In this document: positions 1 through 64,000 of the stretch, piece after piece
Position numbering within the stretch: position 1 is the first letter of the stretch
How the letters are laid out: every line of letters begins with the position of its first letter
Assembly (NCBI GenBank): GCA_004153385.1
Contig: SDAL01000001.1
Location: 1,671,228-1,735,227, forward strand
Length of the DNA: 64,000 nucleotides
Reading direction: 5' to 3'
From: Paracoccaceae bacterium
Lineage (GTDB): Bacteria; Pseudomonadota; Alphaproteobacteria; Rhodobacterales; Rhodobacteraceae
Notes under the pieces: model-generated
The model's input: the letters and a program-made list of their open reading frames with translations, nothing else
What the model was told of the DNA's origin: nothing
Database searches by the model: none
Position numbers and translations under genes: made by a program

Positions 1-57
1 TGATTGGCTATGATATCGCCAACTCGCACAGTGCCGCGACCGATGGAGTTGAAACCG

Positions 58-528
58 ATGCCGAAAGAGATTGAACGCAAGTATCTGGTCAAACCGGACC
101 TATGGCGCCAGCACTGTGTGCGCAAAGATACGCTGCGCGATGGTCTTATCTCTCATGTCATGGGACGCAAGGTCCGCATCAGGGTCTATAACGATACGCG
201 CGCGGTGCTGACGTTGAAGGGCCCGCGGCAGGGCATCTCGCGCGACGAGTTCGAATATGAGATTCCCACATCCGACGGCCTAGCCCTTTTGCGCGATCAC
301 TGTGACGGGCTGGTGCTAGAAAAGACCCGCCATTACATCGCCCATGCCGGCCATGAATGGATTGTGGACGAATATGACGGCCTGCTCGCTGGCGTGATTT
401 TGGCCGAAATCGAACTGCCCACGGAAGACACCGCCTTTGCGACCCCCGACTGGATCGACCGCGAGGTCACTGGCGATCCACGCTACCAGAAGGTCAACAT
501 GTTGGCAGACCGGCTGCAAGAGGCCTGA
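58..528 (+). CDS. CYTH domain protein (inorganic polyphosphatase/adenylate cyclase-like fold)
   Basis: The 156-residue product opens with the CYTH signature E-I-E-R-K-Y-L-V (residues 3-10) and keeps the alternating charged residues of the triphosphate tunnel (VRIRVY, LTLKGP, EFEYEIP, LEKTRHYI, WIVDEYDG, AEIELP). CYTH enzymes bind inorganic or organic triphosphates with metals; single-domain bacterial members are usually triphosphatases of unproven substrate. An open frame extends upstream to position 4, but the ATG at 58 is preferred: it starts just before the signature and has GGAG nine bases upstream. The gene lies directly before otsA, separated by a terminator, so it is probably not co-transcribed with it. 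Fold assignment is firm, substrate unknown. Confidence 0.85.
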   Translation: MPKEIERKYLVKPDLWRQHCVRKDTLRDGLISHVMGRKVRIRVYNDTRAVLTLKGPRQGISRDEFEYEIPTSDGLALLRDHCDGLVLEKTRHYIAHAGHEWIVDEYDGLLAGVILAEIELPTEDTAFATPDWIDREVTGDPRYQKVNMLADRLQEA

Positions 529-529
529 G

Positions 530-561
530 GGCGCGTTTCGAACGCGCCTATTTGTCTTTTT
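530..561 (+). terminator. Rho-independent terminator after the CYTH gene
   Basis: Perfect 8-bp stem GGCGCGTT / AACGCGCC (530-537 and 541-548) with a TCG loop, followed by a T-rich tail (549-561). It begins just after the stop codon of the CYTH gene. Confidence 0.8.
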
Positions 562-701
562 ACATACCCGTCATTCCATGCGCGCCGGAAATCGTTCCAT
601 GGGGGCGGTTTTTTCATTTTTCTTGGCCTTGCCCATGGAACGCCTGCGCCGTTTGGGGTGTTGGTGTGTTGTATCTTCCAAACAGATTTCAGGGGTATCT
701 C

Positions 702-2102
702 ATGGGGCGTCTCATCGTCGTATCAAATCGTGTGCCGACGGAAAATCCGTCAGGCGGGTTGGTGGTGGCGTTGCATGACGTACTTATGCAGCGCGGCGGT
801 TTGTGGATCGGCGCGGATCCGCAGATCTGTGAGGAGGGTCGCGACAGACTGCATGACATGTCAGACACCAATCCCGATCCCGCATATCGCAAACTGGTGT
901 TCCGGCTGAACGCGCAAGAGCGGCGCAACTATTATGAAGGCTTTGCCAATTCCGTTCTGTGGCCGGTCTGTCACCGCCGCACCGATCTGGTTGAAATGCG
1001 CAGCGAATACCGTGCCGATTATCTGGCGGTGAACATGCGGCTGGCGCGGCTGATTGCGCGCGAACTTGGGCCAGACGACCAGCTGTGGGTGCATGATTAC
1101 CACTTCCTGCCTCTGGCCAGTATGTTGCGGTCGTTAGGGGTGCGCAACCGCATCGGATTTTTCCTGCATATTCCGTTTCCCAATATTACCGATCTTTCTG
1201 TCCTGCCTTCGCCCGAGAATTTTGCCGAGTGGCTCTCTGATTTCAATCTTGTCGGGTTGCAGACCCGTGGCGACACCGCGCGCTGTCTGGAGATGTTCCG
1301 CGCCGACCGGCGCGCCGAGTTCATGCGCGACGGCACGATCAAATTCGATGATCACGTGCTGACACTGGGATCGTTTCCAATCGGGATTGACGTGCAAGGC
1401 GTGAACGAGGCCGCTCGGCGTGGGCGGTCAGACCGGTTCGGGCCGGTGGCCCCCCAAGACCGGATCATCGGGGCGGACCGGCTGGACTATTCCAAGGGGC
1501 TACCGCAGAAATTCCGTGCCTTCGGGCGCTACCTCGACCAGCGCCCCCAGATCGAGCGCCGCCCGACATTCACCCAGATCGCGGCCCCCAGCCGGGGCGA
1601 GGTGTCCGCCTACAAGCAGATCACGCGAGAGCTTGCCCAGATTTCGGGCGAGGTCAACGGGGCCTATTCGGAGCTGGACTGGACGCCGCTGCGGCTGATC
1701 CATCGTTCTGTCCCGCGCGAGGATGTGCTGGGCCTGTGCCGTCAGGCGCGCGTGGGGCTGGTCACACCGCTGGCCGACGGGATGAACCTTGTGGCAAAGG
1801 AATTCATCGCAGCCCAAAACCCGCAAGATCCCGGCGTACTGATCCTCTCGCGCTTTGCGGGGGCGGCCGAGGACATGACAGAGGCGGTGCAGGTCAACCC
1901 ACATGATGTAGACGAGATTGCCGAGGCGATCAGCTACGCGCTGGCCATGCCCCATGGCGAGCGCCTGCGCCGCTACGAGGCGTGCGCTCAGGTGGTGTGG
2001 TCCACGCAGATCTCGACCTGGGCGGAGCGCTGCCTTACGCGGCTGGCGCAATGCACCCCGACCCTGCGCAGCCATATCAGCAACCATAGAATTGCTGTGT
2101 AA
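702..2102 (+). CDS. otsA: Trehalose-6-phosphate synthase (GT20)
   Basis: The 466-residue product matches the GT20 family length. Visible landmarks in order: N-terminal GRLIVVSNRVP strand with the GGL loop (residues 2-20), W-V-H-D-Y-H, F-F-L-H-I-P-F-P, D-R-L-D-Y-S-K-G-L-P for phosphate binding, and D-G-M-N-L-V-A-K-E near residue 365 for nucleotide-sugar binding. It transfers glucose from UDP-glucose to glucose-6-phosphate in the cytoplasm, giving the precursor of trehalose, a compatible solute. The open frame begins at 552, but the ATG at 702 has AGGGG upstream and gives the canonical N-terminus. No trehalose-phosphate phosphatase (otsB) is in view; it may lie outside the window. Confidence 0.95.
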   Translation: MGRLIVVSNRVPTENPSGGLVVALHDVLMQRGGLWIGADPQICEEGRDRLHDMSDTNPDPAYRKLVFRLNAQERRNYYEGFANSVLWPVCHRRTDLVEMRSEYRADYLAVNMRLARLIARELGPDDQLWVHDYHFLPLASMLRSLGVRNRIGFFLHIPFPNITDLSVLPSPENFAEWLSDFNLVGLQTRGDTARCLEMFRADRRAEFMRDGTIKFDDHVLTLGSFPIGIDVQGVNEAARRGRSDRFGPVAPQDRIIGADRLDYSKGLPQKFRAFGRYLDQRPQIERRPTFTQIAAPSRGEVSAYKQITRELAQISGEVNGAYSELDWTPLRLIHRSVPREDVLGLCRQARVGLVTPLADGMNLVAKEFIAAQNPQDPGVLILSRFAGAAEDMTEAVQVNPHDVDEIAEAISYALAMPHGERLRRYEACAQVVWSTQISTWAERCLTRLAQCTPTLRSHISNHRIAV

Positions 2103-2166
2103 CCCCGCCCGAAGACGCCCCTGCGTGCGGGGGCGCAAGGCACACCCGCCGCAGCGCGGCTATAAA

Positions 2167-2200
2167 ATATCAATGTCGGAAAACCCTAATACATTGATAT
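2167..2200. promoter_or_regulatory. 10-bp inverted repeat upstream of the FAS1 gene
   Basis: Perfect inverted repeat ATATCAATGT (2167-2176) and ACATTGATAT (2191-2200) with a 14-bp spacer, in an AT-rich island (about 2160-2235) that contrasts with the surrounding GC-rich DNA. It sits 65 bp after otsA and 141 bp before the FAS1 gene. It could be an operator for the FAS1 gene or an AT-type terminator for otsA. Confidence 0.45.
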
Positions 2201-2340
2201 AAAATTAATAATTTCAAAATTATATCATTTGATCTGCTGGCGGCCATATTTATGTCTCCCACCTTGCAACTAATTCCATCGCAGCTTCGTGACTGCCTGT
2301 GTGATCGGAATGGCTCCGGTCCGCTTGGAGGAGATGCCAC

Positions 2341-2892
2341 ATGACCCCGCGTATTTTAATGAGTTCCGCCCTTGCCCTTGCCTGCCTTTCGGCGCCTGTT
2401 TTGGCTGAAAACCCGATGGTGGGTGGTGCTGCGATGTATGACGATAAGACCATCGTCGAAAATGCTGTGAACTCTGAAGATCACACCACGCTTGTGGCCG
2501 CCGTAAAAGCGGCCGGTCTGGTGGATACGCTTAACAGCGAAGGCCCGTTCACCGTATTTGCGCCCACGAACGAAGCGTTCGACAAGCTGCCCGAAGGCAC
2601 TGTCGAGGAGCTTCTCAAGCCCGAAAACAAAGACATGCTGACCAAAATCCTGACATGTCACGTTGTGGCGGCCAACGCCATGGCCAGCGATATCAACAAG
2701 ATGATCGCGGATGACGGCGGCGCGCATACGGTCACAACCGTGGGCGGATGCGAATTCACCGTGATGAACAAAGATGACAAGATCATGATCAAGGATGGCA
2801 TGGGCAATGTGGCCAATGTGACCATTGCCGATGTGAAGCAATCCAACGGCGTGATCCATGTGATCGACACCGTTCTGATGCCGGCGGAATAA
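2341..2892 (+). CDS. Exported fasciclin (FAS1) domain protein
   Basis: 183 residues with a Sec signal peptide (about residues 1-22, ending near VLA-EN) and one FAS1 domain covering most of the rest. The H1-type block (TLVAAVKAAGLVDTL, then GPFTVFAPTNEAFDKLP) and the C-terminal block (SNGVIHVIDTVLMP) are clear. FAS1 proteins are secreted or periplasmic adhesion or binding proteins; the ligand cannot be told from sequence. GGAGGAG lies about ten bases before the ATG, a strong ribosome site. It is a single-gene unit bounded by an AT-rich palindromic promoter region and a terminator. Two cysteines (in LTCHVV and GGCEFTV) could form a disulfide. Confidence 0.9.
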   Translation: MTPRILMSSALALACLSAPVLAENPMVGGAAMYDDKTIVENAVNSEDHTTLVAAVKAAGLVDTLNSEGPFTVFAPTNEAFDKLPEGTVEELLKPENKDMLTKILTCHVVAANAMASDINKMIADDGGAHTVTTVGGCEFTVMNKDDKIMIKDGMGNVANVTIADVKQSNGVIHVIDTVLMPAE

Positions 2893-2963
2893 ACCGGCCC
2901 GCCTACGATCATCCACGCCACGCGTGGGGGACCCGGGCGGAGACGACAAAGGCAGATCACATG

Positions 2964-2997
2964 GGCGTGGCGCAAAAGTGCCGCGCCTTTTATTTAT
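2964..2997 (+). terminator. Terminator after the FAS1 gene
   Basis: GGCG-T-GGC / GCC-G-CGCC stem (2964-2971, 2980-2987) with one internal mismatch, followed by TTTTATTTAT. Confidence 0.7.
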
Positions 2998-3060
2998 GCC
3001 ATGAGCCGGGGCCGCACGCAGCCCCGTCATCTGGGGCACCAAGCCGGTGCCTATTCCGCC

Positions 3061-4095
3061 TTAACGGCGCTTTTTGAATGATTTCTGGGCGATCTTGTTG
3101 CCGCGCGGCCCGGTTTGAACCGGCGTGTTTGTGGTGTTTTCGGTCTGCAACTTGCGCCAGCGTTCCACCCGTTCAGGATCAAGCGATCCGTTAGCAATGG
3201 CCGCCTGCACCGCGCATCCCGGCTCGTGTGCATGGGTGCAATCGCGAAACCGGCAATGCGGGGCCAGTTCCACGATCTCTGCAAACAGCACATCCAGCCC
3301 GTCTGCCACATCGCTTACATGCAAGGTGCGCATGCCGGGGGTGTCGATCACCCAGCCGCCCCCCGTGATGGCATGCAGGGATCGCGATGTGGTGGTGTGC
3401 CGGCCCTTGGCGTCGCCCTCGCGTATACCGCCTGTCAGCTGCGCATCGGCACCTGTTTTGGACGCAAGCGTATTCAGGAGCGTGGATTTACCCACCCCCG
3501 AGGACCCCACCAGCGCCACCGTCTGCCCCGGCCCGCACCACGGCCCGAGGGTTTGGGCCGCCTGCGGGTCCTTGGCGTTCAGCGACACCACCTCCAGCCC
3601 GCGCTGCAAATCGCGCGCGCGCTCCAGAAATTGCGCCGCATCGGCGATTTTGTCGGCTTTGCTCAACACGATCACGGGACGGGTTCCGGCCTCGTTTGCC
3701 AAGGCAAGATACCGTTCCAGCCGCGCCGGATTGAAATCGTCATTGCACGAGGTCACCAGAAACAGCGTATCGACATTGGCCGCGATCAATTGATGCGTGC
3801 CGCCATCAAGGCGGCGTTGCAACAGGGCCTTGCGCTCCAGCCTGCGTACCAGAAGGCGTGTCTCGGGTTCGACCAGCACCCAATCGCCCACCGCAAAATG
3901 CGCGGTGTTGGCCTGTGGCGGCAAGGTCAGCCGCCCTTGTCCGGTTGCATCCAATGCGGTGATTTTGGTGCGGTGCACGGTTGCCACGCGCATCGGTGCA
4001 AGATCTGCCTGCGTATCGGCGCACTGGTCCGCGAAAAAGGGCTGCCAGCCAAGGCCGGACAAAAATTGCGAAACATCGTCAGTCATATCGGTCAC
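3061..4095 (-). CDS. rsgA: Ribosome small subunit-dependent GTPase A
   Basis: 344 residues, normal for RsgA. An N-terminal OB-fold region precedes a circularly permuted GTPase: the G4 motif (VLSKADK) comes before the P-loop GSSGVGKST and the G3 motif DTPGMR. A C-terminal zinc knuckle is visible (CRFRDCTHAHEPGC). The enzyme assists late maturation of the 30S subunit by releasing RbfA and checking the decoding centre. The tail is basic, ending KSFKKRR. Tandem start codons (M1 and M4) at the 5-prime end leave a four-residue ambiguity. It is usually a chromosomal housekeeping gene, which matters for judging what kind of replicon this is. Confidence 0.93.
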   Translation of the reverse strand: MTDMTDDVSQFLSGLGWQPFFADQCADTQADLAPMRVATVHRTKITALDATGQGRLTLPPQANTAHFAVGDWVLVEPETRLLVRRLERKALLQRRLDGGTHQLIAANVDTLFLVTSCNDDFNPARLERYLALANEAGTRPVIVLSKADKIADAAQFLERARDLQRGLEVVSLNAKDPQAAQTLGPWCGPGQTVALVGSSGVGKSTLLNTLASKTGADAQLTGGIREGDAKGRHTTTSRSLHAITGGGWVIDTPGMRTLHVSDVADGLDVLFAEIVELAPHCRFRDCTHAHEPGCAVQAAIANGSLDPERVERWRKLQTENTTNTPVQTGPRGNKIAQKSFKKRR

Positions 4096-4180
4096 AGCCC
4101 TTCGGTATGTCCATCATCGCGCCTGCGCCAGCGATACAGGATACACGCGGCGGATGCCAACCCTCATCCCGGATGGACGC

Positions 4181-5515
4181 CTAGCCCAGATATACGGTCG
4201 CTTGCGGATACCCGATGCGGCGGCCCTTGCGTGTGGCCAGCAAAAACCCCAGCGTAAGCGGCCCGACCCGACCCACAAACATCACCATGATTATAATCGC
4301 GCGCCCGGGTGTATCCAACGCGCCCGTGGCCCCGCGTGACAATCCCACCGTGCCAAAGGCCGAGGCGGTTTCAAACGCCAGATCGAGGAAGTCCCCTTCT
4401 TGCAACAACAGCAGCACAAAAAACGCAGCCAAAATCAGCAAGACACTGATCATCGAAAGTGCCAGAACCTTCATCACCTGATCCAGTCCCAGTTCGCGCC
4501 CGAAAACCGCAATCGACGTGCGGCGTTTGAAAAACGCAAGCGTGGCAAGCAGCAAGACGATAAAGGTCGTGACCTTGATCCCGCCACCGGTCGAGGTGCT
4601 GCCGGCCCCGATCACCATCAGCGTGATGAACATCAATGCGGTGCTGTCGCGCAGGCCTGCGATGTCGACCGTGTTGAACCCCGCCGTGCGTGTGGTTGCC
4701 GCCTGAAACCAGCTGGCCCACAGCCTGTCTTGCCATCCAAGCGTGCCAAGCGTGTCGGGATTGGTCCATTCCATCACCCCGAACCATAGCGTGGACCACA
4801 AAAGCAGCGCCCCCGTGCCAACCAGCATCAGCTTGGTATGCAACGAAAAGCGCCGCCAGTGCCGTGTGCGCCAGACATCGGTGGCAACGGTGAAACCCAA
4901 CCCCCCAAGGATGAACAGCGCAGGGATCGTCAGGTTGACGACCGGATTGCCGACCCATTGGCTGAGGCTGTCGGGATAAAGCGCAAACCCCGCGTTGTTG
5001 AATGCCGAGACAGAGTGGAAAAGCGCGCTCCACCCCCCCGTCTGCCAGCCCATTTCCGGCACGAAAACCACCGCCAGCAGCCCCGCGCCCACCAGTTCGC
5101 ACAGCAACACGACCCGCAGGATCATTTTGGTCAGCGACAGCAGATCGGTCGCCGAGGTCTGGTTCAGATCCTCGCGCAGATACAACCGCTGGGTGAAGCC
5201 CACGGGCATCCCCAGCATCGATAACACAAGCACCGCAAACGTCATCAGCCCCAGCCCGCCCAGCTGGATCAACAGCATGATAACCGCCTGACCGAACAGG
5301 GTGAACGCCTGCCCCGTGTCGACCACCGCAAGCCCCGTGACAGTGACCGCCGATGTGGCCGTAAAGGCCGCATCAGACCATGTGATCGGCCCTGTGGTGG
5401 CCATAGGAAGTTTCAGCGCCAGCGTGCCCAGCAGCGTGAAGGCGGCGTAGATCAGCATCAGCACCAGCGGCGGCGGCAACGCCCTGCGGCGTTTGAAAAG
5501 AACCGGTCGGGCCAT
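4181..5515 (-). CDS. KtrB/TrkH-family potassium transport membrane subunit
   Basis: 444 residues with a run of hydrophobic helices arranged as four membrane-pore-membrane repeats. Each repeat carries a filter-like glycine: SAVTVTGL, SAFNNAGF, TTRTAGFNT and SAFGTVGLS. The segment AGSTSTGGGIKVTT matches the intramembrane gate of the third repeat. The length fits KtrB (about 445) better than TrkH (about 480). It forms the translocation subunit of a Na+- or nucleotide-regulated K+ uptake system. It starts only five bases after the stop of the RCK-domain gene, so the two form an operon. Confidence 0.9.
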   Translation of the reverse strand: MARPVLFKRRRALPPPLVLMLIYAAFTLLGTLALKLPMATTGPITWSDAAFTATSAVTVTGLAVVDTGQAFTLFGQAVIMLLIQLGGLGLMTFAVLVLSMLGMPVGFTQRLYLREDLNQTSATDLLSLTKMILRVVLLCELVGAGLLAVVFVPEMGWQTGGWSALFHSVSAFNNAGFALYPDSLSQWVGNPVVNLTIPALFILGGLGFTVATDVWRTRHWRRFSLHTKLMLVGTGALLLWSTLWFGVMEWTNPDTLGTLGWQDRLWASWFQAATTRTAGFNTVDIAGLRDSTALMFITLMVIGAGSTSTGGGIKVTTFIVLLLATLAFFKRRTSIAVFGRELGLDQVMKVLALSMISVLLILAAFFVLLLLQEGDFLDLAFETASAFGTVGLSRGATGALDTPGRAIIIMVMFVGRVGPLTLGFLLATRKGRRIGYPQATVYLG

Positions 5516-5520
5516 GGTGA

Positions 5521-6189
5521 TCAGCCCCGCGCCCGCATATCATCGCCAAAGGCGCGCAAATCGGGCCGCTTGCCCAACAGCAAAAGCTTGTCGCCCTCAC
5601 GCAGCACCAGCTCCTTGTTTTCGCACGACAGATACTGCCCTTCGCGCATCACGCCCAGAACCCGCAGATCGTAGGTGCCAAAGGCCGTCTCCTCGCCCAC
5701 GGCCTTGCCGCTCAGTTGCGGGGGCACCCGCATATCCACAACGTGATAGCCGTTTCCAAGGCTGACATAATCGCGCACCAGCGGGTTATGCAGCATCTGG
5801 GCGATATGCTGGCCTACCTCCTGTTCGGGCAAGATCACGCGGGTCGCGCCGAGCTTGCTCAGGATGCGGTGGTGGGTGCGGTTCAGCGCCTTGACCCAGA
5901 TCTTTTCGACCCCCAGCATCTTGACGTTCATCGTGCACAGGATGTTGGCCTCCAGATGCTCGCCGATCGCGACAACAGCCACATCGTAATCGGCCACACC
6001 CGCCTGACGCAGCGCGCCCTCGTCCTTGCCATCGGCGATGATCACATCCCCCAAGGTATCCGACAGACGGTTGGCAGTGGCGCGGTCCAGATCGATCCCC
6101 AACACAGGGTTCCCGAAACGGGCCAGCTCGCACGCGACCGTGCTGCCGAATGTACCAAGCCCGATTACAACAAAACTACGCTTTTTCAT
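5521..6189 (-). CDS. KtrA/TrkA-family RCK regulatory subunit of potassium uptake
   Basis: 222 residues, the typical KtrA length. The N-terminal RCK_N Rossmann domain has G-L-G-T-F-G-S (residues 10-16) with the acidic GIDLD strand end near residue 33, and a C-terminal RCK_C domain covers about residues 140-220. Members form octameric rings that bind ATP/ADP or NAD(H) and open the membrane partner. It is the first gene of a two-gene operon with the KtrB-like gene. Function as a K+ uptake regulator is well supported by pairing; ion coupling is not decided by the sequence. Confidence 0.92.
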   Translation of the reverse strand: MKKRSFVVIGLGTFGSTVACELARFGNPVLGIDLDRATANRLSDTLGDVIIADGKDEGALRQAGVADYDVAVVAIGEHLEANILCTMNVKMLGVEKIWVKALNRTHHRILSKLGATRVILPEQEVGQHIAQMLHNPLVRDYVSLGNGYHVVDMRVPPQLSGKAVGEETAFGTYDLRVLGVMREGQYLSCENKELVLREGDKLLLLGKRPDLRAFGDDMRARG

Positions 6190-6504
6190 CTTTGCAGCCT
6201 TTCGGCATCATTAATCCAACGCCGGATTAGGAGACGCCGCGCCGCATTATGCAAGTGAAGTTTCTCATGATCCTGACTGCCGTCCTATCGGGGCGCGGGC
6301 TGGGGGCTTGCCTTGCGAACATCAGGAAATACACGCGGCACGGACGGGTTCGGGCGGGCGAAACAATCGCCAACGCCATGCAATTATCACATACCCGACA
6401 TCACCTCAGTGCATATATCCGGTTTTTTCCGACGCTCGACAGATGGCCTTTAACGCCTCGTCACGCCGCACGCCCTCGGGGGCATCACGATTCGCAGGCG
6501 GGCA
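6190..6504. other. Intergenic, upstream of ktrA-like gene
   Basis: 315 bp between the start of the K+ uptake operon and the stop of the ProC-like gene. It should hold the promoter of the K+ operon. No convincing ORF, RNA gene or terminator was seen. Confidence 0.5.
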
Positions 6505-7269
6505 TCAGCCACCGCCTCTGGTTTTTGCCACGCCAGCCTCCATTCCCGATTTCAGGCCAGTTATCACACCTTGATCGTTCATCTCGCGCAGCGCTGCCGC
6601 CGTGGTGCCATTATAGGCAACGAACCGATCCACCAACGCCTGCGGATCGGGGCCCACAAGCCGCCCCCCTTCACGCACCACATTCAGCGCGGCCCGTTCG
6701 GCCACCCCAGAAGCCAGCCCGTGTCCGATCAAAAACGCCTTCATCGTCGCCGCCAGCATGGCGGGATAGGCTGGCCCCGCACCGGACACCGCGGTCAGCA
6801 CATCCAGATGGGCCTCGACGCTCAAAGGCTCCTGCTGGCCCAATGCGTCCAGAAGTGTGCCAACCCATATGCGGTCTTGCGCGTTCACATCCATCGTCGC
6901 GAACCACGGCGTGTAGGACGTGCCCACCTCGGCGGCGGCATTGGGCATTGCGCGCACGATACGCCCCCCTGATCGGCCCAGCACGTCGCACGGCACCGCC
7001 GCCATAAAGGAAATCACCAGTTTCCCCCGAGCATTCAGGTTGAGCGCCGGCCAGTCTTCGGGCCTCACAGAGACCACGATCACATCGCTCGCTTCCGCCA
7101 GATCACTGACATCTTTGGCCCAATGCGGCTGGTGGCCAAAATAATCCGACCCCGCGCCGCGTCTGTTGAGCACATAAAGATCGCCCTGATCGATGATCCG
7201 CTTGTTCAAAAGGGCGGCCCCAAGCGCACCGCCCAGCCAGCCCGTGGCACCGATTATTCCGACTTTCAT
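6505..7269 (-). CDS. Pyrroline-5-carboxylate reductase family protein (ProC-like)
   Basis: 254 residues from the ATG at 7269 (GAAGG about nine bases upstream); the longer open frame to 7506 adds a low-complexity leader that is probably not translated. The N-terminal Rossmann fold has G-I-I-G-A-T-G-W-L-G rather than the usual GxGxM form. The C-terminal dimer domain retains TAVSGAGPAYPAM and YNGTTAAALREM, the counterparts of the ProC substrate loop. True ProC reduces pyrroline-5-carboxylate to proline with NAD(P)H. The divergent dinucleotide loop means it may be a second ProC-like reductase with another imine substrate. It is monocistronic as far as can be seen. Confidence 0.75.
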   Translation of the reverse strand: MKVGIIGATGWLGGALGAALLNKRIIDQGDLYVLNRRGAGSDYFGHQPHWAKDVSDLAEASDVIVVSVRPEDWPALNLNARGKLVISFMAAVPCDVLGRSGGRIVRAMPNAAAEVGTSYTPWFATMDVNAQDRIWVGTLLDALGQQEPLSVEAHLDVLTAVSGAGPAYPAMLAATMKAFLIGHGLASGVAERAALNVVREGGRLVGPDPQALVDRFVAYNGTTAAALREMNDQGVITGLKSGMEAGVAKTRGGG

Positions 7270-7569
7270 GATCTGCCCGCCTTCTGCCCGATCTCCGATT
7301 TGGCAGGGATAGTATCGCATGGCGGCAAAATGGCCACGGCGGGCGCAGGGCGTGCTGCTGAAAGCTCCCGCGGTCCCGCAATCAGGGGCCGCCGCGTATG
7401 GGACCGGATGAAGGGGCCCACGCAAGGCCCCACAACCGCATAAGGCAAGTCTTGGCAGATACGCGCCACCTGCCCCAGCCAAATGAACACGCGCGCGTTC
7501 TGCCACACAAGGCGGCGCCTGACGGGCTGTGATATCGCCGCCTTCACACCCCGCGTTAAAGCCCGGTTT
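7270..7569. other. Intergenic, no gene seen
   Basis: 300 bp between the ProC-like start and the stop of the aldo-keto reductase gene, both on the minus strand. It must contain the ProC-like promoter. No hairpin with a T-tract and no ORF with coding character was found. Confidence 0.4.
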
Positions 7570-8523
7570 CTAGGCCCCTGCGACGCGCAGCGCCTGCAGA
7601 TCCTCTGCGCCCAACTCCAGTGTCGCCGCTTTCGCGAAACTTTCCACCTGCGAGACGCTTGTGGCACTGGCAATCGGCGCACTGACGCCGTTCTGGGCCA
7701 TCAGCCACGCAAGCGCGACCTCTGCCTGTGTGGCGCCATGGGTCTCGGCCACCGTGTCCAGCGCCTCCAGCAGGCGAATGCCGCGCGCATCAAGGTATTT
7801 CTCGACCATCGCGGCCCGCGACCGCCCCTCAAGATCCTTGGAACTACGGTATTTACCGGACAAAAATCCGGATGCGAGCGAGAAATACGTGACCACACCG
7901 ATGTTTTCATCAATGCAGGCTTGCTGCAAAGGCCCCTCGAACCCGTCACGATCATACAGGTTGTATTCCGGCTGGATCACCTGATAGCGCGGCAGGCCTT
8001 CGGTTTTCGCCGTCTCGAGTGCCGCTTTCAACAACTCCGCATCATAGTTGGATGCGCCGATCGCACGGATCTTGCCCGCCTTGATCAGCGTGTCATAGGC
8101 GGCCAGTGTCTCGGCGTGCCCGACAGACGGATCGGGCCAGTGCGAAAAATAAAGATCGATCATGTCCACCTGCAAACGGCGCAGTGATTTATCGACCGCC
8201 TTGCCGATCCATTCCGCAGACAGGCCCTTTTCGCCCGGACCGCCCATATCAGAGCCAACCTTGGTGAACAGTTTCACCTTGTCGCGCATCCCCGGGCGGG
8301 CGGCAAACCAGCGCCCCAGAACGGTCTCGGACTCCCCGCCCGAGTGGCCGTCGACCCATGCGGAGTAGACATCGGCGGTATCGATCGTATCGAACCCGTG
8401 ATCGATGAACGCATCCAGAACACGAAAGCTTTGCGCCTCGTCTGCGGTCCAGCCAAGGACGTTACCACCAAAAACAATCGGGGCGATCTCGAAACCTGTT
8501 GTACCCAATGCGCGCTTTTTCAT
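7570..8523 (-). CDS. Aldo/keto reductase
   Basis: 317 residues forming an AKR TIM barrel. The catalytic tetrad is visible: Asp in TIDTAD, Tyr in DVYS, Lys in LFTKVGS and His in YFSHWPD. NADPH-binding segments near the C-terminus (PIASATSVSQVESF) fit the family. It reduces carbonyls with NAD(P)H; the substrate is not predictable. The open frame can be read from a TTG at 8529, but the ATG at 8523 has AAAGGAAA about eight bases upstream and starts with the usual M-K-K-R-A-L-G-T-T-G motif. Confidence 0.9.
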   Translation of the reverse strand: MKKRALGTTGFEIAPIVFGGNVLGWTADEAQSFRVLDAFIDHGFDTIDTADVYSAWVDGHSGGESETVLGRWFAARPGMRDKVKLFTKVGSDMGGPGEKGLSAEWIGKAVDKSLRRLQVDMIDLYFSHWPDPSVGHAETLAAYDTLIKAGKIRAIGASNYDAELLKAALETAKTEGLPRYQVIQPEYNLYDRDGFEGPLQQACIDENIGVVTYFSLASGFLSGKYRSSKDLEGRSRAAMVEKYLDARGIRLLEALDTVAETHGATQAEVALAWLMAQNGVSAPIASATSVSQVESFAKAATLELGAEDLQALRVAGA

Positions 8524-8714
8524 TACCAATTTCCTTTCATATCAACGGCATCACCGACCGGATGCGCAGGCACCCCCAGAGACACGGGCACCCTCAACGG
8601 TCGGGCCGAATATTCGGGCCTGTCCGTCAGGTAAGCCGCACAGGCACATTCGCAATCCCATAATCACCGGGTTGTCATCCAAGGTTTGCGAACTGGCAGG
8701 ATTTAGGGCGGGCG

Positions 8715-9215
8715 CTAGCGCGTGATCCCCTCGAGCGCGGCCAGTGGCACGGGGTTGGTCACACGGGACGCCTTGCGCTTTTCATAGAACGCATTGCCGC
8801 CTGTGGTCAGCACATAATGCATATTATTGTAGGATGCCTTATACCATGCGGCATGGAAATACTGCGCATTACCGATATAGGGATGCCGTTCACCGCGCAG
8901 CACGGAACGCGCGGCCTCGCGCAGGGCGGGGGCGGATTTGGTGTTCATATCGCGTCGCAAAATCCCTTTGGCGAACTGGTTTTTCTGCCCCACCACATCA
9001 CAGACGCTGTTGGGAAAATCGGGGGATTGCACACGGTTCATCACAACGCTGCCTACAGCAATCATCCCGTCGCGACTGGAGCGGTTGGATTCGAAATACA
9101 TCGCACGTTCCATGCATTCCTGCTCGGACAGGCGGTGGAACCCGCCACATCCGGCGAGGGTCATCACCCCGCCCATCAGCATTGCGGTGATCGGTCTTGT
9201 CAAGAAGTTGGGCAC
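8715..9215 (-). CDS. SleB-family cell wall hydrolase, lipoprotein
   Basis: 166 residues. An N-terminal lipoprotein signal ends in the lipobox L-A-G-C (Cys23), and the rest is a hydrolase_2 (SleB/CwlJ) domain: catalytic Glu in AMYFESN, then GMIAVGSVVMNRV, SVCDVVGQKNQF and the histidine in YFHAAWYK. SleB enzymes are lytic transglycosylase-like; in alphaproteobacteria they act in cell-wall turnover rather than spore germination. The longest frame begins with GTG at 9215, which gives a complete signal peptide; an internal ATG at 9182 would shorten it. It probably sits in the outer or inner membrane facing the periplasm. Confidence 0.85.
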   Translation of the reverse strand: MPNFLTRPITAMLMGGVMTLAGCGGFHRLSEQECMERAMYFESNRSSRDGMIAVGSVVMNRVQSPDFPNSVCDVVGQKNQFAKGILRRDMNTKSAPALREAARSVLRGERHPYIGNAQYFHAAWYKASYNNMHYVLTTGGNAFYEKRKASRVTNPVPLAALEGITR

Positions 9216-9339
9216 GCTGGGGGCTCTTTCGTATTTTTATAACTGCTCTCGCGGCCAGCCTATCCGGCCCCTACCTGCCCCAGCAACCGGTATGACAAGA
9301 TAAACCCGCAAAAAGGTGATCTGTGCGAGATGCGCGCTG

Positions 9340-9828
9340 TCAGTGGCTGTGGCCCGCGTGGCTGTGGCCGGTGGCGTCAGGCGCGCCAATCTCGACATGG
9401 ACGGGCAATGTGCCGTGATCGGTCTGCAGCTCCAGATCGAACGCCTCGCCCTGCACGAGGGCCGCGTCCAGTCCGGTGATCTGCAGCGCCAGCCCGTTCG
9501 GCTCCAGCCGCAGCGCGTGACCCGCGTTCAACGGCATCCGGTCAACGGGCTGCAAACGCGCCTGCCCGTTTTGCAGCGTGAACCCCACCAGTTCGGCAGG
9601 CGCGCCGCGTGGCCCCTGCGCGCCGGTGATCATAAGGCGATCGGTGCCGGTATTTTCCAACTCCATAAACACCAGCGCCGTATTGCCTGTGGTTGCGCGC
9701 GTCCACGCATGGACAGCCCGCAGATCACCGTGTTGCGAGACATGGCTGTGATGGTCGTGGCTGCTGTGGCTTTGGGCGAGCGCACAGACCGGCGTGGCCA
9801 GCATGGCCAGAAGGACGAGAAGACGCAT
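9340..9828 (-). CDS. His-rich PCu(A)C-fold periplasmic protein lacking the usual copper ligands
   Basis: 162 residues: signal peptide (about 1-21), a His-rich stretch directly after cleavage (HSSHDHHSHVSQH), a PCuAC-like immunoglobulin fold (about 40-145) and a His-rich C-terminus (HSHAGHSH). Known PCuAC proteins bind Cu(I) through the H(M)x10Mx21HxM set; here the matching places read ELVGF, ARLQ and NGLALQI, so His and Met ligands all appear lost. Metal binding, if any, would move to the two histidine tails. It is the last gene of a four-gene operon with an FtsX-like permease, an ATPase and an exported CPFC protein, 17 bp after the permease. I infer a periplasmic metal carrier; the metal is unknown. 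Confidence 0.75.
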   Translation of the reverse strand: MRLLVLLAMLATPVCALAQSHSSHDHHSHVSQHGDLRAVHAWTRATTGNTALVFMELENTGTDRLMITGAQGPRGAPAELVGFTLQNGQARLQPVDRMPLNAGHALRLEPNGLALQITGLDAALVQGEAFDLELQTDHGTLPVHVEIGAPDATGHSHAGHSH

Positions 9829-9845
9829 GGGAAAAGGCCTTTCTT

Positions 9846-11159
9846 TCAACTGCGCAGGGAGGGAACGACGGGTTGGCGCAAAACCATCACCGCCGGAACA
9901 AGTGACAAGATCAATGTGACGGATATGAAACCGGCGAGGAAATGCAGCTCTGCCCAGCCAAGCGGTGCGGTGATCACGATATCTGTGCGCGCACTCACAA
10001 CCCGTGACAGCACACTGGCCGCGCCTATCCCCGTGCCCAGCCCGAGGACCGCGCCCGCCAGCAGCAAGGCCGCCCCGAACGACCACACGACCGCAAACAC
10101 GAAACGCGCAGGCGCCCCCAAGGCCCGCAACAGCGCGATCTGGCGCCGGAACAGCCGCGACAGGATGAACAGCCCCAGCAGCACCGCCGCCGTCACCAGC
10201 ATTTGGGTCACCAGCACCAGAAGCGACATGATCTCGCGGATATTGCCCAGCACCTGATACAGCTGCGCCAGAACCGCGCCGGGAAAAAACGCCATGGTTT
10301 CACGGTCACGGGTGAAATCCGAACGCAGCGCATAATTGGCCCATAGCGCGTCGGAGCGCACGACCACCGCAGGCGTGCCGGGGAAATATGCGGGATCGAA
10401 CGGCGGGCCTATCTGTGCGCCGCGCTCGGGGGCGTGGCCGTTGGCAAGGCCATGCACTTCCCACACCGTTTCTACAGGCACAAGGATTGCGCGGTCCCAC
10501 GGGGTGCCTGTGGGTGCAAGCCGGCCGGTGATGGTCAGTTGCGCACCGCCATGCGCACCCGCATCGGCCCCGTCGCCATGCCCGTGGGCGGGGGTGAAAC
10601 TGTCCCCGATGTCCAGCGGCACCAGTGTGCCTGCCAACGCCTCGGACGATGTGGCCCACATCCGGCCCGTGATGTGCCCCTCCGCCAGATAGGAGGCGAA
10701 CGCGGCCGTGGTCCCGATCACGGGCGCGGCCCCGTAACTGTCACCAAACGCAAGTGGCGCTGCCACAGCGACATTCGGTGCATTCGCGATTTCGTTGTAG
10801 GTGACCCCGTCCAGAAGCGCCATGTCAGAGGGCTGCAAGAACACCGATGCCATCATCACGGTTATCTCGCTGCCCGGTGCGGCAATCACCAGATCGAATT
10901 TGTCGGCAGCCTGCGCGGTGCCTTGGCGCAAGCCGCGTTCCTGCGCCAAAAGGCCGATGCCCATTCCCACCGAAATCGCGATCAACGCGACAAACAGGAC
11001 CGAGGCCCCGCGAAAACGCCACAAGATCGCGCGCACCAGCGGCCAAGGCGCAAAGCCACGCAGCACCACGCCCCCCAGCACGACCGACGGCGCCAGCAGA
11101 AGAAGCATCACCACGATATCCTGCCACAGCGCAGGCAGCGCGTTCCAGACCGCCATCAT
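9846..11159 (-). CDS. FtsX/MacB-like ABC transporter permease with a His-rich periplasmic loop
   Basis: 437 residues with four predicted membrane helices: one at about 15-35, one at about 50-75, and two or three at the C-terminus (about 305-435), framing a long periplasmic domain. This is the layout of FtsX-type permeases, which work by mechanotransmission rather than a classical channel. The periplasmic domain holds a His/Asp/Gly-rich insertion (TPAHGHGDGADAGAHGG, about residue 205) that suggests metal contact. The ATG overlaps the stop of the ATPase gene (ATGA), so translation is coupled. It probably pairs with that ATPase. A related arrangement is the zinc-linked Zrg operon of Vibrio, cited from memory. 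Confidence 0.8.
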   Translation of the reverse strand: MMAVWNALPALWQDIVVMLLLLAPSVVLGGVVLRGFAPWPLVRAILWRFRGASVLFVALIAISVGMGIGLLAQERGLRQGTAQAADKFDLVIAAPGSEITVMMASVFLQPSDMALLDGVTYNEIANAPNVAVAAPLAFGDSYGAAPVIGTTAAFASYLAEGHITGRMWATSSEALAGTLVPLDIGDSFTPAHGHGDGADAGAHGGAQLTITGRLAPTGTPWDRAILVPVETVWEVHGLANGHAPERGAQIGPPFDPAYFPGTPAVVVRSDALWANYALRSDFTRDRETMAFFPGAVLAQLYQVLGNIREIMSLLVLVTQMLVTAAVLLGLFILSRLFRRQIALLRALGAPARFVFAVVWSFGAALLLAGAVLGLGTGIGAASVLSRVVSARTDIVITAPLGWAELHFLAGFISVTLILSLVPAVMVLRQPVVPSLRS

Positions 11160-11854
11160 TGCGCGCCCTCCGCCGTGTTGGGGGTCGTGTCACCGCTCAC
11201 TGTGCCATCTGTTATGCGCAAGACACGGTCCATACGCGCGATCAGGCGGGGATCGTGGCTGACCGCGATCAGGGTGGTGCCGGTGCGGCGCACAAAGGTG
11301 ACAAGATCATCGATCAGCCGGTCTGCGGCGGCGCGATCAAGGCTTGCGGTGGGCTCGTCTGCCAGCAGAACCGGTGCGTTGCTGGCCATCGCACGGGCAA
11401 TCGCCACACGCTGGCGCTCGCCACCCGAAAAACTGGTGACATTGCGCGCGCCCGTGCCTGACAGCCCCAGACGCGTCAGGTTTTCACGCGCGCGTGCCCG
11501 CAGGCCGGCGCGGGCTTTTCGTGGATGAAACAGGGCAGACAGGGCCGCGTTATCCGCCGCGCTCAATTCCTCGAACAACAGAAAATCCTGAAAGATCATG
11601 CCGATCGTCTCGCGCCGGAATGCGGCGCGGCGCTCGGACCCCAAGGCCAGTATATCCTGCGCGCCCCATCGCACATGACCGCGCGCCGCAACCAGCCCCG
11701 CAAGCGCGAACAAAAGCGTGGATTTCCCCGCCCCCGATGGCCCCTCCACCCCCACAAGTGCACCCGATGGCACATCAAGCGCAGGCACCGATAGCAAGAC
11801 ACGGCCACGCGGATCGCGCACCTCAAGCCCGGCGATAGACAGCGACGGTCCCAT
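11156..11854 (-). CDS. ABC transporter ATP-binding protein (LolD/MacB-like)
   Basis: 232 residues. Walker A G-P-S-G-A-G-K-S-T, Q-loop region MIFQDFLLF, signature [15 protein letters not shown], Walker B VLLADEPTASLD and the H-loop AVSHDP are all intact, so it should hydrolyse ATP. Size and the E-x-P-T-A-S-L-D signature fit the LolD/FtsE/MacB subgroup, which partners FtsX-like permeases. The ATG at 11854 follows the stop of the exported-protein gene with one base between; a TTG at 11863 is an alternative start. It powers the permease encoded next, with which it overlaps by four bases. Confidence 0.9.
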   Translation of the reverse strand: MGPSLSIAGLEVRDPRGRVLLSVPALDVPSGALVGVEGPSGAGKSTLLFALAGLVAARGHVRWGAQDILALGSERRAAFRRETIGMIFQDFLLFEELSAADNAALSALFHPRKARAGLRARARENLTRLGLSGTGARNVTSFSGGERQRVAIARAMASNAPVLLADEPTASLDRAAADRLIDDLVTFVRRTGTTLIAVSHDPRLIARMDRVLRITDGTVSGDTTPNTAEGAQ

Positions 11855-11855
11855 A

Positions 11856-12296
11856 TCAGCCAAAGCTCGCCTGCATCAGCCGCATCATCGACACGAAGCC
11901 GGTTTCGGGGTCTGTGTAGGCGCCTGATTCCAGCACGCCGGAGGTCACGATCTTTTTGTTGAACGGCGTCACATCCACGATGCGTTTGGTGTAGACGGCC
12001 AGAATGTCATTGGGCCATTCCGCCTCGCTTTCGCAAAACGGGCATACAGCCATCGGCATTTTGGTCAGCACGAAAAAGCGGCTTTGGGCTTTCAGCGGGG
12101 GCGCCATAAAGCCCCACACATCGATACGCTCCCCCATCCGCGCGCGCGCCAGATCCGAAAGGCCGCGGCCGCGCGCCTGATAGAGCGCGCGCAGCCGGAT
12201 GGGCCCGGAACCGTTGGAACCGGCGCGTGACACCCCTGGGCGCAGCAGCATCGGTGCGCCCAGAGAGGCAGCAAGTAAGTGGCGACGCGTCATCAT
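11856..12296 (-). CDS. Tat-exported protein of unknown function with a CPFC motif
   Basis: 146 residues. The N-terminus (MTRRHLLAASLGAPMLL) looks like a twin-arginine signal, cleaved near residue 26. The mature part shows IDVWGFMAPPLKAQSRFFVLTKMPMAV followed by CPFC (about residues 90-93) and an aromatic segment; the paired cysteines could bind metal or haem, or form a disulfide. I do not recognise a named family with confidence; it resembles small exported proteins of the DUF3299 kind that accompany zinc-linked ABC operons. It is the first gene of the operon: GGAG lies about nine bases upstream of tandem ATGs. Split here from longer text would be misleading, so function is left open. Confidence 0.65.
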   Translation of the reverse strand: MMTRRHLLAASLGAPMLLRPGVSRAGSNGSGPIRLRALYQARGRGLSDLARARMGERIDVWGFMAPPLKAQSRFFVLTKMPMAVCPFCESEAEWPNDILAVYTKRIVDVTPFNKKIVTSGVLESGAYTDPETGFVSMMRLMQASFG

Positions 12297-12347
12297 CGAG
12301 TGAAGCTCCAACAACAGGTGTGCGACAGGTGGTCGTGACAATGATCG

Positions 12348-12377
12348 AAGGGCCCCTAATGCACGCAGGGGGCCCTT
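12348..12377 (-). terminator. Hairpin after the alkaline phosphatase gene
   Basis: Perfect 9-bp stem AAGGGCCCC / GGGGCCCTT with a 12-base loop, 28 bp past the phoA-like stop codon on the minus strand. No T-tract follows, so termination is plausible but not certain. Confidence 0.5.
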
Positions 12378-12404
12378 GATGTGTTCACAACAGATCAGGC
12401 CTGC

Positions 12405-13904
12405 TTACTGGGCGGTGACCGCGTGATGCATGACATGAAACAGCACGTTCTGCTCGAGCGTACCATCGACCAGATGCGCCCACGGGCCAACCGCGTAGGC
12501 CGCGACATCTTCGCCCGAATGGCTTTCTGAGGATTTCGGCAGCAGCGATTGCTGAACGAAATCGATATCGGTCGCGTCTGCCTGGCTGAGATCCGCGCGG
12601 CCTTCGGGGGCTGCGAATGTGCCGTCTTGCTGTTCCATCAAGACCGCGCCCGGCCCGTTGAGATACCCGATGATCGAGTAGGGCTTGCCATCATCGGCCA
12701 GAACCAGATCGTCGGAATGCGCGATGCCTTCTTGTGCCACATCATAGCACAGGCCGGTGATATCGGAGCCGCGCCCGCAATAGCCGTTGAACGCGATCGA
12801 ATGCTCGTGATCGGCGGTTACAATCACCAGCGTCTCTGCCGGATCGACCATTTGCAACGCAGTGGAGACCGCATCGGCAAACGCCACACCATCGATCAAT
12901 GCGCGGCGGGCGTTGCCGCCATGGTTGGCGTGATCCACACGTCCGGCCTCGATCTCAAGGTAGTAGCCGTCCTCATTCTGGCTCAGGTAATCGATCGCGC
13001 TGGCGGTCATATCGGCAAGCGACGGCTCTTCGTCGTCGGCACGATCTGCCTCGTAATCCATGTGGCTGTTGTTAAACAACGCCAGCACGGGGGCATCATC
13101 CGCCAATGCCTTGAACGACGCGGTATCGGTGGCCACTTGCGCGCCCATATCTTTGGCACGCTCCACAAGGTTCGTCCCGTCGGTACGGTTGCCGGTGGAT
13201 TTGCCCAGCGTCTCGCCTTCGGGCAGGAACGCACGGCCCCCGCCGCCCATCACCAGATCGATGGTGCCCGCATCCATCGCATCGATCAGCTGGGTCGCGA
13301 TATCACGTGAGGTTTCGCATTCCGCCGGCACCTCGGATTCCCAGTTGCGGTTGGCGGTTTTGGCATAGACGGCGGCAGGGGTCGCATGGGTCACCCGTGC
13401 GGTGGACACGATGCCCACCGATTTGCCCATATCGCTTACGATTTCCGCGAATGTGGTCAGCTCGTTGCCGGCCTCGGTGGTGCAATCATCGTGGATCGCG
13501 TTCTCGCCAAGGTTGATCAAGTTGAAACGCTGCTTCACACCGGTGTTCAGTGCGCCTGCGGTGGGCGCTGAATCAGGGGTTTGGGCGTTGATGTTATAGG
13601 TCTTGATCAGGGCGGAATGGAACTGGGGCGTCTCGTAGGGTAGCACGTGCTCCTCGCCCAGTTTGCCCTCCTGCTGACCTGCAAAGACACGCGTGGCATA
13701 GTTTGTGCCAACCCCGTTCCCGTCGGCCACAAGAACGATCACGTTCTTGGCGCGATTGGTGTTGTCCTGACGGTCAATGATGGCCTGAATGGCATCCTGA
13801 CCTGCGGTGAACCAGTCGCTGGAGGCTTGTGGCAGCTGGGTGTCTTGCGCGAATGCGGAGGTCGCAGCGGTCATGGCCAGCACCGAGATGGAGACGAATT
13901 TCAT
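12405..13904 (-). CDS. phoA: Alkaline phosphatase (PhoA family), periplasmic
   Basis: 499 residues with a Sec signal (about 1-19, ending AFA-QD). The metal and nucleophile motifs are visible: VLVADGNGVG near residue 60, the nucleophile serine in PDSAPTAGALNTGVK, VDHANHGG and TADHEH near the C-terminus. The enzyme hydrolyses phosphate monoesters in the periplasm using two zinc and one magnesium ion, releasing phosphate for uptake. Start at 13904 gives the signal peptide; the open frame runs eleven codons further upstream without a better ribosome site. Expression under phosphate limitation is expected from the family, but I could not identify a convincing Pho box. A 17-bp palindrome lies at 13995-14011. 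Confidence 0.93.
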   Translation of the reverse strand: MKFVSISVLAMTAATSAFAQDTQLPQASSDWFTAGQDAIQAIIDRQDNTNRAKNVIVLVADGNGVGTNYATRVFAGQQEGKLGEEHVLPYETPQFHSALIKTYNINAQTPDSAPTAGALNTGVKQRFNLINLGENAIHDDCTTEAGNELTTFAEIVSDMGKSVGIVSTARVTHATPAAVYAKTANRNWESEVPAECETSRDIATQLIDAMDAGTIDLVMGGGGRAFLPEGETLGKSTGNRTDGTNLVERAKDMGAQVATDTASFKALADDAPVLALFNNSHMDYEADRADDEEPSLADMTASAIDYLSQNEDGYYLEIEAGRVDHANHGGNARRALIDGVAFADAVSTALQMVDPAETLVIVTADHEHSIAFNGYCGRGSDITGLCYDVAQEGIAHSDDLVLADDGKPYSIIGYLNGPGAVLMEQQDGTFAAPEGRADLSQADATDIDFVQQSLLPKSSESHSGEDVAAYAVGPWAHLVDGTLEQNVLFHVMHHAVTAQ

Positions 13905-13994
13905 TTGGATCACATCCTGTAAGATCATAAGGCGCATGCGCCGGAACGGGTTCTGGGCACGGGATAATCACCGAATGTAACATCTATGTGTTCA

Positions 13995-14011
13995 GGCAGA
14001 TAAAATCTGCC
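13995..14011. promoter_or_regulatory. 17-bp palindrome upstream of phoA
   Basis: GGCAGAT-AAA-ATCTGCC, perfect arms with a 3-bp spacer, 91 bp before the phosphatase start. Candidate operator; no T-tract for a terminator. Confidence 0.4.
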
Positions 14012-14054
14012 AACCGGGGCTTGTCGTCACGGCAATACAGAACGTGATTGCATG

Positions 14055-14094
14055 CACCGGCCAGATCAGCGTGTGGTCTGGCATCTGGCCGGTG
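14055..14094 (-). terminator. 12-bp hairpin downstream of the esterase gene
   Basis: Perfect 12-bp inverted repeat CACCGGCCAGAT (14055-14066) and ATCTGGCCGGTG (14083-14094), 16-base loop, about 58 bp after the hydrolase stop. It lacks a T-tract; it may terminate or protect the transcript 3-prime end. Confidence 0.45.
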
Positions 14095-14152
14095 ACGGCC
14101 TTGTCATCGGTGCGCGCGGCCTACGTCAGCACCGCGCCTACTGAAACCGCAT

Positions 14153-15280
14153 CTACTGAACCTGCCTGTCCAGCCAGTCGAAGGCCGCATCTTGCATATC
14201 GGCGGTGAACACATGGCCCTTGTCGGGCCAAACGCGTGTCTCCAGCGCGCGGTCCTGACCGAAAGCATCCCAGACCTCGCGCATTTTATCCATTGCCGCC
14301 CTGACGGAGGCCGGTGGAAACAACCCATCCTCGGCCCCTGCATACACCAGCATCGGCTTGGGCGCGGCAAGAGCGGCCACATCGGGGAAATCCATATGCG
14401 CCAGCAGGCCGGGGTGCAGCATCGTATAGGCCGATTGCCCGCGCAGCTGGTTATTGCCGGGCGTCATCAGGTCCTTGGCCTGCGCCATCCAGCTGTCAAC
14501 CACCGCGGCCTTGATCGCGGGCGAAAGGGCGGCCACCTGCCACGCGCGAAACGCCCCCATCGAAAAGCCCACAGCCGTCACACGCTCCGGGTCCGTCTCG
14601 GGCAGGCTTGCCAGAAATTCCGACGCGCGCAGATCCTCTAGCGCCATCAGCCCCGCCATGGACGAGCCGAGGTTGAACAGATTGGCCGCAAGCGCCTGCT
14701 GGGCCTCATAGCCGTTGCCCTGACGATCCCCCCACCCGAGCGCATCCGTGGCCAGCACGACATATCCGCGTTTGGCAAGTTCCTCGCCCGGGAACCGGCC
14801 CGAAAAATATTTCTGCGACCATTCCTGCGCCGAGGCCAGTCGCGCCGCATCATACCACGGCGCGATCCATTTCTCCTTGCCGATATCGAAGCGCGATCCG
14901 TGATCGTGCAGCATCAGCGCTGCGGGATGCGGGCCGTCGCCCTTGGGCACCAGCAAAAGCGCCGTCACACGGCTTTCATCGGTGATGTTGAATTCAATCC
15001 GGCGCGCGACGAAAGGCCCGCGATCCACCTCGTCGATCACTTTGGGCGCGAAGGCACGGCTCGCCTGATAGGGCAACATCAGCGCGCGGGCCGTCGGCGC
15101 GACACGTTCCTGCCACTGCGCGGGATCCCCACCGCGATAGGCCTGCGGGAACGTCATCCGCGTTTTCAAAGCCTCGTAGAACACCGGAAGGTTGTCGCTT
15201 GTCACAGCCTTCTTTTCCTCTGCACCAGCCTGTGTGGCGGTCAAAACCATTGCAGCCAATACCATCGCCCTCATTCGCAT
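14153..15280 (-). CDS. Exported alpha/beta hydrolase (acetyl xylan esterase/dienelactone hydrolase-like)
   Basis: 375 residues with a signal peptide (about 1-20, ending AGA-EE). The nucleophile elbow is G-F-S-M-G-A-F (serine about residue 247); the oxyanion strand HPAALMLHDHGSRFD, a likely acid Asp in YAGAEDGLFPP and the catalytic His in PDKGHVF complete the triad. Abhydrolase_7-type proteins cleave esters of carbohydrates or related compounds in the periplasm. The ATG at 15280 has GAGAGGAG upstream; Met3 is an alternative. The substrate is not predictable from sequence alone. Confidence 0.82.
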   Translation of the reverse strand: MRMRAMVLAAMVLTATQAGAEEKKAVTSDNLPVFYEALKTRMTFPQAYRGGDPAQWQERVAPTARALMLPYQASRAFAPKVIDEVDRGPFVARRIEFNITDESRVTALLLVPKGDGPHPAALMLHDHGSRFDIGKEKWIAPWYDAARLASAQEWSQKYFSGRFPGEELAKRGYVVLATDALGWGDRQGNGYEAQQALAANLFNLGSSMAGLMALEDLRASEFLASLPETDPERVTAVGFSMGAFRAWQVAALSPAIKAAVVDSWMAQAKDLMTPGNNQLRGQSAYTMLHPGLLAHMDFPDVAALAAPKPMLVYAGAEDGLFPPASVRAAMDKMREVWDAFGQDRALETRVWPDKGHVFTADMQDAAFDWLDRQVQ

Positions 15281-15610
15281 TTGTCTCCTCTCTCCGTTGG
15301 TTGCGCCACCGTCACGGGCCGCCTTGCGCCCGAGGGCGTGGACGGGCGCATGATCGGGGCGTCAGGTCAGGATGGTGCGATGCATCGGCAGAGGGTTCAA
15401 GGCAAACCTGTCATACATGTCATATTGATTTCGGGCCTGCGCGGAATGTGCCGGCCCCCACGTATAGACCTTGAATAAAGCCTGTGCGGCCCCGAACGGG
15501 ACATCGGGCAAAGCGGGCATGAAAAAGGGGCGCGCTGAAATGCGCGCCCCTTTCCGGACTGTGGCCCAATCCGCTGCATCTACGCCCGAACCCCTGCCGG
15601 GGCGCGGGGA
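15281..15610. other. Intergenic with a strong hairpin
   Basis: 330 bp between the esterase start and the MFS stop. It carries the esterase promoter and the terminator at 15522-15553. No further gene was seen. Confidence 0.5.
15522..15553 (-). terminator. Terminator of the FucP-like MFS gene
   Basis: Perfect 12-bp stem AAAGGGGCGCGC / GCGCGCCCCTTT with a TGAAAT loop (15524-15553). Read on the minus strand it ends in TTTTT. It lies 57 bp past the MFS stop. Confidence 0.8.
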
Positions 15611-16900
15611 TCAGCGGCGCATGGCACGCCTGCGGGTCGCGCGCAAATCGAACACACCGTAGAAAGCGACAACCGCGAAACAGGCCGCCGGCACAACAAA
15701 CGAAAGCGCCGCGCCGAATTCATCCATCACCGCGCCTTGGACCATTGGCATGATCGCGCCACCCGCAATGGCCATCACCAGACCTGCCGCGCCGAATTTC
15801 GTATCGTCACCCAACCCCTCCAGCGCGATGCCGTAGATCGTGGGGAACATCAGCGACAAGCAGGCCGAAAGCCCGACAACCAGCCAGATCCCGAAGGTCG
15901 ACGGCAGGCCGGCGGCCATCAGACACATCGCCACACCCAGCGCGGCCATCAACGCCAGCAGCAATGACGGGCGCACGAAGACCATCAGCCCCACCATCGC
16001 GAACCGAGCGATCAGGAACAGGATCAGGCTTGCCTGCAGATACCAGCCGGCCTGTGCCTCGGTTGCGCCCGTCACACCCAGCACATACTGGATCGTGTAG
16101 GTCCATGTGCAGGTCTGGGCGGCCACGTTGAAAAACTGTGCCCCCACGCCAAACGCGTAATGGCGGTTTTTCAACAGCCGGCGCACGGTGGCAGCCAGCG
16201 GCACACGGCCCGATGCACTGGCCCCTGCCTCATGACGCACCGGCATGGGCTTGAGCGCAATCAACACCCAGATCACCAACAACACCACCGCAAACCCGAC
16301 ATAGGGGCCCATCACCGCATCCAGTTCGGACTGGCGGATCTGCGACAGTTGGGCAGCCGGCATCGCGGCCCGCTCGGCATCATCGGCGGGGTTGAGGTTG
16401 GGCAGGATCAACGCCGCCGACAACAACACACCGATATTGGTGCCCACCGGATTGAACGCCTGTGCCAAGTTCAACCGCCGCGTGGCATTGCCCTCGGGGC
16501 CCATCGAGATCACGAACGGATTGGCCGAAGTTTCCAGAATGGACAAGCCACCCGCAAGGAAGAACAACGCCACGAGGAAAAACCCGTAGGTCATGGCAAT
16601 GCTGGCGGGATAGAATAAAAACGCTCCGACAATCGCCATCCCCAGCCCCGTCAGCAGACCGGTTTTATAGCTGAACCGCTGGTTGATGAACGCCGCCGGA
16701 ATCGCCAGCAGGAAATAGGCGCCATAGTAGGAAAACTGCACAAGCGAGGCCTGAAGCGTGCTCATCGAGAAAATACGCGAGAATACCTGTACCAGCGGGT
16801 CTGTCATATTGGCGGCGATACCCCATGCCGCAAAGCAGGTTACCAACAGAATGAACGGAAGCCACATGCCCCGATCCACAAGCGGTTTATTATCAGTCAT
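15611..16900 (-). CDS. FucP-like sugar MFS transporter
   Basis: 429 residues with twelve predicted membrane helices. Segments typical of the FucP (L-fucose:H+ symporter) group are visible: AWGIAANMTDPLVQVFSRIF in helix 1, LQASLVQFSYYGAYFLLAIPAA in helix 2, LETSANPFV in helix 4, and LNLAQAFNPVGTNIG in helix 5. These transporters import monosaccharides with protons across the inner membrane. It is followed by a ROK repressor gene on the same strand and, divergently, by an frc-type ABC importer, so its substrate is probably a related hexose or pentose; fucose itself is not established. Confidence 0.85.
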   Translation of the reverse strand: MTDNKPLVDRGMWLPFILLVTCFAAWGIAANMTDPLVQVFSRIFSMSTLQASLVQFSYYGAYFLLAIPAAFINQRFSYKTGLLTGLGMAIVGAFLFYPASIAMTYGFFLVALFFLAGGLSILETSANPFVISMGPEGNATRRLNLAQAFNPVGTNIGVLLSAALILPNLNPADDAERAAMPAAQLSQIRQSELDAVMGPYVGFAVVLLVIWVLIALKPMPVRHEAGASASGRVPLAATVRRLLKNRHYAFGVGAQFFNVAAQTCTWTYTIQYVLGVTGATEAQAGWYLQASLILFLIARFAMVGLMVFVRPSLLLALMAALGVAMCLMAAGLPSTFGIWLVVGLSACLSLMFPTIYGIALEGLGDDTKFGAAGLVMAIAGGAIMPMVQGAVMDEFGAALSFVVPAACFAVVAFYGVFDLRATRRRAMRR

Positions 16901-17046
16901 TGGATACCTTATCCGTTTTGATATGGGCCACGCAAAATCTGCGCGCCGAAAGAATGCCGTTCGTAATCGCGCCGGTTGGTCATGCCCGCCACCGGCCCGA
17001 CAAAGGCCGTGTGCCGCTGGGCGCGCCCAAGGCAGCCATCACCGGG

Positions 17047-18219
17047 CTATTGATAGAAATACTGCGCATAGATCGGCCCGCAGGCCGCCCCGAGCGCACG
17101 TGCATTGGCCCCCACACCGGCCACTTCCGCAGACGGCGGCACCATGCCGCGGGTGTCCAGACGGCCCAGCTCGTCACGGGTGCATTCCACCACGCGCGCC
17201 TTGACGTCGTCGGGAATGGCACCACCGATCAGAACGGCCTCGAAATCCATGACCGATCCGATGGAGCGGATCGCATGTGCCAGTGCGGCCGCCGTTGTTT
17301 GCACCCAAGGCTCGATATAGTCCTCGAACACGGACCAGTCCTGCGGCAGGCGCCACAACCCCGAGGTGTCCAGACCGTCACGCGCAATTGCGGCCTCCAG
17401 CAGATGCAAGGAGGCCGCATCCAAAAGCGCCACCTCTGTTCCGTCGGGCCCGGGCACCCGCAAGGACCCGAAGGCGCCCGCGTTTTTCTTGCTGCCGATC
17501 TCGACCTTGGAATTAAGCACGACCCCACCGCCGATAAACGAGCCGATGAAGAAATAGGCGTAGTCGCCAAAGGCGCGGCCCCGACCAAACACATGTTCCG
17601 CACGACACGCGGCGGTTCCGTCGTTTTCGGTGAACAGCGCCAGATCACTGATCTTGGCGATTTCCTGGGCTACGTCGATATCGCGCCAGATGCGGAACTC
17701 TTCCGGCGCGCCCAGCACGTCGGTCCAGCTCCAGATTTCATAGGGAGCCGCAATCCCGATACCGGCCAGACGCGTGCGCTGATAGTCGCTTAAGTCGCAG
17801 GCCAGATCCTGCATGCCTTGCGCCAGATACCCCATCAATTCCGCAGGCATCGGATAGCGGTAGGTGGTCTGCGACGCCCCCAGAACCTCGCCTGCAAGGT
17901 TCATCAACACCAGATCCGCCGATCTGCGCCCGATCTTCAGACCGAATGACAACGCCCCGTCGGGATTGATCGCCATCGGCACCGACGGCTTGCCCACACG
18001 ACCGCGTTTGGGCTCGCCGCGCAGCAAAAACCCGTCTGCCTCCAGCATCCTCAGGATATTCGATACCGTTTGCGCCGAAAGGCCGGATTGTTTCGCGATC
18101 TCGCTGCCGGCAACCTCGCCATAGCGCTGGATCATCGACAAAATCAGCCGTTCGTTATGTGCGCGCACCCCGGTCTGGTTCACACCCCCGCTTAGTTTGC
18201 GGATCTCGCTCCCATCCAT
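17047..18219 (-). CDS. ROK-family transcriptional repressor (FrcR-like)
   Basis: 390 residues from the ATG at 18219 with GGAAGGGG upstream. An N-terminal winged helix (about 15-70, with SEIAKQSGLSAQTVSNILRML) precedes a ROK sugar-kinase-like domain (about 80-390) with FFIGSFIGGGVVL. The cysteine-rich zinc motif typical of ROK kinases is not evident, in line with a sugar-sensing repressor rather than an enzyme. Divergent to frcBCA-like genes and upstream of a sugar MFS, so it probably represses one or both when the sugar is absent. The AT-rich palindrome at 18262-18286 in the shared promoter region is the likely operator. Confidence 0.88.
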   Translation of the reverse strand: MDGSEIRKLSGGVNQTGVRAHNERLILSMIQRYGEVAGSEIAKQSGLSAQTVSNILRMLEADGFLLRGEPKRGRVGKPSVPMAINPDGALSFGLKIGRRSADLVLMNLAGEVLGASQTTYRYPMPAELMGYLAQGMQDLACDLSDYQRTRLAGIGIAAPYEIWSWTDVLGAPEEFRIWRDIDVAQEIAKISDLALFTENDGTAACRAEHVFGRGRAFGDYAYFFIGSFIGGGVVLNSKVEIGSKKNAGAFGSLRVPGPDGTEVALLDAASLHLLEAAIARDGLDTSGLWRLPQDWSVFEDYIEPWVQTTAAALAHAIRSIGSVMDFEAVLIGGAIPDDVKARVVECTRDELGRLDTRGMVPPSAEVAGVGANARALGAACGPIYAQYFYQ

Positions 18220-18261
18220 ATCTGTCCCCTTCCCTTGGCGGCAGCCTATGATTTTCATTTT

Positions 18262-18286
18262 AATAAATCAAATCGAATTATTTATT
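18262..18286. promoter_or_regulatory. AT-rich palindrome, candidate ROK operator
   Basis: AATAAAT (18262-18268) and ATTTATT (18280-18286), 11-bp spacer, inside the region between the divergent repressor and binding-protein genes. ROK repressors such as NagC and Mlc bind AT-rich palindromes. It abuts the predicted -35 element. Confidence 0.5.
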
Positions 18287-18313
18287 GACGCGGCTGTCAA
18301 AAGGCCGCTATCA
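18285..18313 (+). promoter_or_regulatory. Predicted sigma70-type promoter of the frcBCA-like operon
   Basis: TTGACG (18285-18290), 17-bp spacer, CTATCA (18308-18313), about 70 bp before the binding-protein start. Overlap with the palindrome would allow repression. Confidence 0.45.
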
Positions 18314-18385
18314 AAAAGATATCATCTGTGAATGATTTCACGTCTGGGGAGACGTGCACAGATCCACATCGGGAGGAGGACCCCT

Positions 18386-19399
18386 ATGCTTAAATTTATT
18401 TCCATCAGCGCGATTGCGCTTGGCGCGACCACTATGGGCGCATGGGCACAAGACACCAAAGCGTGCCTTATCACGAAAACGGACACCAACCCGTTTTTCG
18501 TCAAAATGCGTGAAGGCGCGCAGGCAAAGGCCAAGGAACTGGGGATCGACCTAAACACCTATGCCGGCAAGGTCGATGGCGATAACGAAACGCAAGTGGC
18601 TGCCATCGAGACCTGCATCGCCAACGGCGCCAAGGGGATTTTGCTGACCGCATCCAACACATCCGCCATCGTACCTTCTGTTCAGCAGGCGCGTGATGCG
18701 GGCATTCTTGTGATCGCCCTCGATACACCGCTTGATCCCGTTGATGCCGCCGACATGACATTCGGCACCGATAACTATCAGGCGGGCCGCCTGATCGGCG
18801 AATGGGCCAAGGCAAAACTGGGCGACGCGGCCGATGATGCAAAAATCGCATTCCTGGATCTGGATGTCAGCCAGCCCACTGTGGGCGTGCTGCGCGATCA
18901 GGGCTTTATGGAGGGTTTCGGCATTGATGTGGCCGATCCCAACCAGTGGGGCGATGAAGATGACGCCCGCATTGTGGGCCATGACGTGACACAAGGCAAC
19001 GAAGAGGGTGGCCGCAAGGCGATGGAAAACCTTCTGGCCACCGATCCGATGGTCAACGTCGTCTACACAATCAACGAACCTGCCGCGGCTGGCGCCTATG
19101 AGGCCCTTAAATCGATGGGGCGTGAAAATGACGTTCTGATCGTATCGGTCGACGGAGGCTGCCCGGGTGTGCAAAACGTGGCCGATGGCGTGATCGGCGC
19201 AACATCGCAGCAATACCCGCTGATCATGGCCGCCAAGGGGATCGAGGCCGTCGCAGCCTTTGCCAAGGACGGCACCCGCCCTGAGGCAACCGATGGCAAG
19301 ACCTTCTTTGACACCGGGACCAAGCTTGTCACCGACCAGCCTGTTGATGGCGTGGACTCGATCTCTGTGGCCGAAGGTCAGGATCAGTGCTGGGGCTGA
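18386..19399 (+). CDS. frcB: FrcB-like sugar-binding protein of an ABC importer
   Basis: 337 residues with signal peptide (about 1-20, ending AWA-QD) and a type I periplasmic binding fold of two Rossmann-like lobes. The opening strand [16 protein letters not shown], the [19 protein letters not shown] segment and [13 protein letters not shown] match the fructose-binding FrcB group. FrcB of Sinorhizobium meliloti binds fructose, mannose and ribose. A strong ribosome site (GGGAGGAGG) precedes the ATG at 18386. It is the first gene of frcBCA and is followed by a stable hairpin, which would favour higher levels of the binding protein than of the membrane parts. Confidence 0.85.
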
Positions 19400-19407
19400 A
19401 GGCCCGC

Positions 19408-19451
19408 GCACGGCCGGCCATCACGGCATATTGCCCGTGGCCGGCCTGTGC
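19408..19451 (+). other. Intercistronic hairpin between frcB and frcC
   Basis: Imperfect inverted repeat: nine continuous pairs (GGCCGGCCA 19412-19420 with TGGCCGGCC 19438-19446), then, after one bulged base, four more (GCAC with GTGC), loop of 17 bases. No T-tract. Such hairpins protect upstream mRNA from 3-prime exonucleases. Confidence 0.55.
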
Positions 19452-19544
19452 CAACCTGTAAAATTCTAACTCAACTATAAAAACGGGGCCGGCCACCTTT
19501 GTCGGGTGCCATGCCGGTCCTTATGCATACCCAGGAGGGGCGAC

Positions 19545-20615
19545 ATGGCCAGCGCTGACCATTATGAAGACGTGGTAAAGTCACGGGGCGATGAAAAATT
19601 CGCTGAATTCGAGCCAAGTAAAAAAGGCCTATGGGGGCATTTCCACGATGCGTTGCATTCCACCCCCGCCTTGGTGCCGCTGATCGTTCTGGTCGCCGCG
19701 CTGATCGTGTTCGGTATTGTGCTGGGCGGACGGTTCTTCTCGCCCTTCGCGCTGACGCTGATCTTGCAGCAGGTACAGATCGTGGGTGTGCTGGCGGCCG
19801 CACAGGCGCTGATCATCCTGACTGCGGGCATTGATCTGTCCGTTGGGGCGCTTGCGGTGTTGTGCTCGGTAATCATGGGCCAGCTGACCTTCCGCTACGG
19901 TGTGCCTGCGGTGGCTGCCGTGCCGCTGGGGCTGGCCTGTGGCACAGCCATCGGTGCGGTGAACGGCTGGCTTGTCAGCCGTATCAAACTGCCGCCATTC
20001 ATCGTCACGCTGGGCATGTGGCAAATCGTTCTGGCGGTGAACTATCTTTATTCGCACAACGAGACCATCCGTGCCCAGGAGATCGAGGCACAGGCCCCGT
20101 TCCTGCAACTGATGGGTATGAAATTCAATGTGGGCGGCGCGGTCTTTACCCTTGGCGTGGTTGCCATGCTGGCGGTCGTTCTGGTGCTGACCTATGTGCT
20201 GAAATCCACCGCGTGGGGGCGCCATGTCTATGCCGTGGGCGATGATCCCGAAGCCGCGCAACTGGCCGGTGTAAACCGTCACCGCACGCTGATGTCGGTC
20301 TATATGCTTGTGGGCTTTATCTGCGGTATCGCGGGCTGGGTCATGATCGGCCGGTTCGGATCGGTCTCGCCCTCTGCCACAACCGGCGTGATCGGCAATA
20401 TCCAGTCCATCACGGCTGTGGTGATCGGAGGGATTTCGCTGTTCGGTGGCCGCGGCTCCATCCTTGGTGCGTTTTTCGGTGCGTTGATCGTGGGCGTGTT
20501 CGAACTTGGCCTGCGGATGTCGGGGGCCGACCCGCAATGGACCTATCTTCTTATCGGTGTGCTGATCATCACCGCCGTAACCGTTGACCAGTGGATCAGA
20601 AAGGTGACCCAATGA
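19545..20615 (+). CDS. frcC: FrcC-like sugar ABC transporter permease
   Basis: 356 residues of the RbsC/BPD_transp_2 type. A hydrophilic N-terminus of about 45 residues precedes about ten membrane helices. The coupling and pore segments [28 protein letters not shown] and AVVIGGISLFGGRGSILG are characteristic. It forms the homodimeric channel for the sugar delivered by the FrcB-like protein. The ATG at 19545 has AGGAGGGG upstream, better than the GTG 39 bases earlier. Its stop overlaps the start of the ATPase gene by four bases. Confidence 0.88.
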   Translation: MASADHYEDVVKSRGDEKFAEFEPSKKGLWGHFHDALHSTPALVPLIVLVAALIVFGIVLGGRFFSPFALTLILQQVQIVGVLAAAQALIILTAGIDLSVGALAVLCSVIMGQLTFRYGVPAVAAVPLGLACGTAIGAVNGWLVSRIKLPPFIVTLGMWQIVLAVNYLYSHNETIRAQEIEAQAPFLQLMGMKFNVGGAVFTLGVVAMLAVVLVLTYVLKSTAWGRHVYAVGDDPEAAQLAGVNRHRTLMSVYMLVGFICGIAGWVMIGRFGSVSPSATTGVIGNIQSITAVVIGGISLFGGRGSILGAFFGALIVGVFELGLRMSGADPQWTYLLIGVLIITAVTVDQWIRKVTQ

Positions 20616-21391
20616 CGCGTCCAGTTCTTGAAGCCCGCGGCCTTGTGAAACGCTATGGCCGCGTCACCGCCCTTGACCATTGCGATTTCGATCTGATGCC
20701 GGGCGAAATCCTTGCCGTGATCGGGGATAACGGGGCAGGCAAATCCACTTTGATCAAGGCGCTGTCGGGCGCGGTGCAGCCCAATGGCGGAGAGATCCTG
20801 CTGGATGGCAAACCGGTGCAATTCGCCTCGCCCAATGACGCGCGCGCCCACGGGATCGAAACGGTCTACCAGACGCTTGCGATGTCGCCTGCACTGTCGA
20901 TTGCCGATAACATGTTTATGGGCCGCGAAATCCGTCAGTCGGGTGTGATGGGGCGCGTGTTCCGCCGCCTTGACCGGCGCGCGATGGAGGAATTCTCGCG
21001 CGCAAAACTGGCAGAGCTGGGCCTGATGACAATCCAGAACATCCACCAGACGGTGGAAACCCTGTCTGGCGGTCAGCGTCAGGGTGTGGCGGTGGCGCGG
21101 GCGGCGGCCTTCGGATCGCGCGTGGTGATTCTGGACGAGCCGACCGCAGCACTCGGGGTCAAGGAATCGCGCCGCGTGCTGGACCTGATCCAGGAGGTTC
21201 GCTCGCGCGGGATCCCGATCATCCTGATTTCGCACAATATGCCCCATGTGTTCGAGGTGGCCGACCGCGTGCATGTGCACCGTCTGGGCAAGCGCCTGTG
21301 CGTGATCAACCCCAAGGAGCATTCGATGGCCGATGCGGTCTCGTATATGACCGGCGCCTCCGTCCCCGATAACGTGGCAGAGCCTGCCTGA
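20612..21391 (+). CDS. frcA: FrcA-like sugar ABC transporter ATPase
   Basis: 259 residues with a single nucleotide-binding domain, as in FrcA, unlike the double-domain RbsA type. Walker A G-D-N-G-A-G-K-S-T, Q-loop ETVYQTLAMSP, signature LSGGQRQGVAVARA, Walker B VVILDEPTAALG and H-loop LISHNMP are intact. Start at 20612 forms an ATGA overlap with the permease. It drives sugar import through the FrcC-like channel. A strong terminator follows at 21463-21488, closing the operon. Confidence 0.9.
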   Translation: MTRPVLEARGLVKRYGRVTALDHCDFDLMPGEILAVIGDNGAGKSTLIKALSGAVQPNGGEILLDGKPVQFASPNDARAHGIETVYQTLAMSPALSIADNMFMGREIRQSGVMGRVFRRLDRRAMEEFSRAKLAELGLMTIQNIHQTVETLSGGQRQGVAVARAAAFGSRVVILDEPTAALGVKESRRVLDLIQEVRSRGIPIILISHNMPHVFEVADRVHVHRLGKRLCVINPKEHSMADAVSYMTGASVPDNVAEPA

Positions 21392-21911
21392 ACGGGCCCC
21401 ATCCTGAAGCCTGACGATTGGCATAGGGTGTGCATGGCGCAAACCAAAACACAGCCATCTGGAAAGGCGGGCCAATTGGTCCGCCTTTACCGTGTCCGGC
21501 GCGTGCGACGCGGGTCCGGTCACTATCCCCGCCTTTGGCCCCATTTTGCAGGCGCGACCGCGCCGGTGATACGGGCCTGCCGCCGGAGGGGAGAGCGGGA
21601 AAAGGGATCGGCCGTTCCTCCCTGCACCGCGGCGCGGGCCGGTCAACTGGCACTGGTTTTTCACAGGTTGGGCTTTTGACGTGGCCCCCAACGTCACAAC
21701 GCGACGTCACACACGCTTTGCATGCGCGCGGGCGAAAGGGACACGTCAGATCGGACACTGCGCGCCATCAGCGGAGTGGTCCGTCCGACGCTCCGTGCCA
21801 AACGCACCCGGCCTAACAAGGATAGGGGGCGGGGCCTGCAAAACGGCGCGGCGCAGTGCGGATGATTCCGCAGGTGGCCGGTGCCACGGGCACCAGACCC
21901 TGCGGAAGGAT
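21392..21911. other. Intergenic 520 bp, terminator then nothing recognised
   Basis: Apart from the terminator at 21463-21488 no gene was recognised. The short frames here have no good start sites or recognisable domains, and the part from about 21600 to 21740 does not fit any riboswitch consensus I can apply by eye. Confidence 0.4.
21463..21488 (+). terminator. Terminator of the frcBCA-like operon
   Basis: Near-perfect 26-base inverted repeat: AAAGGCGGGCCAA (21463-21475) pairs with TTGGTCCGCCTTT (21476-21488) with one G-T pair, ending in TTTA, 71 bp after frcA. Confidence 0.7.
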
Positions 21912-22205
21912 TTACTGTGCGACCGCGCGCAGATCGGTCACGACGGAGGCCCCGCCCTCGGCAAGCTCGATCAGCGCCGCATTGAACGCGCGTGTGTGGG
22001 CGCTGGCCATGTGCTCTTTCACGGCCTGATCATCACGATACTCCTCAAGGATCAGATAGGTGGCGCTGTCGCCCTCCTGATACACCTCGAACCGCAGATT
22101 TCCCGGCTCTGCGCGGACATCTTTCGCGAGCGCCTCCACCATCGGGTGCAGCCGGTCTTCTGCGCCTTTAACGGGCACGATACGCGCCACCACCAGTCGG
22201 GTCAT
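21912..22205 (-). CDS. Antibiotic biosynthesis monooxygenase (ABM) domain protein
   Basis: 97 residues forming one ABM (dimeric alpha/beta barrel) domain. Markers: LVVARIVPVKGAEDRL, EPGNLRFEVYQEGDSATYLILEEY and the helix HMASAHTRAFNAAL. Members are small quinol or hydroxyanthraquinone monooxygenases or haem-degrading-like proteins; cofactor-free oxidation of aromatics is typical. It is divergent from a TonB-dependent siderophore receptor, and a role in haem or quinone handling is possible but not shown. Confidence 0.8.
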   Translation of the reverse strand: MTRLVVARIVPVKGAEDRLHPMVEALAKDVRAEPGNLRFEVYQEGDSATYLILEEYRDDQAVKEHMASAHTRAFNAALIELAEGGASVVTDLRAVAQ

Positions 22206-22540
22206 GTGTCAACTCCTTGCCTCAAACTGCACCGGAACAGGGTACGTGTTATCGCTAACGTCCTCAATATCAAATCTTCTAAAATTGCGTAAATTCAACA
22301 TTTTAGGATTACGCGTTCTATGTTCCGGAAAACAGGGTTCAACACGCTTGTCGCCGCAGCTGCCACCCGCACCACCGCGCGCAGGCAAGCATCGGCGCCA
22401 TAGCCGCCCATATGCGGGTGCATCTTTGCCACATCGACTGATCACGCCTGCATCACGCTCTTGCTATTTGATGAAATCCGATAGAAATACTCGGGATTAT
22501 TGGCGCGACTATGCCCTACCTCCAGACACGAGAACCCGAT
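22206..22540. other. Divergent promoter region between ABM and TonB receptor genes
   Basis: 335 bp, partly AT-rich. Contains the inverted repeat at 22279-22306. No gene was seen. Confidence 0.5.
22279..22306. promoter_or_regulatory. Inverted repeat upstream of the siderophore receptor
   Basis: CTAAAAT (22279-22285) and ATTTTAG (22300-22306) with a 14-bp spacer. The extended left arm TTCTAAA is one half of the Irr iron-control element, but the matching half is poor. Candidate iron-responsive operator only. Confidence 0.35.
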
Positions 22541-24649
22541 ATGCCTGCCCTTGCACATCGCCCCCTTACATGCCTGACAATTGCGCTTTGCACGACGGGG
22601 CTGACGCCCGCGTTTGCCCAAGATGCAGCCCCCTTCAAACTGGAGGAAATCGTGGTCGAGGCGGAAAGCGACGAAACCCTTGCCCAGAACGGGTATGTGG
22701 CAAGTTACGGACGGCAGGCCACCAAGCTCGACACCGATATCGCGCGCATTCCGCAATCGGTCAGCGTGGTGACACAAGACCAGATGGAAGATCAGGACCC
22801 CCGGACCTTGCTGGAGGCGCTCAACTACACCGCCGGTGTGAATACGACCAATTTCGCTTTCGATACCCGATATGATGCGGTCTACCTGCGCGGGTTTGCC
22901 GCCTATACCAACGGGTTTTTCCGCGACGGGCTGCGGCAGGTCAACGGGCCCTCGGCATGGTATCGCAACGATCCCTATACCATCGAGGGGGTCGCGGTGC
23001 TCAAAGGTCCGGCCTCCTCGCTTTATGGCGTGTCGGGTCCGGGCGGTGTGGTCAATGTGGTCTCCAAACGTCCCAAGGCGGACGCCTTTCGCGAACTGCG
23101 CGTCACAGGCGGCACGGATGATCACAAAGAGCTCGCCTTTGATGTGACAGGTGAAGGCAGCCAGGACGGCCGGTTTTTGTATCGCTTGACAGGCATATGG
23201 CGGGATGCCGATACGCCGCTTGCCGGCTATAAGGACGATACAAAACTGATCGCACCCAGCTTCACCTATAAATTCGATGACCGCACCAAGATCACCGTGC
23301 TCAGCGAATATGCCAAATCTACCGTTGGCGGCACGGCAAGCTATTACAACCCCAGCTATGGCGTGGCCTCGACCCTTTATAACGGGGACCCCGATTACAA
23401 CGATTTCACCAACGAGCAATATCGCATCGGCTACGAGCTGGAACATATGCTGAGCGACACCATCACCTTGCGCCAGAAGCTGCGCTATTCCCATGTGGAC
23501 AGCGATCTGGAATACGCGGGCTATTATGCGCAAAGCGCAGGCAGCCTTGCGCGGTACTGGGGCCATTACCGCGAGGAGCAGCATAACCTTAGCATTGATA
23601 ACACAGCCGAATTCAGCTTTGCCACGGGCCGGTTCGATCACAATCTGGTTGTGGGGGTGGATTACACCGACAGCAGCTATGATGCCTATCTGGCGCCCAC
23701 GGGCTATGTATCTGCAGCGGCAACCGATGCCGCAGGCCTGCCCTATTACGCCGGTCAGGATGTCGAACAGACGGGCGTATATATCCACGACCAGATCACA
23801 GACGGGCGGATGAACCTGTTTCTAAGCGCGCGCCACGACTGGGTGGACACCACCACCGAAGATGGCGCACGCACCCGTCAGGACAGCCACGACCAGCACT
23901 GGTCGGGACGTGTCGGTGTCTCCTACAGTATGGAGAACGGGTTGACCCCCTTCGCCAATCTATCCAGCGCCTTTGTGCCCAACACGGGGCTGGTGTTCGA
24001 CCCCAGCGACCCCTCCAGCGGGCGCGCCGCACAAGCCACCACCGCGTTGCAAAAAGAGATCGGCCTCAAATACCAGATCCCGGGCAGCGAAAGCCTGATC
24101 ACCGCCTCTCTGTTTGATATCAAACAAGAGGATGGTGTGGTCTATCAAACCGTCGATGCGAGCCTGTTCGGCGTCAATCAGGTGCAGGTCCCCTATGATC
24201 TGCATTCGCGCGGGCTGGAGCTGGAGGGCCAGATGAACCTTGGCACCGACTGGCGTATGTTGGGCAATTACACCTATACCGATATGGAAATCGAAAAGGG
24301 CACCGCAGGCACCATCGGGCGCCAGCTGTCGGCAACCCCCCGTCATAGCGCGGCACTCTGGGCCTTCTACGCGCCGCAAACCGGGCCGATGGCGGGTTGG
24401 GGCTTGGGCGGCGGTCTGCGCTATGTGGGCGAAAGCTACGGCGATGACACCAACAGCTTCAAGAATGACGATTACATCTTTGCCGATATGTCGCTGAGCT
24501 ATGATTTCGCGGCCCTTGGCCAAGACGGGCTGAAGATGCAGATGAATGTGAAAAACCTCTTTGACGAGAAGGGCCAGACCTGCAGCGCGGGCACCTGCTA
24601 CCGCTACGAGGGCCGCACCGCGACCGTCTCGCTTGACTACCGGTTCTAA
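22541..24649 (+). CDS. TonB-dependent siderophore receptor (ferrichrome type)
   Basis: 702 residues from the ATG at 22541, which gives a clean signal peptide (about 1-27, ending AFA-QD). A plug domain (about 45-170) holds RIPQSVSVVTQDQM, YLRGFAAYTNGFFRDGLRQ and VLKGPASSLYGVSGPGGVVNVVSKRP, followed by a 22-strand barrel ending S-L-D-Y-R-F with the terminal aromatic. The C-terminal CSAGTC cysteine pair is common in hydroxamate (ferrichrome/ferrioxamine) receptors. It imports ferric siderophores across the outer membrane using TonB energy. The ribosome site is weak. Its partner MFS gene follows after three bases. Confidence 0.92.
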   Translation: MPALAHRPLTCLTIALCTTGLTPAFAQDAAPFKLEEIVVEAESDETLAQNGYVASYGRQATKLDTDIARIPQSVSVVTQDQMEDQDPRTLLEALNYTAGVNTTNFAFDTRYDAVYLRGFAAYTNGFFRDGLRQVNGPSAWYRNDPYTIEGVAVLKGPASSLYGVSGPGGVVNVVSKRPKADAFRELRVTGGTDDHKELAFDVTGEGSQDGRFLYRLTGIWRDADTPLAGYKDDTKLIAPSFTYKFDDRTKITVLSEYAKSTVGGTASYYNPSYGVASTLYNGDPDYNDFTNEQYRIGYELEHMLSDTITLRQKLRYSHVDSDLEYAGYYAQSAGSLARYWGHYREEQHNLSIDNTAEFSFATGRFDHNLVVGVDYTDSSYDAYLAPTGYVSAAATDAAGLPYYAGQDVEQTGVYIHDQITDGRMNLFLSARHDWVDTTTEDGARTRQDSHDQHWSGRVGVSYSMENGLTPFANLSSAFVPNTGLVFDPSDPSSGRAAQATTALQKEIGLKYQIPGSESLITASLFDIKQEDGVVYQTVDASLFGVNQVQVPYDLHSRGLELEGQMNLGTDWRMLGNYTYTDMEIEKGTAGTIGRQLSATPRHSAALWAFYAPQTGPMAGWGLGGGLRYVGESYGDDTNSFKNDDYIFADMSLSYDFAALGQDGLKMQMNVKNLFDEKGQTCSAGTCYRYEGRTATVSLDYRF

Positions 24650-24652
24650 CCG

Positions 24653-25870
24653 GTGGCGCAGATGCAAACCCGTGTGATCGGCACAATTGGCGGGATTTAT
24701 GTCGCCCAAAGCGTGCTGGGCGGGCTGACGTGGTCAGGCCTGCCCGGTGTGTTACGCGCCAACGGCCTGCCGCTGGACCGGATCGGGCTGGTGTCTTTGA
24801 TCGTGATGCCATGGGCACTGAAATTCCTGTGGGCCGCCCCGGTGGAGCGCTGGCGCCTGCCTGCCCACGGGCGCGACCGCTCGGGCGATATCGTGGCCCT
24901 CGGTTTGGCGGTCGTGGCAGTCATGCTCGCAGGTGTCGCACTGATCGGACCGGTGCCAGTGGTGCCGGTGCTGCTGGCGCTGGGGGTGGCGGCCACAGCG
25001 ACCGCCACGGTCGATATCGCCTGCGACGGGTTCGCGGTGCAGCGCCTGTCCAGATCCAATCTGGGGTATGGCAATGCCGCACAGGTGGGCGGGGCCTATA
25101 TCGGCGCGGCCATCGGTGGCGGGGTGTTTCTGGTGCTGGCCGAACGTACCGGCTGGACTGCGGCCACGATGGTAATGGCGGGGTTGATCATCGTGCTCAG
25201 CCTGCCCTTCATCGCTTTGGTGCGCACCACGTTCAACCACACGACCCACCGCGGGCATGTGCCATCGCTGGGCGCGGCCCTTGCCCGCCCCGAGGTCCGC
25301 GTGGGCCTGACGATCAGCGCGCTGTACGTGATTGCGCAAAAGACCGCGATGGGGATGATCGGGCCGCTGTTTGTCGATCTGGGCTATAGCCTGTCGGCGC
25401 TCGGAGTGCTCAACGGGGCGGGCAGCCTGACGCTGGGGCTGGCGGGTGCGTTGTGTGGCGGCGCGGTGGTGCGCCGATTCGGGGCGCGCCATGTGCTGGT
25501 TGCGGCCATTGTGGCACAGGCATTGATGCTGGGCATGACCGCTTTGGCAATTGGCGGGCTGGGGCCTGACCCGCGCATGGTGGCGCCCGTGGCATTGGTG
25601 GCGGGGCCCGCGATCATGGCGCTCGGGTTTGTGGCGCTTTATGCGCAGTTCATGCGATGGTCCGATCCGCGTCAGGCGGGGGTGGATTTCACGCTGTTTC
25701 AATGCGTCGACGGGGCGATCAGCATGGCTGTGGGACTTGGTGCAGGCGTGCTGGCCCAGCATCTGGGCTATGCATGGTTCTTCGCCATTGCCTGCGCCAT
25801 GTCACTGGGCACGATCCCGCTCTTGGTCTATCTGACACGCCACATGGGCGCGGCCCGCCCGCCTGCCTGA
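24653..25870 (+). CDS. RhtX/FptX-type siderophore MFS transporter
   Basis: 405 residues with about twelve membrane helices. The opening [24 protein letters not shown] and the segment [19 protein letters not shown] match the AmpG-like RhtX/FptX group of single-component permeases that take siderophores across the inner membrane. The gene starts three bases after the receptor stop (GTG at 24653; ATG at 24662 is an alternative), so both are one operon. Together they make a simple ferric-siderophore route without an ABC transporter. No biosynthetic genes are near, so use of a foreign siderophore is likely. Confidence 0.82.
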
Positions 25871-25909
25871 CGGGTGGCGGTGCCCCTGCGAGATCTGCCA
25901 CACCATGCA

Positions 25910-25939
25910 AAAAGGACCGCCCATCGGGGCGGTCCTTTT
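25910..25939. terminator. Bidirectional terminator
   Basis: 13-bp stem AAAAGGACCGCCC / GGGCGGTCCTTTT with an ATCG loop and A/T runs on both sides, between the convergent MFS and symporter genes. Confidence 0.85.
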
Positions 25940-25986
25940 CCATCGGTTCTGCCCGTTACATCAGGCCGGTTGACCGCTTTTGACGA

Positions 25987-27411
25987 TCAGACCTTGTCCA
26001 CCCATGCGCTGCGATCAATATCCAGATCGGCGTAATCGTCGGGGTTAAGCACCGGACGCTCCACCCCCGCCTTCAGCTGTTGGCGGAAATCGCGCAGCAA
26101 CCGCATCGCGACCGGAAACAGCATCATGATCGCCAGCAGGTTGACCAGAGCCAAAAGCCCCATCAACGGGTCGGAGAAGAAGAAGACCGCCGTCGCACCG
26201 GGTGCAATCGCCCCCACAAACACGATCGCGATGATCGCGATCCGCAGCAAGATCACCGCAATTGGCTGTTTGGACAGCACCGCCAGAGCATTTTCACCCA
26301 AGTAGTAGTTGTAGATGATCGACGAAAACGCGAACAGCAAGATCGCGATGCTCAGGAAATACTGCGACCATTCACCGAAATGCGACACCAGCGATTGTTG
26401 AGTCAGAACCACGCCGTCCACACCTTCGGCACCGGGAACATACACATTGCCCAGCAAGATCACGAAGGCCGTGCACGAGCAGATCACGATCGTATCGATA
26501 AAGACCGAAAACGACTGGGTGATCCCTTGGCTGATCGGGTGACGCACTTCTGCGGTGGCCGCCACGTTGGGCGCAGACCCAAGACCCGCCTCGTTCGAGA
26601 ACAGACCCCGGCGCATCCCTTGGGCAATCGCCGCGCCCATGCCGCCGCCGACTGCCTCCTGGAAGCCAAAAGCGTTCTGGATGATCGAGGAGAATACACC
26701 CGGCACCTCGCCGATGTGCAGCACAACAACTGCAATCGCAAGGCCGAGATAGCCCACCGCCATAACCGGCACGACCACATCGGAGACTTTCGCAATCCGG
26801 TGGATCCCGCCAAAGATGATCAGCCCCGAGGCACCTGCCAGCACGATGCCTGTCCACAAACGGTCGATCCCGAAGCTGTCTTCCATCGCGCCTGCAACCG
26901 TATTGCCCTGAAACGCATTGAACCCGAAGCCAAAGGCGGCAATCAGACAGATCGCATAGACAACCGCCAGCCAGCGGTACTCTGCCCCCAGCCCGTGGAT
27001 GATCGCGCTGGCCGGACCACCACGATAGGTATTATGGCCAATCTTGCGCTTGAACAGCTGCGCCAGAGAACATTCCACAAGGCTGGTGGCCATCCCGACG
27101 AGCGCGACAGCCCACATCCAGAACACCGCCCCCGGACCGCCCAGCGTGATCGCCACAGCAACGCCTGCGATATTCCCGCCCCCCACGCGGCCACCGACAG
27201 ACACCAAAAGCGCCTGTCTGGCAGAGATCTTGTCGGGATCATCGGAATTGTTGGACCGGCTTAGAACCCGGAACATCCGGCCGAAAAACCGGAACTGGAC
27301 AAAGTTGGTCGCCAGCGTAATGAACACGCCGAACACCACCAGAATTGGGATCAGGGACCAACCCCATGTGAGGTCCCCGATCTTGCTGAAAAGCAGCTCC
27401 AGATATTCCAT
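25987..27411 (-). CDS. Alanine/glycine:sodium symporter (AGCS family)
   Basis: 474 residues from the ATG at 27411; AGGAGG is six bases upstream of this codon but abuts the earlier ATG, which decides the start. About eleven membrane helices. Family signatures: VGGRVGGGNIAGVAVAITLGGPGAVFWMW, GMRRGLFSNEAGLGSAPN and AFSSIIYNYYLGENAL. It imports alanine or glycine with sodium through the inner membrane. The divergent XRE gene across a 145-bp gap may control it. Confidence 0.93.
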   Translation of the reverse strand: MEYLELLFSKIGDLTWGWSLIPILVVFGVFITLATNFVQFRFFGRMFRVLSRSNNSDDPDKISARQALLVSVGGRVGGGNIAGVAVAITLGGPGAVFWMWAVALVGMATSLVECSLAQLFKRKIGHNTYRGGPASAIIHGLGAEYRWLAVVYAICLIAAFGFGFNAFQGNTVAGAMEDSFGIDRLWTGIVLAGASGLIIFGGIHRIAKVSDVVVPVMAVGYLGLAIAVVVLHIGEVPGVFSSIIQNAFGFQEAVGGGMGAAIAQGMRRGLFSNEAGLGSAPNVAATAEVRHPISQGITQSFSVFIDTIVICSCTAFVILLGNVYVPGAEGVDGVVLTQQSLVSHFGEWSQYFLSIAILLFAFSSIIYNYYLGENALAVLSKQPIAVILLRIAIIAIVFVGAIAPGATAVFFFSDPLMGLLALVNLLAIMMLFPVAMRLLRDFRQQLKAGVERPVLNPDDYADLDIDRSAWVDKV

Positions 27412-27556
27412 ATGCATCCTCCTGTAATAATCGCGATCTTGTCGTCGCGGATTTGGCGCAACCTAGGCAAGCCCGGCAGATTTGCCACGTCACTATCTTG
27501 CATCTTCACTATGCGAATAGATACACAAGTAGCATCAACTCGCGAAAGAACGCCCT

Positions 27557-28369
27557 ATGTCACATGACCTGCCAGCCAACCTCAGGCTTTTGTGCAGTTA
27601 CCACCGCTCGATATCAGCGGTCTGTCGCCAGCTTGCGGTGAATCGCGCGCAATTCAACAGATATCTGACAGGAGAGACGTTTCCCTCGCTCAGACTGTTG
27701 CGCCGGATCTGCGATTTCTTCGGTGTGGAGGAGTCTGAATTGATGCTACCGCATGCGCAATTTGCAAAGCTGGTGCGGCTGAAACCCAAAAACACCGGTC
27801 TGCGGCGCGAAAAAGATCTGATCGCGGCCACGGCCGCTGAGCTGCGCTCTGGCGCGCGCGCGGCGCTGGAGCCATATCTGGGATATTACTTCACGTATTA
27901 TAATTCGATGTCCCATCCCGGTCTGATCCTGCGCGCGCTGACCTGTCTTTATGCCACCCCCCACGGGGTCAATGTCAAAAGCGTTGAAAGTGTGGGCAGG
28001 CCCGGGGCACGCAAATTCACCTGCAAATACGAGGGGGTGTGTTTTATGCTGGCGGACCGTCTGTTCATGACGGTGATGGAGATGATGACCCGCAACGAGG
28101 TAATGCAGATCATTCTTTATCCAAGCTATAACAGCCGGATCAATGTGCTGAGCGGTGTGGTCTCTGGCGTGGCCGCACGTGCGCCACGACCACCGGCCAC
28201 AACACAGATGGTACTGCAGTATCTTGGTCGTTCGGTGGCGCTGCAGGCCGCCATGCGGCGATGCGCGCTGTATCCCCCCGACGATCCCGAAATCCCCGAA
28301 GACATCCGCCGGATGCTGTCGCCCGAACGTGCCCGCGCCCATACCTTGATGGAGGCGCCGCTGACCTGA
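27557..28369 (+). CDS. XRE-type helix-turn-helix transcriptional regulator
   Basis: 270 residues. An N-terminal helix-turn-helix (about 1-60: VCRQLAVNRAQFNRYLTGETFPSLRLLRRICDFFGVEESEL) resembles XRE/Cro DNA-binding domains. The remaining 200 residues (starting near AELRSGARAALEPYLGYY) form an unrecognised sensor domain with many hydrophobic and cysteine residues. Such two-part regulators are common in Rhodobacteraceae but their ligands are not known to me. It is divergent from the alanine symporter and convergent with the ehu-like operon; control of the symporter is inferred from position only. Confidence 0.75.
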   Translation: MSHDLPANLRLLCSYHRSISAVCRQLAVNRAQFNRYLTGETFPSLRLLRRICDFFGVEESELMLPHAQFAKLVRLKPKNTGLRREKDLIAATAAELRSGARAALEPYLGYYFTYYNSMSHPGLILRALTCLYATPHGVNVKSVESVGRPGARKFTCKYEGVCFMLADRLFMTVMEMMTRNEVMQIILYPSYNSRINVLSGVVSGVAARAPRPPATTQMVLQYLGRSVALQAAMRRCALYPPDDPEIPEDIRRMLSPERARAHTLMEAPLT

Positions 28370-28390
28370 GCCCCGCCAAGCGCACAGGGA

Positions 28391-29160
<770 letters not shown>

Positions 29161-29164
<4 letters not shown>

Positions 29165-29853
29165 TTCAGCGGTATTCCCGTCTTGGGCAGCGCACGATCA
29201 AGCAGCCTGACCCCCTGCGCGGCGAGTAACGTCATGATAAGATAAAGCCCGCCCACCATCGTCAGCGGAACAAGATAGTTGAACGTGCGGTCGCCGATGA
29301 TCGTGGCCACATTCAGCATTTCCAGAACGGTCACCACAGAAAGCACCGGCACATCTTTCATGATCGACACCAGATAGTTGCCCATCGCCGGCACGATCCG
29401 CGGGATCGCCTGTGGCACCACGATCCGGCTGAACCGGCGCGCAGGCGTCAGGTTCAGCGCGACCGCCGCCTCCGTCTGGCCGCGTGGCACAGCCTCTATC
29501 CCCGCGCGATACACCTCTGACAGATAGGCCGAATATTGCAGCCCCAGCGCGATCGCCCCCGTCAGAAACGCCGGCAGCACAAGGCCGAATTCCGGCAACA
29601 CGTAATACAAAAAGAACAGTTGGATCAATAACGGCGTATCGCGCAAAAACTCCGACACGGCGCGGGCGGGCCATGAGACCAGCCGCGAGGGGGCCGCCTT
29701 CAGCGCGGCCAGAACCAACCCCAGCACCATCGCAATGGCAAAGCCCAGCACCGTCGCCTTCAACGTCACCCACAAGCCCAGCAGCAGGATCGGCAGGATC
29801 GACACCGCCAGCGTCCAGCCATTGGTTGTGTCCCATTCAAATCCGAAAAGCAT
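29161..29853 (-). CDS. Polar amino-acid/ectoine ABC permease (EhuD-like)
   Basis: 230 residues with five or six membrane helices of the HisM/GlnP type. The coupling motif [33 protein letters not shown] matches the EAA-loop of polar amino-acid permeases. It pairs with the following permease gene to form a heterodimeric channel. It is separated by only three bases from that gene and overlaps the ATPase gene by four. Confidence 0.8.
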
Positions 29854-29856
29854 CGC

Positions 29857-30537
29857 CTACCTCCGTGCCGGACGCCAGCGCCCGATCATGGCGCCAAGCG
29901 CCCGCATCAACGTGGTCAGAACCAGCGCCATGCCAAAATACATCACCAGCGCCATGGAATAAATCGTGGCACTGTCTTGGGTATAGTTGCGCAATTGTTC
30001 GGCGCGCATCGCCAGATCGCCCAAGGTGATCAGCGACACAAGCGCCGTATCCTTGAGGTTTTGCACAGCCAGATTATCGAATGTGGGCATCATCTCCGGC
30101 AGGGCCTGTGGTAAAGCCACCCGCCATAACGTCTGGCGCGGGGTGAAATTCAACGCGCGTGCCGCCTCGTATTGCTGCACCGTCACGGCCTGCACCGCGC
30201 CGCGCACAACCTCGGCCCCATAGGCCCCGATGTTCAGCGTCAGAGCAACGATACCCGCTGTAACCGGCGGCATGCGCAGATTGAACCCGATCGCCTCGCC
30301 CACAATCGGCAGCGCGAAATACAGCCAGAACAACTGCACCAAAAGCGAGGTACCGCGAAATACCTCGATGTAGCTGATGCACACGCCGCGCAAAATCCGC
30401 GAACGGGACAGCTTGCCCAAGCCCGCGCCAAAGGCCACCACAGCCCCCAGTATCGTGGACCAAAAGGTCAACTGCACCGTCACCCATGCGCCTTGGGCCA
30501 ACACGGGCAGGTAGTCCAGCCAAGTCATGTCATTCAT
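29857..30537 (-). CDS. Polar amino-acid/ectoine ABC permease (EhuC-like)
   Basis: 226 residues from the ATG at 30537 (GGGGAAA upstream; the GTG at 30561 is weaker). Membrane helices of the HisQ/GlnP type with the EAA-loop EAARALNFTPRQTLWRVALPQALPEMMPTFDNL. The segment SYIEVFRGTSLLVQLFWLYFALP is typical for this family. Second gene of the operon after the binding protein; heterodimerises with the other permease. Confidence 0.8.
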   Translation of the reverse strand: MNDMTWLDYLPVLAQGAWVTVQLTFWSTILGAVVAFGAGLGKLSRSRILRGVCISYIEVFRGTSLLVQLFWLYFALPIVGEAIGFNLRMPPVTAGIVALTLNIGAYGAEVVRGAVQAVTVQQYEAARALNFTPRQTLWRVALPQALPEMMPTFDNLAVQNLKDTALVSLITLGDLAMRAEQLRNYTQDSATIYSMALVMYFGMALVLTTLMRALGAMIGRWRPARR

Positions 30538-30596
30538 AAATATTTCCCCGAGCAAAGGCACAGGGCCGATGGATCACCACCGGCCCCAAGGCTGCC

Positions 30597-31466
30597 TCAC
30601 TCCATCGCACACAGATCTTGGGTGCTGCGCGTGCTCGATCCGGTCACATCGGCATCCGAAAAGCCGTAACCTGTCAGCGTTTGCGCCCATTCATCGGTGG
30701 ATTTGTACTCCGCCAGCGCGCCATTGACCGCATCGCGCAGATCCTCGGAGCCTTGGGCAAACGTAAACCCGCCCCAGCTGCGCACCGGCGCGCCGTCAAT
30801 CACCGGATCCACGAACTGGCCCGCGCTTTCCACCTTGTCGGATTTCTCGGCCAGATTGGCCACCGTCAGGCTGGTCGCGGCATAGGCATCAGCGCGCCCT
30901 GTGGACACGTTGGAAATGGCATCGGAATTGGCCGACAAGGTGACCATCTGCTGTTCGGCCACGCCCAGATCCTGCATCATTTCCAGCTGATCGGCACCGG
31001 ACATGATCGCGACCTTCAGATCGTCCTGATCTGCAAAATCGGAGAATGCGTGAATATCCTTGGGGTTATCTGCGGGCACCAAAAGCCCCTCGCCATAGGA
31101 GCTGTTAGGCTCCGAAAACAGAACCGACTGGCAGCGCTGTGGCAAGATCGCCATTTCGGCTGCAACCATATCGAACCGGTCAGCCTTCAGCCCCGGAATG
31201 AGCGAGGAGAAATCGGTCGTGATCCATTCGATCTCGTCGATCCCGAGCTCTTGCATGATATGTTTGGCCACATCCGGTCCCGCACCCTTGGCATTACCCA
31301 TCGGATCAACAAAACCGTAGGGGATCTCATTTGCAACAGCGATGCGGATCGTGCCACGGTCCTTGATCTCGTCCAATGTGGCGGCGTTCAAGGCGGTGGC
31401 CCCCAGCAAAAGACTGGCCCCGAGGCCCAGGGTCGCGGCGCGTGTACAATGAGATTTGAAAGTCAA
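30597..31466 (-). CDS. ehuB: EhuB-like ectoine/hydroxyectoine-binding protein
   Basis: 289 residues with a signal peptide (about 1-28, ending LNA-AT) and a type II periplasmic fold. The sequence follows the layout of Sinorhizobium EhuB: IRIAVANEIPYGFVD, SLIPGLKADRFDMVAA, RCQSVLFSEP, and the C-terminal tail GYGFSDADV followed by a cysteine near the end. Ligand identity is inferred from that resemblance; a related polar amino acid or betaine is possible. No in-frame ATG exists before the signal peptide, so the start is TTG at 31466, with GAAGGG upstream. First gene of the importer operon. Confidence 0.75.
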   Translation of the reverse strand: MTFKSHCTRAATLGLGASLLLGATALNAATLDEIKDRGTIRIAVANEIPYGFVDPMGNAKGAGPDVAKHIMQELGIDEIEWITTDFSSLIPGLKADRFDMVAAEMAILPQRCQSVLFSEPNSSYGEGLLVPADNPKDIHAFSDFADQDDLKVAIMSGADQLEMMQDLGVAEQQMVTLSANSDAISNVSTGRADAYAATSLTVANLAEKSDKVESAGQFVDPVIDGAPVRSWGGFTFAQGSEDLRDAVNGALAEYKSTDEWAQTLTGYGFSDADVTGSSTRSTQDLCAME

Positions 31467-31795
31467 AGCATTTCCCTTCTGATTCTATGAAATATCAGGG
31501 AAAAACATACCGAAAAGCTAAGCGATGTCAAAAGCACCGGGTGTGGGCGATCCATCAGGCGGGAATAAGGGCCCGCCTGCGCACCGCCCCGTGGACGTGA
31601 AAATCACCCACGCAGGCCAGCAGTTCGTGCCGCGCGAATGCGCCCCGCATGCCGGCGGTTGCGGCCACGCGAGGAGGCGTCGTACCCGACGCAAATCATC
31701 ATACAACAACTATACTCACCAGCATCGCGCGCGCACCAACCACTCCGGCTGTGCACGCCTCGTTGAAAAGGTGCCCGCTCCGGTAACGTGCGGAT
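31467..31795. other. Intergenic 329 bp before the ehu-like operon
   Basis: Holds the promoter of the ehu-like operon and the end of the YgiB-like unit. A stem of eight pairs CAGGCGGG / CCCGCCTG lies at 31556-31579 without a T-tract. No gene was seen. Confidence 0.45.
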
Positions 31796-32377
31796 TTAGC
31801 CGCCGAAGCCGCTGCGCGATCCGGCGCTGGTGCCAAAGCCGCCACGCGATGTGGCCGTGGCGCGTGTCATCGGTGCCTTGCCCGCGGTCGCAGCCGGTTT
31901 GGTGAACATCGAACGACCCATTTTGGCACGGCCCGAATTGCTGGAATAGGTGCTGGTGCGCGCGGCATTGGTGAATTTGCCATCCGACGAACGATACAGC
32001 GGCTGCGCCGCGCTCATCCCGCGGCCCCCCAGCATGTTCCCGATCAGATAACCCGCCAGAAGCGGCATGAAGATGCTGCCCGATCCGCCGCCATTGGTGG
32101 CCTGTGCTTCGGTGCCGCAGGCCCCCTCGCCGTGCTGTTCCTCGCACACGGCGCGACTGTCATAGCGCGGCGCGGATTCGACATGCAACGCCTCGGCCTC
32201 GGCAAAGGCCTTGTCGCATTCGGCATCGCTGAACATGCCACCCGATTGCGCTGCCTGATGACAGCTTTCACGATCGGGAAAGGCCTGTGCGTCCACTTCT
32301 TCTTCTTGGCATCCTGCCAACGCGAAGGACGCCGCCCCCACAATTGCCAACGCGACTGTTCTTGATCTTTTACGCAT
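31796..32377 (-). CDS. DUF1190 (YgiB-like) lipoprotein
   Basis: 193 residues. A lipobox L-A-G-C ends the signal at Cys23. The mature protein has conserved cysteines in DRESCHQAAQ, SDAECDKAF and SRAVCEEQHG, a hydrophobic stretch SIFMPLLAGYLIGNMLGG and a Gly/Ser-rich tail. This is the DUF1190 architecture (YgiB/YjfM), a widespread envelope protein of unknown biochemical role. It is encoded 27 bp after the glutathionylspermidine-synthase-like gene, the same pairing as ygiBC and yjfMC in enterobacteria. Confidence 0.85.
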   Translation of the reverse strand: MRKRSRTVALAIVGAASFALAGCQEEEVDAQAFPDRESCHQAAQSGGMFSDAECDKAFAEAEALHVESAPRYDSRAVCEEQHGEGACGTEAQATNGGGSGSIFMPLLAGYLIGNMLGGRGMSAAQPLYRSSDGKFTNAARTSTYSSNSGRAKMGRSMFTKPAATAGKAPMTRATATSRGGFGTSAGSRSGFGG

Positions 32378-32404
32378 TGCGCGCTCCCCCAGTATGTGGC
32401 CGGT

Positions 32405-33619
32405 TCAGTCCCGGATGAAATGCGGCTTGAAACGCGACAGATCCTGCGTGATCCGCGCGCGATCTTCCCGGATGCCGATCCCGGCGCAGGTTTCCCCCAC
32501 GATCCATGATCCGATCACCGGATGGAACCCGTCGAACTCCGGCAGGGGTGCATAGGCCTGCACGATCCGCGGAAACTCTCCATAGCCCGATTGGGCCGTG
32601 GCCTCAATCGTGGTGCCCGCACGGATGATTTCCACCGCCGCCCCCTCTCGCGAGAAAATCGGCTTGCGCACGTAACCTGCCTGAAACTGTTCGGCCACGC
32701 TGGAAAATCTTTCGGGGCCTGCCTCCTGACCATCAAGGGCACGCGCGACGTCAGCCTCGAAAAACGCTGGCAACAGATTGGGATGGCCCTCGAACATCTG
32801 CCACAGAACCGGCAAGATCCCCTTGTTGGACACAACCGCCTTCCATGCAGGCTCCAGCATATGACAGCCCGAGGTCGCGATATGGGTGGCATATTCGTCG
32901 TTCAGCAGATCTTCCCACGGATACAGCTTGAACAATGTGCCGATCACCTGATCCTTGTCATCAAGGAACTGGCCGTCGGTGCTGAGAGCGAGTTTTTGCA
33001 GCTCGAAATAATGCGCGCCCAGCCCTGCCGCACGGGCCGCCCAGCCCAGCGATTCCACCGTAGCGTAGTCTTCGGGGCTGTCGGCCATCGCAGTGAAATG
33101 CAGATCCGTGCCTTTTTCAAACAGCTCCTGAAAGCGCGCGATCAATGCCTCGTGCAGGCCGTTGAACTGGTCGTCACCGTCTTGCAAAACCCCGTTGGCA
33201 ATCTGCTCCTCAAGCCAGTCCCACTGGAACGCCGATGTTTCATAAAGCGAGGTCGGCGTATCCGCATTATATTCCAGAAGCTTGGCCGGGCCTGTTCCGT
33301 CATAGGCCAGATCGAACCGGCCATACAACTCGGGCGCGCCATCGGCCCAGCTGTTGGCCACCAGATCATGGTGCAGCGGTGCGATCCCCAGCTTGGTCAT
33401 CAGCGCTTCGTCTTTGGTAATCGTGTCCACGGCCTCGCGGCACATCGCGTGCAGCTCGCTCGACGGATCCTCGATATCCTCCTCGATCTCGCGCAGCGAA
33501 AACCGGTAGGCAGAGCTTTCATCCCAATAGGGTTCGCCATGCATATCGGCAAAGGTGAAACCGACCTCTTTGGCTTTCTCGCGCCAGTCGGGGCGCTCCG
33601 GCAGGGTGATCTTTTCCAT
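32405..33619 (-). CDS. Glutathionylspermidine synthase-like ATP-grasp protein (YgiC family)
   Basis: 404 residues from ATG 33619 with AAAGG upstream. The conserved LEYNADTPTSLYETSAFQWDW block and the C-terminal VIGSWIVGETCAGIGIRED block mark the glutathionylspermidine synthase C-terminal (ATP-grasp) family. The amidase half of bifunctional Gsp is absent, as in YgiC/YjfC, which lack proven Gsp synthase activity. It probably ligates a peptide or polyamine in an ATP-dependent way. It is paired with a DUF1190 lipoprotein, hinting at an envelope-linked process. Confidence 0.85.
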   Translation of the reverse strand: MEKITLPERPDWREKAKEVGFTFADMHGEPYWDESSAYRFSLREIEEDIEDPSSELHAMCREAVDTITKDEALMTKLGIAPLHHDLVANSWADGAPELYGRFDLAYDGTGPAKLLEYNADTPTSLYETSAFQWDWLEEQIANGVLQDGDDQFNGLHEALIARFQELFEKGTDLHFTAMADSPEDYATVESLGWAARAAGLGAHYFELQKLALSTDGQFLDDKDQVIGTLFKLYPWEDLLNDEYATHIATSGCHMLEPAWKAVVSNKGILPVLWQMFEGHPNLLPAFFEADVARALDGQEAGPERFSSVAEQFQAGYVRKPIFSREGAAVEIIRAGTTIEATAQSGYGEFPRIVQAYAPLPEFDGFHPVIGSWIVGETCAGIGIREDRARITQDLSRFKPHFIRD

Positions 33620-33721
33620 CAAGGGCCTTTGCAAGACTACGGGGGGGCGTGTGTCCCCTCAACGTCTATCGTGCCGAAGGGCGCCACACAACAAGTTGCA
33701 CAAGAAACTGTGCAGGCCATA

Positions 33722-35995
33722 TCAGTCTGGTGCGTCACCCTTGGGGATACCGACCACATCGACCAGCGTGCTGTGTGCGCTGGTGCCTTGGCCCAGTTGC
33801 GATGTGCCGATGTCGCGGGTCAGCACATTGGGGTTGCCATGCGGATCGGGGCCACAGCCCGCATCACCGAACCACGCGCCTGTGGGCAGCGCCACCACGC
33901 CTGCGCGGATCGTGTCGCAAATCCGGGCGCGGGCACGGGCACGACCACGGGCATTGAACACCTCCACCAGATCACCATCGCCAATGCCGCGCGCATGCGC
34001 ATCATCCGGGTGGATGGCCAGCCGTTCGGGGCGCGCGTCGGGCTGGTCGGCCAGCGCCGATTCCAGCTGGCTGTGCAGCTTGTCACCCGGTTGAGGCGAG
34101 ATCAGATGCAAAGGGGCCTCGGGCGTGGCAGCCCCGAGCCATTCATCGGCAGGCAGCCACACCGGATGGCCCGGACAATCATCATAGCCGAAACTGTCGA
34201 TGGTTTGCGAGAAGATCTCGATGCGGCCCGATGGCGTGCCCAGCGGCGCGGCGTCGGGATCGGCGCGGAAGGGCGCAAAGATCGAGCGCCCCTCGTCACC
34301 GCATTCCACCGGCAGGCGCATCCAGTTGCGCGCGCGCAGACCATCGAAATCTGGCAGATCAATGTCCATAGCCTGTGCAGTGTCACGAAACCCCGCATAA
34401 AGATGGCGCAACCACTGATCCGCGTCACGGCCTTCGGTGAAGCGTTCATGTTCCTGCGCGCCCAGACGTTGCGCCAGACCGGCGAAAATCGCGTAATCAT
34501 CGCGGGCCTCGCCCACCGGATCGATCAGGCGCGGCATGAAGAACAGATAATCATCCAGTTTGGAGCTGCCGATATCCTCGCGCTCATACGGGGTGGTGGC
34601 AGGAAACACGATATCGGCGCGTTTGGCGGTGGCCGTCCACCACGGCTCGTTGACGATGATCGTCTCGGGGGTGCGCCATGCGGCATCGAGTGCGTTAAGG
34701 TCCTGATGATGATGGAACGGATTGCCGCCCGCCCAATAGACCAGACGGATATCGGGATAATGACGCGTCTCGCCGTTGAACGCATAGGCCGCGCCCGGAT
34801 TGCGCAGCATATCGGCAATCCGCGCCACAGGGATCACATCACGCACCGCATTCCGGCCTTGGGACAACGTCATCCCACCGATAGCGCGCATGGATTTTCC
34901 CACACCGCCAATCGCGCCGTACCCATAGCCCACACCGCCGCCCGGCAGGCCGATCTGGCCCAGCATCGCGGCCAGCACCGCCGACATCCAGTAGGGCTGC
35001 TCGCCGTGATGGGCGCGCTGCAGCGACCATGCCACCGTGATCAACGTGCGGGTTGTGGCCATGCGACGCGCCAACGTGCGGATCGCATCAGGCGCAACGC
35101 CGCAGATCGGGCCGGCCCATTCGGGCGTTTTGGCAACCCCGTCGCGTTCGCCCGTCAGATAAGGGCGAAACCGCTCGAACCCCACCGTGGCGCGCGCAAG
35201 AAACGCATGATCGGTCAGGCCCTCGTCTTCCAGCACCCACGCCAGCGCCAGCATCAGCGCCGTGTCCGAGCCCGGGCGCAGCGCCATCCAGTCGCAGCCT
35301 TCGGGCGCATCGGTTTTCTGCGGCCCGATATTCAGACACGCCATCCCCCCCTTGTGGAAGGTCTCGAACCAGTCGGTGACCTCGTGGCGGGTGATGCCGC
35401 CCATGCTGACTTGGGCGTTCTTGGCGTTGATGCCGCCAAACATCACCAGCGTCTGGGTGTTGTGCGCAATCGTCTGCCAGCTGTCTTGGTGCTGATAAAG
35501 CAGTTTCAGGAAATCGATCCCGAACACATGCGGCATGATCGCCTGCGCGCAGCCGGTGGAATAGCTGCCAAACGACGCCACATATCCGCCCGCCATATTC
35601 AAAAACCGGTGCGCCTGACTTTGGGCATGATGGAACCGCCCCGCCGAGGACCACCCGTAAGACCCGCCAAAGATCGCCCCGTTGCCATGCGTGGTGCGCA
35701 CACGGTCAATTTCGCGCGCGGCAATATCCAGCGCCTCGTCCCACGGCAGATCGATAAATGTGTCGCGGCCGCGATCCGCACCTCCGCGCCCCTCCAGCCA
35801 GCCGCGGCGCACCGCCGGACGGGCCACACGGCTTTCATGATAGACCGCCTGCGGCAGGATTTCGGGGATTGCGACAGGGTTCGGATCATCGCGAAACGGA
35901 CGCGTGGCGCGGATCCGCCCGCCTTCGGTTTCCACCTCGAATGCGCCCCAGTGGCTGGTGGTCACCCGTGTTTGACGTGCGCGCGGATCGGACAT
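33722..35995 (-). CDS. Molybdopterin-dependent oxidoreductase (BisC/TorZ/DMSO reductase family)
   Basis: 757 residues of the DMSO reductase superfamily. The Mo-binding serine region GSYGWSSAGRFHHAQ (about residue 110) matches the serine-ligated type, and molybdopterin-dinucleotide segments YWAGGNPFHHHQDLN, NEPWWTATAKRADIVFPATT and the C-terminal LHLISPQPGDKLHSQLE follow. No iron-sulfur cysteine cluster and no Tat signal are seen at the N-terminus, so it should be cytoplasmic, like biotin sulfoxide or methionine sulfoxide reductases. It reduces S- or N-oxides. It lies downstream of the ribitol operon, but a strong hairpin separates them. Confidence 0.88.
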   Translation of the reverse strand: MSDPRARQTRVTTSHWGAFEVETEGGRIRATRPFRDDPNPVAIPEILPQAVYHESRVARPAVRRGWLEGRGGADRGRDTFIDLPWDEALDIAAREIDRVRTTHGNGAIFGGSYGWSSAGRFHHAQSQAHRFLNMAGGYVASFGSYSTGCAQAIMPHVFGIDFLKLLYQHQDSWQTIAHNTQTLVMFGGINAKNAQVSMGGITRHEVTDWFETFHKGGMACLNIGPQKTDAPEGCDWMALRPGSDTALMLALAWVLEDEGLTDHAFLARATVGFERFRPYLTGERDGVAKTPEWAGPICGVAPDAIRTLARRMATTRTLITVAWSLQRAHHGEQPYWMSAVLAAMLGQIGLPGGGVGYGYGAIGGVGKSMRAIGGMTLSQGRNAVRDVIPVARIADMLRNPGAAYAFNGETRHYPDIRLVYWAGGNPFHHHQDLNALDAAWRTPETIIVNEPWWTATAKRADIVFPATTPYEREDIGSSKLDDYLFFMPRLIDPVGEARDDYAIFAGLAQRLGAQEHERFTEGRDADQWLRHLYAGFRDTAQAMDIDLPDFDGLRARNWMRLPVECGDEGRSIFAPFRADPDAAPLGTPSGRIEIFSQTIDSFGYDDCPGHPVWLPADEWLGAATPEAPLHLISPQPGDKLHSQLESALADQPDARPERLAIHPDDAHARGIGDGDLVEVFNARGRARARARICDTIRAGVVALPTGAWFGDAGCGPDPHGNPNVLTRDIGTSQLGQGTSAHSTLVDVVGIPKGDAPD

Positions 35996-36060
35996 TCACT
36001 CTCTCCCGGATCTGGAATTGCACATTCTTTTACGCCAGCATGCGGGCATTGGAAATGCCC

Positions 36061-36101
36061 CATCCCGCCCGCCCTACCCGACATGCGGGACGGGCGGGAT
36101 G
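36061..36101 (-). terminator. Hairpin closing the ribitol operon
   Basis: Perfect 11-bp stem CATCCCGCCCG (36061-36071) / CGGGCGGGATG (36091-36101) eight bases past the SDR stop. No T-tract, but of a strength that would stop or protect transcripts. Confidence 0.55.
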
Positions 36102-36108
36102 TCACAGA

Positions 36109-36834
36109 TCATACGGCGAGGAAACCGCCATCCACAGGTACGACCGCGCCCGTCATCATGCCCGCATCCTCCGACAGCATCATCGCGATGGTGGCGGCGA
36201 CGTCCTCGGCCTCGGCAAAGCGGTTCATCGGGTGGCGCACCATCATCGGCTGGGATTTGGCCGGATCGCTCCACGCCTCGGCGGCCAGCTCGGTCAGGGT
36301 GATGGTCGGGGCAACGGCGTTCACGCGGATATTGTGGGGCCCGAACTCCTTGGCCATAACGCGGCTCGCCCCTTCCAGACCCGCCTTGGAGGCGGCATAG
36401 CACAGATGCTCGTTAAAGCCGCGGTGCCCTGCGATCGAAGTGATATTGACGATCGCACCATTGCCGCCTGCCGCAACCCGCGCACGGGCGAATTCCTGAC
36501 AGGTGATCAATGCGGCATGAAGGTTGATCTTCATTACCGCATCATAGCCCGCATCCGTCATGTCAAAGCTGGTTTCCAGCACGTTGATACCGGCGCTGTT
36601 GATCAGGTAATCACACGTGCCAGCCTCGGCCATGGCCGCGCGGGTGGCGGCGGGGTCGGACAGATCGACGGTAATCGAACGCCCGCCGATCTCGGCGCGC
36701 AGGCTGTCCAGATCGGACGCGGTACGGCTAAGCGCCACCACCTGTGCACCGCGTGCGGCCATCAGCTTTGCGCAAGCGCGCCCGATGCCTTTGCCCGCGC
36801 CGGTGATGATGACGGATTTTCCGGAAAATTGCAT
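36109..36834 (-). CDS. SDR similar to L-xylulose reductase (DCXR-like)
   Basis: 241 residues from the ATG at 36834. NADP-binding G-A-G-K-G-I-G-R-A (residues 11-19) and the catalytic Ser, Tyr and Lys (ITSIAG, then CYAASK) are intact. Long blocks resemble eukaryotic L-xylulose reductase: VALSRTASDLDSL, WSDPAKSQPMM and VPVDGGFLAV. These enzymes interconvert L-xylulose and xylitol or related ketose/polyol pairs. Last gene of the pentitol operon, after D-ribulokinase. It probably feeds or drains the polyol pool rather than acting in ribitol oxidation itself. Confidence 0.8.
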   Translation of the reverse strand: MQFSGKSVIITGAGKGIGRACAKLMAARGAQVVALSRTASDLDSLRAEIGGRSITVDLSDPAATRAAMAEAGTCDYLINSAGINVLETSFDMTDAGYDAVMKINLHAALITCQEFARARVAAGGNGAIVNITSIAGHRGFNEHLCYAASKAGLEGASRVMAKEFGPHNIRVNAVAPTITLTELAAEAWSDPAKSQPMMVRHPMNRFAEAEDVAATIAMMLSEDAGMMTGAVVPVDGGFLAV

Positions 36835-36941
36835 GATGCCTCCTGAAGGGGTCGATATGACCCTGTGTGACAAAGGCCACGCGCCATTGGGCGCGGCCCT
36901 GAATGGAAAGGGATGCCCGCCGCTTGCGGCAGAGCCACGCG

Positions 36942-38555
36942 CTAGCCCAGCAACGGGGCCATTTCGGTGCGGATGTCGCGGGCGGTCTGTTGCAGCGCCA
37001 GAAACGCGCCGTATCGTGCATCGTGCAGCGCGCGGACCCGGCCACCGGCGGGCGTGCAGCGTTTGGCCACACGCGACATGGCGGGCATTGCGGCAGGCAG
37101 ATCGGGATAATACCCCTGCGCCACAGCCCCCAGCATCGCCGCCCCCAACAGCACCGGCTCGGGGCATTCGGTGACCTCGACGGGCAGGCCGGTCGCATCG
37201 GCCAGTATCTGGCGGGTCAGCGGATGGGCACCCGCGCCGCCAGACACCGCAATCAGATCCACGCATGCCCCGTGGCGCGATTGCGTTTCAACGATCTGGC
37301 GCAGACCGTAGCCCAAGCCACAAATCCCCGCGACATAGAGCGCGACCAGACTGTCCGGCCCACGCTCCATCCCCTGACCGGCCACAACCGCGCGGGCTTC
37401 GGGATCGGCGAACGGGGCGCGGTTGCCCAAAAACTCCGGCACGACATGCAGCTGATCGGCCAGCCTGAGCGCGCCGCCTGCGTCATCTGCCAGTGCAAGC
37501 GCCCGCCCCGCCAGCCATTCTGGAAGGCTTTGCCCCGACTGGGCCGCCAGCAGGCGCGCGGCTTCGGTTGCGGGGTGCAGTTCGATCAGCTGGTCAATTG
37601 CCGCGCCAGCGGCCGACTGCCCCCCCTCGTTAAGCCACATCCCCGGCACCATCGCGGAAAAATAGGGGCCCCAGACACCGGGCACAAAGGCCGGTTGTGC
37701 CGTCGTGGTCATCGTGCACGACGAGGTGCCGAACACATAGCCCAAGGCCGCCGTCGCATCGCCCGACGCCGCAACCGTGCCCACACCGCCCGCATGCGCA
37801 TCAATCAGCCCTGCGGCCACCGGCGTGCCTTCGGCCAACCCCAGCTCGCGCGCCGCCTCGGGCGTCAATCCCGCGCCCAATGCCGTGCCCGGGTCCACCA
37901 CCGTGGCCCCGATCCGTGCAAAGTTCTGATCGGCCAGATCGCCCAGACCGATCTGGCGGAAATAGCTCTCGTCCCAGCGGCCCTCATGGGCCAGATAGGT
38001 CCATTTGCAGGTGACCGTGCAGGCAGAGCGTTCCAGCGCGCCTGTGGCCTTCCACGTCAGGAAATCGGTCAGGTCAAAGAAATGCGCGGCCGAGGCATAG
38101 ACCTCGGGGCGGTTTTCCTTCAGCCATACCAGCTTGGGTGTTTGCATTTCGGGGGAGATGACACCGCCCACATAGCGCAAGACATCATGCCCCTGGGCAT
38201 TGATCGCGCGGGCCTGTTCCAACGCGCGGTGATCCATCCACACGATGATATCGCGCTCCGGGTGACCGGCCTCGCCCACACCGGCGCTTGCACCCGACAC
38301 CACCAGCGAGCAGGTCGCATCCACACCGATACCGCCCACATCGGCGGCGGTGATGCCCGCACGTTCCACGGCCTCGCGTACGGCCTCGCACACGGCGCGC
38401 CAGATCTGGGCGCTCGATTGCTCCACATGGCCCGCGTCGGTGCGCACCATATCGATGGCGCGTTTGGCGGTGCCTTCCAGCGTGCCCCTTGCATCAAAAA
38501 CGCCGGCGCGCGCAGAGCCCGTGCCAACATCCACACCGATGAACCTGTCCGCCAT
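36942..38555 (-). CDS. D-ribulokinase, FGGY family
   Basis: 537 residues from the ATG at 38555; the frame stays open for a further 187 codons but those overlap the next gene antisense-free and make no sense as a fusion. The start GVDVGTGSARAGVFD and the HVEQSSAQIWRAV block match the D-ribulokinase (FGGY carbohydrate kinase) subgroup; ATP-binding residues GTSSCT and GGAGAHPLTRQILADATG are present. It phosphorylates D-ribulose to D-ribulose-5-phosphate for the pentose phosphate pathway. It lies between a ribitol dehydrogenase-like gene and the DCXR-like gene, fitting ribitol catabolism. Confidence 0.85.
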   Translation of the reverse strand: MADRFIGVDVGTGSARAGVFDARGTLEGTAKRAIDMVRTDAGHVEQSSAQIWRAVCEAVREAVERAGITAADVGGIGVDATCSLVVSGASAGVGEAGHPERDIIVWMDHRALEQARAINAQGHDVLRYVGGVISPEMQTPKLVWLKENRPEVYASAAHFFDLTDFLTWKATGALERSACTVTCKWTYLAHEGRWDESYFRQIGLGDLADQNFARIGATVVDPGTALGAGLTPEAARELGLAEGTPVAAGLIDAHAGGVGTVAASGDATAALGYVFGTSSCTMTTTAQPAFVPGVWGPYFSAMVPGMWLNEGGQSAAGAAIDQLIELHPATEAARLLAAQSGQSLPEWLAGRALALADDAGGALRLADQLHVVPEFLGNRAPFADPEARAVVAGQGMERGPDSLVALYVAGICGLGYGLRQIVETQSRHGACVDLIAVSGGAGAHPLTRQILADATGLPVEVTECPEPVLLGAAMLGAVAQGYYPDLPAAMPAMSRVAKRCTPAGGRVRALHDARYGAFLALQQTARDIRTEMAPLLG

Positions 38556-38641
38556 AGCCGATCCCTTCTCGCACATCTTTCTAAACCCCGAAACGGGGGC
38601 CTTGTCCGCCCCCGCCCCAGAATATCGCGTATCGCGCGGAT

Positions 38642-39373
38642 TTACATCCGCTCGAATGCCGAAGGCATCACGATGACGTCGCGCACAGTCACCTGCCGCT
38701 TGCGGGTCACGATATATTCCACCGCATCGGCCACCTCTTCGGGATCCATCAGCGCGCCTGCCTCTTTGGCCTTGCGCAGGTTTTCCTCGGGCCAGTCGGC
38801 CAGCAGTGCCGAGACAACCGGACCGGGCGAGACCTGCGCCACGCGCACGCCATAAGGGATCATCTGGCGGCGCACGCCTTGCATGAAGCTGGTGATCGCC
38901 CATTTGGAGCTGGAATAGACCGGCTCCCAATAGGCGGGGAAATGGCCGGCGATGGAGTTGGTCACGATGATATCGCCTGTCTTGCGCTCCATCATATGGG
39001 GCAAAACCGCGTGGATGTTTTTCATCACCGCATTGACGTTCAGGTTCAGCATCCGGTCGATCGTATCGGGGTTGGTGTCCCAAAGATCGCCGCCGATATA
39101 GGTGCCAGCGTTGCAATAAAGGATGTCGATCTGGCCGGCTTTCTCCAGCACTTCGGGGACCATGGCCTTGCAGCTGTCAGCGTCCAGCAGATCGGTGATC
39201 TGCGCGATGGCGCGTGCGCCCAGTTCTGCGACGAGCGCGTTCAGCGCGGCCTCGTCACGGTCCACCATCACAACGGTGGCCCCATTGGCCAGAAACATCT
39301 TCGTGCTTGCAAGCCCGATGCCCGACGCCGCGCCGGTTACGACCGCGACTTTGCCTTCCAGCGATTGGGACAT
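38642..39373 (-). CDS. rbtD: Ribitol 2-dehydrogenase-like SDR
   Basis: 243 residues. NAD-binding G-A-A-S-G-I-G-L and the catalytic Tyr/Lys (PVYSSSKWA) are clear. Resemblance to Klebsiella ribitol dehydrogenase runs the length of the protein: CNAGTYIGGDLW, WEPVYSSSKWAITSF, RRQMIPYGVRVAQVSPGP and the C-terminal VTVRDVIVMP. The reaction is ribitol plus NAD+ to D-ribulose, the substrate of the kinase encoded next. The ATG at 39373 follows the permease gene after 47 bases. Similarity was judged from memory of the family. Confidence 0.82.
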   Translation of the reverse strand: MSQSLEGKVAVVTGAASGIGLASTKMFLANGATVVMVDRDEAALNALVAELGARAIAQITDLLDADSCKAMVPEVLEKAGQIDILYCNAGTYIGGDLWDTNPDTIDRMLNLNVNAVMKNIHAVLPHMMERKTGDIIVTNSIAGHFPAYWEPVYSSSKWAITSFMQGVRRQMIPYGVRVAQVSPGPVVSALLADWPEENLRKAKEAGALMDPEEVADAVEYIVTRKRQVTVRDVIVMPSAFERM

Positions 39374-39420
39374 TTTCTTCTCCTGATATAGATAATTTGG
39401 TGTGGGACCGGGGCGGCGCG

Positions 39421-40404
39421 TCAGCGCCATTCCCGCCCGATATAAATCGCCAGCAAGATAATGAAGCCCTTGATCACATCCTGCATATAGGGGTTGATGC
39501 CCACAAGGTTCAGACCGTTGTTGAGGATGCCCAAAAGCACCGCCCCGATCAGCGTGCCAAGGATCAACCCACGCCCGCCGGCAATCGCCGTACCGCCAAG
39601 CACAACCGCGGCAATGGCATCCAGCTCGAAGCCGACACCCGCATTGGGCTGGCCCGACATCAGACGACCCGTCAGGATGATCGCGGCCAACGCCGAGGTC
39701 ACGCCAGAGATCGCATAGACCGCAAGCTTCACACGCTGGGTTTTCACACCCGACAGTTTCGCCGCCGTCTCGTTGCCGCCGATGGCATAGACATGACGCC
39801 CGAAAGCCGTGCGCTGCAACAGCACCCATGCCAGCGCATAGATGATGACCATGGCGATCACCGGCACCGGCACGATCCCTACGCGGCCCACGCCGAACCA
39901 CGAAATCCACGACGGCAGGCCCGAAATCGGATAGCCGCCCGAGTAGATCAGGCCCAGACCGCGCGCGATGCCCATGGTGGCAAGCGTCACGATGATCGCG
40001 GGCATCTTGCCCCATGCGACCATGATGCCGTTAAACAGCCCCAGACCAAGCCCGACGCCCAGACCGGCCAGCAGACCCACCCAGCCGGGCATGCCCATGT
40101 TCACCATCAATCCGGCCGCAATCGTACCAGACAGCGCCATCACGGCCCCGACCGACAGATCGATCCCGCCGGTCAGGATGACGAAAGTCATGCCCACCGC
40201 CAGAATGCCCACGATCGACACCTGCCGCAGCACGTTCATGATGTTGGAAACCGAGAAGAAGTTATCGGAAGCAAACCCCATCAGCACCGAAACCACGATC
40301 AGACCGATCAGCGGCAGCGCCAGTGGCGAATGCAGAACTGCGGCCATCGCGGCCTTGCCCGAAGACCGGCTTGCACCGGTTTCGGTATTTGCGTCATGCG
40401 ACAT
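39421..40404 (-). CDS. RbsC-type polyol/sugar ABC permease
   Basis: 327 residues from the ATG at 40404 (GGGAGAG upstream). About ten helices with the RbsC-type blocks [35 protein letters not shown] and [16 protein letters not shown]. It forms the inner-membrane channel for ribitol or a related pentitol. The start overlaps the ATPase stop by 11 bases, so expression is coupled. Confidence 0.88.
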
Positions 40405-41896
40405 TCTCAACTCTCCCGGTTGTTGCATGTGTCATTATTTCTTCGGAATTGATGTGATCGCCCTCGACAGTCGCCACGATTCCGCCGGAGCGGAAGACAC
40501 AGACCCTGTCGGACATCCCGATCACCTCGGGCAGTTCGGAAGAAATCATGATGATAGAATAGCCCTTGGCGGTGAATTCCCGCATCAGGGTGTAGATTTC
40601 GGCCTTGGCACCAACATCGATGCCGCGTGTCGGCTCGTCGAAAATCAGCACGTCCATATCGTGGTTCAGCCAGCGCGCGATCACCACCTTTTGCTGGTTG
40701 CCACCCGACAGCGTATCCACGCGTGACATCGGGCCTTGGCTTTTCACGCGCACCTGATCCATCGCGGCTTCGGTATATTCGCGTTCCTTGCGGTGGTCGA
40801 TAAACACCCCGCCCTTGCGATATTTGGCGTAGTTGTTCAGCGAAATATTCTGCAAGATCGAGAAGCTGGTGATCAGCCCCTGTTCCTTGCGGCTTTCGGG
40901 CAAAAGCCCGATGCGATGGGCCAGCGCCTCTGCCGGTTCGGAGAAGCGCTTCTCGACACCGTCCACCCGCACCTTGCAGCGCGCCGCCTTATACGCGCCC
41001 AGCATCGCCAGCGCGGTTTCGGTCCGGCCCGATCCCACAAGCCCCGCAAATCCCAAAATCTCGCCCTTGCGCAGCTGGAAACTGGAGACAGGGCCGCCTT
41101 TGCGCAGCTGCACCTCCTCGACCTCCAGCACGACAGGCGCACCATGGGCTGGGCCGGTTTTCGGCGGAAAGCTGTTTTCGATCCGCCGCCCGACCATCAT
41201 CTCGACCAGCCGGTCGTTATCGACATCCGCCACATCGCACGACCCGATATATTCACCGTCGCGCAGCACCGTGATGCGGTCGCAAATCTCGAAAATCTCT
41301 TCCAGGTGGTGGGAGATGAACACAATCGCCACCCCCTGTTTGCGCAATTCACGCATGACGTGGAACAGATGCTCCACCTCGCCCGGGGTCAGCGTCGCGG
41401 TCGGCTCGTCCAGCACCAAGATCCGCGCCTCAAGCGACAGCGCCTTGGCGATTTCCACAAATTGCTGTTCGGCCACAGACAGGTTGCGGATCGGCACATC
41501 CAGCGGCAACTCGATCCCCAGACGGGCGATGATCTCGGCTGCGCGCTTGCGCATGGCGCGGCGGTCCAGCAGGCCCAACGGCGTGCGTATTTCGCGCGCA
41601 AGAAACATATTCTCCACCGCCGTCAGGTAGGGAATAAGCGAGAATTCCTGAAACACGATCCCGATGCCGGCGGCAATCGCCTCGTCGTAATCGGTAAATG
41701 TATGGGGTTTGCCCTCGATCACGATCTCGCCGGCGCTGGGGTGCAAAATCCCGCACAGGATCTTCATCAGCGTCGATTTGCCAGCGCCGTTCTCGCCCAG
41801 CAACGCGTGCACCTCGCCCGCACGCACCGACAGATCGACGCCGTGCAGCACCTCGATCTTGCCGAAGCTTTTCTTGATCCCGCTCAGTTCCAGCAT
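40394..41896 (-). CDS. RbsA-type polyol/sugar ABC ATPase, two nucleotide-binding domains
   Basis: 500 residues, RbsA length. The N-terminal half has Walker [10 protein letters not shown], signature [15 protein letters not shown] and Walker [12 protein letters not shown]. The C-terminal half carries the signature [15 protein letters not shown] and Walker [13 protein letters not shown], but a degenerate Walker A region (GLVGSGRTE), the normal state for this family. The ATG at 41896 has AGGAG six bases upstream; the earlier ATG at 41914 has none. It powers the permease encoded next. Confidence 0.9.
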
Positions 41897-41925
41897 GGCT
41901 CGCTCCTGCGTCATGAAATTAGATC

Positions 41926-41952
41926 CGCCCCCGCGCGGGCTGCGCGGGGGCG
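41926..41952 (-). other. Intercistronic hairpin after the pentitol-binding-protein gene
   Basis: Perfect 11-bp stem CGCCCCCGCGC / GCGCGGGGGCG with a GGGCT loop, between the binding-protein and ATPase genes. No T-tract; likely mRNA stabiliser for the upstream gene. Confidence 0.6.
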
Positions 41953-41968
41953 ATAGGCTGCAACAGGC

Positions 41969-42886
41969 TTACCAGCTGAAATCAGCGGCGTTTTTCGCAT
42001 CAACAACCTGAACGTCGATCGGCACTTCTTTCGGCACAACGCGCGCACCCCATTTTTGTGCAAGCGCCATCGCCAGACCCACACGCACCTGATCGCGCGG
42101 GAATTGGGCGGTGGTCTCGATAAATGCGGTGCCGTCGGCGATTGCCTTGACCGCCTCGGGGCTGCCGTCAACCGAGGTCAGTTTGATATCGCGCCCCGAG
42201 CCCTGGATCGCCGACAACGCGCCCATGGCACCACCGTCATTGACCGAGAAGATGCCCTTCAGGTCCGGCTTGGACTGGATCATGTTTTCCACAACACCCA
42301 GTGCAACCGAGCGGTCCTGACGGCCGTTTTGCGTATCGACCAGCTTGATACCATCGAACTCCGCCAGCGCTTCCTTGCAGCCTTCGACGCGCTGCAGGAT
42401 CGGGACAACCGGAATACCGTCGAGGATCGCGACCTCGCCCTCGCCGTCGAGGCTTTCGGCCAGATATTTACACGACTGATAGCCCGCGTCCTTGTTTTTG
42501 GAGCCTACGAACGTATCCACCGGACCATTGGCATTGGCATCAACCGCAACCACGATCACGCCTTGGTCTTTGGCCATGCGCACAGCCGATTCAACGCCCG
42601 CCGTATCGGTGGGGTTCAACAGCAGGATATCGATATCCTGTTGCAGCATATCCTCGACATCGGAAATCTGCTTGGCCACATCATGGCCCGCATCCGTCAC
42701 GATCACTTGCGCGCCCAGATCGTCGGCCGCCTCGTTGAGGGCCTCTTGCATCGACACGAAATAGGGGTTGTTCAGCTCCTGAAAGGTCATGCCGATTTTC
42801 AGCTGGCCGTCGTCTTGTGCCAGCGCGGGGACCGCGCTCAGGGCCAGTGCGGCAACGGTTGTGCCCAGTTTTTTGCTCATAGTCAT
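41969..42886 (-). CDS. Pentitol-type ABC substrate-binding protein
   Basis: 305 residues from the ATG at 42886, which has GGAGG nine bases upstream. Signal peptide to about residue 23 (ALA-QD), then the type I binding fold of the RbsB group: IGMTFQELNNPYFVSMQEAL, LLNPTDTAGVESAVRMAKDQGV and SVNDGGAMGALSAIQG. It captures a sugar or polyol in the periplasm; operon neighbours point to ribitol or another pentitol. It heads the transporter genes after the AraC regulator. Confidence 0.88.
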   Translation of the reverse strand: MTMSKKLGTTVAALALSAVPALAQDDGQLKIGMTFQELNNPYFVSMQEALNEAADDLGAQVIVTDAGHDVAKQISDVEDMLQQDIDILLLNPTDTAGVESAVRMAKDQGVIVVAVDANANGPVDTFVGSKNKDAGYQSCKYLAESLDGEGEVAILDGIPVVPILQRVEGCKEALAEFDGIKLVDTQNGRQDRSVALGVVENMIQSKPDLKGIFSVNDGGAMGALSAIQGSGRDIKLTSVDGSPEAVKAIADGTAFIETTAQFPRDQVRVGLAMALAQKWGARVVPKEVPIDVQVVDAKNAADFSW

Positions 42887-43008
42887 CTCAGTCTTCCTCC
42901 CATGGAATGATAACGGCGCAGGCGCCGCCTGTTCTCCCCGATACGCTTTCGCGGGCGGGGTCGAATTTCCTGAACACGACGGTGCGTAATCGGGAAAATA
43001 CCTGCGTG

Positions 43009-43902
43009 TCATTGCGCGGCCTGCGTCAGTTTGAATGCGCCGTTGGCCGCGAATGTCGCGCGAAATTGCGATGGCGACATGCCCTTCATCTTCAGGAAAT
43101 GCCGGTTGAAATTCGAAAGGTTGGAAAAGCCGACCTCGTAGCAGATCTCGGCCACTTTCACCTCTGTTCGCGTCAGCAGCATCAGGCAGGCCAGATCCAC
43201 CCGAAGCTGGTTTTTATAGCGTACCAGTGTCGTGCCGGTGTGGCGTTTGAACGCGCGTGAAAAGGCGCTGGGGCTTTGGCCCACCAGATCGGCCAACTCG
43301 CGCTCGTCAACGCTTTCGGTCAGGTTCTCGCGCAGATGGGCGATCGCGCGGTTCACCCCGCCGTCGTTGATCTTCGACAGATCCAGCTCGTAGCTCAAAC
43401 TGGCCAGCACCTCAGGCTCGGGCGCGCGTGCCAGACAATCGAGGATTTGCCAGAACAGCGCCAGCCGGTGCAGGCCGTGGGCCTCGATCAGCTGCTCCAT
43501 CAGCGGGCGCAGCCGGTCCGAGGTCTCGCGATCAAACAACAGCCCGCGGTGGCTGCGTTCCAGCAAGGGTTGAACGGCCGACATTTCCGGCATCGCCTCA
43601 TGCGCGTTTTTCACAAAGCTTTCGGGAAACTGCACCACCAGCGAACGGGCGGGCACGCTTTCTTCGGGGCCGATTTCGGAAATCCAGTTCTGCGGCAGGT
43701 TCGGGCCTGTCATAATCAACTGTCCGGGCTGGAACCGGCCAATGAAATCACCCACATAGAATTTGCCCGACGTCGCCACCACAAGGTGGATCTCGTATTC
43801 GGGATGATAATGCCAGCGCACCGTGCGGAACGGATAACCATGCCGCCATGCCGCGAAAGACTCGCCCTTGCGGATATGGACCAGTTCCAGATCGGGTTGC
43901 AT
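43009..43902 (-). CDS. AraC-family regulator with cupin-like sensor domain
   Basis: 297 residues. An N-terminal cupin region (about 20-110: WHYHPEYEIHLVVATSGKFYVGDF) is followed by two helix-turn-helix motifs (ELADLVGQSPSAFSRAFKRHTG and VAEICYEVGFSNLSNFNRHFLKMKGMSPSQFR). The ATG at 43902 has GGGAGG six bases upstream. It reads in the same direction as, and just before, the pentitol operon, and is its likely activator. The direct repeats at 44052-44072 upstream of it may be a binding site. Confidence 0.88.
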   Translation of the reverse strand: MQPDLELVHIRKGESFAAWRHGYPFRTVRWHYHPEYEIHLVVATSGKFYVGDFIGRFQPGQLIMTGPNLPQNWISEIGPEESVPARSLVVQFPESFVKNAHEAMPEMSAVQPLLERSHRGLLFDRETSDRLRPLMEQLIEAHGLHRLALFWQILDCLARAPEPEVLASLSYELDLSKINDGGVNRAIAHLRENLTESVDERELADLVGQSPSAFSRAFKRHTGTTLVRYKNQLRVDLACLMLLTRTEVKVAEICYEVGFSNLSNFNRHFLKMKGMSPSQFRATFAANGAFKLTQAAQ

Positions 43903-44051
43903 TGACGTCCTCCCAAACGCGCCGGCCAAATGTGCCGGTAGTCACACCACCCGTGTAGTTTGCGAACTCCCACATTCGCGCGGCACCGGCAGTGTGGCAG
44001 ACACTACCCCCAAACCGTGCCCGCCCTCTACATCACCATGAAATTTTGTTT

Positions 44052-44072
44052 GATACTTTTTTGCCGATACTT
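44052..44072. promoter_or_regulatory. GATACTT direct repeat upstream of the AraC gene
   Basis: GATACTT at 44052-44058 and again at 44066-44072, 14 bp apart, in an AT-rich stretch about 150 bp before the start codon. AraC proteins bind direct repeats; the spacing is short of the usual 21 bp. Confidence 0.3.
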
Positions 44073-44388
44073 GCGCATAATTTGTATCGCATTTCGCACA
44101 ACCGCCCCACAGGCATTGCAGCCTGTGCGCGCAACGGCCCCACGGTGGGACCATCCGACCCTTGTATAACTGATAAAAAACGGCTCATAAGTACAGAAAT
44201 GGCCAAGTGTGACCGCTAACATCAACCATTACAGTGCAGTCTACGGCCTATACTTTTTTAAGCCAAAACCCGTCCAGTATGCATCACCATGTGACAAGAT
44301 GAACCATGTTGAAAGCTGATGCAGCCCGTAACCACGACAGATCCTGCATACCCCAAGCACACGCTTTGCCCCCCCCCGATGCGTGCAC

Positions 44389-44419
44389 AAAAAAGCCAGC
44401 CGGTTTTCTGCCGGCTGGC
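44389..44419 (-). terminator. Terminator of the stress SDR gene
   Basis: Perfect 9-bp stem GCCAGCCGG / CCGGCTGGC (44395-44419), loop TTTTCTG, followed on the minus strand by TTTTTT. Confidence 0.85.
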
Positions 44420-44455
44420 GTGTTCGGGCTCGGTTCTTCGCAAAAGGCGCGGGGC

Positions 44456-45283
44456 TTAACCGTTGCAGATCATCCCGCCGTTCACGTGCAATGTCTGACC
44501 GGTCACAAACGAGCTGTCCTGACAGGCCAGATACACATAGGCCGGTGCCACCTCGCGCGGCTGGCCCATCCGCCCGATCGGCGCTTTCATGGTGCGCAAG
44601 ATATCGGGGTCGAGGTCTTTGAACACCTTCTGGATTTCGGTGATGATCGGTCCGGGGGCGACTTCGTTCACGCGGATGCCCTTGTCCATCTGCTGTTTGG
44701 CCAGCGCGCGGGTAAAGGCCACATTGGCGCCTTTGGTCGTGGTGTAGGGCAGCAGTTCCGCATTGCCTACAAACGCATTGATCGAGGCGGTGTTGATGAT
44801 ACTGGCGCCGCGCTCCATATGCGGCAGGGCCGCCCGCGTCAGGTAGAAATACCCGTGCATGTTCACCTCGAAATGCGCGGTCCAGTCATCATCACTGATA
44901 TCGCCCAGATCGCGATAGGGTTTCTGGAAGCCTGCGTTATTGACCAGCACATCAATGCCGCCCCACGCCTGCACGACAGATTGCACGGCCGCGTCACATT
45001 GCGCGCTTTGGCTGATGTCGGCCTGCAGGACCAGCGCCTTTGCACCTTCGGCCTCGATCCCCTCCCGGGCCTCCTGCGCACTCGTTTCATCCTTGTGATA
45101 GATAAAGGCCACATCCGCGCCCTCGCGCGCCATGTGCAGCGCCACGGCCCGACCGATCCCGCTGTCACCGCCAGAAATCAGCACTCGCTTGCCCGCCAGC
45201 TTCGCTGCCGCTTTGTAGCTGTCATCGATATATTCGGCGGCCGGCATCAGATCGTCGATTTTCTTTGTGTAGATATCTGCCAT
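44456..45283 (-). CDS. Short-chain dehydrogenase, YghA/glucose-dehydrogenase-like
   Basis: 275 residues with an N-terminal extension of about 30 residues before the NAD(P) motif G-G-D-S-G-I-G-R-A. The catalytic Ser/Tyr/Lys set (NTASINAF, LPYTTTKGANVAF) is intact, and the C-terminus ends FVTGQTLHVNGG. This subgroup includes E. coli YghA and Bacillus general stress protein 39. The substrate is unknown, but association with stress is common; a CsbD gene lies just upstream on the same strand. Confidence 0.85.
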   Translation of the reverse strand: MADIYTKKIDDLMPAAEYIDDSYKAAAKLAGKRVLISGGDSGIGRAVALHMAREGADVAFIYHKDETSAQEAREGIEAEGAKALVLQADISQSAQCDAAVQSVVQAWGGIDVLVNNAGFQKPYRDLGDISDDDWTAHFEVNMHGYFYLTRAALPHMERGASIINTASINAFVGNAELLPYTTTKGANVAFTRALAKQQMDKGIRVNEVAPGPIITEIQKVFKDLDPDILRTMKAPIGRMGQPREVAPAYVYLACQDSSFVTGQTLHVNGGMICNG

Positions 45284-45475
45284 CGGGGGCGTCCTTTCGC
45301 GTCGGTTTCAAGGGGCGGGCACGCGATGTGCGCCCACAGTGTATTTGCCAGACAAAACGATCCGCCAGCGCGATCTGTTCCCCACAGTTTTGCCCCGCCG
45401 CCCTCGCCTCCGCGCGATGTGTCGCCCGTATCAAAGGCACGCCGCTCCTGATCCCGTCCATGCGCGTTGGCACAT

Positions 45476-45513
45476 AAAAATGCGGCGCCGGATAAGACCG
45501 ACGCCGCGCATTT
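45476..45513 (-). terminator. Terminator of the CsbD gene
   Basis: Hairpin AAATGC-GGCG / CGCC-(GC)-GCATTT (45478-45487, 45502-45513) with a 2-base bulge and an inner CGG/CCG pairing; on the minus strand a TTTTT run follows. It lies 30 bp past the CsbD stop. Confidence 0.75.
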
Positions 45514-45543
45514 ATCGATGTGTCGTCCCCTAAGGACGCGCAA

Positions 45544-45732
45544 TCAGTTCCAGTCGTTGACCTGACGCTCGGCTTCTTCTTTGGTGATGCCGTAGCGCTC
45601 TTGGATCTTGCCAACCAGAACGTCTTTCTCGCCGTCGACCTGATCAAGATCATCATCGGTCAATTCGCCCCATTTCTGTTTGGCGTGACCTTTGGCTTGG
45701 GTCCATTGACCCTTCATTTGATCCCAGTTCAT
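45544..45732 (-). CDS. CsbD family stress-response protein
   Basis: 62 residues. M-N-W-D-Q-M-K-G-Q-W, then QAKGHAKQKWGELTDDDLDQV and the C-terminal RQVNDWN give a full CsbD match. These are small abundant proteins of unknown mechanism induced by general stress. The true ATG is at 45732, with GGAGG eight bases upstream; 24 codons of open frame before it lack a ribosome site. Own terminator at 45476-45513, so it is probably monocistronic. Confidence 0.9.
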   Translation of the reverse strand: MNWDQMKGQWTQAKGHAKQKWGELTDDDLDQVDGEKDVLVGKIQERYGITKEEAERQVNDWN

Positions 45733-45860
45733 ATGTGTATCCTCCAAAGCGTTTATGGACATCCAACGCGACGATACGCGTGTTGGTTCCTCCCGCCAGA
45801 TCACGTCGGCGTAATCACAATGGCCGTCCTTTGCCAGGGACCCTGTCTGACCAATGGGGT

Positions 45861-45887
45861 GTGCGGGCGGTCGCCCCCTGCCCGCAC
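45861..45887 (-). terminator. Hairpin after the CitMHS gene
   Basis: 8-bp stem GTGCGGGC / GCCCGCAC with an 11-base loop, nine bases after the transporter stop. No T-tract. Confidence 0.4.
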
Positions 45888-45895
45888 CGTATTGT

Positions 45896-47254
45896 TCAAA
45901 ATAACCCCAACAGATACCCCACCCCCATCAATGCCAGCGAATAGGCCCACATCGTCAGGATAGAATATTTGATATGACGGCCCACTTCGGCCCGCGCCAG
46001 CCCCAATGCCAGCCACATGGCAGGCGAAAACGGGCTGATGAACGTGCCGATGATATTGCCGATGACCAGCGCATGGACCGTCGCGCTTGGGTCGATGCCT
46101 GCAGGCTGTGTGATTTGCAACACCACCGGCAACAGACCGAAGTAATAGGCATCGGTGGACAAGAACAGCTCGATCGGCAGTGCCACAAGACCCAAGATCA
46201 GATGCAGGTTGGAAATCGCCGCAGGCGGCAGAAGATCCACCAGCGTTTGCGCCATGGCCCGCAGCATCCCGCTGCCATCGACCACACCCAGAAAGCTGCC
46301 CGCAGCCAGAATGATTGCACTCATCAACAGTGCCGAGCTGGCATGGGCGCGGATCCGCTCCATCTGGATGCGGGTGTCGGGATAGTTCACAACCAGCAAA
46401 ATGCTCAGCCCGATCATAAACACATAGGCCGCAGGCAGGATGCCGCTGACAAGGGTGGCCAGAACCGCAAAGAACAAGATCGTATTGGCCCACAGCAGTT
46501 TCGGGCGCAGCAGCGATGCCTCGTCTTCGCTCAATGCCGGTCCCCCTTCATCCGCGCCCAGATCGTGGCGTTTCTTTGCGGCCTCTTGCAGCGATATCCC
46601 GTCGGCATCGGCAATCGCCTGATCCGCCGAGCCTGCCGCCGCAATCCGGCGCTTTTCACGCACACCGAAGATGGCCGCAATCGCCAGCAACAAAACCACC
46701 CCGAACAACTGCACAGGGATCAACGGTCGCCACAGATCGGTGACCTCAAGCCCGGTGACAGCGGCCGCACGCCCCAACGGTCCGGCCCACGGCAGCATGT
46801 TGGCCATGCCCGCCCCTGTGGCCAGCAACAACAACATCAGATAGCGGCTCATCCCCAAACGGGTATACAGCGGCAAAAGCGCAGGCACGGTCAGCAAAAA
46901 GGTCGTGGCCCCTGCCCCGTCCAGATGCGCGCAGATCCCGATCATCGCGGTGCCCATCGCGACATATACGACATTGCCCCCCGTCACACGGATCAGCCCG
47001 TTGATAATCGGGCGGAACAGGCCCGTGTCCTGCATCACGCCAAAGAAGACGATGGCAAAAATGAACATGGTGGCCACTTGCATGACCCGACCGATACCGG
47101 TCTCGAAAAACTCCGTGATCTCGGTCAGTGAAAAGCCCGCCAGAAGCGCGCCCACCAACGGCACCAGTGTCAGCGCCACAATCGGTGACGCTCTCCCCGT
47201 CAACAAAAGGGCCACAACCGCGACCACAATAATCAGCCCGATAAGTGCAAGCAT
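45896..47254 (-). CDS. CitMHS-family citrate-metal:H+ symporter
   Basis: 452 residues from the ATG at 47254 with a GAGGAGGAGGAG site; about eleven helices. Diagnostic blocks of the CitMHS family: MQVATMFIFAIVFFGVMQDTGLFRP, GTAMIGICAHLDGAGATTFLLTVPALLPLY and the C-terminal VHALVIGNIIGTFISPFSPAMWLALGLA. These carriers import citrate complexed with Mg2+ or Ca2+. The gene follows, on the same strand after 165 bp, a response regulator-kinase-binding protein operon that is likely to control it. Confidence 0.88.
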   Translation of the reverse strand: MLALIGLIIVVAVVALLLTGRASPIVALTLVPLVGALLAGFSLTEITEFFETGIGRVMQVATMFIFAIVFFGVMQDTGLFRPIINGLIRVTGGNVVYVAMGTAMIGICAHLDGAGATTFLLTVPALLPLYTRLGMSRYLMLLLLATGAGMANMLPWAGPLGRAAAVTGLEVTDLWRPLIPVQLFGVVLLLAIAAIFGVREKRRIAAAGSADQAIADADGISLQEAAKKRHDLGADEGGPALSEDEASLLRPKLLWANTILFFAVLATLVSGILPAAYVFMIGLSILLVVNYPDTRIQMERIRAHASSALLMSAIILAAGSFLGVVDGSGMLRAMAQTLVDLLPPAAISNLHLILGLVALPIELFLSTDAYYFGLLPVVLQITQPAGIDPSATVHALVIGNIIGTFISPFSPAMWLALGLARAEVGRHIKYSILTMWAYSLALMGVGYLLGLF

Positions 47255-47419
47255 TCGCTCCTCCTCCTCTGAATAGCTATGCCAATGGGATCGGGACTGT
47301 GCGCCAAACGCCCTGTTGTCCAGCAAACGACGCGCTGCGGCGCATTTGGTCAGCCACAGGTCAGCCACGGGTCAGGGGCAGGTCAGATAAGGGCTGAAAA
47401 CCGCCCGTGCGGGCGGGCG

Positions 47420-48571
47420 CTAGCCGCGCCGGATCGAGCCATCCCATGTCTCGATGAACTGGTGCCGTTTCAGCCGGTCTTGCCACAGCAAAAGCCCCGG
47501 ACCCAGCTGTAACGGCATCAGCGTATTGCGCGCCGGATCACTCAGGCCTGCGGGGCCGTCCAGCGCCACAAGGCCCGGCGCGCGCGCAAGCGCCCCCTGC
47601 CCCGAGGCCCCCAGCAAGAACCTGACAAAGGCTGCGGCCGCCCGCGGGTTATCGCCCCCGCGGTGGCTGAAGACGGCGCGGGGAATGGCGCGGTTGTAAT
47701 CTTCCAGCATCAGCATCTGCGCGCGGTCGTCTTGGTCTATCAAAGCCTGCGCATAAGATCCCAGAACACTGGTCGCCAGCCAGATCTCGCCCGCCGCCAC
47801 CGCGCGCACCTGACGGGCGGTCGTTGCAAACAACCGTGTGCCGGTCTGGCCCATGATCTCTGTCAGGCGCGCGTGGCTCGGGCCAAGCCCTGCGGCCTGA
47901 GTGGCCAGAAGATAGCCGATCCCCGAACGTGCAATATCATAGGTGCCCAACCGCCCCGCCAATGTCGTACGGTGATCGCGGATGAAATCGGCCAGTTCGG
48001 CATGGCTGCGCGGCAAGGCCAGATGCCCAAGGCGTGCACGATTAACAACAACGACCTCGGGCTCTTGGGTGAACCCGAACAGTTCCTCGCGCCAGCACGC
48101 CCATGATGGCACATTGCCCGACACCCCGCGAACCCGCCGCGCATAGCCGCGATTGACCAGCATGACCTGTAGATCCACCGCAGGGCTGATCACCAGATCG
48201 GGCACCGTGCCGCCCGCCCGCCCGCCTGCCACCGCGTGATAAAGCGCGTTTGTTTCCCAATCGGTATAGTCGATGGCCACGTCGGGATGGGCTGCGCGAA
48301 ACGCGGCCAATACGGGGGCGATGATCATCGCATCCGTGGCCGACCAGATCCGCAGCGGCCGGTTTTGCTGGGCGCGGACACCCGTGGGTGCCATGGCGCC
48401 AATCACACATGGCGCCGCAAGCAGCCCAAGCGCCCGCCGGCGCGTGATCGAGCCTGCAGGCGGGAGGGGGATGCCATCGCCCTGCGCGGCCTTTGCAGGC
48501 GCGTATGTCTGGCGATCCACGCCCCCGTGGGGGGCGAATATGGCCGGGCGCATGATGTCTGACCGGCTCAT
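47420..48571 (-). CDS. Tat-exported periplasmic binding protein, PgtC-like co-sensor
   Basis: 383 residues starting at ATG 48571, which overlaps the kinase stop (ATGA). The N-terminal extension of about 43 residues precedes a twin-arginine-like signal SITRRRALGLLAAPCVIGAM; after it comes a type II binding fold (LRIWSATDAMIIAPVLAAFRAAHPDV, DIARSGIGYLLATQAAGL). No ABC permease or ATPase is near, so it is unlikely to be a transport subunit. Salmonella PgtC and Bordetella BctC are known binding proteins that serve a two-component sensor; the same role is inferred here. Confidence 0.72.
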   Translation of the reverse strand: MSRSDIMRPAIFAPHGGVDRQTYAPAKAAQGDGIPLPPAGSITRRRALGLLAAPCVIGAMAPTGVRAQQNRPLRIWSATDAMIIAPVLAAFRAAHPDVAIDYTDWETNALYHAVAGGRAGGTVPDLVISPAVDLQVMLVNRGYARRVRGVSGNVPSWACWREELFGFTQEPEVVVVNRARLGHLALPRSHAELADFIRDHRTTLAGRLGTYDIARSGIGYLLATQAAGLGPSHARLTEIMGQTGTRLFATTARQVRAVAAGEIWLATSVLGSYAQALIDQDDRAQMLMLEDYNRAIPRAVFSHRGGDNPRAAAAFVRFLLGASGQGALARAPGLVALDGPAGLSDPARNTLMPLQLGPGLLLWQDRLKRHQFIETWDGSIRRG

Positions 48572-50172
48572 CCCTGCCTGCCCTTGCACGCACGATCCGA
48601 TGCGCCGCCCTCATGCCCGATGCGCCCGTCCCTGCGGGCCAAGGTGCGGTTTCTTGCACCCCCCTCCCCCCGCGGCGTGACGTCTGTCGGTGTGGCGTTT
48701 GCGCCCCCCAAGCCATGCGGTGCGTTGTGCCCGGGGTCCCCGCCGGTAAAGCCGCCCGCGGCCATACGGGCAAACCGCAGCCGCACCGTCAACCCGCCGC
48801 CTGCGCTCTGGTCCAGCGCCAGATCCGCGCCATGCGCCCGCGCGACCTCGGCCACGATTGCAAGCCCCAGCCCCGTGCCCGCCCGCGCGCCTTGGGTGGC
48901 GAAACGTTCCAGCACGCGGGCGCGGTCGCGCGCGGCAATCCCGATCCCGTTATCGGCCATCTCCAGCGTGATGTGACCGGCCCCGCACAGCACCGCAATC
49001 CGCAAGGCCAGCGCGGGCCGGTTTTCCATTGCGCCCTCGGGCGGCATCCCGTGCTGCAAGGCATTCTCCAGAATATTGCGCACGGCCTCTCGCAGGCTGA
49101 CCGGATCGCCTGCAATCCACGCCTGCCCGTCGTCAGGGCCCTCATATTCCAATGTCACTGCCGCAAACCGCGTGTCACGCAAAGTCTGGCTCAGGGTCTC
49201 GCGCAACAGCGCGTCCAGATCCAGCGGCCCCGGGCTTTGGGCGCTAGAGCGGTGCGTGACCATCGCATGCGCCAATAGCTGATTGGTCAATCGCATTGTC
49301 GCGGCCGATTGCGCCCGCGCGTGCGCCAGATGCGCCGAGGCCACGCTTGGGCTGCGTGCGGCCTGGGCCATCTGCACATGCGCATCTGTCGCATTCACCC
49401 CGGTGCGGAACTGATGGGCCACATCCGCGATGAACCGTTCGTTTCGCACCTGTAAATCACCGACCCGCGCCATAAAACCGTTAAGCGCCGCGACCAGATG
49501 GCTGACCTCCTGCGGGGGGGTGGTGCGCAAGGGCGCCAGATGATCTGGGGCACGCGCCCCCAGATCGCGCCCAAGACCCGCCAAAGGCGCCACAGCCGCC
49601 CGCGCGCCAAGCGGCACAAGCCCGCACAGCATCAGCGCCACGACACTCAGCCCCAGCGCGTTCCAGCCAAAGGCGCGCATCATTTCCGCGTCGCGGGTCC
49701 GGCGGGTCTGGCCCAGCTGCACACTCACCCAGATCTGGCCATGCTCGGTCAGAAGCCTGCGGGACTGGGTCAGAAACCGCACCGCCTCGCCAGACCAGTG
49801 TTCGGTCCATATGCGGGGCTGCGCGCTTACCGGCCCCGTCGCGTGCGGCAGATCCCGATCGCCGGTCAGGTCGCGCCCGTCAGCGGTATAGATGCGATAG
49901 AAAATCCGGTCATCGCGGGCCAGCGCCAATGTATCGAACGCGGCGGCGGGCACATCCACGCTGGGGCCGGCGGGCAGCGTATAGACCCGCTCCAGCATGG
50001 CAAGCGCGGCGCTTTTCAAAACCCTGTCATAGGTCCGGTCGGCCTGCCACGCGCTTTGCAGATAGAACACGCCCAGCAGCAGCACATAGACCACCGCCAC
50101 CGCCACGCAGGCCATGGTAAACACCCGCGCCGAGATCGAACGCGGCGCCTGCGCACCGTCCCGGCGGCTCAT
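48568..50172 (-). CDS. Sensor histidine kinase (TctE/PgtB-like)
   Basis: 534 residues. A first membrane helix at about 18-38, periplasmic domain (about 40-175), second helix at about 185-205, HAMP-like linker, then the phosphoacceptor box D-V-A-H-Q-F-R-T-G-V-N, where the usual Pro after Arg-Thr is Gly. The ATPase domain shows N-box ILENALQHG, DNGIGI and GTGLGLAI. A Gly/Arg-rich tail of about 60 residues follows. ATGA overlaps on both sides tie it to the response regulator and the binding protein. It probably detects a carboxylate together with the binding protein. Confidence 0.88.
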   Translation of the reverse strand: MSRRDGAQAPRSISARVFTMACVAVAVVYVLLLGVFYLQSAWQADRTYDRVLKSAALAMLERVYTLPAGPSVDVPAAAFDTLALARDDRIFYRIYTADGRDLTGDRDLPHATGPVSAQPRIWTEHWSGEAVRFLTQSRRLLTEHGQIWVSVQLGQTRRTRDAEMMRAFGWNALGLSVVALMLCGLVPLGARAAVAPLAGLGRDLGARAPDHLAPLRTTPPQEVSHLVAALNGFMARVGDLQVRNERFIADVAHQFRTGVNATDAHVQMAQAARSPSVASAHLAHARAQSAATMRLTNQLLAHAMVTHRSSAQSPGPLDLDALLRETLSQTLRDTRFAAVTLEYEGPDDGQAWIAGDPVSLREAVRNILENALQHGMPPEGAMENRPALALRIAVLCGAGHITLEMADNGIGIAARDRARVLERFATQGARAGTGLGLAIVAEVARAHGADLALDQSAGGGLTVRLRFARMAAGGFTGGDPGHNAPHGLGGANATPTDVTPRGEGGARNRTLARRDGRIGHEGGASDRACKGRQG

Positions 50173-50936
50173 CGGCCTTCGGGTCCGTTGGTTGTGGCAG
50201 GGGCTGGCGGAGAGGCACCGGTTTGAAGGTCAGCACCGGTCTCGGGGCCGGTCTCTGGGCCGGTTTCGGGGGCGTCAAGACGCGCCACATAGCCCAACCC
50301 CCGAAACGTCTGCACATGAAACGGCGTGGCGGCCAGCTTGCGCCGCAGCCGTGCCACGAACTGTTCGATCGCATTCAGGCTGGGGGCTTGTTCGAATGTA
50401 TATAGCCTGTGGGCGACTTCTTCCTTGGTCAGCACCTTGCCCAGATGGTCGAGAAATATCTCCAGAAGCTGCATCTCGCGGGCCTGCAAATCGATATCGC
50501 GCCCCTCAAAACCCACCCGTCTGGCCGCGCGATCATAGCTGAACCCGCCGCATTGCACCACGTTGGTGGCCGCCCCCGTGCGCCTGCGCGCCAGCATCCG
50601 GCAGCGCGCCGACAATTCACGCAGATCAACCGGTTTGACCAGAAAATCATCCGCACCCGCATCCAGCCCCAGCACGCGATCTTCCACCTGACTGCGCGCG
50701 GTCAGGATCAGAACGGGGGTGTCATCGCCGCGCAGGCGCAAATCGCGCAAAATCTCGAACCCGCTGCGGTTGGGCAGGTTCACATCCAGCACCACCAGAT
50801 CGAATTCGGCATGGCGTAAAAGCGCCTCGGCCTTGGCGCCATCTGCCTCGATATCCACGCTGTGACCGTCGCCACTCAGCTTTTCGGCCACAACGGCCGC
50901 AAAGGCCGCGTGATCTTCGACATATAAAATACGCAT
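50169..50936 (-). CDS. OmpR-family response regulator
   Basis: 255 residues from ATG 50936. The receiver domain has the acidic pair ED, phospho-acceptor Asp in VVLDVNLP and Lys in LVKPVD; a winged-helix effector domain (about 130-222, with FRGLGYVARL) follows. An unusual tail after the DNA-binding domain contains three PETG repeats and a Pro/Ala-rich end. First gene of the regulator operon; it likely activates the CitMHS gene. The longer open frame upstream is low complexity and lacks a better start. Confidence 0.9.
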   Translation of the reverse strand: MRILYVEDHAAFAAVVAEKLSGDGHSVDIEADGAKAEALLRHAEFDLVVLDVNLPNRSGFEILRDLRLRGDDTPVLILTARSQVEDRVLGLDAGADDFLVKPVDLRELSARCRMLARRRTGAATNVVQCGGFSYDRAARRVGFEGRDIDLQAREMQLLEIFLDHLGKVLTKEEVAHRLYTFEQAPSLNAIEQFVARLRRKLAATPFHVQTFRGLGYVARLDAPETGPETGPETGADLQTGASPPAPATTNGPEGR

Positions 50937-51065
50937 TCCTCGCCCCCCGCGCCCAAGCCAGCCAGAACCGCCGCGCCGCGGCCCCCCTGCCCCCGGTTCG
51001 ACAGGTCCGATATCACACTCCCGCACGATATTCGTCTTCTTTTTTGGGACGGCCCGCAGGAAGGG

Positions 51066-51887
51066 CTATTTCTTCGGGGGCTCGTTTTGCGCGCGGATCA
51101 ACGCCTCAAGATCGCTCAGCCGGGTCAGAACCTCGTCGCGATAGGTGTCGGTCTTGACGTTGCTTTCCTCCTGATGCGCGTCCTGCATCGAATTCACGAT
51201 CAAACCCACCAGCAGGTTGACCACCGCGAAAGTCGTCACAATGATGAACGGAACGAAGAACATCCATGCATAGGGGTAAATTTCCTGCACCGGTCGCACG
51301 ATCCCCATCGACCAGCTTTCCAGCGTCATGATCTGGAACAGCGAATAGAACGAGCGGCCGAGTGTGCCGAACCAGTCGGGAAATGCCGCCCCGAACAGCT
51401 TCGTCGCCATCACGGAGCCGATGTAGAAAATCACCCCCATCAGCAAAAACACCGACCCCATGCCGGGCAACGCGTTGACCAGACCTTCCACCACGCGGCG
51501 CAATGACGGTGCCACCGACACCACGCGCAACAGCCGGAAGATCCGCATCGCCCGTAAAACGCTCAGGCCCTGCGCGGCAGGGATCAGCGAGATGCCGACG
51601 ATGACGAAATCGAAAATATTCCAGCCCCGCCGGAAAAAGCCGCGCCCGAAGGCAAACAGCTTCAACCCGATTTCCGCGACAAACACACTCAGACACAGCT
51701 TATCAAGAAGCACGATCAAAGGCCCCGCAACCGCCATCGCGCGATCCACGGTTTCAAGCCCCAACAGCACGGCATTAAACAAGATCACCCCGAGGATCAC
51801 GTTTTGCAGCGCGGGCATGTCCATAAACCGGGCCACACGTGCGCGCAGCGGCGAGGAGGAGGGTGAGGGTGCGATAAAATCTGTCAT
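51066..51887 (-). CDS. Bacterial voltage-gated sodium channel (NavBac type)
   Basis: 273 residues with six membrane helices. S4 has four arginines every third residue (VLRAMRIFRLLRVVS). The selectivity filter is T-L-E-S-W-S-M, identical to NavAb, and flanking segments IVRPVQEIYPYAWMFF match closely. S6 is followed by a C-terminal helix likely to form a coiled coil (DTYRDEVLTRLSDLEALIRAQ). A homotetramer passes Na+ upon depolarisation, with proposed roles in pH homeostasis and motility. Its start is 442 bp before the replication initiator stop; its stop is 129 bp from the response regulator. Confidence 0.93.
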   Translation of the reverse strand: MTDFIAPSPSSSPLRARVARFMDMPALQNVILGVILFNAVLLGLETVDRAMAVAGPLIVLLDKLCLSVFVAEIGLKLFAFGRGFFRRGWNIFDFVIVGISLIPAAQGLSVLRAMRIFRLLRVVSVAPSLRRVVEGLVNALPGMGSVFLLMGVIFYIGSVMATKLFGAAFPDWFGTLGRSFYSLFQIMTLESWSMGIVRPVQEIYPYAWMFFVPFIIVTTFAVVNLLVGLIVNSMQDAHQEESNVKTDTYRDEVLTRLSDLEALIRAQNEPPKK

Positions 51888-52329
51888 AGGGCGTTATATC
51901 TGTGGCCTTTATGGCCAGCGCAAGAGGCCAAATCACGCGCCCCTGCCCGCAGCAGGCATATCTTATACTCTTTCGCCCACACCCGAACGGCCTGAACCGG
52001 CAAAGGCGGACCTGCGCCGGTTTTGTGAAAAGCGCGAAGGCGGGCCTTGTCTCACACCTCGGCGCGGGTCACAGCACTGGGGCGCGCGCGGGGACACACG
52101 ACGATCCTGCCCCCCCCCCGATCAACGGAGGCTATGATAGGCGCTTAAAAAGCCGATTTTGAGTCTCGATCTGAAACCCGCCTCCTATGGCAATTGTCAG
52201 ATATCGCTTGTTTTATCGCTTGCGCCACGCGAAGAAATGCGCGCTGAAAACCATAAAAATATCGATTAAATAACTGTTTTCATGATTATTTCTGAAAATA
52301 ATGAAAATACTGTACATACCCCATCAGCG
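51888..52329. other. Intergenic 442 bp after the replication initiator
   Basis: Contains a C10 run around 52110-52119 and, from about 52240 to 52320, an AT-rich stretch with a 7-bp hairpin ATTATTT / AAATAAT at 52285-52302. No gene was found. The AT-rich part could contribute to an origin or a terminator for the initiator gene. Confidence 0.4.
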
Positions 52330-52998
52330 TCAGGCTGTGATCTTCAGCCGAAGCGGACGCCCGATAACGGCCCGCACCGCAGCCTCTAGCGCGCCGCGCA
52401 GGTGGGTCTCGATATAACTTGCCTGAAACCCGCTGTCGGCGCGCAGGATCAATTCGTCCGGATCGCCTGGCACTTCGCTTAGATGCGAAAACCACGCGCT
52501 ATAGGCGGTCGGATGATGGCGCAACAATTCACCAGCGACCGCCACCCACAGCCCCTCGCCTTCGGGTGCCTCTTGTGGAAACGGGATCACATTGGTCTGG
52601 GGGCCTTGCGGCTCCTCCATCCCGAGACGCGCCACCAGATCGGGGCCAACCCGCGTCCAGTCCTCACGGGTGTCATGCAGGATTTGCGTGATCCCCAAAC
52701 CGTATAATGTGACCCGTCCGCGCGCTGCCGGACGCTTTTCAACCAGCCAGCCCCGCTTTTTCAAAGATGCCATCTCGCGTTTCACGGTGCGCACATCCAC
52801 CGACCAAAGTCTTGCGATATCACCCTGACCGATCGACAGCTCATCATTTTGCCAGTTATATCGGGCGGTAATCAGGCAAATCAGTCGCAAGGTCTGGCGC
52901 TGCAGCGTTTTGGTCTGGGCCAATGCGTGGCTACCCAGAACCGTCAACAGGTCGTATTTCCGCGCCGACGCACCGCGCCCGACTGCTTTACTCAACAT
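52330..52998 (-). CDS. DnaA-like plasmid replication initiator
   Basis: 222 residues from the ATG at 52998. An N-terminal winged-helix region (about 15-100: KYDLLTVLGSHALAQTKTLQRQTLRLI, then IGQGDIARLWSVDVRTVKREMASLKKRGWL) is followed by a C-terminal domain resembling DnaA domain I (about 147-222: LWVAVAGELLRHHPTAYSAWF, then LILRADSGFQASYIETHL). This is the layout of the DnaA-like replicases of Rhodobacterales plasmids. The frame is open to 53115, but the extra 39 residues look uncoded. It is divergent from parAB, the standard arrangement for a replication module, across a region with iteron-like repeats. Confidence 0.85.
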   Translation of the reverse strand: MLSKAVGRGASARKYDLLTVLGSHALAQTKTLQRQTLRLICLITARYNWQNDELSIGQGDIARLWSVDVRTVKREMASLKKRGWLVEKRPAARGRVTLYGLGITQILHDTREDWTRVGPDLVARLGMEEPQGPQTNVIPFPQEAPEGEGLWVAVAGELLRHHPTAYSAWFSHLSEVPGDPDELILRADSGFQASYIETHLRGALEAAVRAVIGRPLRLKITA

Positions 52999-53206
52999 TC
53001 TACGCCCCGGACACTTGCAGGGTGTGTCCGACCCTTGGGCGCAATTCGCGCCGGTGACCGCCGTGATGCGTTCGTTTGGCTGCCCATCCAACGCTATCTT
53101 CTCAACATGCCCCATTTGCGTCCACAGCGGCCATCATGTCAAGCATTTCCCCGAATGCAGCTGTTTTCGATCCATCCAGATATTTAAAAAAATGGTAATA
53201 TATGGT

Positions 53207-53289
53207 TAAGGGGGACATCCAGTGTGTCCCCCTAATTGCGCAGTTATGTCCCCTTAGTCGACAAACACCCCTCGATTTTGTCCCCCCAA
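53207..53289. repeat. Iteron-like TGTCCCC repeats
   Basis: Four copies of an 11-mer close to TGTCCCCCTTA: an inverted copy at 53207-53217 and direct copies at 53225-53235, 53247-53257 and 53279-53289. The direct copies start 22 and 32 bp apart, close to whole helical turns. The first two form a 9-bp inverted repeat. An AT-rich stretch lies immediately before. Confidence 0.65.
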
Positions 53290-53306
53290 ACGCGCGGGGA
53301 GCGGGG

Positions 53307-53320
53307 ACGTTGCGCAACGT
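53307..53320. repeat. 14-bp palindrome ACGTTGCGCAACGT
   Basis: Perfect palindrome; its GCGCAAC half recurs at 53329-53335. It lies between the iteron-like repeats and the parA promoter region. Candidate regulator- or initiator-binding site. Confidence 0.45.
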
Positions 53321-53388
53321 TTGCTGAGGCGCAACAGGGGGAATCGATTCGGCAATGATTCCCTTTATTTCTTTACTTGCGGACGCTA

Positions 53389-53437
53389 TTTGCAAAATCT
53401 GGAATAAGAGTAACTTTCTTTTTGCACTAAATGCAAA
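53389..53437. promoter_or_regulatory. TTTGCA/TGCAAA motifs upstream of parA
   Basis: Palindrome TTTGCAAA at 53389-53396 and inverted repeat TTTGCA-N5-TGCAAA at 53421-53437, the latter 51 bp before parA. Type Ia ParA proteins repress their own promoter through such operators. Confidence 0.45.
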
Positions 53438-53488
53438 TCCGGCGTAATCCTTGGAACATAGATAATCAACGTCCATAAGAGGCACAGC

Positions 53489-54796
53489 ATGTTCACTCAT
53501 GAGGATCTGGAGGCGCTCCACGCGCGCTCCCAGAAGATGCAAAGCGCGATCCGTCGACAGACTTTCTCCCCCGAGCACGAGAAGACCTTGCGCCGTTTTT
53601 CCAGCTGGGAGGTGTCGGAGCTGATCCTCAAGATCAACCAGTCCACCTTCCGCGGGCGTCTCGCCGCCGACGGCGACCTTCCCGGCGGGGAAGTCGAGGA
53701 GGAGGGCCGCCAGCGCTGGTTCTCGCTGCCCGAGATCAACGAGATGCGCCGCAAGATGAAGGTGAACCGCCAGTCCTTGATGCCGAAGCGGCCCGCCAAC
53801 AAGCGCGCGATCCGCGTTGCGATTTCCAACTTCAAGGGCGGTGCGGGGAAATCCACCGTGGCGCTGCACATGGGGCATGCGGCCGCGCTGGACGGCTACC
53901 GCGTGCTGCTTGTGGATTTCGATCCGCAGGCAACGCTGACCCATTCGATGGGGCTGACCGATGTCTCCGAAGAGCTGACCGTGTGGGGCATCATCGCCCG
54001 CGACCTGATCCGCGAAACCGAGCGGATGAACAACGCGCCCCAAGCCGCTGAATCCGGCACCGCCCTGCCCCGCCGCAAACTGCCCGGCTCGATCCTTGAT
54101 CTGGGGCTGGACAGTTTGCGCGTGACCGATTTCATCCGCCCCACCGCATGGCCCACCATCGACATGATCCCGTCTTGCGCCAATGCGGCCTTTGTGGAGT
54201 TTGCGTCCGCGCAATACCGCCACCTTAACCCGGACTGGTCGTTCTTTGCGGCCGTGACCCGCTACCTCGATTCCGTGCCGGCCGACAGCTATGATCTGGT
54301 GGTGTTCGATTGCCCGCCCGCCATCGGCTACCAGTCGATGAACGCGGTCTTTGCCGCCGATGTGCTGTATATCCCCTCTGGGCCGGGCTACTGGGAATAC
54401 GATTCCACCACATCCTTCATCGGCCAGCTGTCTGAGGCGCTTGACGATCTGTCGCACGGATTCGAGGGGACCTTCCCCGCGGGGAATATGACATTGCCCA
54501 AAGAGTTCCTTGATATCCGGTTTCTGATGACGCGCTATGAATCCGGTAACGAGCTGCATCGCGCGATGTTCGAAGCTTTTGGTAATGTCTTTGGTGAACG
54601 CTTGGCCAACAACCCGATCGAGATGACGCGGGCTGTGGAACAATCGGGCCGGTTCCTGTCTTCGGTCTATGAAATCGACTACCGCTCCATGACGCGCGAA
54701 ACATGGCGCAGGGCACGTGCATCGTTTGATCGGGCCTATGACGAGTTCAAGGATACGTTCCTGCGCGCATGGGACAAGCTGGAGGATGTTGAATGA
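53489..54796 (+). CDS. parA: ParA-type partition ATPase (type Ia)
   Basis: 435 residues. An N-terminal helix-turn-helix region (about 30-90) marks the type Ia class that also represses the par promoter. The deviant Walker A K-G-G-A-G-K-S-T sits at 116-123, followed by VLLVDFDPQATLTHSMG and VVFDCPPAIGYQS for the A-prime and Walker B elements. ParA drives plasmid segregation with ParB. Two near-copies of the parS-like palindrome lie within the gene, one encoding Leu-Pro-Gly-Gly-Glu (64-68) and one Phe-Pro-Ala-Gly-Asn. Its stop overlaps the parB start by four bases. Confidence 0.93.
   Translation: MFTHEDLEALHARSQKMQSAIRRQTFSPEHEKTLRRFSSWEVSELILKINQSTFRGRLAADGDLPGGEVEEEGRQRWFSLPEINEMRRKMKVNRQSLMPKRPANKRAIRVAISNFKGGAGKSTVALHMGHAAALDGYRVLLVDFDPQATLTHSMGLTDVSEELTVWGIIARDLIRETERMNNAPQAAESGTALPRRKLPGSILDLGLDSLRVTDFIRPTAWPTIDMIPSCANAAFVEFASAQYRHLNPDWSFFAAVTRYLDSVPADSYDLVVFDCPPAIGYQSMNAVFAADVLYIPSGPGYWEYDSTTSFIGQLSEALDDLSHGFEGTFPAGNMTLPKEFLDIRFLMTRYESGNELHRAMFEAFGNVFGERLANNPIEMTRAVEQSGRFLSSVYEIDYRSMTRETWRRARASFDRAYDEFKDTFLRAWDKLEDVE
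53678..53693. repeat. parS-like palindrome, one mismatch, within parA
   Basis: CTTCCCGGCGGGGAAG, one difference from the consensus CTTCCCCGCGGGGAAG; flanked by GAC on the left and TCGAGG on the right. It lies in codon phase 0 of parA. Confidence 0.55.
54472..54487. repeat. parS-like palindrome, one mismatch, within parA
   Basis: CTTCCCCGCGGGGAAT, differing only in the last base; preceded by GAC. It sits in a different codon phase from the first copy. Confidence 0.55.
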
Positions 54797-55890
54797 GCAA
54801 GAAACGCCGCACCTTTGCCATAGACCTTCCCGACGAGGAAGAGACCCCCGTCTTCCCCGCGGGGAAGGTCGAGGCGCCGCCCCCGCGCCGGTCGCCCATG
54901 GCCGCCGCGATCAGCGAAAATGCCGCCAGCCTGCGCGACCGCACCGCGTTGGAGGCGAAGATACGCGCCGAAAACGATGCACTGGCCGCCGAACATGTGC
55001 GGATGAAAAAGCTTGGCCTGATCGTCGATCTGGTGCCACTCGAGCATATCGAGACATGGAAACTGGTGCGTGACCGCGCCAAGGGCGATGATCTGGAACT
55101 GGGCGAGCTGGTATCCTCGATCCGCGAATTGGGCCTGTCCAACCCGATCCGGCTAGAGGCGCGTGATGATGGTAAATACGAATTAATTCAAGGGTATAGG
55201 CGTGTATCGGCCTATCGCCAGCTGCTTGAGGAAACCGGCGATGTGGAGCGTTGGGGCACCATCCCCGCAGGCATCCTTCCCCGCGGGGAAGGTCTGGATG
55301 GCCTGTATCGCCGTATGGTGGATGAAAACCTTGTGCGCAAGGACATCAGCTTTGGCGAGATGGCGACGCTGGCGCTGAATTATGCCCGCGATCCGGGCAC
55401 GCAGCAGAATGACCCCGACAAGGCCGTGGCCGAACTGTTCGCCAGCGCGGGCTATCAAAAGCGCAGCTACATCCGCAATTTCATCAAACTGGTGGAGGCA
55501 TTGGGCGACGATCTGCAGTTCGTCCAGCATGTGCCGCGCTCCTTGGGGTTGCGATTTGTGGCCGAGCTTGAGGCACGCCCCGAAATAGCCGCCGAGGTGA
55601 AGGAGGGGCTGAAGGGCTGGGAAAACCACAGCGCGGTGGACGAGCTGAATTTGCTGCGTCAGGTGTTGGGGGACGGCGACGAAAGTCCGGCGCCCAAATC
55701 CGCCAAACGTCCGGCCAAGCCGCGCAGCGGCAAGGCGCGTACGGTGTTTCAGGTGCCAAGCCGTACGGGGCAGGCGAAATGCACCGCATCGAACGGGCGC
55801 TTGGAAATCCGGCTGGACAGGGATTTTTCAACACTGGACCGTCAGCGTCTGGAACAGGCGCTGCGCCAGATGCTGGACCAGCTGGACTGA
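54793..55890 (+). CDS. parB: ParB-type partition protein
   Basis: 365 residues. A ParB N-terminal nuclease-like domain (about 80-180) has the arginine-rich LIQGYRRVSAYRQL box and MVDENLVRKDISFGEMA, followed by a helix-turn-helix region (about 205-265) and a C-terminal dimer domain near the end. It binds parS sites and forms the partition complex with ParA. Two perfect copies of the parS-like palindrome are in the gene, encoding Phe-Pro-Ala-Gly-Lys near residue 21 and Leu-Pro-Arg-Gly-Glu near residue 162. Two more follow within 50 bases of the stop. ATGA overlap with parA. Confidence 0.92.
   Translation: MSKKRRTFAIDLPDEEETPVFPAGKVEAPPPRRSPMAAAISENAASLRDRTALEAKIRAENDALAAEHVRMKKLGLIVDLVPLEHIETWKLVRDRAKGDDLELGELVSSIRELGLSNPIRLEARDDGKYELIQGYRRVSAYRQLLEETGDVERWGTIPAGILPRGEGLDGLYRRMVDENLVRKDISFGEMATLALNYARDPGTQQNDPDKAVAELFASAGYQKRSYIRNFIKLVEALGDDLQFVQHVPRSLGLRFVAELEARPEIAAEVKEGLKGWENHSAVDELNLLRQVLGDGDESPAPKSAKRPAKPRSGKARTVFQVPSRTGQAKCTASNGRLEIRLDRDFSTLDRQRLEQALRQMLDQLD
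54852..54867. repeat. parS-like palindrome, perfect, within parB
   Basis: CTTCCCCGCGGGGAAG, followed by GTCGAG. It encodes the Phe-Pro-Ala-Gly-Lys segment of ParB. Confidence 0.65.
55276..55291. repeat. parS-like palindrome, perfect, within parB
   Basis: CTTCCCCGCGGGGAAG, extended to an 18-bp palindrome by flanking C and G. It lies in a different reading phase from the other parB copy. Confidence 0.65.
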
Positions 55891-55893
55891 AAC

Positions 55894-55909
55894 CTTCCCC
55901 GCGGGGAAG
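55894..55909. repeat. parS-like palindrome, perfect, after parB
   Basis: CTTCCCCGCGGGGAAG, 18 bp with flanking C/G, four bases past the parB stop codon. Confidence 0.7.
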
Positions 55910-55918
55910 GCTGCACCT

Positions 55919-55934
55919 CTTCCCCGCGGGGAAG
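55919..55934. repeat. parS-like palindrome, perfect, after parB
   Basis: CTTCCCCGCGGGGAAG followed by GTCGAT, 25 bp from the previous copy. The pair is the densest cluster and the best candidate partition core. Confidence 0.7.
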
Positions 55935-56054
55935 GTCGATACCGGCCCTGTGGCGCGTCCACGGGGTCGTTTTTATTTCGGGGGGCAGGGGTTGCCCCGC
56001 CGACTGCGTGACCGGCTGGGTGTCTGCCCCCCTGTAGACCAGGGTTCACATGGG

Positions 56055-56067
56055 TTATGTTACATAA
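56055..56067. promoter_or_regulatory. Inverted repeat TTATGT-T-ACATAA upstream of aroQ
   Basis: Perfect 6-bp arms with one central base, in an AT-rich stretch 177 bp before aroQ. It faintly resembles Zur-type sites but is shorter. Confidence 0.3.
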
Positions 56068-56243
56068 TGCATTGAAAATATTGATTTTTTTATGAAAAGA
56101 GGCCGATTTCCGGTTCTGATGCCTGTGGCCGCGTGGATCGGGGGGCTTTGCAACCGGCGGGGTTTTAGGGTTTGATAGCCGCAAAACCGACATATACGCC
56201 GTGGCCCCGACGGGCCCAGCCGGAACAGAAAGTACCCCACCCG

Positions 56244-56687
56244 ATGCCAACATCGAAGCAGATCCATATCCTGAACGGTCCGAACCTCAATCTGTTGGGC
56301 AAGCGCCAGCCCGAGATCTACGGCACCGATACGCTGGCCGATGTCGAGGCGCGCTGTGGCGCGATTGCGCAGGCGGCCGGGTTCGAGGTGTCCCTGTTCC
56401 AGTCCAATTTCGAAGGCGGCATAGTCGAGCAGATCCACACCGCGCGCGAGGCGGCCTGTGCCATCGTGATCAACCCCGCCGCCTACAGCCACACTTCAGT
56501 CGCGATTCTGGATGCGCTGAACACATTCGACGGGCCGGTGTATGAATGCCACATCTCCAACATCCATAAGCGCGAGGCGTTTCGCCACCATTCCTATGTG
56601 TCGGGGCGGGCGGATGGCGTGATCGCGGGGTTCGGAACCGCCGGATACGAGATGTGCGTGCGCCGGATTTGCGAGACGCTGGCATAG
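56244..56687 (+). CDS. aroQ: Type II 3-dehydroquinate dehydratase
   Basis: 147 residues, the standard size. Markers: [19 protein letters not shown] at the N-terminus, the catalytic Tyr in [36 protein letters not shown] and [14 protein letters not shown]. It dehydrates 3-dehydroquinate to 3-dehydroshikimate in the shikimate pathway, working as a dodecamer in the cytoplasm. Its ribosome site is weak (AGAAAG). Finding this aromatic amino-acid gene next to a plasmid-type replication module suggests a chromid or plasmid carrying core functions, or a second copy. Confidence 0.94.
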
Positions 56688-56712
56688 GGCGCGCGCCGGA
56701 TCCGGAGATAGA

Positions 56713-56741
56713 AAAAGGGGCCGCATCGCGCGGCCCCTTTT
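56713..56741. terminator. Bidirectional terminator between aroQ and bioY
   Basis: 12-bp stem AAAAGGGGCCGC / GCGGCCCCTTTT with an ATCGC loop and T-runs on both strands, 25 bp after aroQ. Confidence 0.85.
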
Positions 56742-56763
56742 GCGTCTGTCACTGAGCGTGGAC

Positions 56764-56779
56764 CTTCCCCGGAGGGAAG
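56764..56779. repeat. parS-like palindrome, degenerate
   Basis: CTTCCCCGGAGGGAAG, two central differences from the consensus but the same arms and the same GAC before it. Lies after the aroQ terminator, near the bioY stop. Confidence 0.4.
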
Positions 56780-56795
56780 GTGCGCGGCGGGTGTT

Positions 56796-57341
56796 TCAGT
56801 TGCGCGACAGCACCGCGTGGGGGCGGGCGCGCATCAGGCCTTGGGTGATCAGCCCGGCCAGCACGGCCTTGATCGCATCGCCCGGCAGGAATGGTGTCAT
56901 CAGCACGGCCGAGGCCCAAAGGCCCTTATCCGCGATCAGGGACAGGCCGAGGATGCCGCAGCCGTAGAGCACGACGATCCCGCCCAGTATCGCGCCCACG
57001 CTTGCGGCAATCGCCACAGGCGCACCGCGCCATGATTGCGTGACAAAACCGGTGACCAGTGCCGCAAGCGGCCAGCCCAGAAAGAACCCGACCGTCGGGC
57101 CTGCCAATACGCCCAGACCGCCACGCCCGCCTGCCAGAAGCGGCAGTCCCAGCAGGACCAGCACCACCAGCAACAGGGCGGCCAGAAATCCGCGTTTGGC
57201 CCCCAGCACCGTGCCTGCCAGCATCACGCCCAGCGATTGCGCGCTGATCGGAATGCCGAAGGCCAGCGTCAGGCTGGGCACAAGGCCCAAGGCCGCGATC
57301 AGCGCCGCAAACAGGGCGACCATTGTGATGTTACGTTCCAT
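56796..57341 (-). CDS. bioY: BioY biotin-specific substrate-capture membrane protein
   Basis: 181 residues with about six helices. BioY features: ALIAALGLVPSLTLAFGIPISAQSLGVMLAGTVLGAKRGFLA, GGRGGLGVLAGPTVGFFLGWPLAALV and LPGDAIKAVLAG. It is the S component of the ECF biotin importer. The ATG at 57341 has GGAGG eight bases upstream and overlaps the bioN stop by 11 bases. Transcribed after bioM and bioN, giving a complete BioMNY system. Confidence 0.95.
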   Translation of the reverse strand: MERNITMVALFAALIAALGLVPSLTLAFGIPISAQSLGVMLAGTVLGAKRGFLAALLLVVLVLLGLPLLAGGRGGLGVLAGPTVGFFLGWPLAALVTGFVTQSWRGAPVAIAASVGAILGGIVVLYGCGILGLSLIADKGLWASAVLMTPFLPGDAIKAVLAGLITQGLMRARPHAVLSRN

Positions 57342-57972
57342 TGGATGTTCCTCCATCCGGGTTGGGTACCGAGGCTGCAACACCGCCGCGCGCCTTCAGC
57401 GCCTCGGCCACGTGTTCTGCATCATCTAATGCCAGAATTGTGAGCGGCATGACAAGGCGCCAGTTCGCCCGCCGTATGGAACGTGCGCGCCACGCGTGAT
57501 GCAGCTGGCGGGCGCGCTCGGCGAAATTGGGGGTAAAACGGATCATCAGCGCGACGCCCAGCTCGGCAGGGCGGGTGTTCATCCCGAGGCGAGCGGCGGG
57601 GCGCAAGAGCCACGCAATGACATCCAGCATATCTGAAAGGCGGGTGGTCATGGTGACCAGATTGGCCATGGCGACAGCGGTCAGGATGCGCAGCGCGATA
57701 TTGGCCCCCTCATGCCAGTCGCCTGCCAGCCCGTGCCACAGCGCAATCAGCACCGCCACCCACATCACCGGCCGCAGGCGCGACAGACCCGCGCGCAGAA
57801 AAGCCCATGGCGGCAGGGCATAGACCCCCAGCGTCAGCGCGAGGGCGGCCCCAAGCCACGCGGTATCGGGGGCAAAAAACAGCGCCAGCGTGGCCACACA
57901 CAGCGCGCCCAGCTTTGCGCCGGCCCGCCAGCGATGGGCGCGGGTTTCAACCGGCGAGGTCAGAGAGATCAT
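57331..57972 (-). CDS. bioN: BioN, ECF transporter transmembrane (T) subunit for biotin
   Basis: 213 residues with about five helices and the CbiQ/BioN motif arginines (AGKLGALC-like start, TRLSDMLDVIAWLLRP and ELGVALMIRFTPNFAERARQLHHAWRARSIRR). The T subunit couples ATP hydrolysis by BioM to movement of BioY. The open frame extends to 58101 inside bioM, but ATG 57972 gives the expected length and overlaps bioM by 26 bases. Middle gene of the bioMNY operon. Confidence 0.9.
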   Translation of the reverse strand: MISLTSPVETRAHRWRAGAKLGALCVATLALFFAPDTAWLGAALALTLGVYALPPWAFLRAGLSRLRPVMWVAVLIALWHGLAGDWHEGANIALRILTAVAMANLVTMTTRLSDMLDVIAWLLRPAARLGMNTRPAELGVALMIRFTPNFAERARQLHHAWRARSIRRANWRLVMPLTILALDDAEHVAEALKARGGVAASVPNPDGGTSNGT

Positions 57973-58675
57973 CGCCCGCCCCCAATTTTGACATATGCGC
58001 GCGGTAGTCCGCCAAAAGCGGCGCGGGCGGGCCTGCGCGATGCAGGCGGCCGGCCTCGATCCACAGGACATGGTCATAGCCATGCAGGCAATCGGGATCA
58101 TGGGTGATATGGATCAGTGCCTGCGGAAGTGCGTGGAAATACCGCATCAATTGCCCCCTGATCGCCAGATCAAGTCCGGAGAACGGCTCGTCAAGGATGA
58201 TCACCTGCGGCTCCATCGCAAGAATGGCCATCAGGCAGACCAATTGTTTCTGGCCTTGTGACAGGGTGGCGATATTGGCCTCGCGCCAGTGGGTCTTGCC
58301 AAACCGCGCCAGTGTGCGGTCGGTGATCAGGGCGGCCTCGGCCTTGGTGCGGCCCATCTGGCGCAGGCCGAAGGCCAACTCCTCGGCGACTGTGGGGAAG
58401 ATGATCTGGTGGTCAGGGTTCTGGAACAGGATGCCGATATGGCCAAGCGCGGCGCGCCGGTCGCGGGCGGGATCGATCCCGTTCAGCCGCAGCGTGCCGG
58501 TGTCGGGGGCCACAAGCCCCGCCACCACCCGCGCCAGTGTGGATTTGCCCGATCCGTTGCGTCCCACCACCCCTGTACGGTGCAGCGTCAGATCCAAGGT
58601 GATCGCATCAAGCACCGTCTTCGATCCGAGGCGGAGCGTGACATCCCCGAGATGCAGATGCGATGCATGCGCCAT
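57947..58675 (-). CDS. bioM: BioM, biotin ECF transporter ATPase
   Basis: 242 residues. Walker A G-R-N-G-S-G-K-S-T, Q-loop ILFQNPDHQIIFP, signature LSQGQKQLVCLMAIL, Walker B VIILDEPFSGLD and H-loop ITHDPD are intact. The F-Q-N-P-D-x-Q form of the Q-loop is typical of ECF ATPases. First gene of the operon; it drives biotin uptake with BioN and BioY. Confidence 0.93.
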   Translation of the reverse strand: MAHASHLHLGDVTLRLGSKTVLDAITLDLTLHRTGVVGRNGSGKSTLARVVAGLVAPDTGTLRLNGIDPARDRRAALGHIGILFQNPDHQIIFPTVAEELAFGLRQMGRTKAEAALITDRTLARFGKTHWREANIATLSQGQKQLVCLMAILAMEPQVIILDEPFSGLDLAIRGQLMRYFHALPQALIHITHDPDCLHGYDHVLWIEAGRLHRAGPPAPLLADYRAHMSKLGAGDDLSDLAG

Positions 58676-59130
58676 GACGCCCTCCTGTCAGATGTGCGGT
58701 GGCGGTCTGATGCCTGTTTCGCGGGTCTATTGCAAGCGCGCTGCGTGCCCGCGGGGGGAGGCGCAAAACGCGCGGGGGAGGGGGGCCCGTCCGTTTTTCG
58801 CGGCCATGCGGGGCAGGCAGGCCCAGCCCGCGCGATCGTGCACCATTGGCCGCGCGCGCGAGATTAAGGCCCGTCAGTCTAAGCCGTGTATGTCAAAGGC
58901 CAGCGTCTCTATGGCCCGCGCGACAGGCACCTGTGGGAAGAGGCGCGTCGATATGCGCCACCCGGGTTTGTGCGATGGTCCGTGGCCCCGAGGCGATGGC
59001 CAGCGCAGGCCCGATGATGTGGCTGTCACGGTTAAGGCAGGGTAGGGCAGGGCGGGGGAAGGGGGCGTTGCGTCGCCCCGAACGGGGGCGGGGCCTTGCG
59101 TGTGCCGCAAGGCCCCGCCTGATGTGTCGA
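58676..59130. other. Intergenic 455 bp, GC-rich, no gene seen
   Basis: Between the bioM start and the YghU-like stop. Apart from the hairpin at 59087-59119 no feature stood out; short frames lack supporting codon use or starts. Confidence 0.4.
59087..59119 (-). terminator. Hairpin after the YghU-like gene
   Basis: Perfect 14-bp stem GGCGGGGCCTTGCG / CGCAAGGCCCCGCC with a TGTGC loop, 11 bp past the stop. No T-tract, but unusually stable. Confidence 0.6.
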
Positions 59131-59964
59131 TCAGTCCAGATCGGCGGGGCTATGGCGTTCTGCCACGCCCTTTTCAGGATCGCTCTGGTTGACGCGGCGA
59201 CCGCGCAGAACGGCCGTGCGGGCGCCGACCTCGTCTGCCCAGCGTTTGAGGTGGGTATATTGATCGGCCTGCAGGAAGGTCGCCGCATCGCCATAGGCGC
59301 GGCCTTCGACCAGCGCGCCATACCACGGGTAGATCGCGATATCGGCAATGGTGTAATCGGCCCCCGCGATGAAGCGGTGATCGGCCAGCTGCCGGTCCAG
59401 CACATCCATCTGGCGCTTGGCCTCCATCGCGTAACGGTTGATCGGGTATTCCAGCTTCTCGGGCGCGTAGGCGTAGAAATGGCCGAAACCGCCCCCAAGG
59501 AACGGGGCAGATCCCATCTGCCACATCAGCCAGTTGATAACCTCGGCCCGCGCGGCACCGGAGGCGGGCAGGAAGGCCCCGAATTTCTCGGCCAGATAAA
59601 GCATGATCGAGCCTGATTCAAACAGCCGGACCGGGGCCTCGCCGCTGCGGTCCACCATCGCTGGGATCTTGGAATTGGGGTTTACCTCAACAAAGCCGGA
59701 GCTGAACTGGTCCAGATCCATGATGTTGATCAGCCAGGCATCGTATTCGGCGCCGGTATGGCCTGCCTCGAGCAATTCCTCGAGCAGGATCGAGACCTTC
59801 TGCCCGTTCGGTGTGCCCAGCGAATACAGCTGAAGATCATGATCGCCTACGGGCAGCGCGCGATCAAACCGTGGCCCTGCGGTGGGCTGGTTGATGGCCC
59901 CGAAGCGGCCCCCTGTGGTGTCGGGCGGGGTCCAGACGGCGGGCGGTGTGTAGGTCTCGCTCAT
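59131..59964 (-). CDS. YghU-like glutathione S-transferase (disulfide reductase type)
   Basis: 277 residues. A YghU-type N-terminal extension (YTPPAVWTPPDTTGGRFGAINQPTAGPRFD) leads into a thioredoxin-like domain (LYSLGTPNGQKVSILLEELLEAG; PNSKIPAMVDRSG; LFESGSIMLYLAEKFG) and a helical C-terminal GST domain with WLMWQMGSAPFLGGGFGHF. YghU from E. coli binds two glutathiones and reduces disulfides or hydroperoxides. A monocistronic gene bounded by the hairpin at 59087-59119. Confidence 0.9.
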   Translation of the reverse strand: MSETYTPPAVWTPPDTTGGRFGAINQPTAGPRFDRALPVGDHDLQLYSLGTPNGQKVSILLEELLEAGHTGAEYDAWLINIMDLDQFSSGFVEVNPNSKIPAMVDRSGEAPVRLFESGSIMLYLAEKFGAFLPASGAARAEVINWLMWQMGSAPFLGGGFGHFYAYAPEKLEYPINRYAMEAKRQMDVLDRQLADHRFIAGADYTIADIAIYPWYGALVEGRAYGDAATFLQADQYTHLKRWADEVGARTAVLRGRRVNQSDPEKGVAERHSPADLD

Positions 59965-60301
59965 GGGCAGGTCCTTTCGGTCGGTTTGCGATAGGCGCGG
60001 ATCCTTTCCCCGCGGGAAAAGGCGGCACGTGCGGTCCTGCCATAACCTAGCGGCTAATCGTCACAAGAGAAGGGGCCGGCGGGGAAAACTTCCCCCCATT
60101 GCCGCGCGGTGGCTGTGCTGTGATGCGCGGGGGGGCGGCGGGGCATGTGCACGCGCGCCCGCGTGGCTGATAGGATTTTGACAGGGCTGCGCGAAATTCG
60201 GCGATATCTTGCACCCATGCGCTGGTTTTTGTTTACATGCGCCGAAGATACGCGCAGCACAGGGCGCGATAGACCCCATAACGGAGAGGGAGCGCGGGAC
60301 G
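59965..60301. other. Intergenic between divergent GST and xylitol dehydrogenase genes
   Basis: 337 bp holding both promoters. It contains the degenerate palindrome at 60003-60022 and a small hairpin GGGGAA-AAC-TTCCCC at 60081-60095. No gene was seen. Confidence 0.45.
60003..60022. repeat. Palindrome distantly like the parS-like set
   Basis: CCTTTCCCCGCGGGAAAAGG has the same CCGCGG centre and CCTT/AAGG ends but a longer T/A arm and one mismatch. Relation to the partition sites is doubtful. Confidence 0.25.
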
Positions 60302-61339
60302 ATGGATGCATTGGTTTTGGAGGAAAAGGGCAAGCTGTCCTTGCGGGAGTTCGACCTGGATACAACGCTGGGCCCGAAAGATGTGCGTATCAAGACGCAT
60401 ACTGTAGGTATCTGCGGCTCTGATGTGCATTATTACACGCACGGGAAAATCGGACATTTTGTTGTGAACGCGCCGATGGTGTTGGGCCACGAAGCGTCTG
60501 GCACGGTGCTGGAGGTGGGCGCCGAGGTGCGCGGACTGGCCCCGGGTGATCGTGTGTGCATGGAGCCGGGCATCCCCGATCCGACCTCGCGCGCGGCCAA
60601 GCTGGGCATGTATAACGTGGATCCGGCCGTGAAATTCTGGGCGACCCCGCCCGTGCACGGCTGCCTGACGCCCGAGGTGGTGCATCCTGCGGCCTTCACC
60701 TACAAGCTGCCTGATCAGGTGAGCTTTGGCGAAGGGGCGATGGTGGAACCCTTTGCCATCGGGATGCAGGCGGCCTTGCGCGCGCGCATCCAGCCCGGTG
60801 ATGTGGCCGTGGTCACAGGCGCAGGTCCGATCGGCATGATGGTCGCGCTGGCCGCGCTGGCGGGCGGCTGCGCCAAGGTGATCGTGGCAGACATGGCCCA
60901 GCCCAAGCTGGACATCATCGCCGCCTATGACGGGATCGAGACCGTCAATATCCGCACCACCCCCGCAGCCGAGGCCGTGGCGCAAGCCACCGACGGATGG
61001 GGCGCGGATGTGGTGTTTGAATGCTCTGGCGCGGCGCGGGCGATTTTGGGCGTGGCCGAACTGGCGCGTCCGGGCGGGGCGGTTGTTCTGGTGGGGATGC
61101 CGGTTGATCCGGTGCCGGTGGATATCGTCGGTCTTCAGGCGAAAGAGCTGCGTGTCGAGACGGTGTTCCGCTATGCCAATGTCTATGATCGCGCGATTGC
61201 CCTGATTGCTTCGGGCAAGGTCGATTTGAAACCGTTGATCAGCGATACGGTCGATTTCGCCGATGCGATTGCAGGGTTTGATCGTGCGGTCGAGGCGCGC
61301 GAGACCGATGTGAAGCTGCAAATCCGTATGCCGGATTAA
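60302..61339 (+). CDS. Zinc-dependent alcohol dehydrogenase, xylitol dehydrogenase-like
   Basis: 345 residues. Catalytic zinc residues are in [12 protein letters not shown] and LGHEASG, plus VEPFAIG; the NAD fold has G-A-G-P-I-G-M-M. The protein resembles xylitol dehydrogenases of the Gluconobacter type (xylitol to D-xylulose). The structural zinc cysteines of the sorbitol dehydrogenase family are absent: the matching segment reads [18 protein letters not shown]. The ATG at 60302 follows GGGAG; the longer frame to 60209 adds a Cys-rich leader that is unlikely. It could link to the L-xylulose-reductase-like SDR through xylitol. Confidence 0.85.
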
Positions 61340-61410
61340 CACCGGTGGCCGTCGTGCGTGGCGTGCCCCTTGTCGCAGGGCGCGCCACGTCAGCCATGGC
61401 CGGGCGCACG

Positions 61411-61444
61411 AAAAAGCCGCGCCTCCCTGCTGTGGAGGCGCGGC
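61411..61444 (-). terminator. Terminator of the PRC-barrel gene
   Basis: Perfect 11-bp stem GCCGCGCCTCC / GGAGGCGCGGC (61416-61426, 61434-61444), loop CTGCTGT, followed on the minus strand by TTTTT; 28 bp past the stop. Confidence 0.85.
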
Positions 61445-61471
61445 CTGTGGTCGGGATTTAGCGATCAGGTG

Positions 61472-62137
61472 TTACTGGGTCGCGGTTCCGGTTTCAGCGC
61501 CGGTGGATGTGCCCATATCACCTTCCGCACCTGTGGCGGGCGGCGGGGTTTCTTTCTCGCGGTACTGGTATTCGGGGGCGGCATCGGCCTGATCACGGGT
61601 CATGTCGAGCATGATCTGGTTGCCGTCGAACTGGACATCCAGTTTTTTGTAATCCACCGCGATGTCTTTGGCACCCATACCGAGGAAGCCACCGACCGAC
61701 AGAATAACAGCCTCGATCTGGCCATCATCGGTGATGATGAAATCCTTAATGTCGCCGATCTTGTCGCCTTCGGGCGAGGTCACAGCCGTGCTGCGCAGCC
61801 AGCTGCCGACCATTTCGGACGATTGCTGTTGCTCGACCACCGCATCAGAGGGCGGAACGGCGGCTTCTTCTGTGGCCATGTCATCGGTGCCCGCGTCGGC
61901 ATCGGTTGCCATGTTATCGTTGGCTGTGTCGCCATCGGTCATCGTGTCGTTGGACATGTCGCCTTCGGCTGCCATGCCGGTATCGCCGGTGGTGGTGGTT
62001 GTGGTGGTGCTGGTGGCGCCATCCATCTGACCTTGTTCCATCTGGCTGTCCGTCTTGGTGTCAGGTGTGTCCTGAGCAAGAACGGGGTTTGCGATCAGCG
62101 GCAGGGCCGCAACGGTAAGGTATAGAAATTTTTTCAT
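61472..62137 (-). CDS. Exported PRC-barrel domain protein with low-complexity flanks
   Basis: 221 residues. Signal peptide to about residue 21 (VLA-QD), a Thr/Asp/Met/Gly-rich linker (about 25-100, including seven consecutive Thr), a PRC-barrel (about 105-185: AVTSPEGDKIGDIKDFIITDDGQIEAVILSVGGFLGMG) and an acidic tail. PRC barrels are small beta barrels used in RimM, photosynthetic reaction centre H subunits and envelope proteins in stress response. The role here is unknown. A strong GAAGGAGG site precedes the ATG. Sits divergently from neither neighbour: it is on the minus strand between the convergent dehydrogenase and the helicase. Confidence 0.82.
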   Translation of the reverse strand: MKKFLYLTVAALPLIANPVLAQDTPDTKTDSQMEQGQMDGATSTTTTTTTGDTGMAAEGDMSNDTMTDGDTANDNMATDADAGTDDMATEEAAVPPSDAVVEQQQSSEMVGSWLRSTAVTSPEGDKIGDIKDFIITDDGQIEAVILSVGGFLGMGAKDIAVDYKKLDVQFDGNQIMLDMTRDQADAAPEYQYREKETPPPATGAEGDMGTSTGAETGTATQ

Positions 62138-62673
62138 CGATCAGTCCTCCTTCGGGAAGCCAACCGCCAGAAGGCAAAGCGGTTCCGGCAGGGCGCGCGG
62201 GATCGGCAGGCTTTCGCCGAAATTTGGCATACAGGTCAGGGCAGGATCTGGCGAGGGTTGTGAGAATACGGGTTAACGGTTTGGAAAATATAGGAAAAAA
62301 TCAAGGGTGATGTTTCGTCCATTGATTTGCCGGTTCGCATTGGCGTTCTGATGATCCCGTGGAAACTGCCCGTTTATTGGGCAGGTTTTGAAAGGCCGAG
62401 AAGAAAAAACTAAAAAACTTTGGAACCGGTGCGGGCATCTTGGCCTGCATCTGCAAATGGCAGTGGGGCATGGCGCCTAAGGCCGTGGTTCGACGCCTCC
62501 GCGTGCCGCCGCATAAGCGGTCAGCGCGCCATTGTCCCGCATCTTGCGGGCGGAAAGGTTTCACGCCCACGGCCAGCCGCAGACCCGCACCCCCTTATGA
62601 AAATGCCCCCGCCGGCGGAACCGGCAGGGGCATGAAAGACGCATCAGATGAGGCGCTCTTTGGCATGCGTGAT
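62138..62673. other. Intergenic 536 bp with terminator
   Basis: Holds the PRC-barrel promoter (AT-rich between about 62270 and 62430) and the helicase terminator at 62599-62633. No gene was recognised; the short plus-strand frame at about 62420-62635 has no support. Confidence 0.4.
62599..62633 (-). terminator. Terminator of the DEAD-box helicase gene
   Basis: 13-bp stem with one mismatch (62603-62615 with 62621-62633), loop CGGAA, followed on the minus strand by TTTT. It is 41 bp past the stop. Confidence 0.65.
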
Positions 62674-64000
62674 TTACGCGCCTTGGCGTGCAGGCTTGCG
62701 CCGGCGCGGCTTTGCACCGGGTTTGCCATTCGCGGGCGCGGCACCGAACGCAGGTTTCGGTCCGCGCGAGCGGTTCTGTCCGCCGTTGCCACCGCCACCG
62801 GGACGCCCGCCACGGGCACCGTTGCCGCCACCACCGCCACCGTTACCACGGCGCGATTTCGGGGCCGAAACGGCGGCCGGACGATCACCCGACACAACCG
62901 GAATGTCGATTTTCATCAGACGTTCGATTTGTGTCAGAAGATCGACCTCCTCGGCCGAGCAGAACGCAATCGCCTGACCTTCAAGGCCTGCGCGCGCGGT
63001 CCGGCCGATGCGGTGCACATAGCTGTCGGGCACCTCTGGCAGATCGTAGTTGATCACATAAGACACGCCCGGAATATCGATCCCGCGGGCGGCCACGTCG
63101 GTCGCCACCAGAATGGTGGTGGTGCCATCGCGGAAACCCTTGATCGCGCGGTCGCGCTGGCCCTGGCTTTTGTTGCCGTGGATCGAGGCGGCAGAGAAGC
63201 CGTCTTTTTCCAGACCGTTTTTCAGTTTCTCTGCGCCATGTTTCGTGCGGCAGAATACCAGCGTCAGCGCGCCCAGATCATTGGTCAGCAAATCGCGCAA
63301 TTTGCGCGGCTTGGCGGCCTTGTCCATGAAATGGACCGACTGGCTGACCTTGTCTGCGGCCTTGCCGGGGGGCGAGACCTGCACGCGCTGGGGATTTGTG
63401 AGGTAGGCGCGCGACAGCTCTTCCATCTGTTTGGGCATGGTGGCCGAAAACAGCATGGTCTGGCGCGGCGTACCCAGCTTGGGTGCGATTTTGCGCAGCG
63501 CATGGATGAAGCCCAGATCCAGCATCTGGTCGGCCTCGTCAAGGACAAGGTGCTTCACGGTGGAGAGGTTGACAGAGCCACGGTCCATCAGGTCGATCAG
63601 GCGACCCGGCGTGGCCACGAGGATATCGCACCCACGATGCAGCGCGCCGATCTGGCGGTTGATCGATTGGCCGCCGACCACAGTGATGATGTGGACATTG
63701 GTGTTCAGCGTCAGCTTGCGCAGGCCGTCGGCGATCTGGTTGACCAGTTCGCGCGTGGGCGCAAGGATCAGCGATTTGGCGGTTTTGGGCGCCGGTTTGG
63801 CGGGGTTGGCCAGCAGGTGGTCGATCAGCGGCAGACCGAAGGCCAGCGTTTTGCCGGTACCGGTTTGTGCAAGACCCAAGATATCATGGCCTTCCATCGC
63901 AAGGGGGATAGCCTTGTTCTGGATCGGGGTCGGCTCTTTGAAACCGTTATGTGCCAGCGCAGCGTTGAGGGCCGGTTGAAGGCCCAGCATGTCGAAATCG
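62674..64000 (-). CDS. DEAD-box RNA helicase, RhlE-like (5-prime end cut by window edge)
   Basis: At least 441 residues. Q motif FKEPTPIQNKAIP, Walker A AQTGTGKT, PTRELVNQ, TPGRLIDL, DEAD box VLDEADQMLD, SATMP, and the C-terminal HRIGRTARAG motif are all present. The C-terminus is Gly/Arg/Asn-rich (about 70 residues), as in RhlE/CsdA proteins that remodel structured RNA, ribosome precursors and cold-stressed transcripts. The first ATG in view is at 63990, but three more codons (Asp-Phe-Asp) precede it to the edge, matching RhlE starts such as M-x-D-F, so the real start probably lies just outside. Confidence 0.9.
   Translation of the reverse strand, partial: DFDMLGLQPALNAALAHNGFKEPTPIQNKAIPLAMEGHDILGLAQTGTGKTLAFGLPLIDHLLANPAKPAPKTAKSLILAPTRELVNQIADGLRKLTLNTNVHIITVVGGQSINRQIGALHRGCDILVATPGRLIDLMDRGSVNLSTVKHLVLDEADQMLDLGFIHALRKIAPKLGTPRQTMLFSATMPKQMEELSRAYLTNPQRVQVSPPGKAADKVSQSVHFMDKAAKPRKLRDLLTNDLGALTLVFCRTKHGAEKLKNGLEKDGFSAASIHGNKSQGQRDRAIKGFRDGTTTILVATDVAARGIDIPGVSYVINYDLPEVPDSYVHRIGRTARAGLEGQAIAFCSAEEVDLLTQIERLMKIDIPVVSGDRPAAVSAPKSRRGNGGGGGGNGARGGRPGGGGNGGQNRSRGPKPAFGAAPANGKPGAKPRRRKPARQGA

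Follow-up and report, generated by a model that had tools for sequence, protein, structure and literature searches.

In the window, meaning the whole stretch of 64,000 nucleotides that was analysed, a gene for a PhoA-type alkaline phosphatase heads a minus-strand operon whose following genes encode an ABC module. This module is a sister of the Zrg systems that is linked to PhoA. In many relatives it immediately follows the gene for a phosphatase that requires zinc, and it therefore probably supplies PhoA with metal. With moderate confidence, we propose a Zrg-type module dedicated to alkaline phosphatase, an ATP-driven periplasmic machine that would load metal, most likely zinc, into PhoA. As is known for the E. 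coli enzyme, PhoA takes up two zinc ions and one magnesium ion per subunit outside the cytoplasm. No description of a phoA-linked Zrg-type module was found in the open-access papers searched.

The features discussed below are as follows.

12405-13937, minus strand: phoA, PhoA-type alkaline phosphatase (PF00245, 4.3e-103); likely start ATG at 13904
12348-12377, minus strand: GC-rich intercistronic hairpin between phoA and geneA, with a 9-bp perfect stem
11856-12296, minus strand: geneA, exported OB-fold protein with CPFC and a twin-Arg-like leader, remote ZrgE/PA4066 (DUF3299) homologue
12033-12044, minus strand: CPFC motif of geneA (C85, C88), from the CP[FYH]C alignment
11156-11863, minus strand: geneB, LolD/MacB/YbbA-like ABC ATPase (Pfam ABC_tran, 9.7e-30); TTG start, ATG at 11854 also possible
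9846-11159, minus strand: geneC, FtsX/MacB-type permease with a large periplasmic domain (Pfam FtsX, 1e-5; AlphaFold model)
10551-10586, minus strand: His-rich permease loop spanning H192-H203, from the alignment
10452-10454, minus strand: conserved H236 of the permease, from the alignment
10434-10436, minus strand: conserved H242 of the permease, from the alignment
9340-9828 (start inferred), minus strand: geneD, exported protein of PCuAC fold lacking the copper ligands (PF04314, 2e-15)
9343-9366, minus strand: C-terminal tail HSHAGHSH of geneD, from the motif alignment

A preliminary description of this DNA had proposed a four-gene operon encoding a putative metal ABC system. All four reading frames are indeed present on the minus strand between 9340 and 12296, with overlaps of 8 nt between geneA and geneB (if the TTG start is taken) and 4 nt between geneB and geneC, and with 17 nt between geneC and geneD. 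As a complete unit, however, the four genes fall short, the conserved unit starting one gene earlier, at phoA. An FtsX-type metal-handling ABC operon is still the best reading; its general purpose is not retained, since phoA had been overlooked, and the adjacency of phoA points instead to a likely purpose linked with a zinc enzyme.

Linkage to phoA and regulatory sequences

The same gene set was sought in other genomes, as had been suggested, by HMM searches of all frames. It recurs, and phoA immediately precedes geneA in 78 of the 80 highest-ranking relatives of geneA. Drawn from the top of 552 confirmed relatives, these 80 loci are biased; genome counts at the class and family levels are less so. 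Across 295 genomes of the family, geneA with an adjacent intact phoA (PF00245 above 200 bits) was found in 25, geneA without it in four, intact phoA only in three and neither in 263 (Fisher p = 6e-29, for genomes that are not independent). Under a looser cut, accepting any PF00245 match with E of 0.001 or better, the same 295 genomes gave 26 with both, three with geneA only, six with PF00245 only and 260 with neither.

Exceptions run in both directions. Of the 28 family genomes that have intact phoA, three are without the module (G732, G772 and G873); two genomes keep the ABC genes where phoA is absent (G763 and G805), and one has geneA alone (G747). Among 289 genomes of the class, PF00245 scored above 200 bits in 14, with geneA adjacent in just four of those. 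Nine of the 14 had no module in the stretches read, so most PhoA enzymes outside the phoA-linked group manage without it. The phylum sample gave 11 strong genomes; with G525 and G358 left out of closer examination, phoA was adjacent at all eight further loci examined, in seven of them as a divergent PhoA. Further phoA-linked cases are G183 and G050, the latter lacking geneA.

The linked enzymes are PhoA of the zinc type: the metal and nucleophile residues are retained in 75-77 of 77 rows, from which phoA genes scoring below 700 bits were excluded (L102, cut by the contig end, and L117, split). The closest solved structures to PhoA of the window are intestinal- and placental-type alkaline phosphatases, and its signal peptide, judged by eye, is of the Sec type.

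A PHO box lies upstream of phoA in most relatives scored. Scoring covered 50 upstream regions including that of the window; 31 loci were skipped where the enzyme-core pattern was not found, and 25 of these were scored later as a held-out set. Loci L056 and L093 (short upstream sequence), L060, L102, L116 and L117 were left out, and most of the distant phoA genes likewise dropped out of the later scoring for want of a core match. Upstream of the window's own phoA, a clear PHO box was sought and not found, the best score being 7.2 bits. Nor was a Zur box found at the operon beyond chance: with a by-eye pattern taken from the znuA/Fur-like gap of the same genome, one site with three mismatches was seen at 13918-13932, and the window as a whole gave 13 sites where 10.6 are expected. 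The gap between phoA and geneA, analysed in the 50 cases with a clear start, contains a perfect stem of at least 8 bp in 37, compared with 24 of 1000 shuffles, and 32 of the 37 hairpins start 17-28 nt past the phoA stop.

Kinship of the module proteins

All 80 geneA rows carry CP[FYH]C, and C85 and C88 are invariant in an alignment of 49 rows. geneA matched no Pfam family above cut-off, the ZrgE/DUF3299 family model PF11736 gave no matches in its own genome, and sequence searches of the PDB, with geneA singly or as a profile, returned nothing convincing. Its link to DUF3299 comes from fold search and profile-profile comparison rather than from sequence search. Comparison of the mature profiles with hhalign, signal peptides removed, gave 94.1% (P = 1.3e-7) against DUF3299/ZrgE and 0.1-0.6% for four control pairs. 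The top Foldseek match was 4hsp (PA4066; E = 6.4e-4, TM 0.49/0.48), the only PDB fold match with E below 0.001. geneA is a remote homologue of ZrgE/DUF3299.

The transporter is a type VII ABC system (MacB/LolCDE/FtsX), pairing an ATPase with an FtsX-type permease that has a periplasmic domain. geneB fell below the cut-off of every one of the 25 NCBIfam families listed of 202 matched, and geneC exceeded that of Pfam FtsX narrowly (26.0 versus 25.5 bits). The AlphaFold model of geneC (pLDDT 88) matched the structures of LolCDE, MacB and HrtBA, in agreement with the remark in the preliminary description that permeases of this type are not normally importers. Permease fold and ATPase class are those of LolCDE, MacB and HrtBA. 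The module differs from these systems in its conserved periplasmic histidines and in that neither a lipoprotein nor a tripartite-pump partner was noticed, and it scores far below the NCBIfam equivalog cut-offs for LolD (145 versus 307.75 bits) and LolC/E (14.2 versus 362.45 bits).

All 79 permease rows (the window and 78 relatives, none of which was excluded by the 600-bit limit) have H192 and H236, while H203 and H242 each occur in 78. Two proteins had been called His-rich, and both are so in a conserved manner, the second being geneD, whose motif HxHxGHxH occurs in 43 of 43 aligned rows, at the very end in 40. The window permease is about 27-29% identical to Zrg permeases of relatives; in an alignment of 22 permeases, eight of them Zrg-like, His 192 and 236 occur in all and His 203 in 21. 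A tree placed 43 permeases on one branch with 100/100 support, 39 of them phoA-linked (including one with a broken phoA), and the Zrg permeases on a separate supported branch.

The resemblance of geneA to ZrgE and the permease histidines common with Zrg therefore make the module a sister of the Zrg systems. The earlier view of a resemblance only in outline does not hold: the ATPase, the permease with three periplasmic histidines and geneA all have Zrg counterparts. According to the accessible parts of the reports on Vibrio ZrgABCDE (PMC9820375, PMC9817125), that system likewise combines, in one operon, an ATPase, an FtsX/MacB-type permease, a ZrgE-like exported OB-fold protein and a His-rich exported protein, and Zrg operons act during zinc starvation. 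The likeness of the permeases, in three periplasmic histidines, was established with Zrg permeases of relatives rather than with Vibrio sequences. ZrgABCDE differs in having ZrgA (PF10986), absent here, with no matches in the whole genome, and apparently replaced by the PCuAC-fold protein; further, it is phoA that heads the present operon, with a PHO box in relatives and no supported Zur box. Pseudomonas aeruginosa PA4063-PA4066 has the same kind of gene set, PA4066 being the protein of the 4hsp structure; in what could be consulted of its descriptions (PMC8561739, PMC11481552) it is an operon of four genes under Zur control, contains no phosphatase gene and is a proposed exporter of pyochelin-cobalt.

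geneD shares its fold, by profile, with the PCuAC copper chaperones. It differs in that the copper ligands are gone and in carrying the conserved HxHxGHxH tail and a His-rich N-terminus. It probably fills the role of ZrgA. It is present in only 42 of 80 loci, and no substitute common to the loci without it was found. A ZnuA-type binding protein (PF01297) is not encoded by any of the four genes; two full-length ZnuA-like proteins are encoded elsewhere in the genome, both of them next to a Fur-family match, and one of these matches falls below the family cut-off.

Proposed function and alternatives

In the proposed mechanism, the module genes would be expressed along with phoA and, in most of the relatives scored, be under PHO control; the hairpin that follows phoA probably limits the machine to lower amounts than the enzyme. 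A transition metal, with zinc the likeliest, would be held or carried by two proteins: geneD, a PCuAC scaffold with His tails, and geneA, an OB-fold with CPFC. ATP hydrolysis by geneB and geneC would be converted into motion of the periplasmic domain, the conserved permease histidines may join in the metal hand-over, and apo-PhoA would receive metal when zinc is scarce.

Other functions were weighed against metal loading. As has been proposed for ZrgABCDE, the module might bring zinc (or cobalt) into the cytoplasm, its co-expression with PhoA then reflecting only that phosphate starvation raises zinc demand. Both the permease and geneA show kinship to Zrg, and in the part of the Vibrio cholerae study available, ZrgA is required for growth in low zinc and is read as the ZrgBC binding protein (PMC9820375). 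Import is nonetheless unlikely, given the lack of a convincing Zur box, the ZnuA-like proteins that the genome already has, and the tight link to a single periplasmic enzyme, which would be left unexplained. For permeases of the FtsX/MacB/LolCDE type, the fold modelled for geneC, no import path is known, and they are not channel-type importers. A somewhat less probable role is action on PhoA itself, by membrane release, folding, quality control or surface passage, much as LolCDE or MacAB-TolC work. LolCDE and MacB are the best matches of the permease model, the linkage is to the enzyme, and CPFC could be redox-active; yet a lipobox-like signal occurs in only one of 77 linked PhoA rows, a gene for a MacA-like membrane-fusion or outer-membrane partner was not noticed beside the operon, for which no dedicated search was made, and both the histidines conserved in two proteins and the kinship to zinc-starvation systems would remain unexplained.

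Export of a metallophore-metal complex or of excess cobalt, after PA4064/PA4065, is very unlikely. The excerpts consulted report that a znuA zrmB strain further deleted for PA4065 builds up pyochelin and cobalt (PMC11481552), and a metal complex could meet the conserved permease histidines, but neither the phoA link nor the PHO box is explained, and metallophore synthesis genes were not noticed beside the operon (again without a dedicated search). A copper system, delivering copper to oxidases for example, is the least probable of all. It would fit the placement of geneD in PF04314 and, as read from sequence, a CopA-like ATPase and CueR-like regulator adjoining the operon in one genome (G035). 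Against it, geneD of the window has substitutions at every one of the four canonical copper-ligand positions, as do 42 of 43 geneD rows, one row keeping one Met; two other PCuAC copies in the same genome both have the canonical ligands; and the enzyme partnered with the module uses zinc.

The proposed loading of PhoA with metal has parallels in other systems. For N2O reductase maturation, NosDFYL (PMC7660919) similarly encodes together an exported metalloenzyme, an ABC transporter and a periplasmic metal protein; it serves a copper-sulphur cluster rather than zinc, and the likeness is one of design, with no sequence kinship claimed. Animal secreted alkaline phosphatases, the kind to which the nearest solved relatives of this PhoA belong, are activated by the dedicated zinc transporters ZnT5-ZnT6 and ZnT7, as stated in the sections seen of PMC7949119. 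These are cation diffusion facilitators, unrelated to the module proteins and alike in function by analogy; if metal loading is correct, the module would be their bacterial counterpart, built from unrelated parts. An ATP-driven metal supply of its own for PhoA would also bear on zinc limits to the use of organic phosphorus by marine bacteria and on the correct choice of metal by secreted metalloenzymes outside the cytoplasm.

The function of Zrg-type systems is disputed: in the passages available, relatives are read as importers, of zinc in Vibrio (PMC9820375), or as exporters of pyochelin-cobalt complexes in Pseudomonas (PMC11481552); neither reading is one of metal loading, which speaks against the proposed function. 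Since the present branch is tied to a well-known and easily assayed zinc enzyme, a simple phosphatase assay could test Zrg function. More tentatively, Zrg-type ABC systems as a whole might be ATP-driven metal loaders of exported enzymes rather than importers, a role that the phoA-linked branch would reveal, since there the client is encoded alongside the machine. The client might change, as in one genome (G135) where a DUF885 protein occupies the place of phoA.

A conserved unit that includes phoA

The four genes of the tight operon set out in the preliminary description are all present and lie on the minus strand; two of their junctions overlap, by 8 and 4 nt, and the third is a 17-nt gap. 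The conserved unit nevertheless exceeds that four-gene stretch (9340-12296): phoA, directly upstream of geneA by 108 nt on the same strand, belongs to it.

12405-13937, minus strand: phoA, PhoA-type alkaline phosphatase (PF00245, 4.3e-103)
11856-12296, minus strand: geneA, exported CPFC protein, matching no Pfam family
11156-11863, minus strand: geneB, ATPase, Pfam-confirmed
9846-11159, minus strand: geneC, FtsX-type permease, Pfam match just above the cut-off
9340-9828, minus strand: geneD, PCuAC-type protein, Pfam-confirmed

When the source genome and 60 relatives were searched with the permease, five other genomes gave homologues at 35-65% identity. Further genomes gave only weaker matches, at 33% or less, and 15 congeners gave no homologue. 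Of those five, four genomes belonging to four genera keep the order phoA-geneA-geneB-geneC; the fifth, G050, has phoA-geneB-geneC without geneA, and a PBP_like_2 protein lies beside these genes (locus L035). At least 552 relatives were confirmed by a geneA profile scan of named genomes, and among the best 80 phoA lies directly upstream of geneA in 78 (truncated at a contig boundary in L102 and split in L117). Of the two exceptions, L116 lacks phoA at that place, and in L060 the sequence begins at geneA. As to recurrence of the gene set in other genomes, proposed earlier as a check, a permease follows geneA in 78/80 loci (exceptions L054, where the contig ends, and L121), and geneD is found in 42 of the 80.

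Of 295 genomes from the source organism's own family, 29 have a strong geneA and 28 a PF00245 match exceeding 200 bits; 25 genomes have both, adjacent on one strand, and 263 have neither (Fisher p 6e-29 for co-occurrence among these non-independent genomes). GeneA occurs without PF00245 in G747, G763 and G805, and phoA without geneA in G732, G772 and G873. A broken phoA adjoins an intact-looking module in G788 (C6:473712-475118), and adjacent phoA and geneA fragments form a decayed copy in G870 (C12:990651-991184).

Strong geneA was found in six of 289 genomes of the class, four of them with phoA adjacent. In G114, geneB is divergent upstream of geneA, the contig ends and a PF00245 match is absent; in G135, a DUF885 protein occupies the place of phoA. 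This protein bears an HEGxPGHH motif, as read from the sequence, and is followed 40 nt on by geneA-geneB-geneC (L125, 1887-3093); it is possibly a second client enzyme. PF00245 exceeded 200 bits in 14 class genomes. Only four of these have geneA next to it; in G050 the ABC genes occur alone, and in the stretches read from the other nine no module was seen. Taken together, the samples make the link a strong one for geneA proteins and for this bacterial family's PhoA group, not for PhoA enzymes generally.

Eleven of 398 genomes in the phylum sample carry strong geneA, and phoA was adjacent in 8/8 examined (source genome excluded), with PhoA divergent in seven. In a tree of 55 permeases, a 100/100 branch sets 39 phoA-linked sequences and four others apart from seven Zrg permeases, which group together at 100/100; the program cautions about long branches joining at this split.

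Several neighbors were recorded. A phytase-like esterase (PF13449) lies close to the operon in L034 (6284-8431). Judged by sequence reading, similar esterases lie near it in L055, L075 and L116, and a CopA-like ATPase and a MerR/CueR-like regulator adjoin the phoA operon in L031 (G035, 4418-7266). A GDPD stands beside an unlinked phoA in L223.

Protein components and Zrg kinship

GeneA is ZrgE-like by remote homology, and it is counted as a remote homologue rather than a member because the ZrgE family, DUF3299 (PF11736), has no match in the source genome. Its AlphaFold model (pLDDT 85) has one match with E <0.001 among 350,542 PDB chains, the DUF3299 protein PA4066 (4hsp; E 6.4e-4, TM 0.49); further OB-folds follow from E 4.6e-3 on. 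Profiles of the mature parts of geneA (86 rows) and DUF3299 (19 rows) matched with a probability of 94.1% (P 1.3e-7), against 0.1-0.6% for four control pairs. Over 49 rows, C85 and C88 are invariant and two N-terminal Arg nearly so, and this conserved Arg pair suggests export by Tat.

In FtsX/MacB-type ABC proteins, ATP moves a periplasmic domain, rather than substrate passing through a channel. By its model, the permease resembles LolCDE, MacB and HrtBA. Among 79 phoA-linked rows, each of four periplasmic His is conserved in 78 or 79, and geneC has three of them in common with Zrg-like permeases (22, 21 and 22 of 22 rows in an alignment including eight Zrg-like sequences). Profile matching assigns geneD to the PCuAC fold. 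In 42/43 rows none of the four copper ligands is preserved, the remaining row retaining one Met, whereas two other PCuAC copies of the source genome carry the copper ligands. HxHxGHxH is present in all 43 aligned rows and forms the protein end in 40. The solved structures nearest to PhoA are intestinal- and placental-type alkaline phosphatases. Of nine positions that serve as ligands or nucleophile in this family, seven are kept in 77/77 rows; the nucleophile is intact in 76 rows, and 75 retain the first Asp.

Regulation and layout

In relatives, phoA is preceded by a PHO box of two TGTCAY-like half sites 11 bp apart. It reached at least 10 bits in 45/50 motif-learning regions (12/50 on the other strand, 5/50 shuffled) and in 21/25 held-out loci (4/25 and 0/25, respectively). 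A clear PHO box was not found at the window's own phoA (best 7.2 bits), and a Zur site search in the window did not support Zur control of the operon. A Zur-like site with three mismatches lies at 13918-13932 and ends 13 nt before the probable start of phoA; chance alone would give about one such site per 6 kb. Elsewhere in the genome (L184, 2520-2570), visual inspection showed two Zur-box-like palindromes in the gap that separates a ZnuA-type gene from a divergent Fur-family match scoring below that family's cut-off.

Between phoA and geneA is a GC-rich hairpin, with a perfect stem of at least 8 bp in 37/50 gaps against 24/1000 shuffles, beginning 17-28 nt past the phoA stop codon in 32 of the 37. 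We read it as a device reducing distal-gene expression. A T-rich tail is present in 13/37 gaps, and the hairpin could be a terminator in some loci.

A possible metal hand-over to PhoA

The simplest reading is that the module passes on a metal, with zinc the likeliest, to periplasmic apo-PhoA. The proposed steps would run from metal capture to loading of the enzyme. We favor this hand-over because of the zinc-enzyme neighbor, the conserved His and Cys in exported parts and the kinship with zinc-starvation systems. Against it, many PhoA enzymes outside the group and some inside lack the module, and some genomes retain the module without PhoA.

In the literature, Zrg relatives are interpreted as zinc importers (PMC9820375, PMC9817125) or as a pyochelin-cobalt exporter (PMC11481552). 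Dedicated zinc transporters activate animal alkaline phosphatases (PMC7949119), and NosDFY/NosL are an established example of an ABC module that matures an exported metalloenzyme (PMC7660919). No title or abstract in the open-access literature searched, which mostly leaves out subscription papers and so is not proof, described a phoA-linked Zrg-like operon.

Related proteins also occur in other settings. In L127 (G092, 7974-10749), a distant geneA homologue with no permease gene beside it adjoins a ZnuA-type binding protein and a NicO nickel/cobalt permease. Loci L231, L232, L233 and L235 (families f13 and f63) carry a third set of FtsX permeases and ATPases. Weak DUF3299/geneA-like proteins accompany them, and L232 has three of these consecutively.
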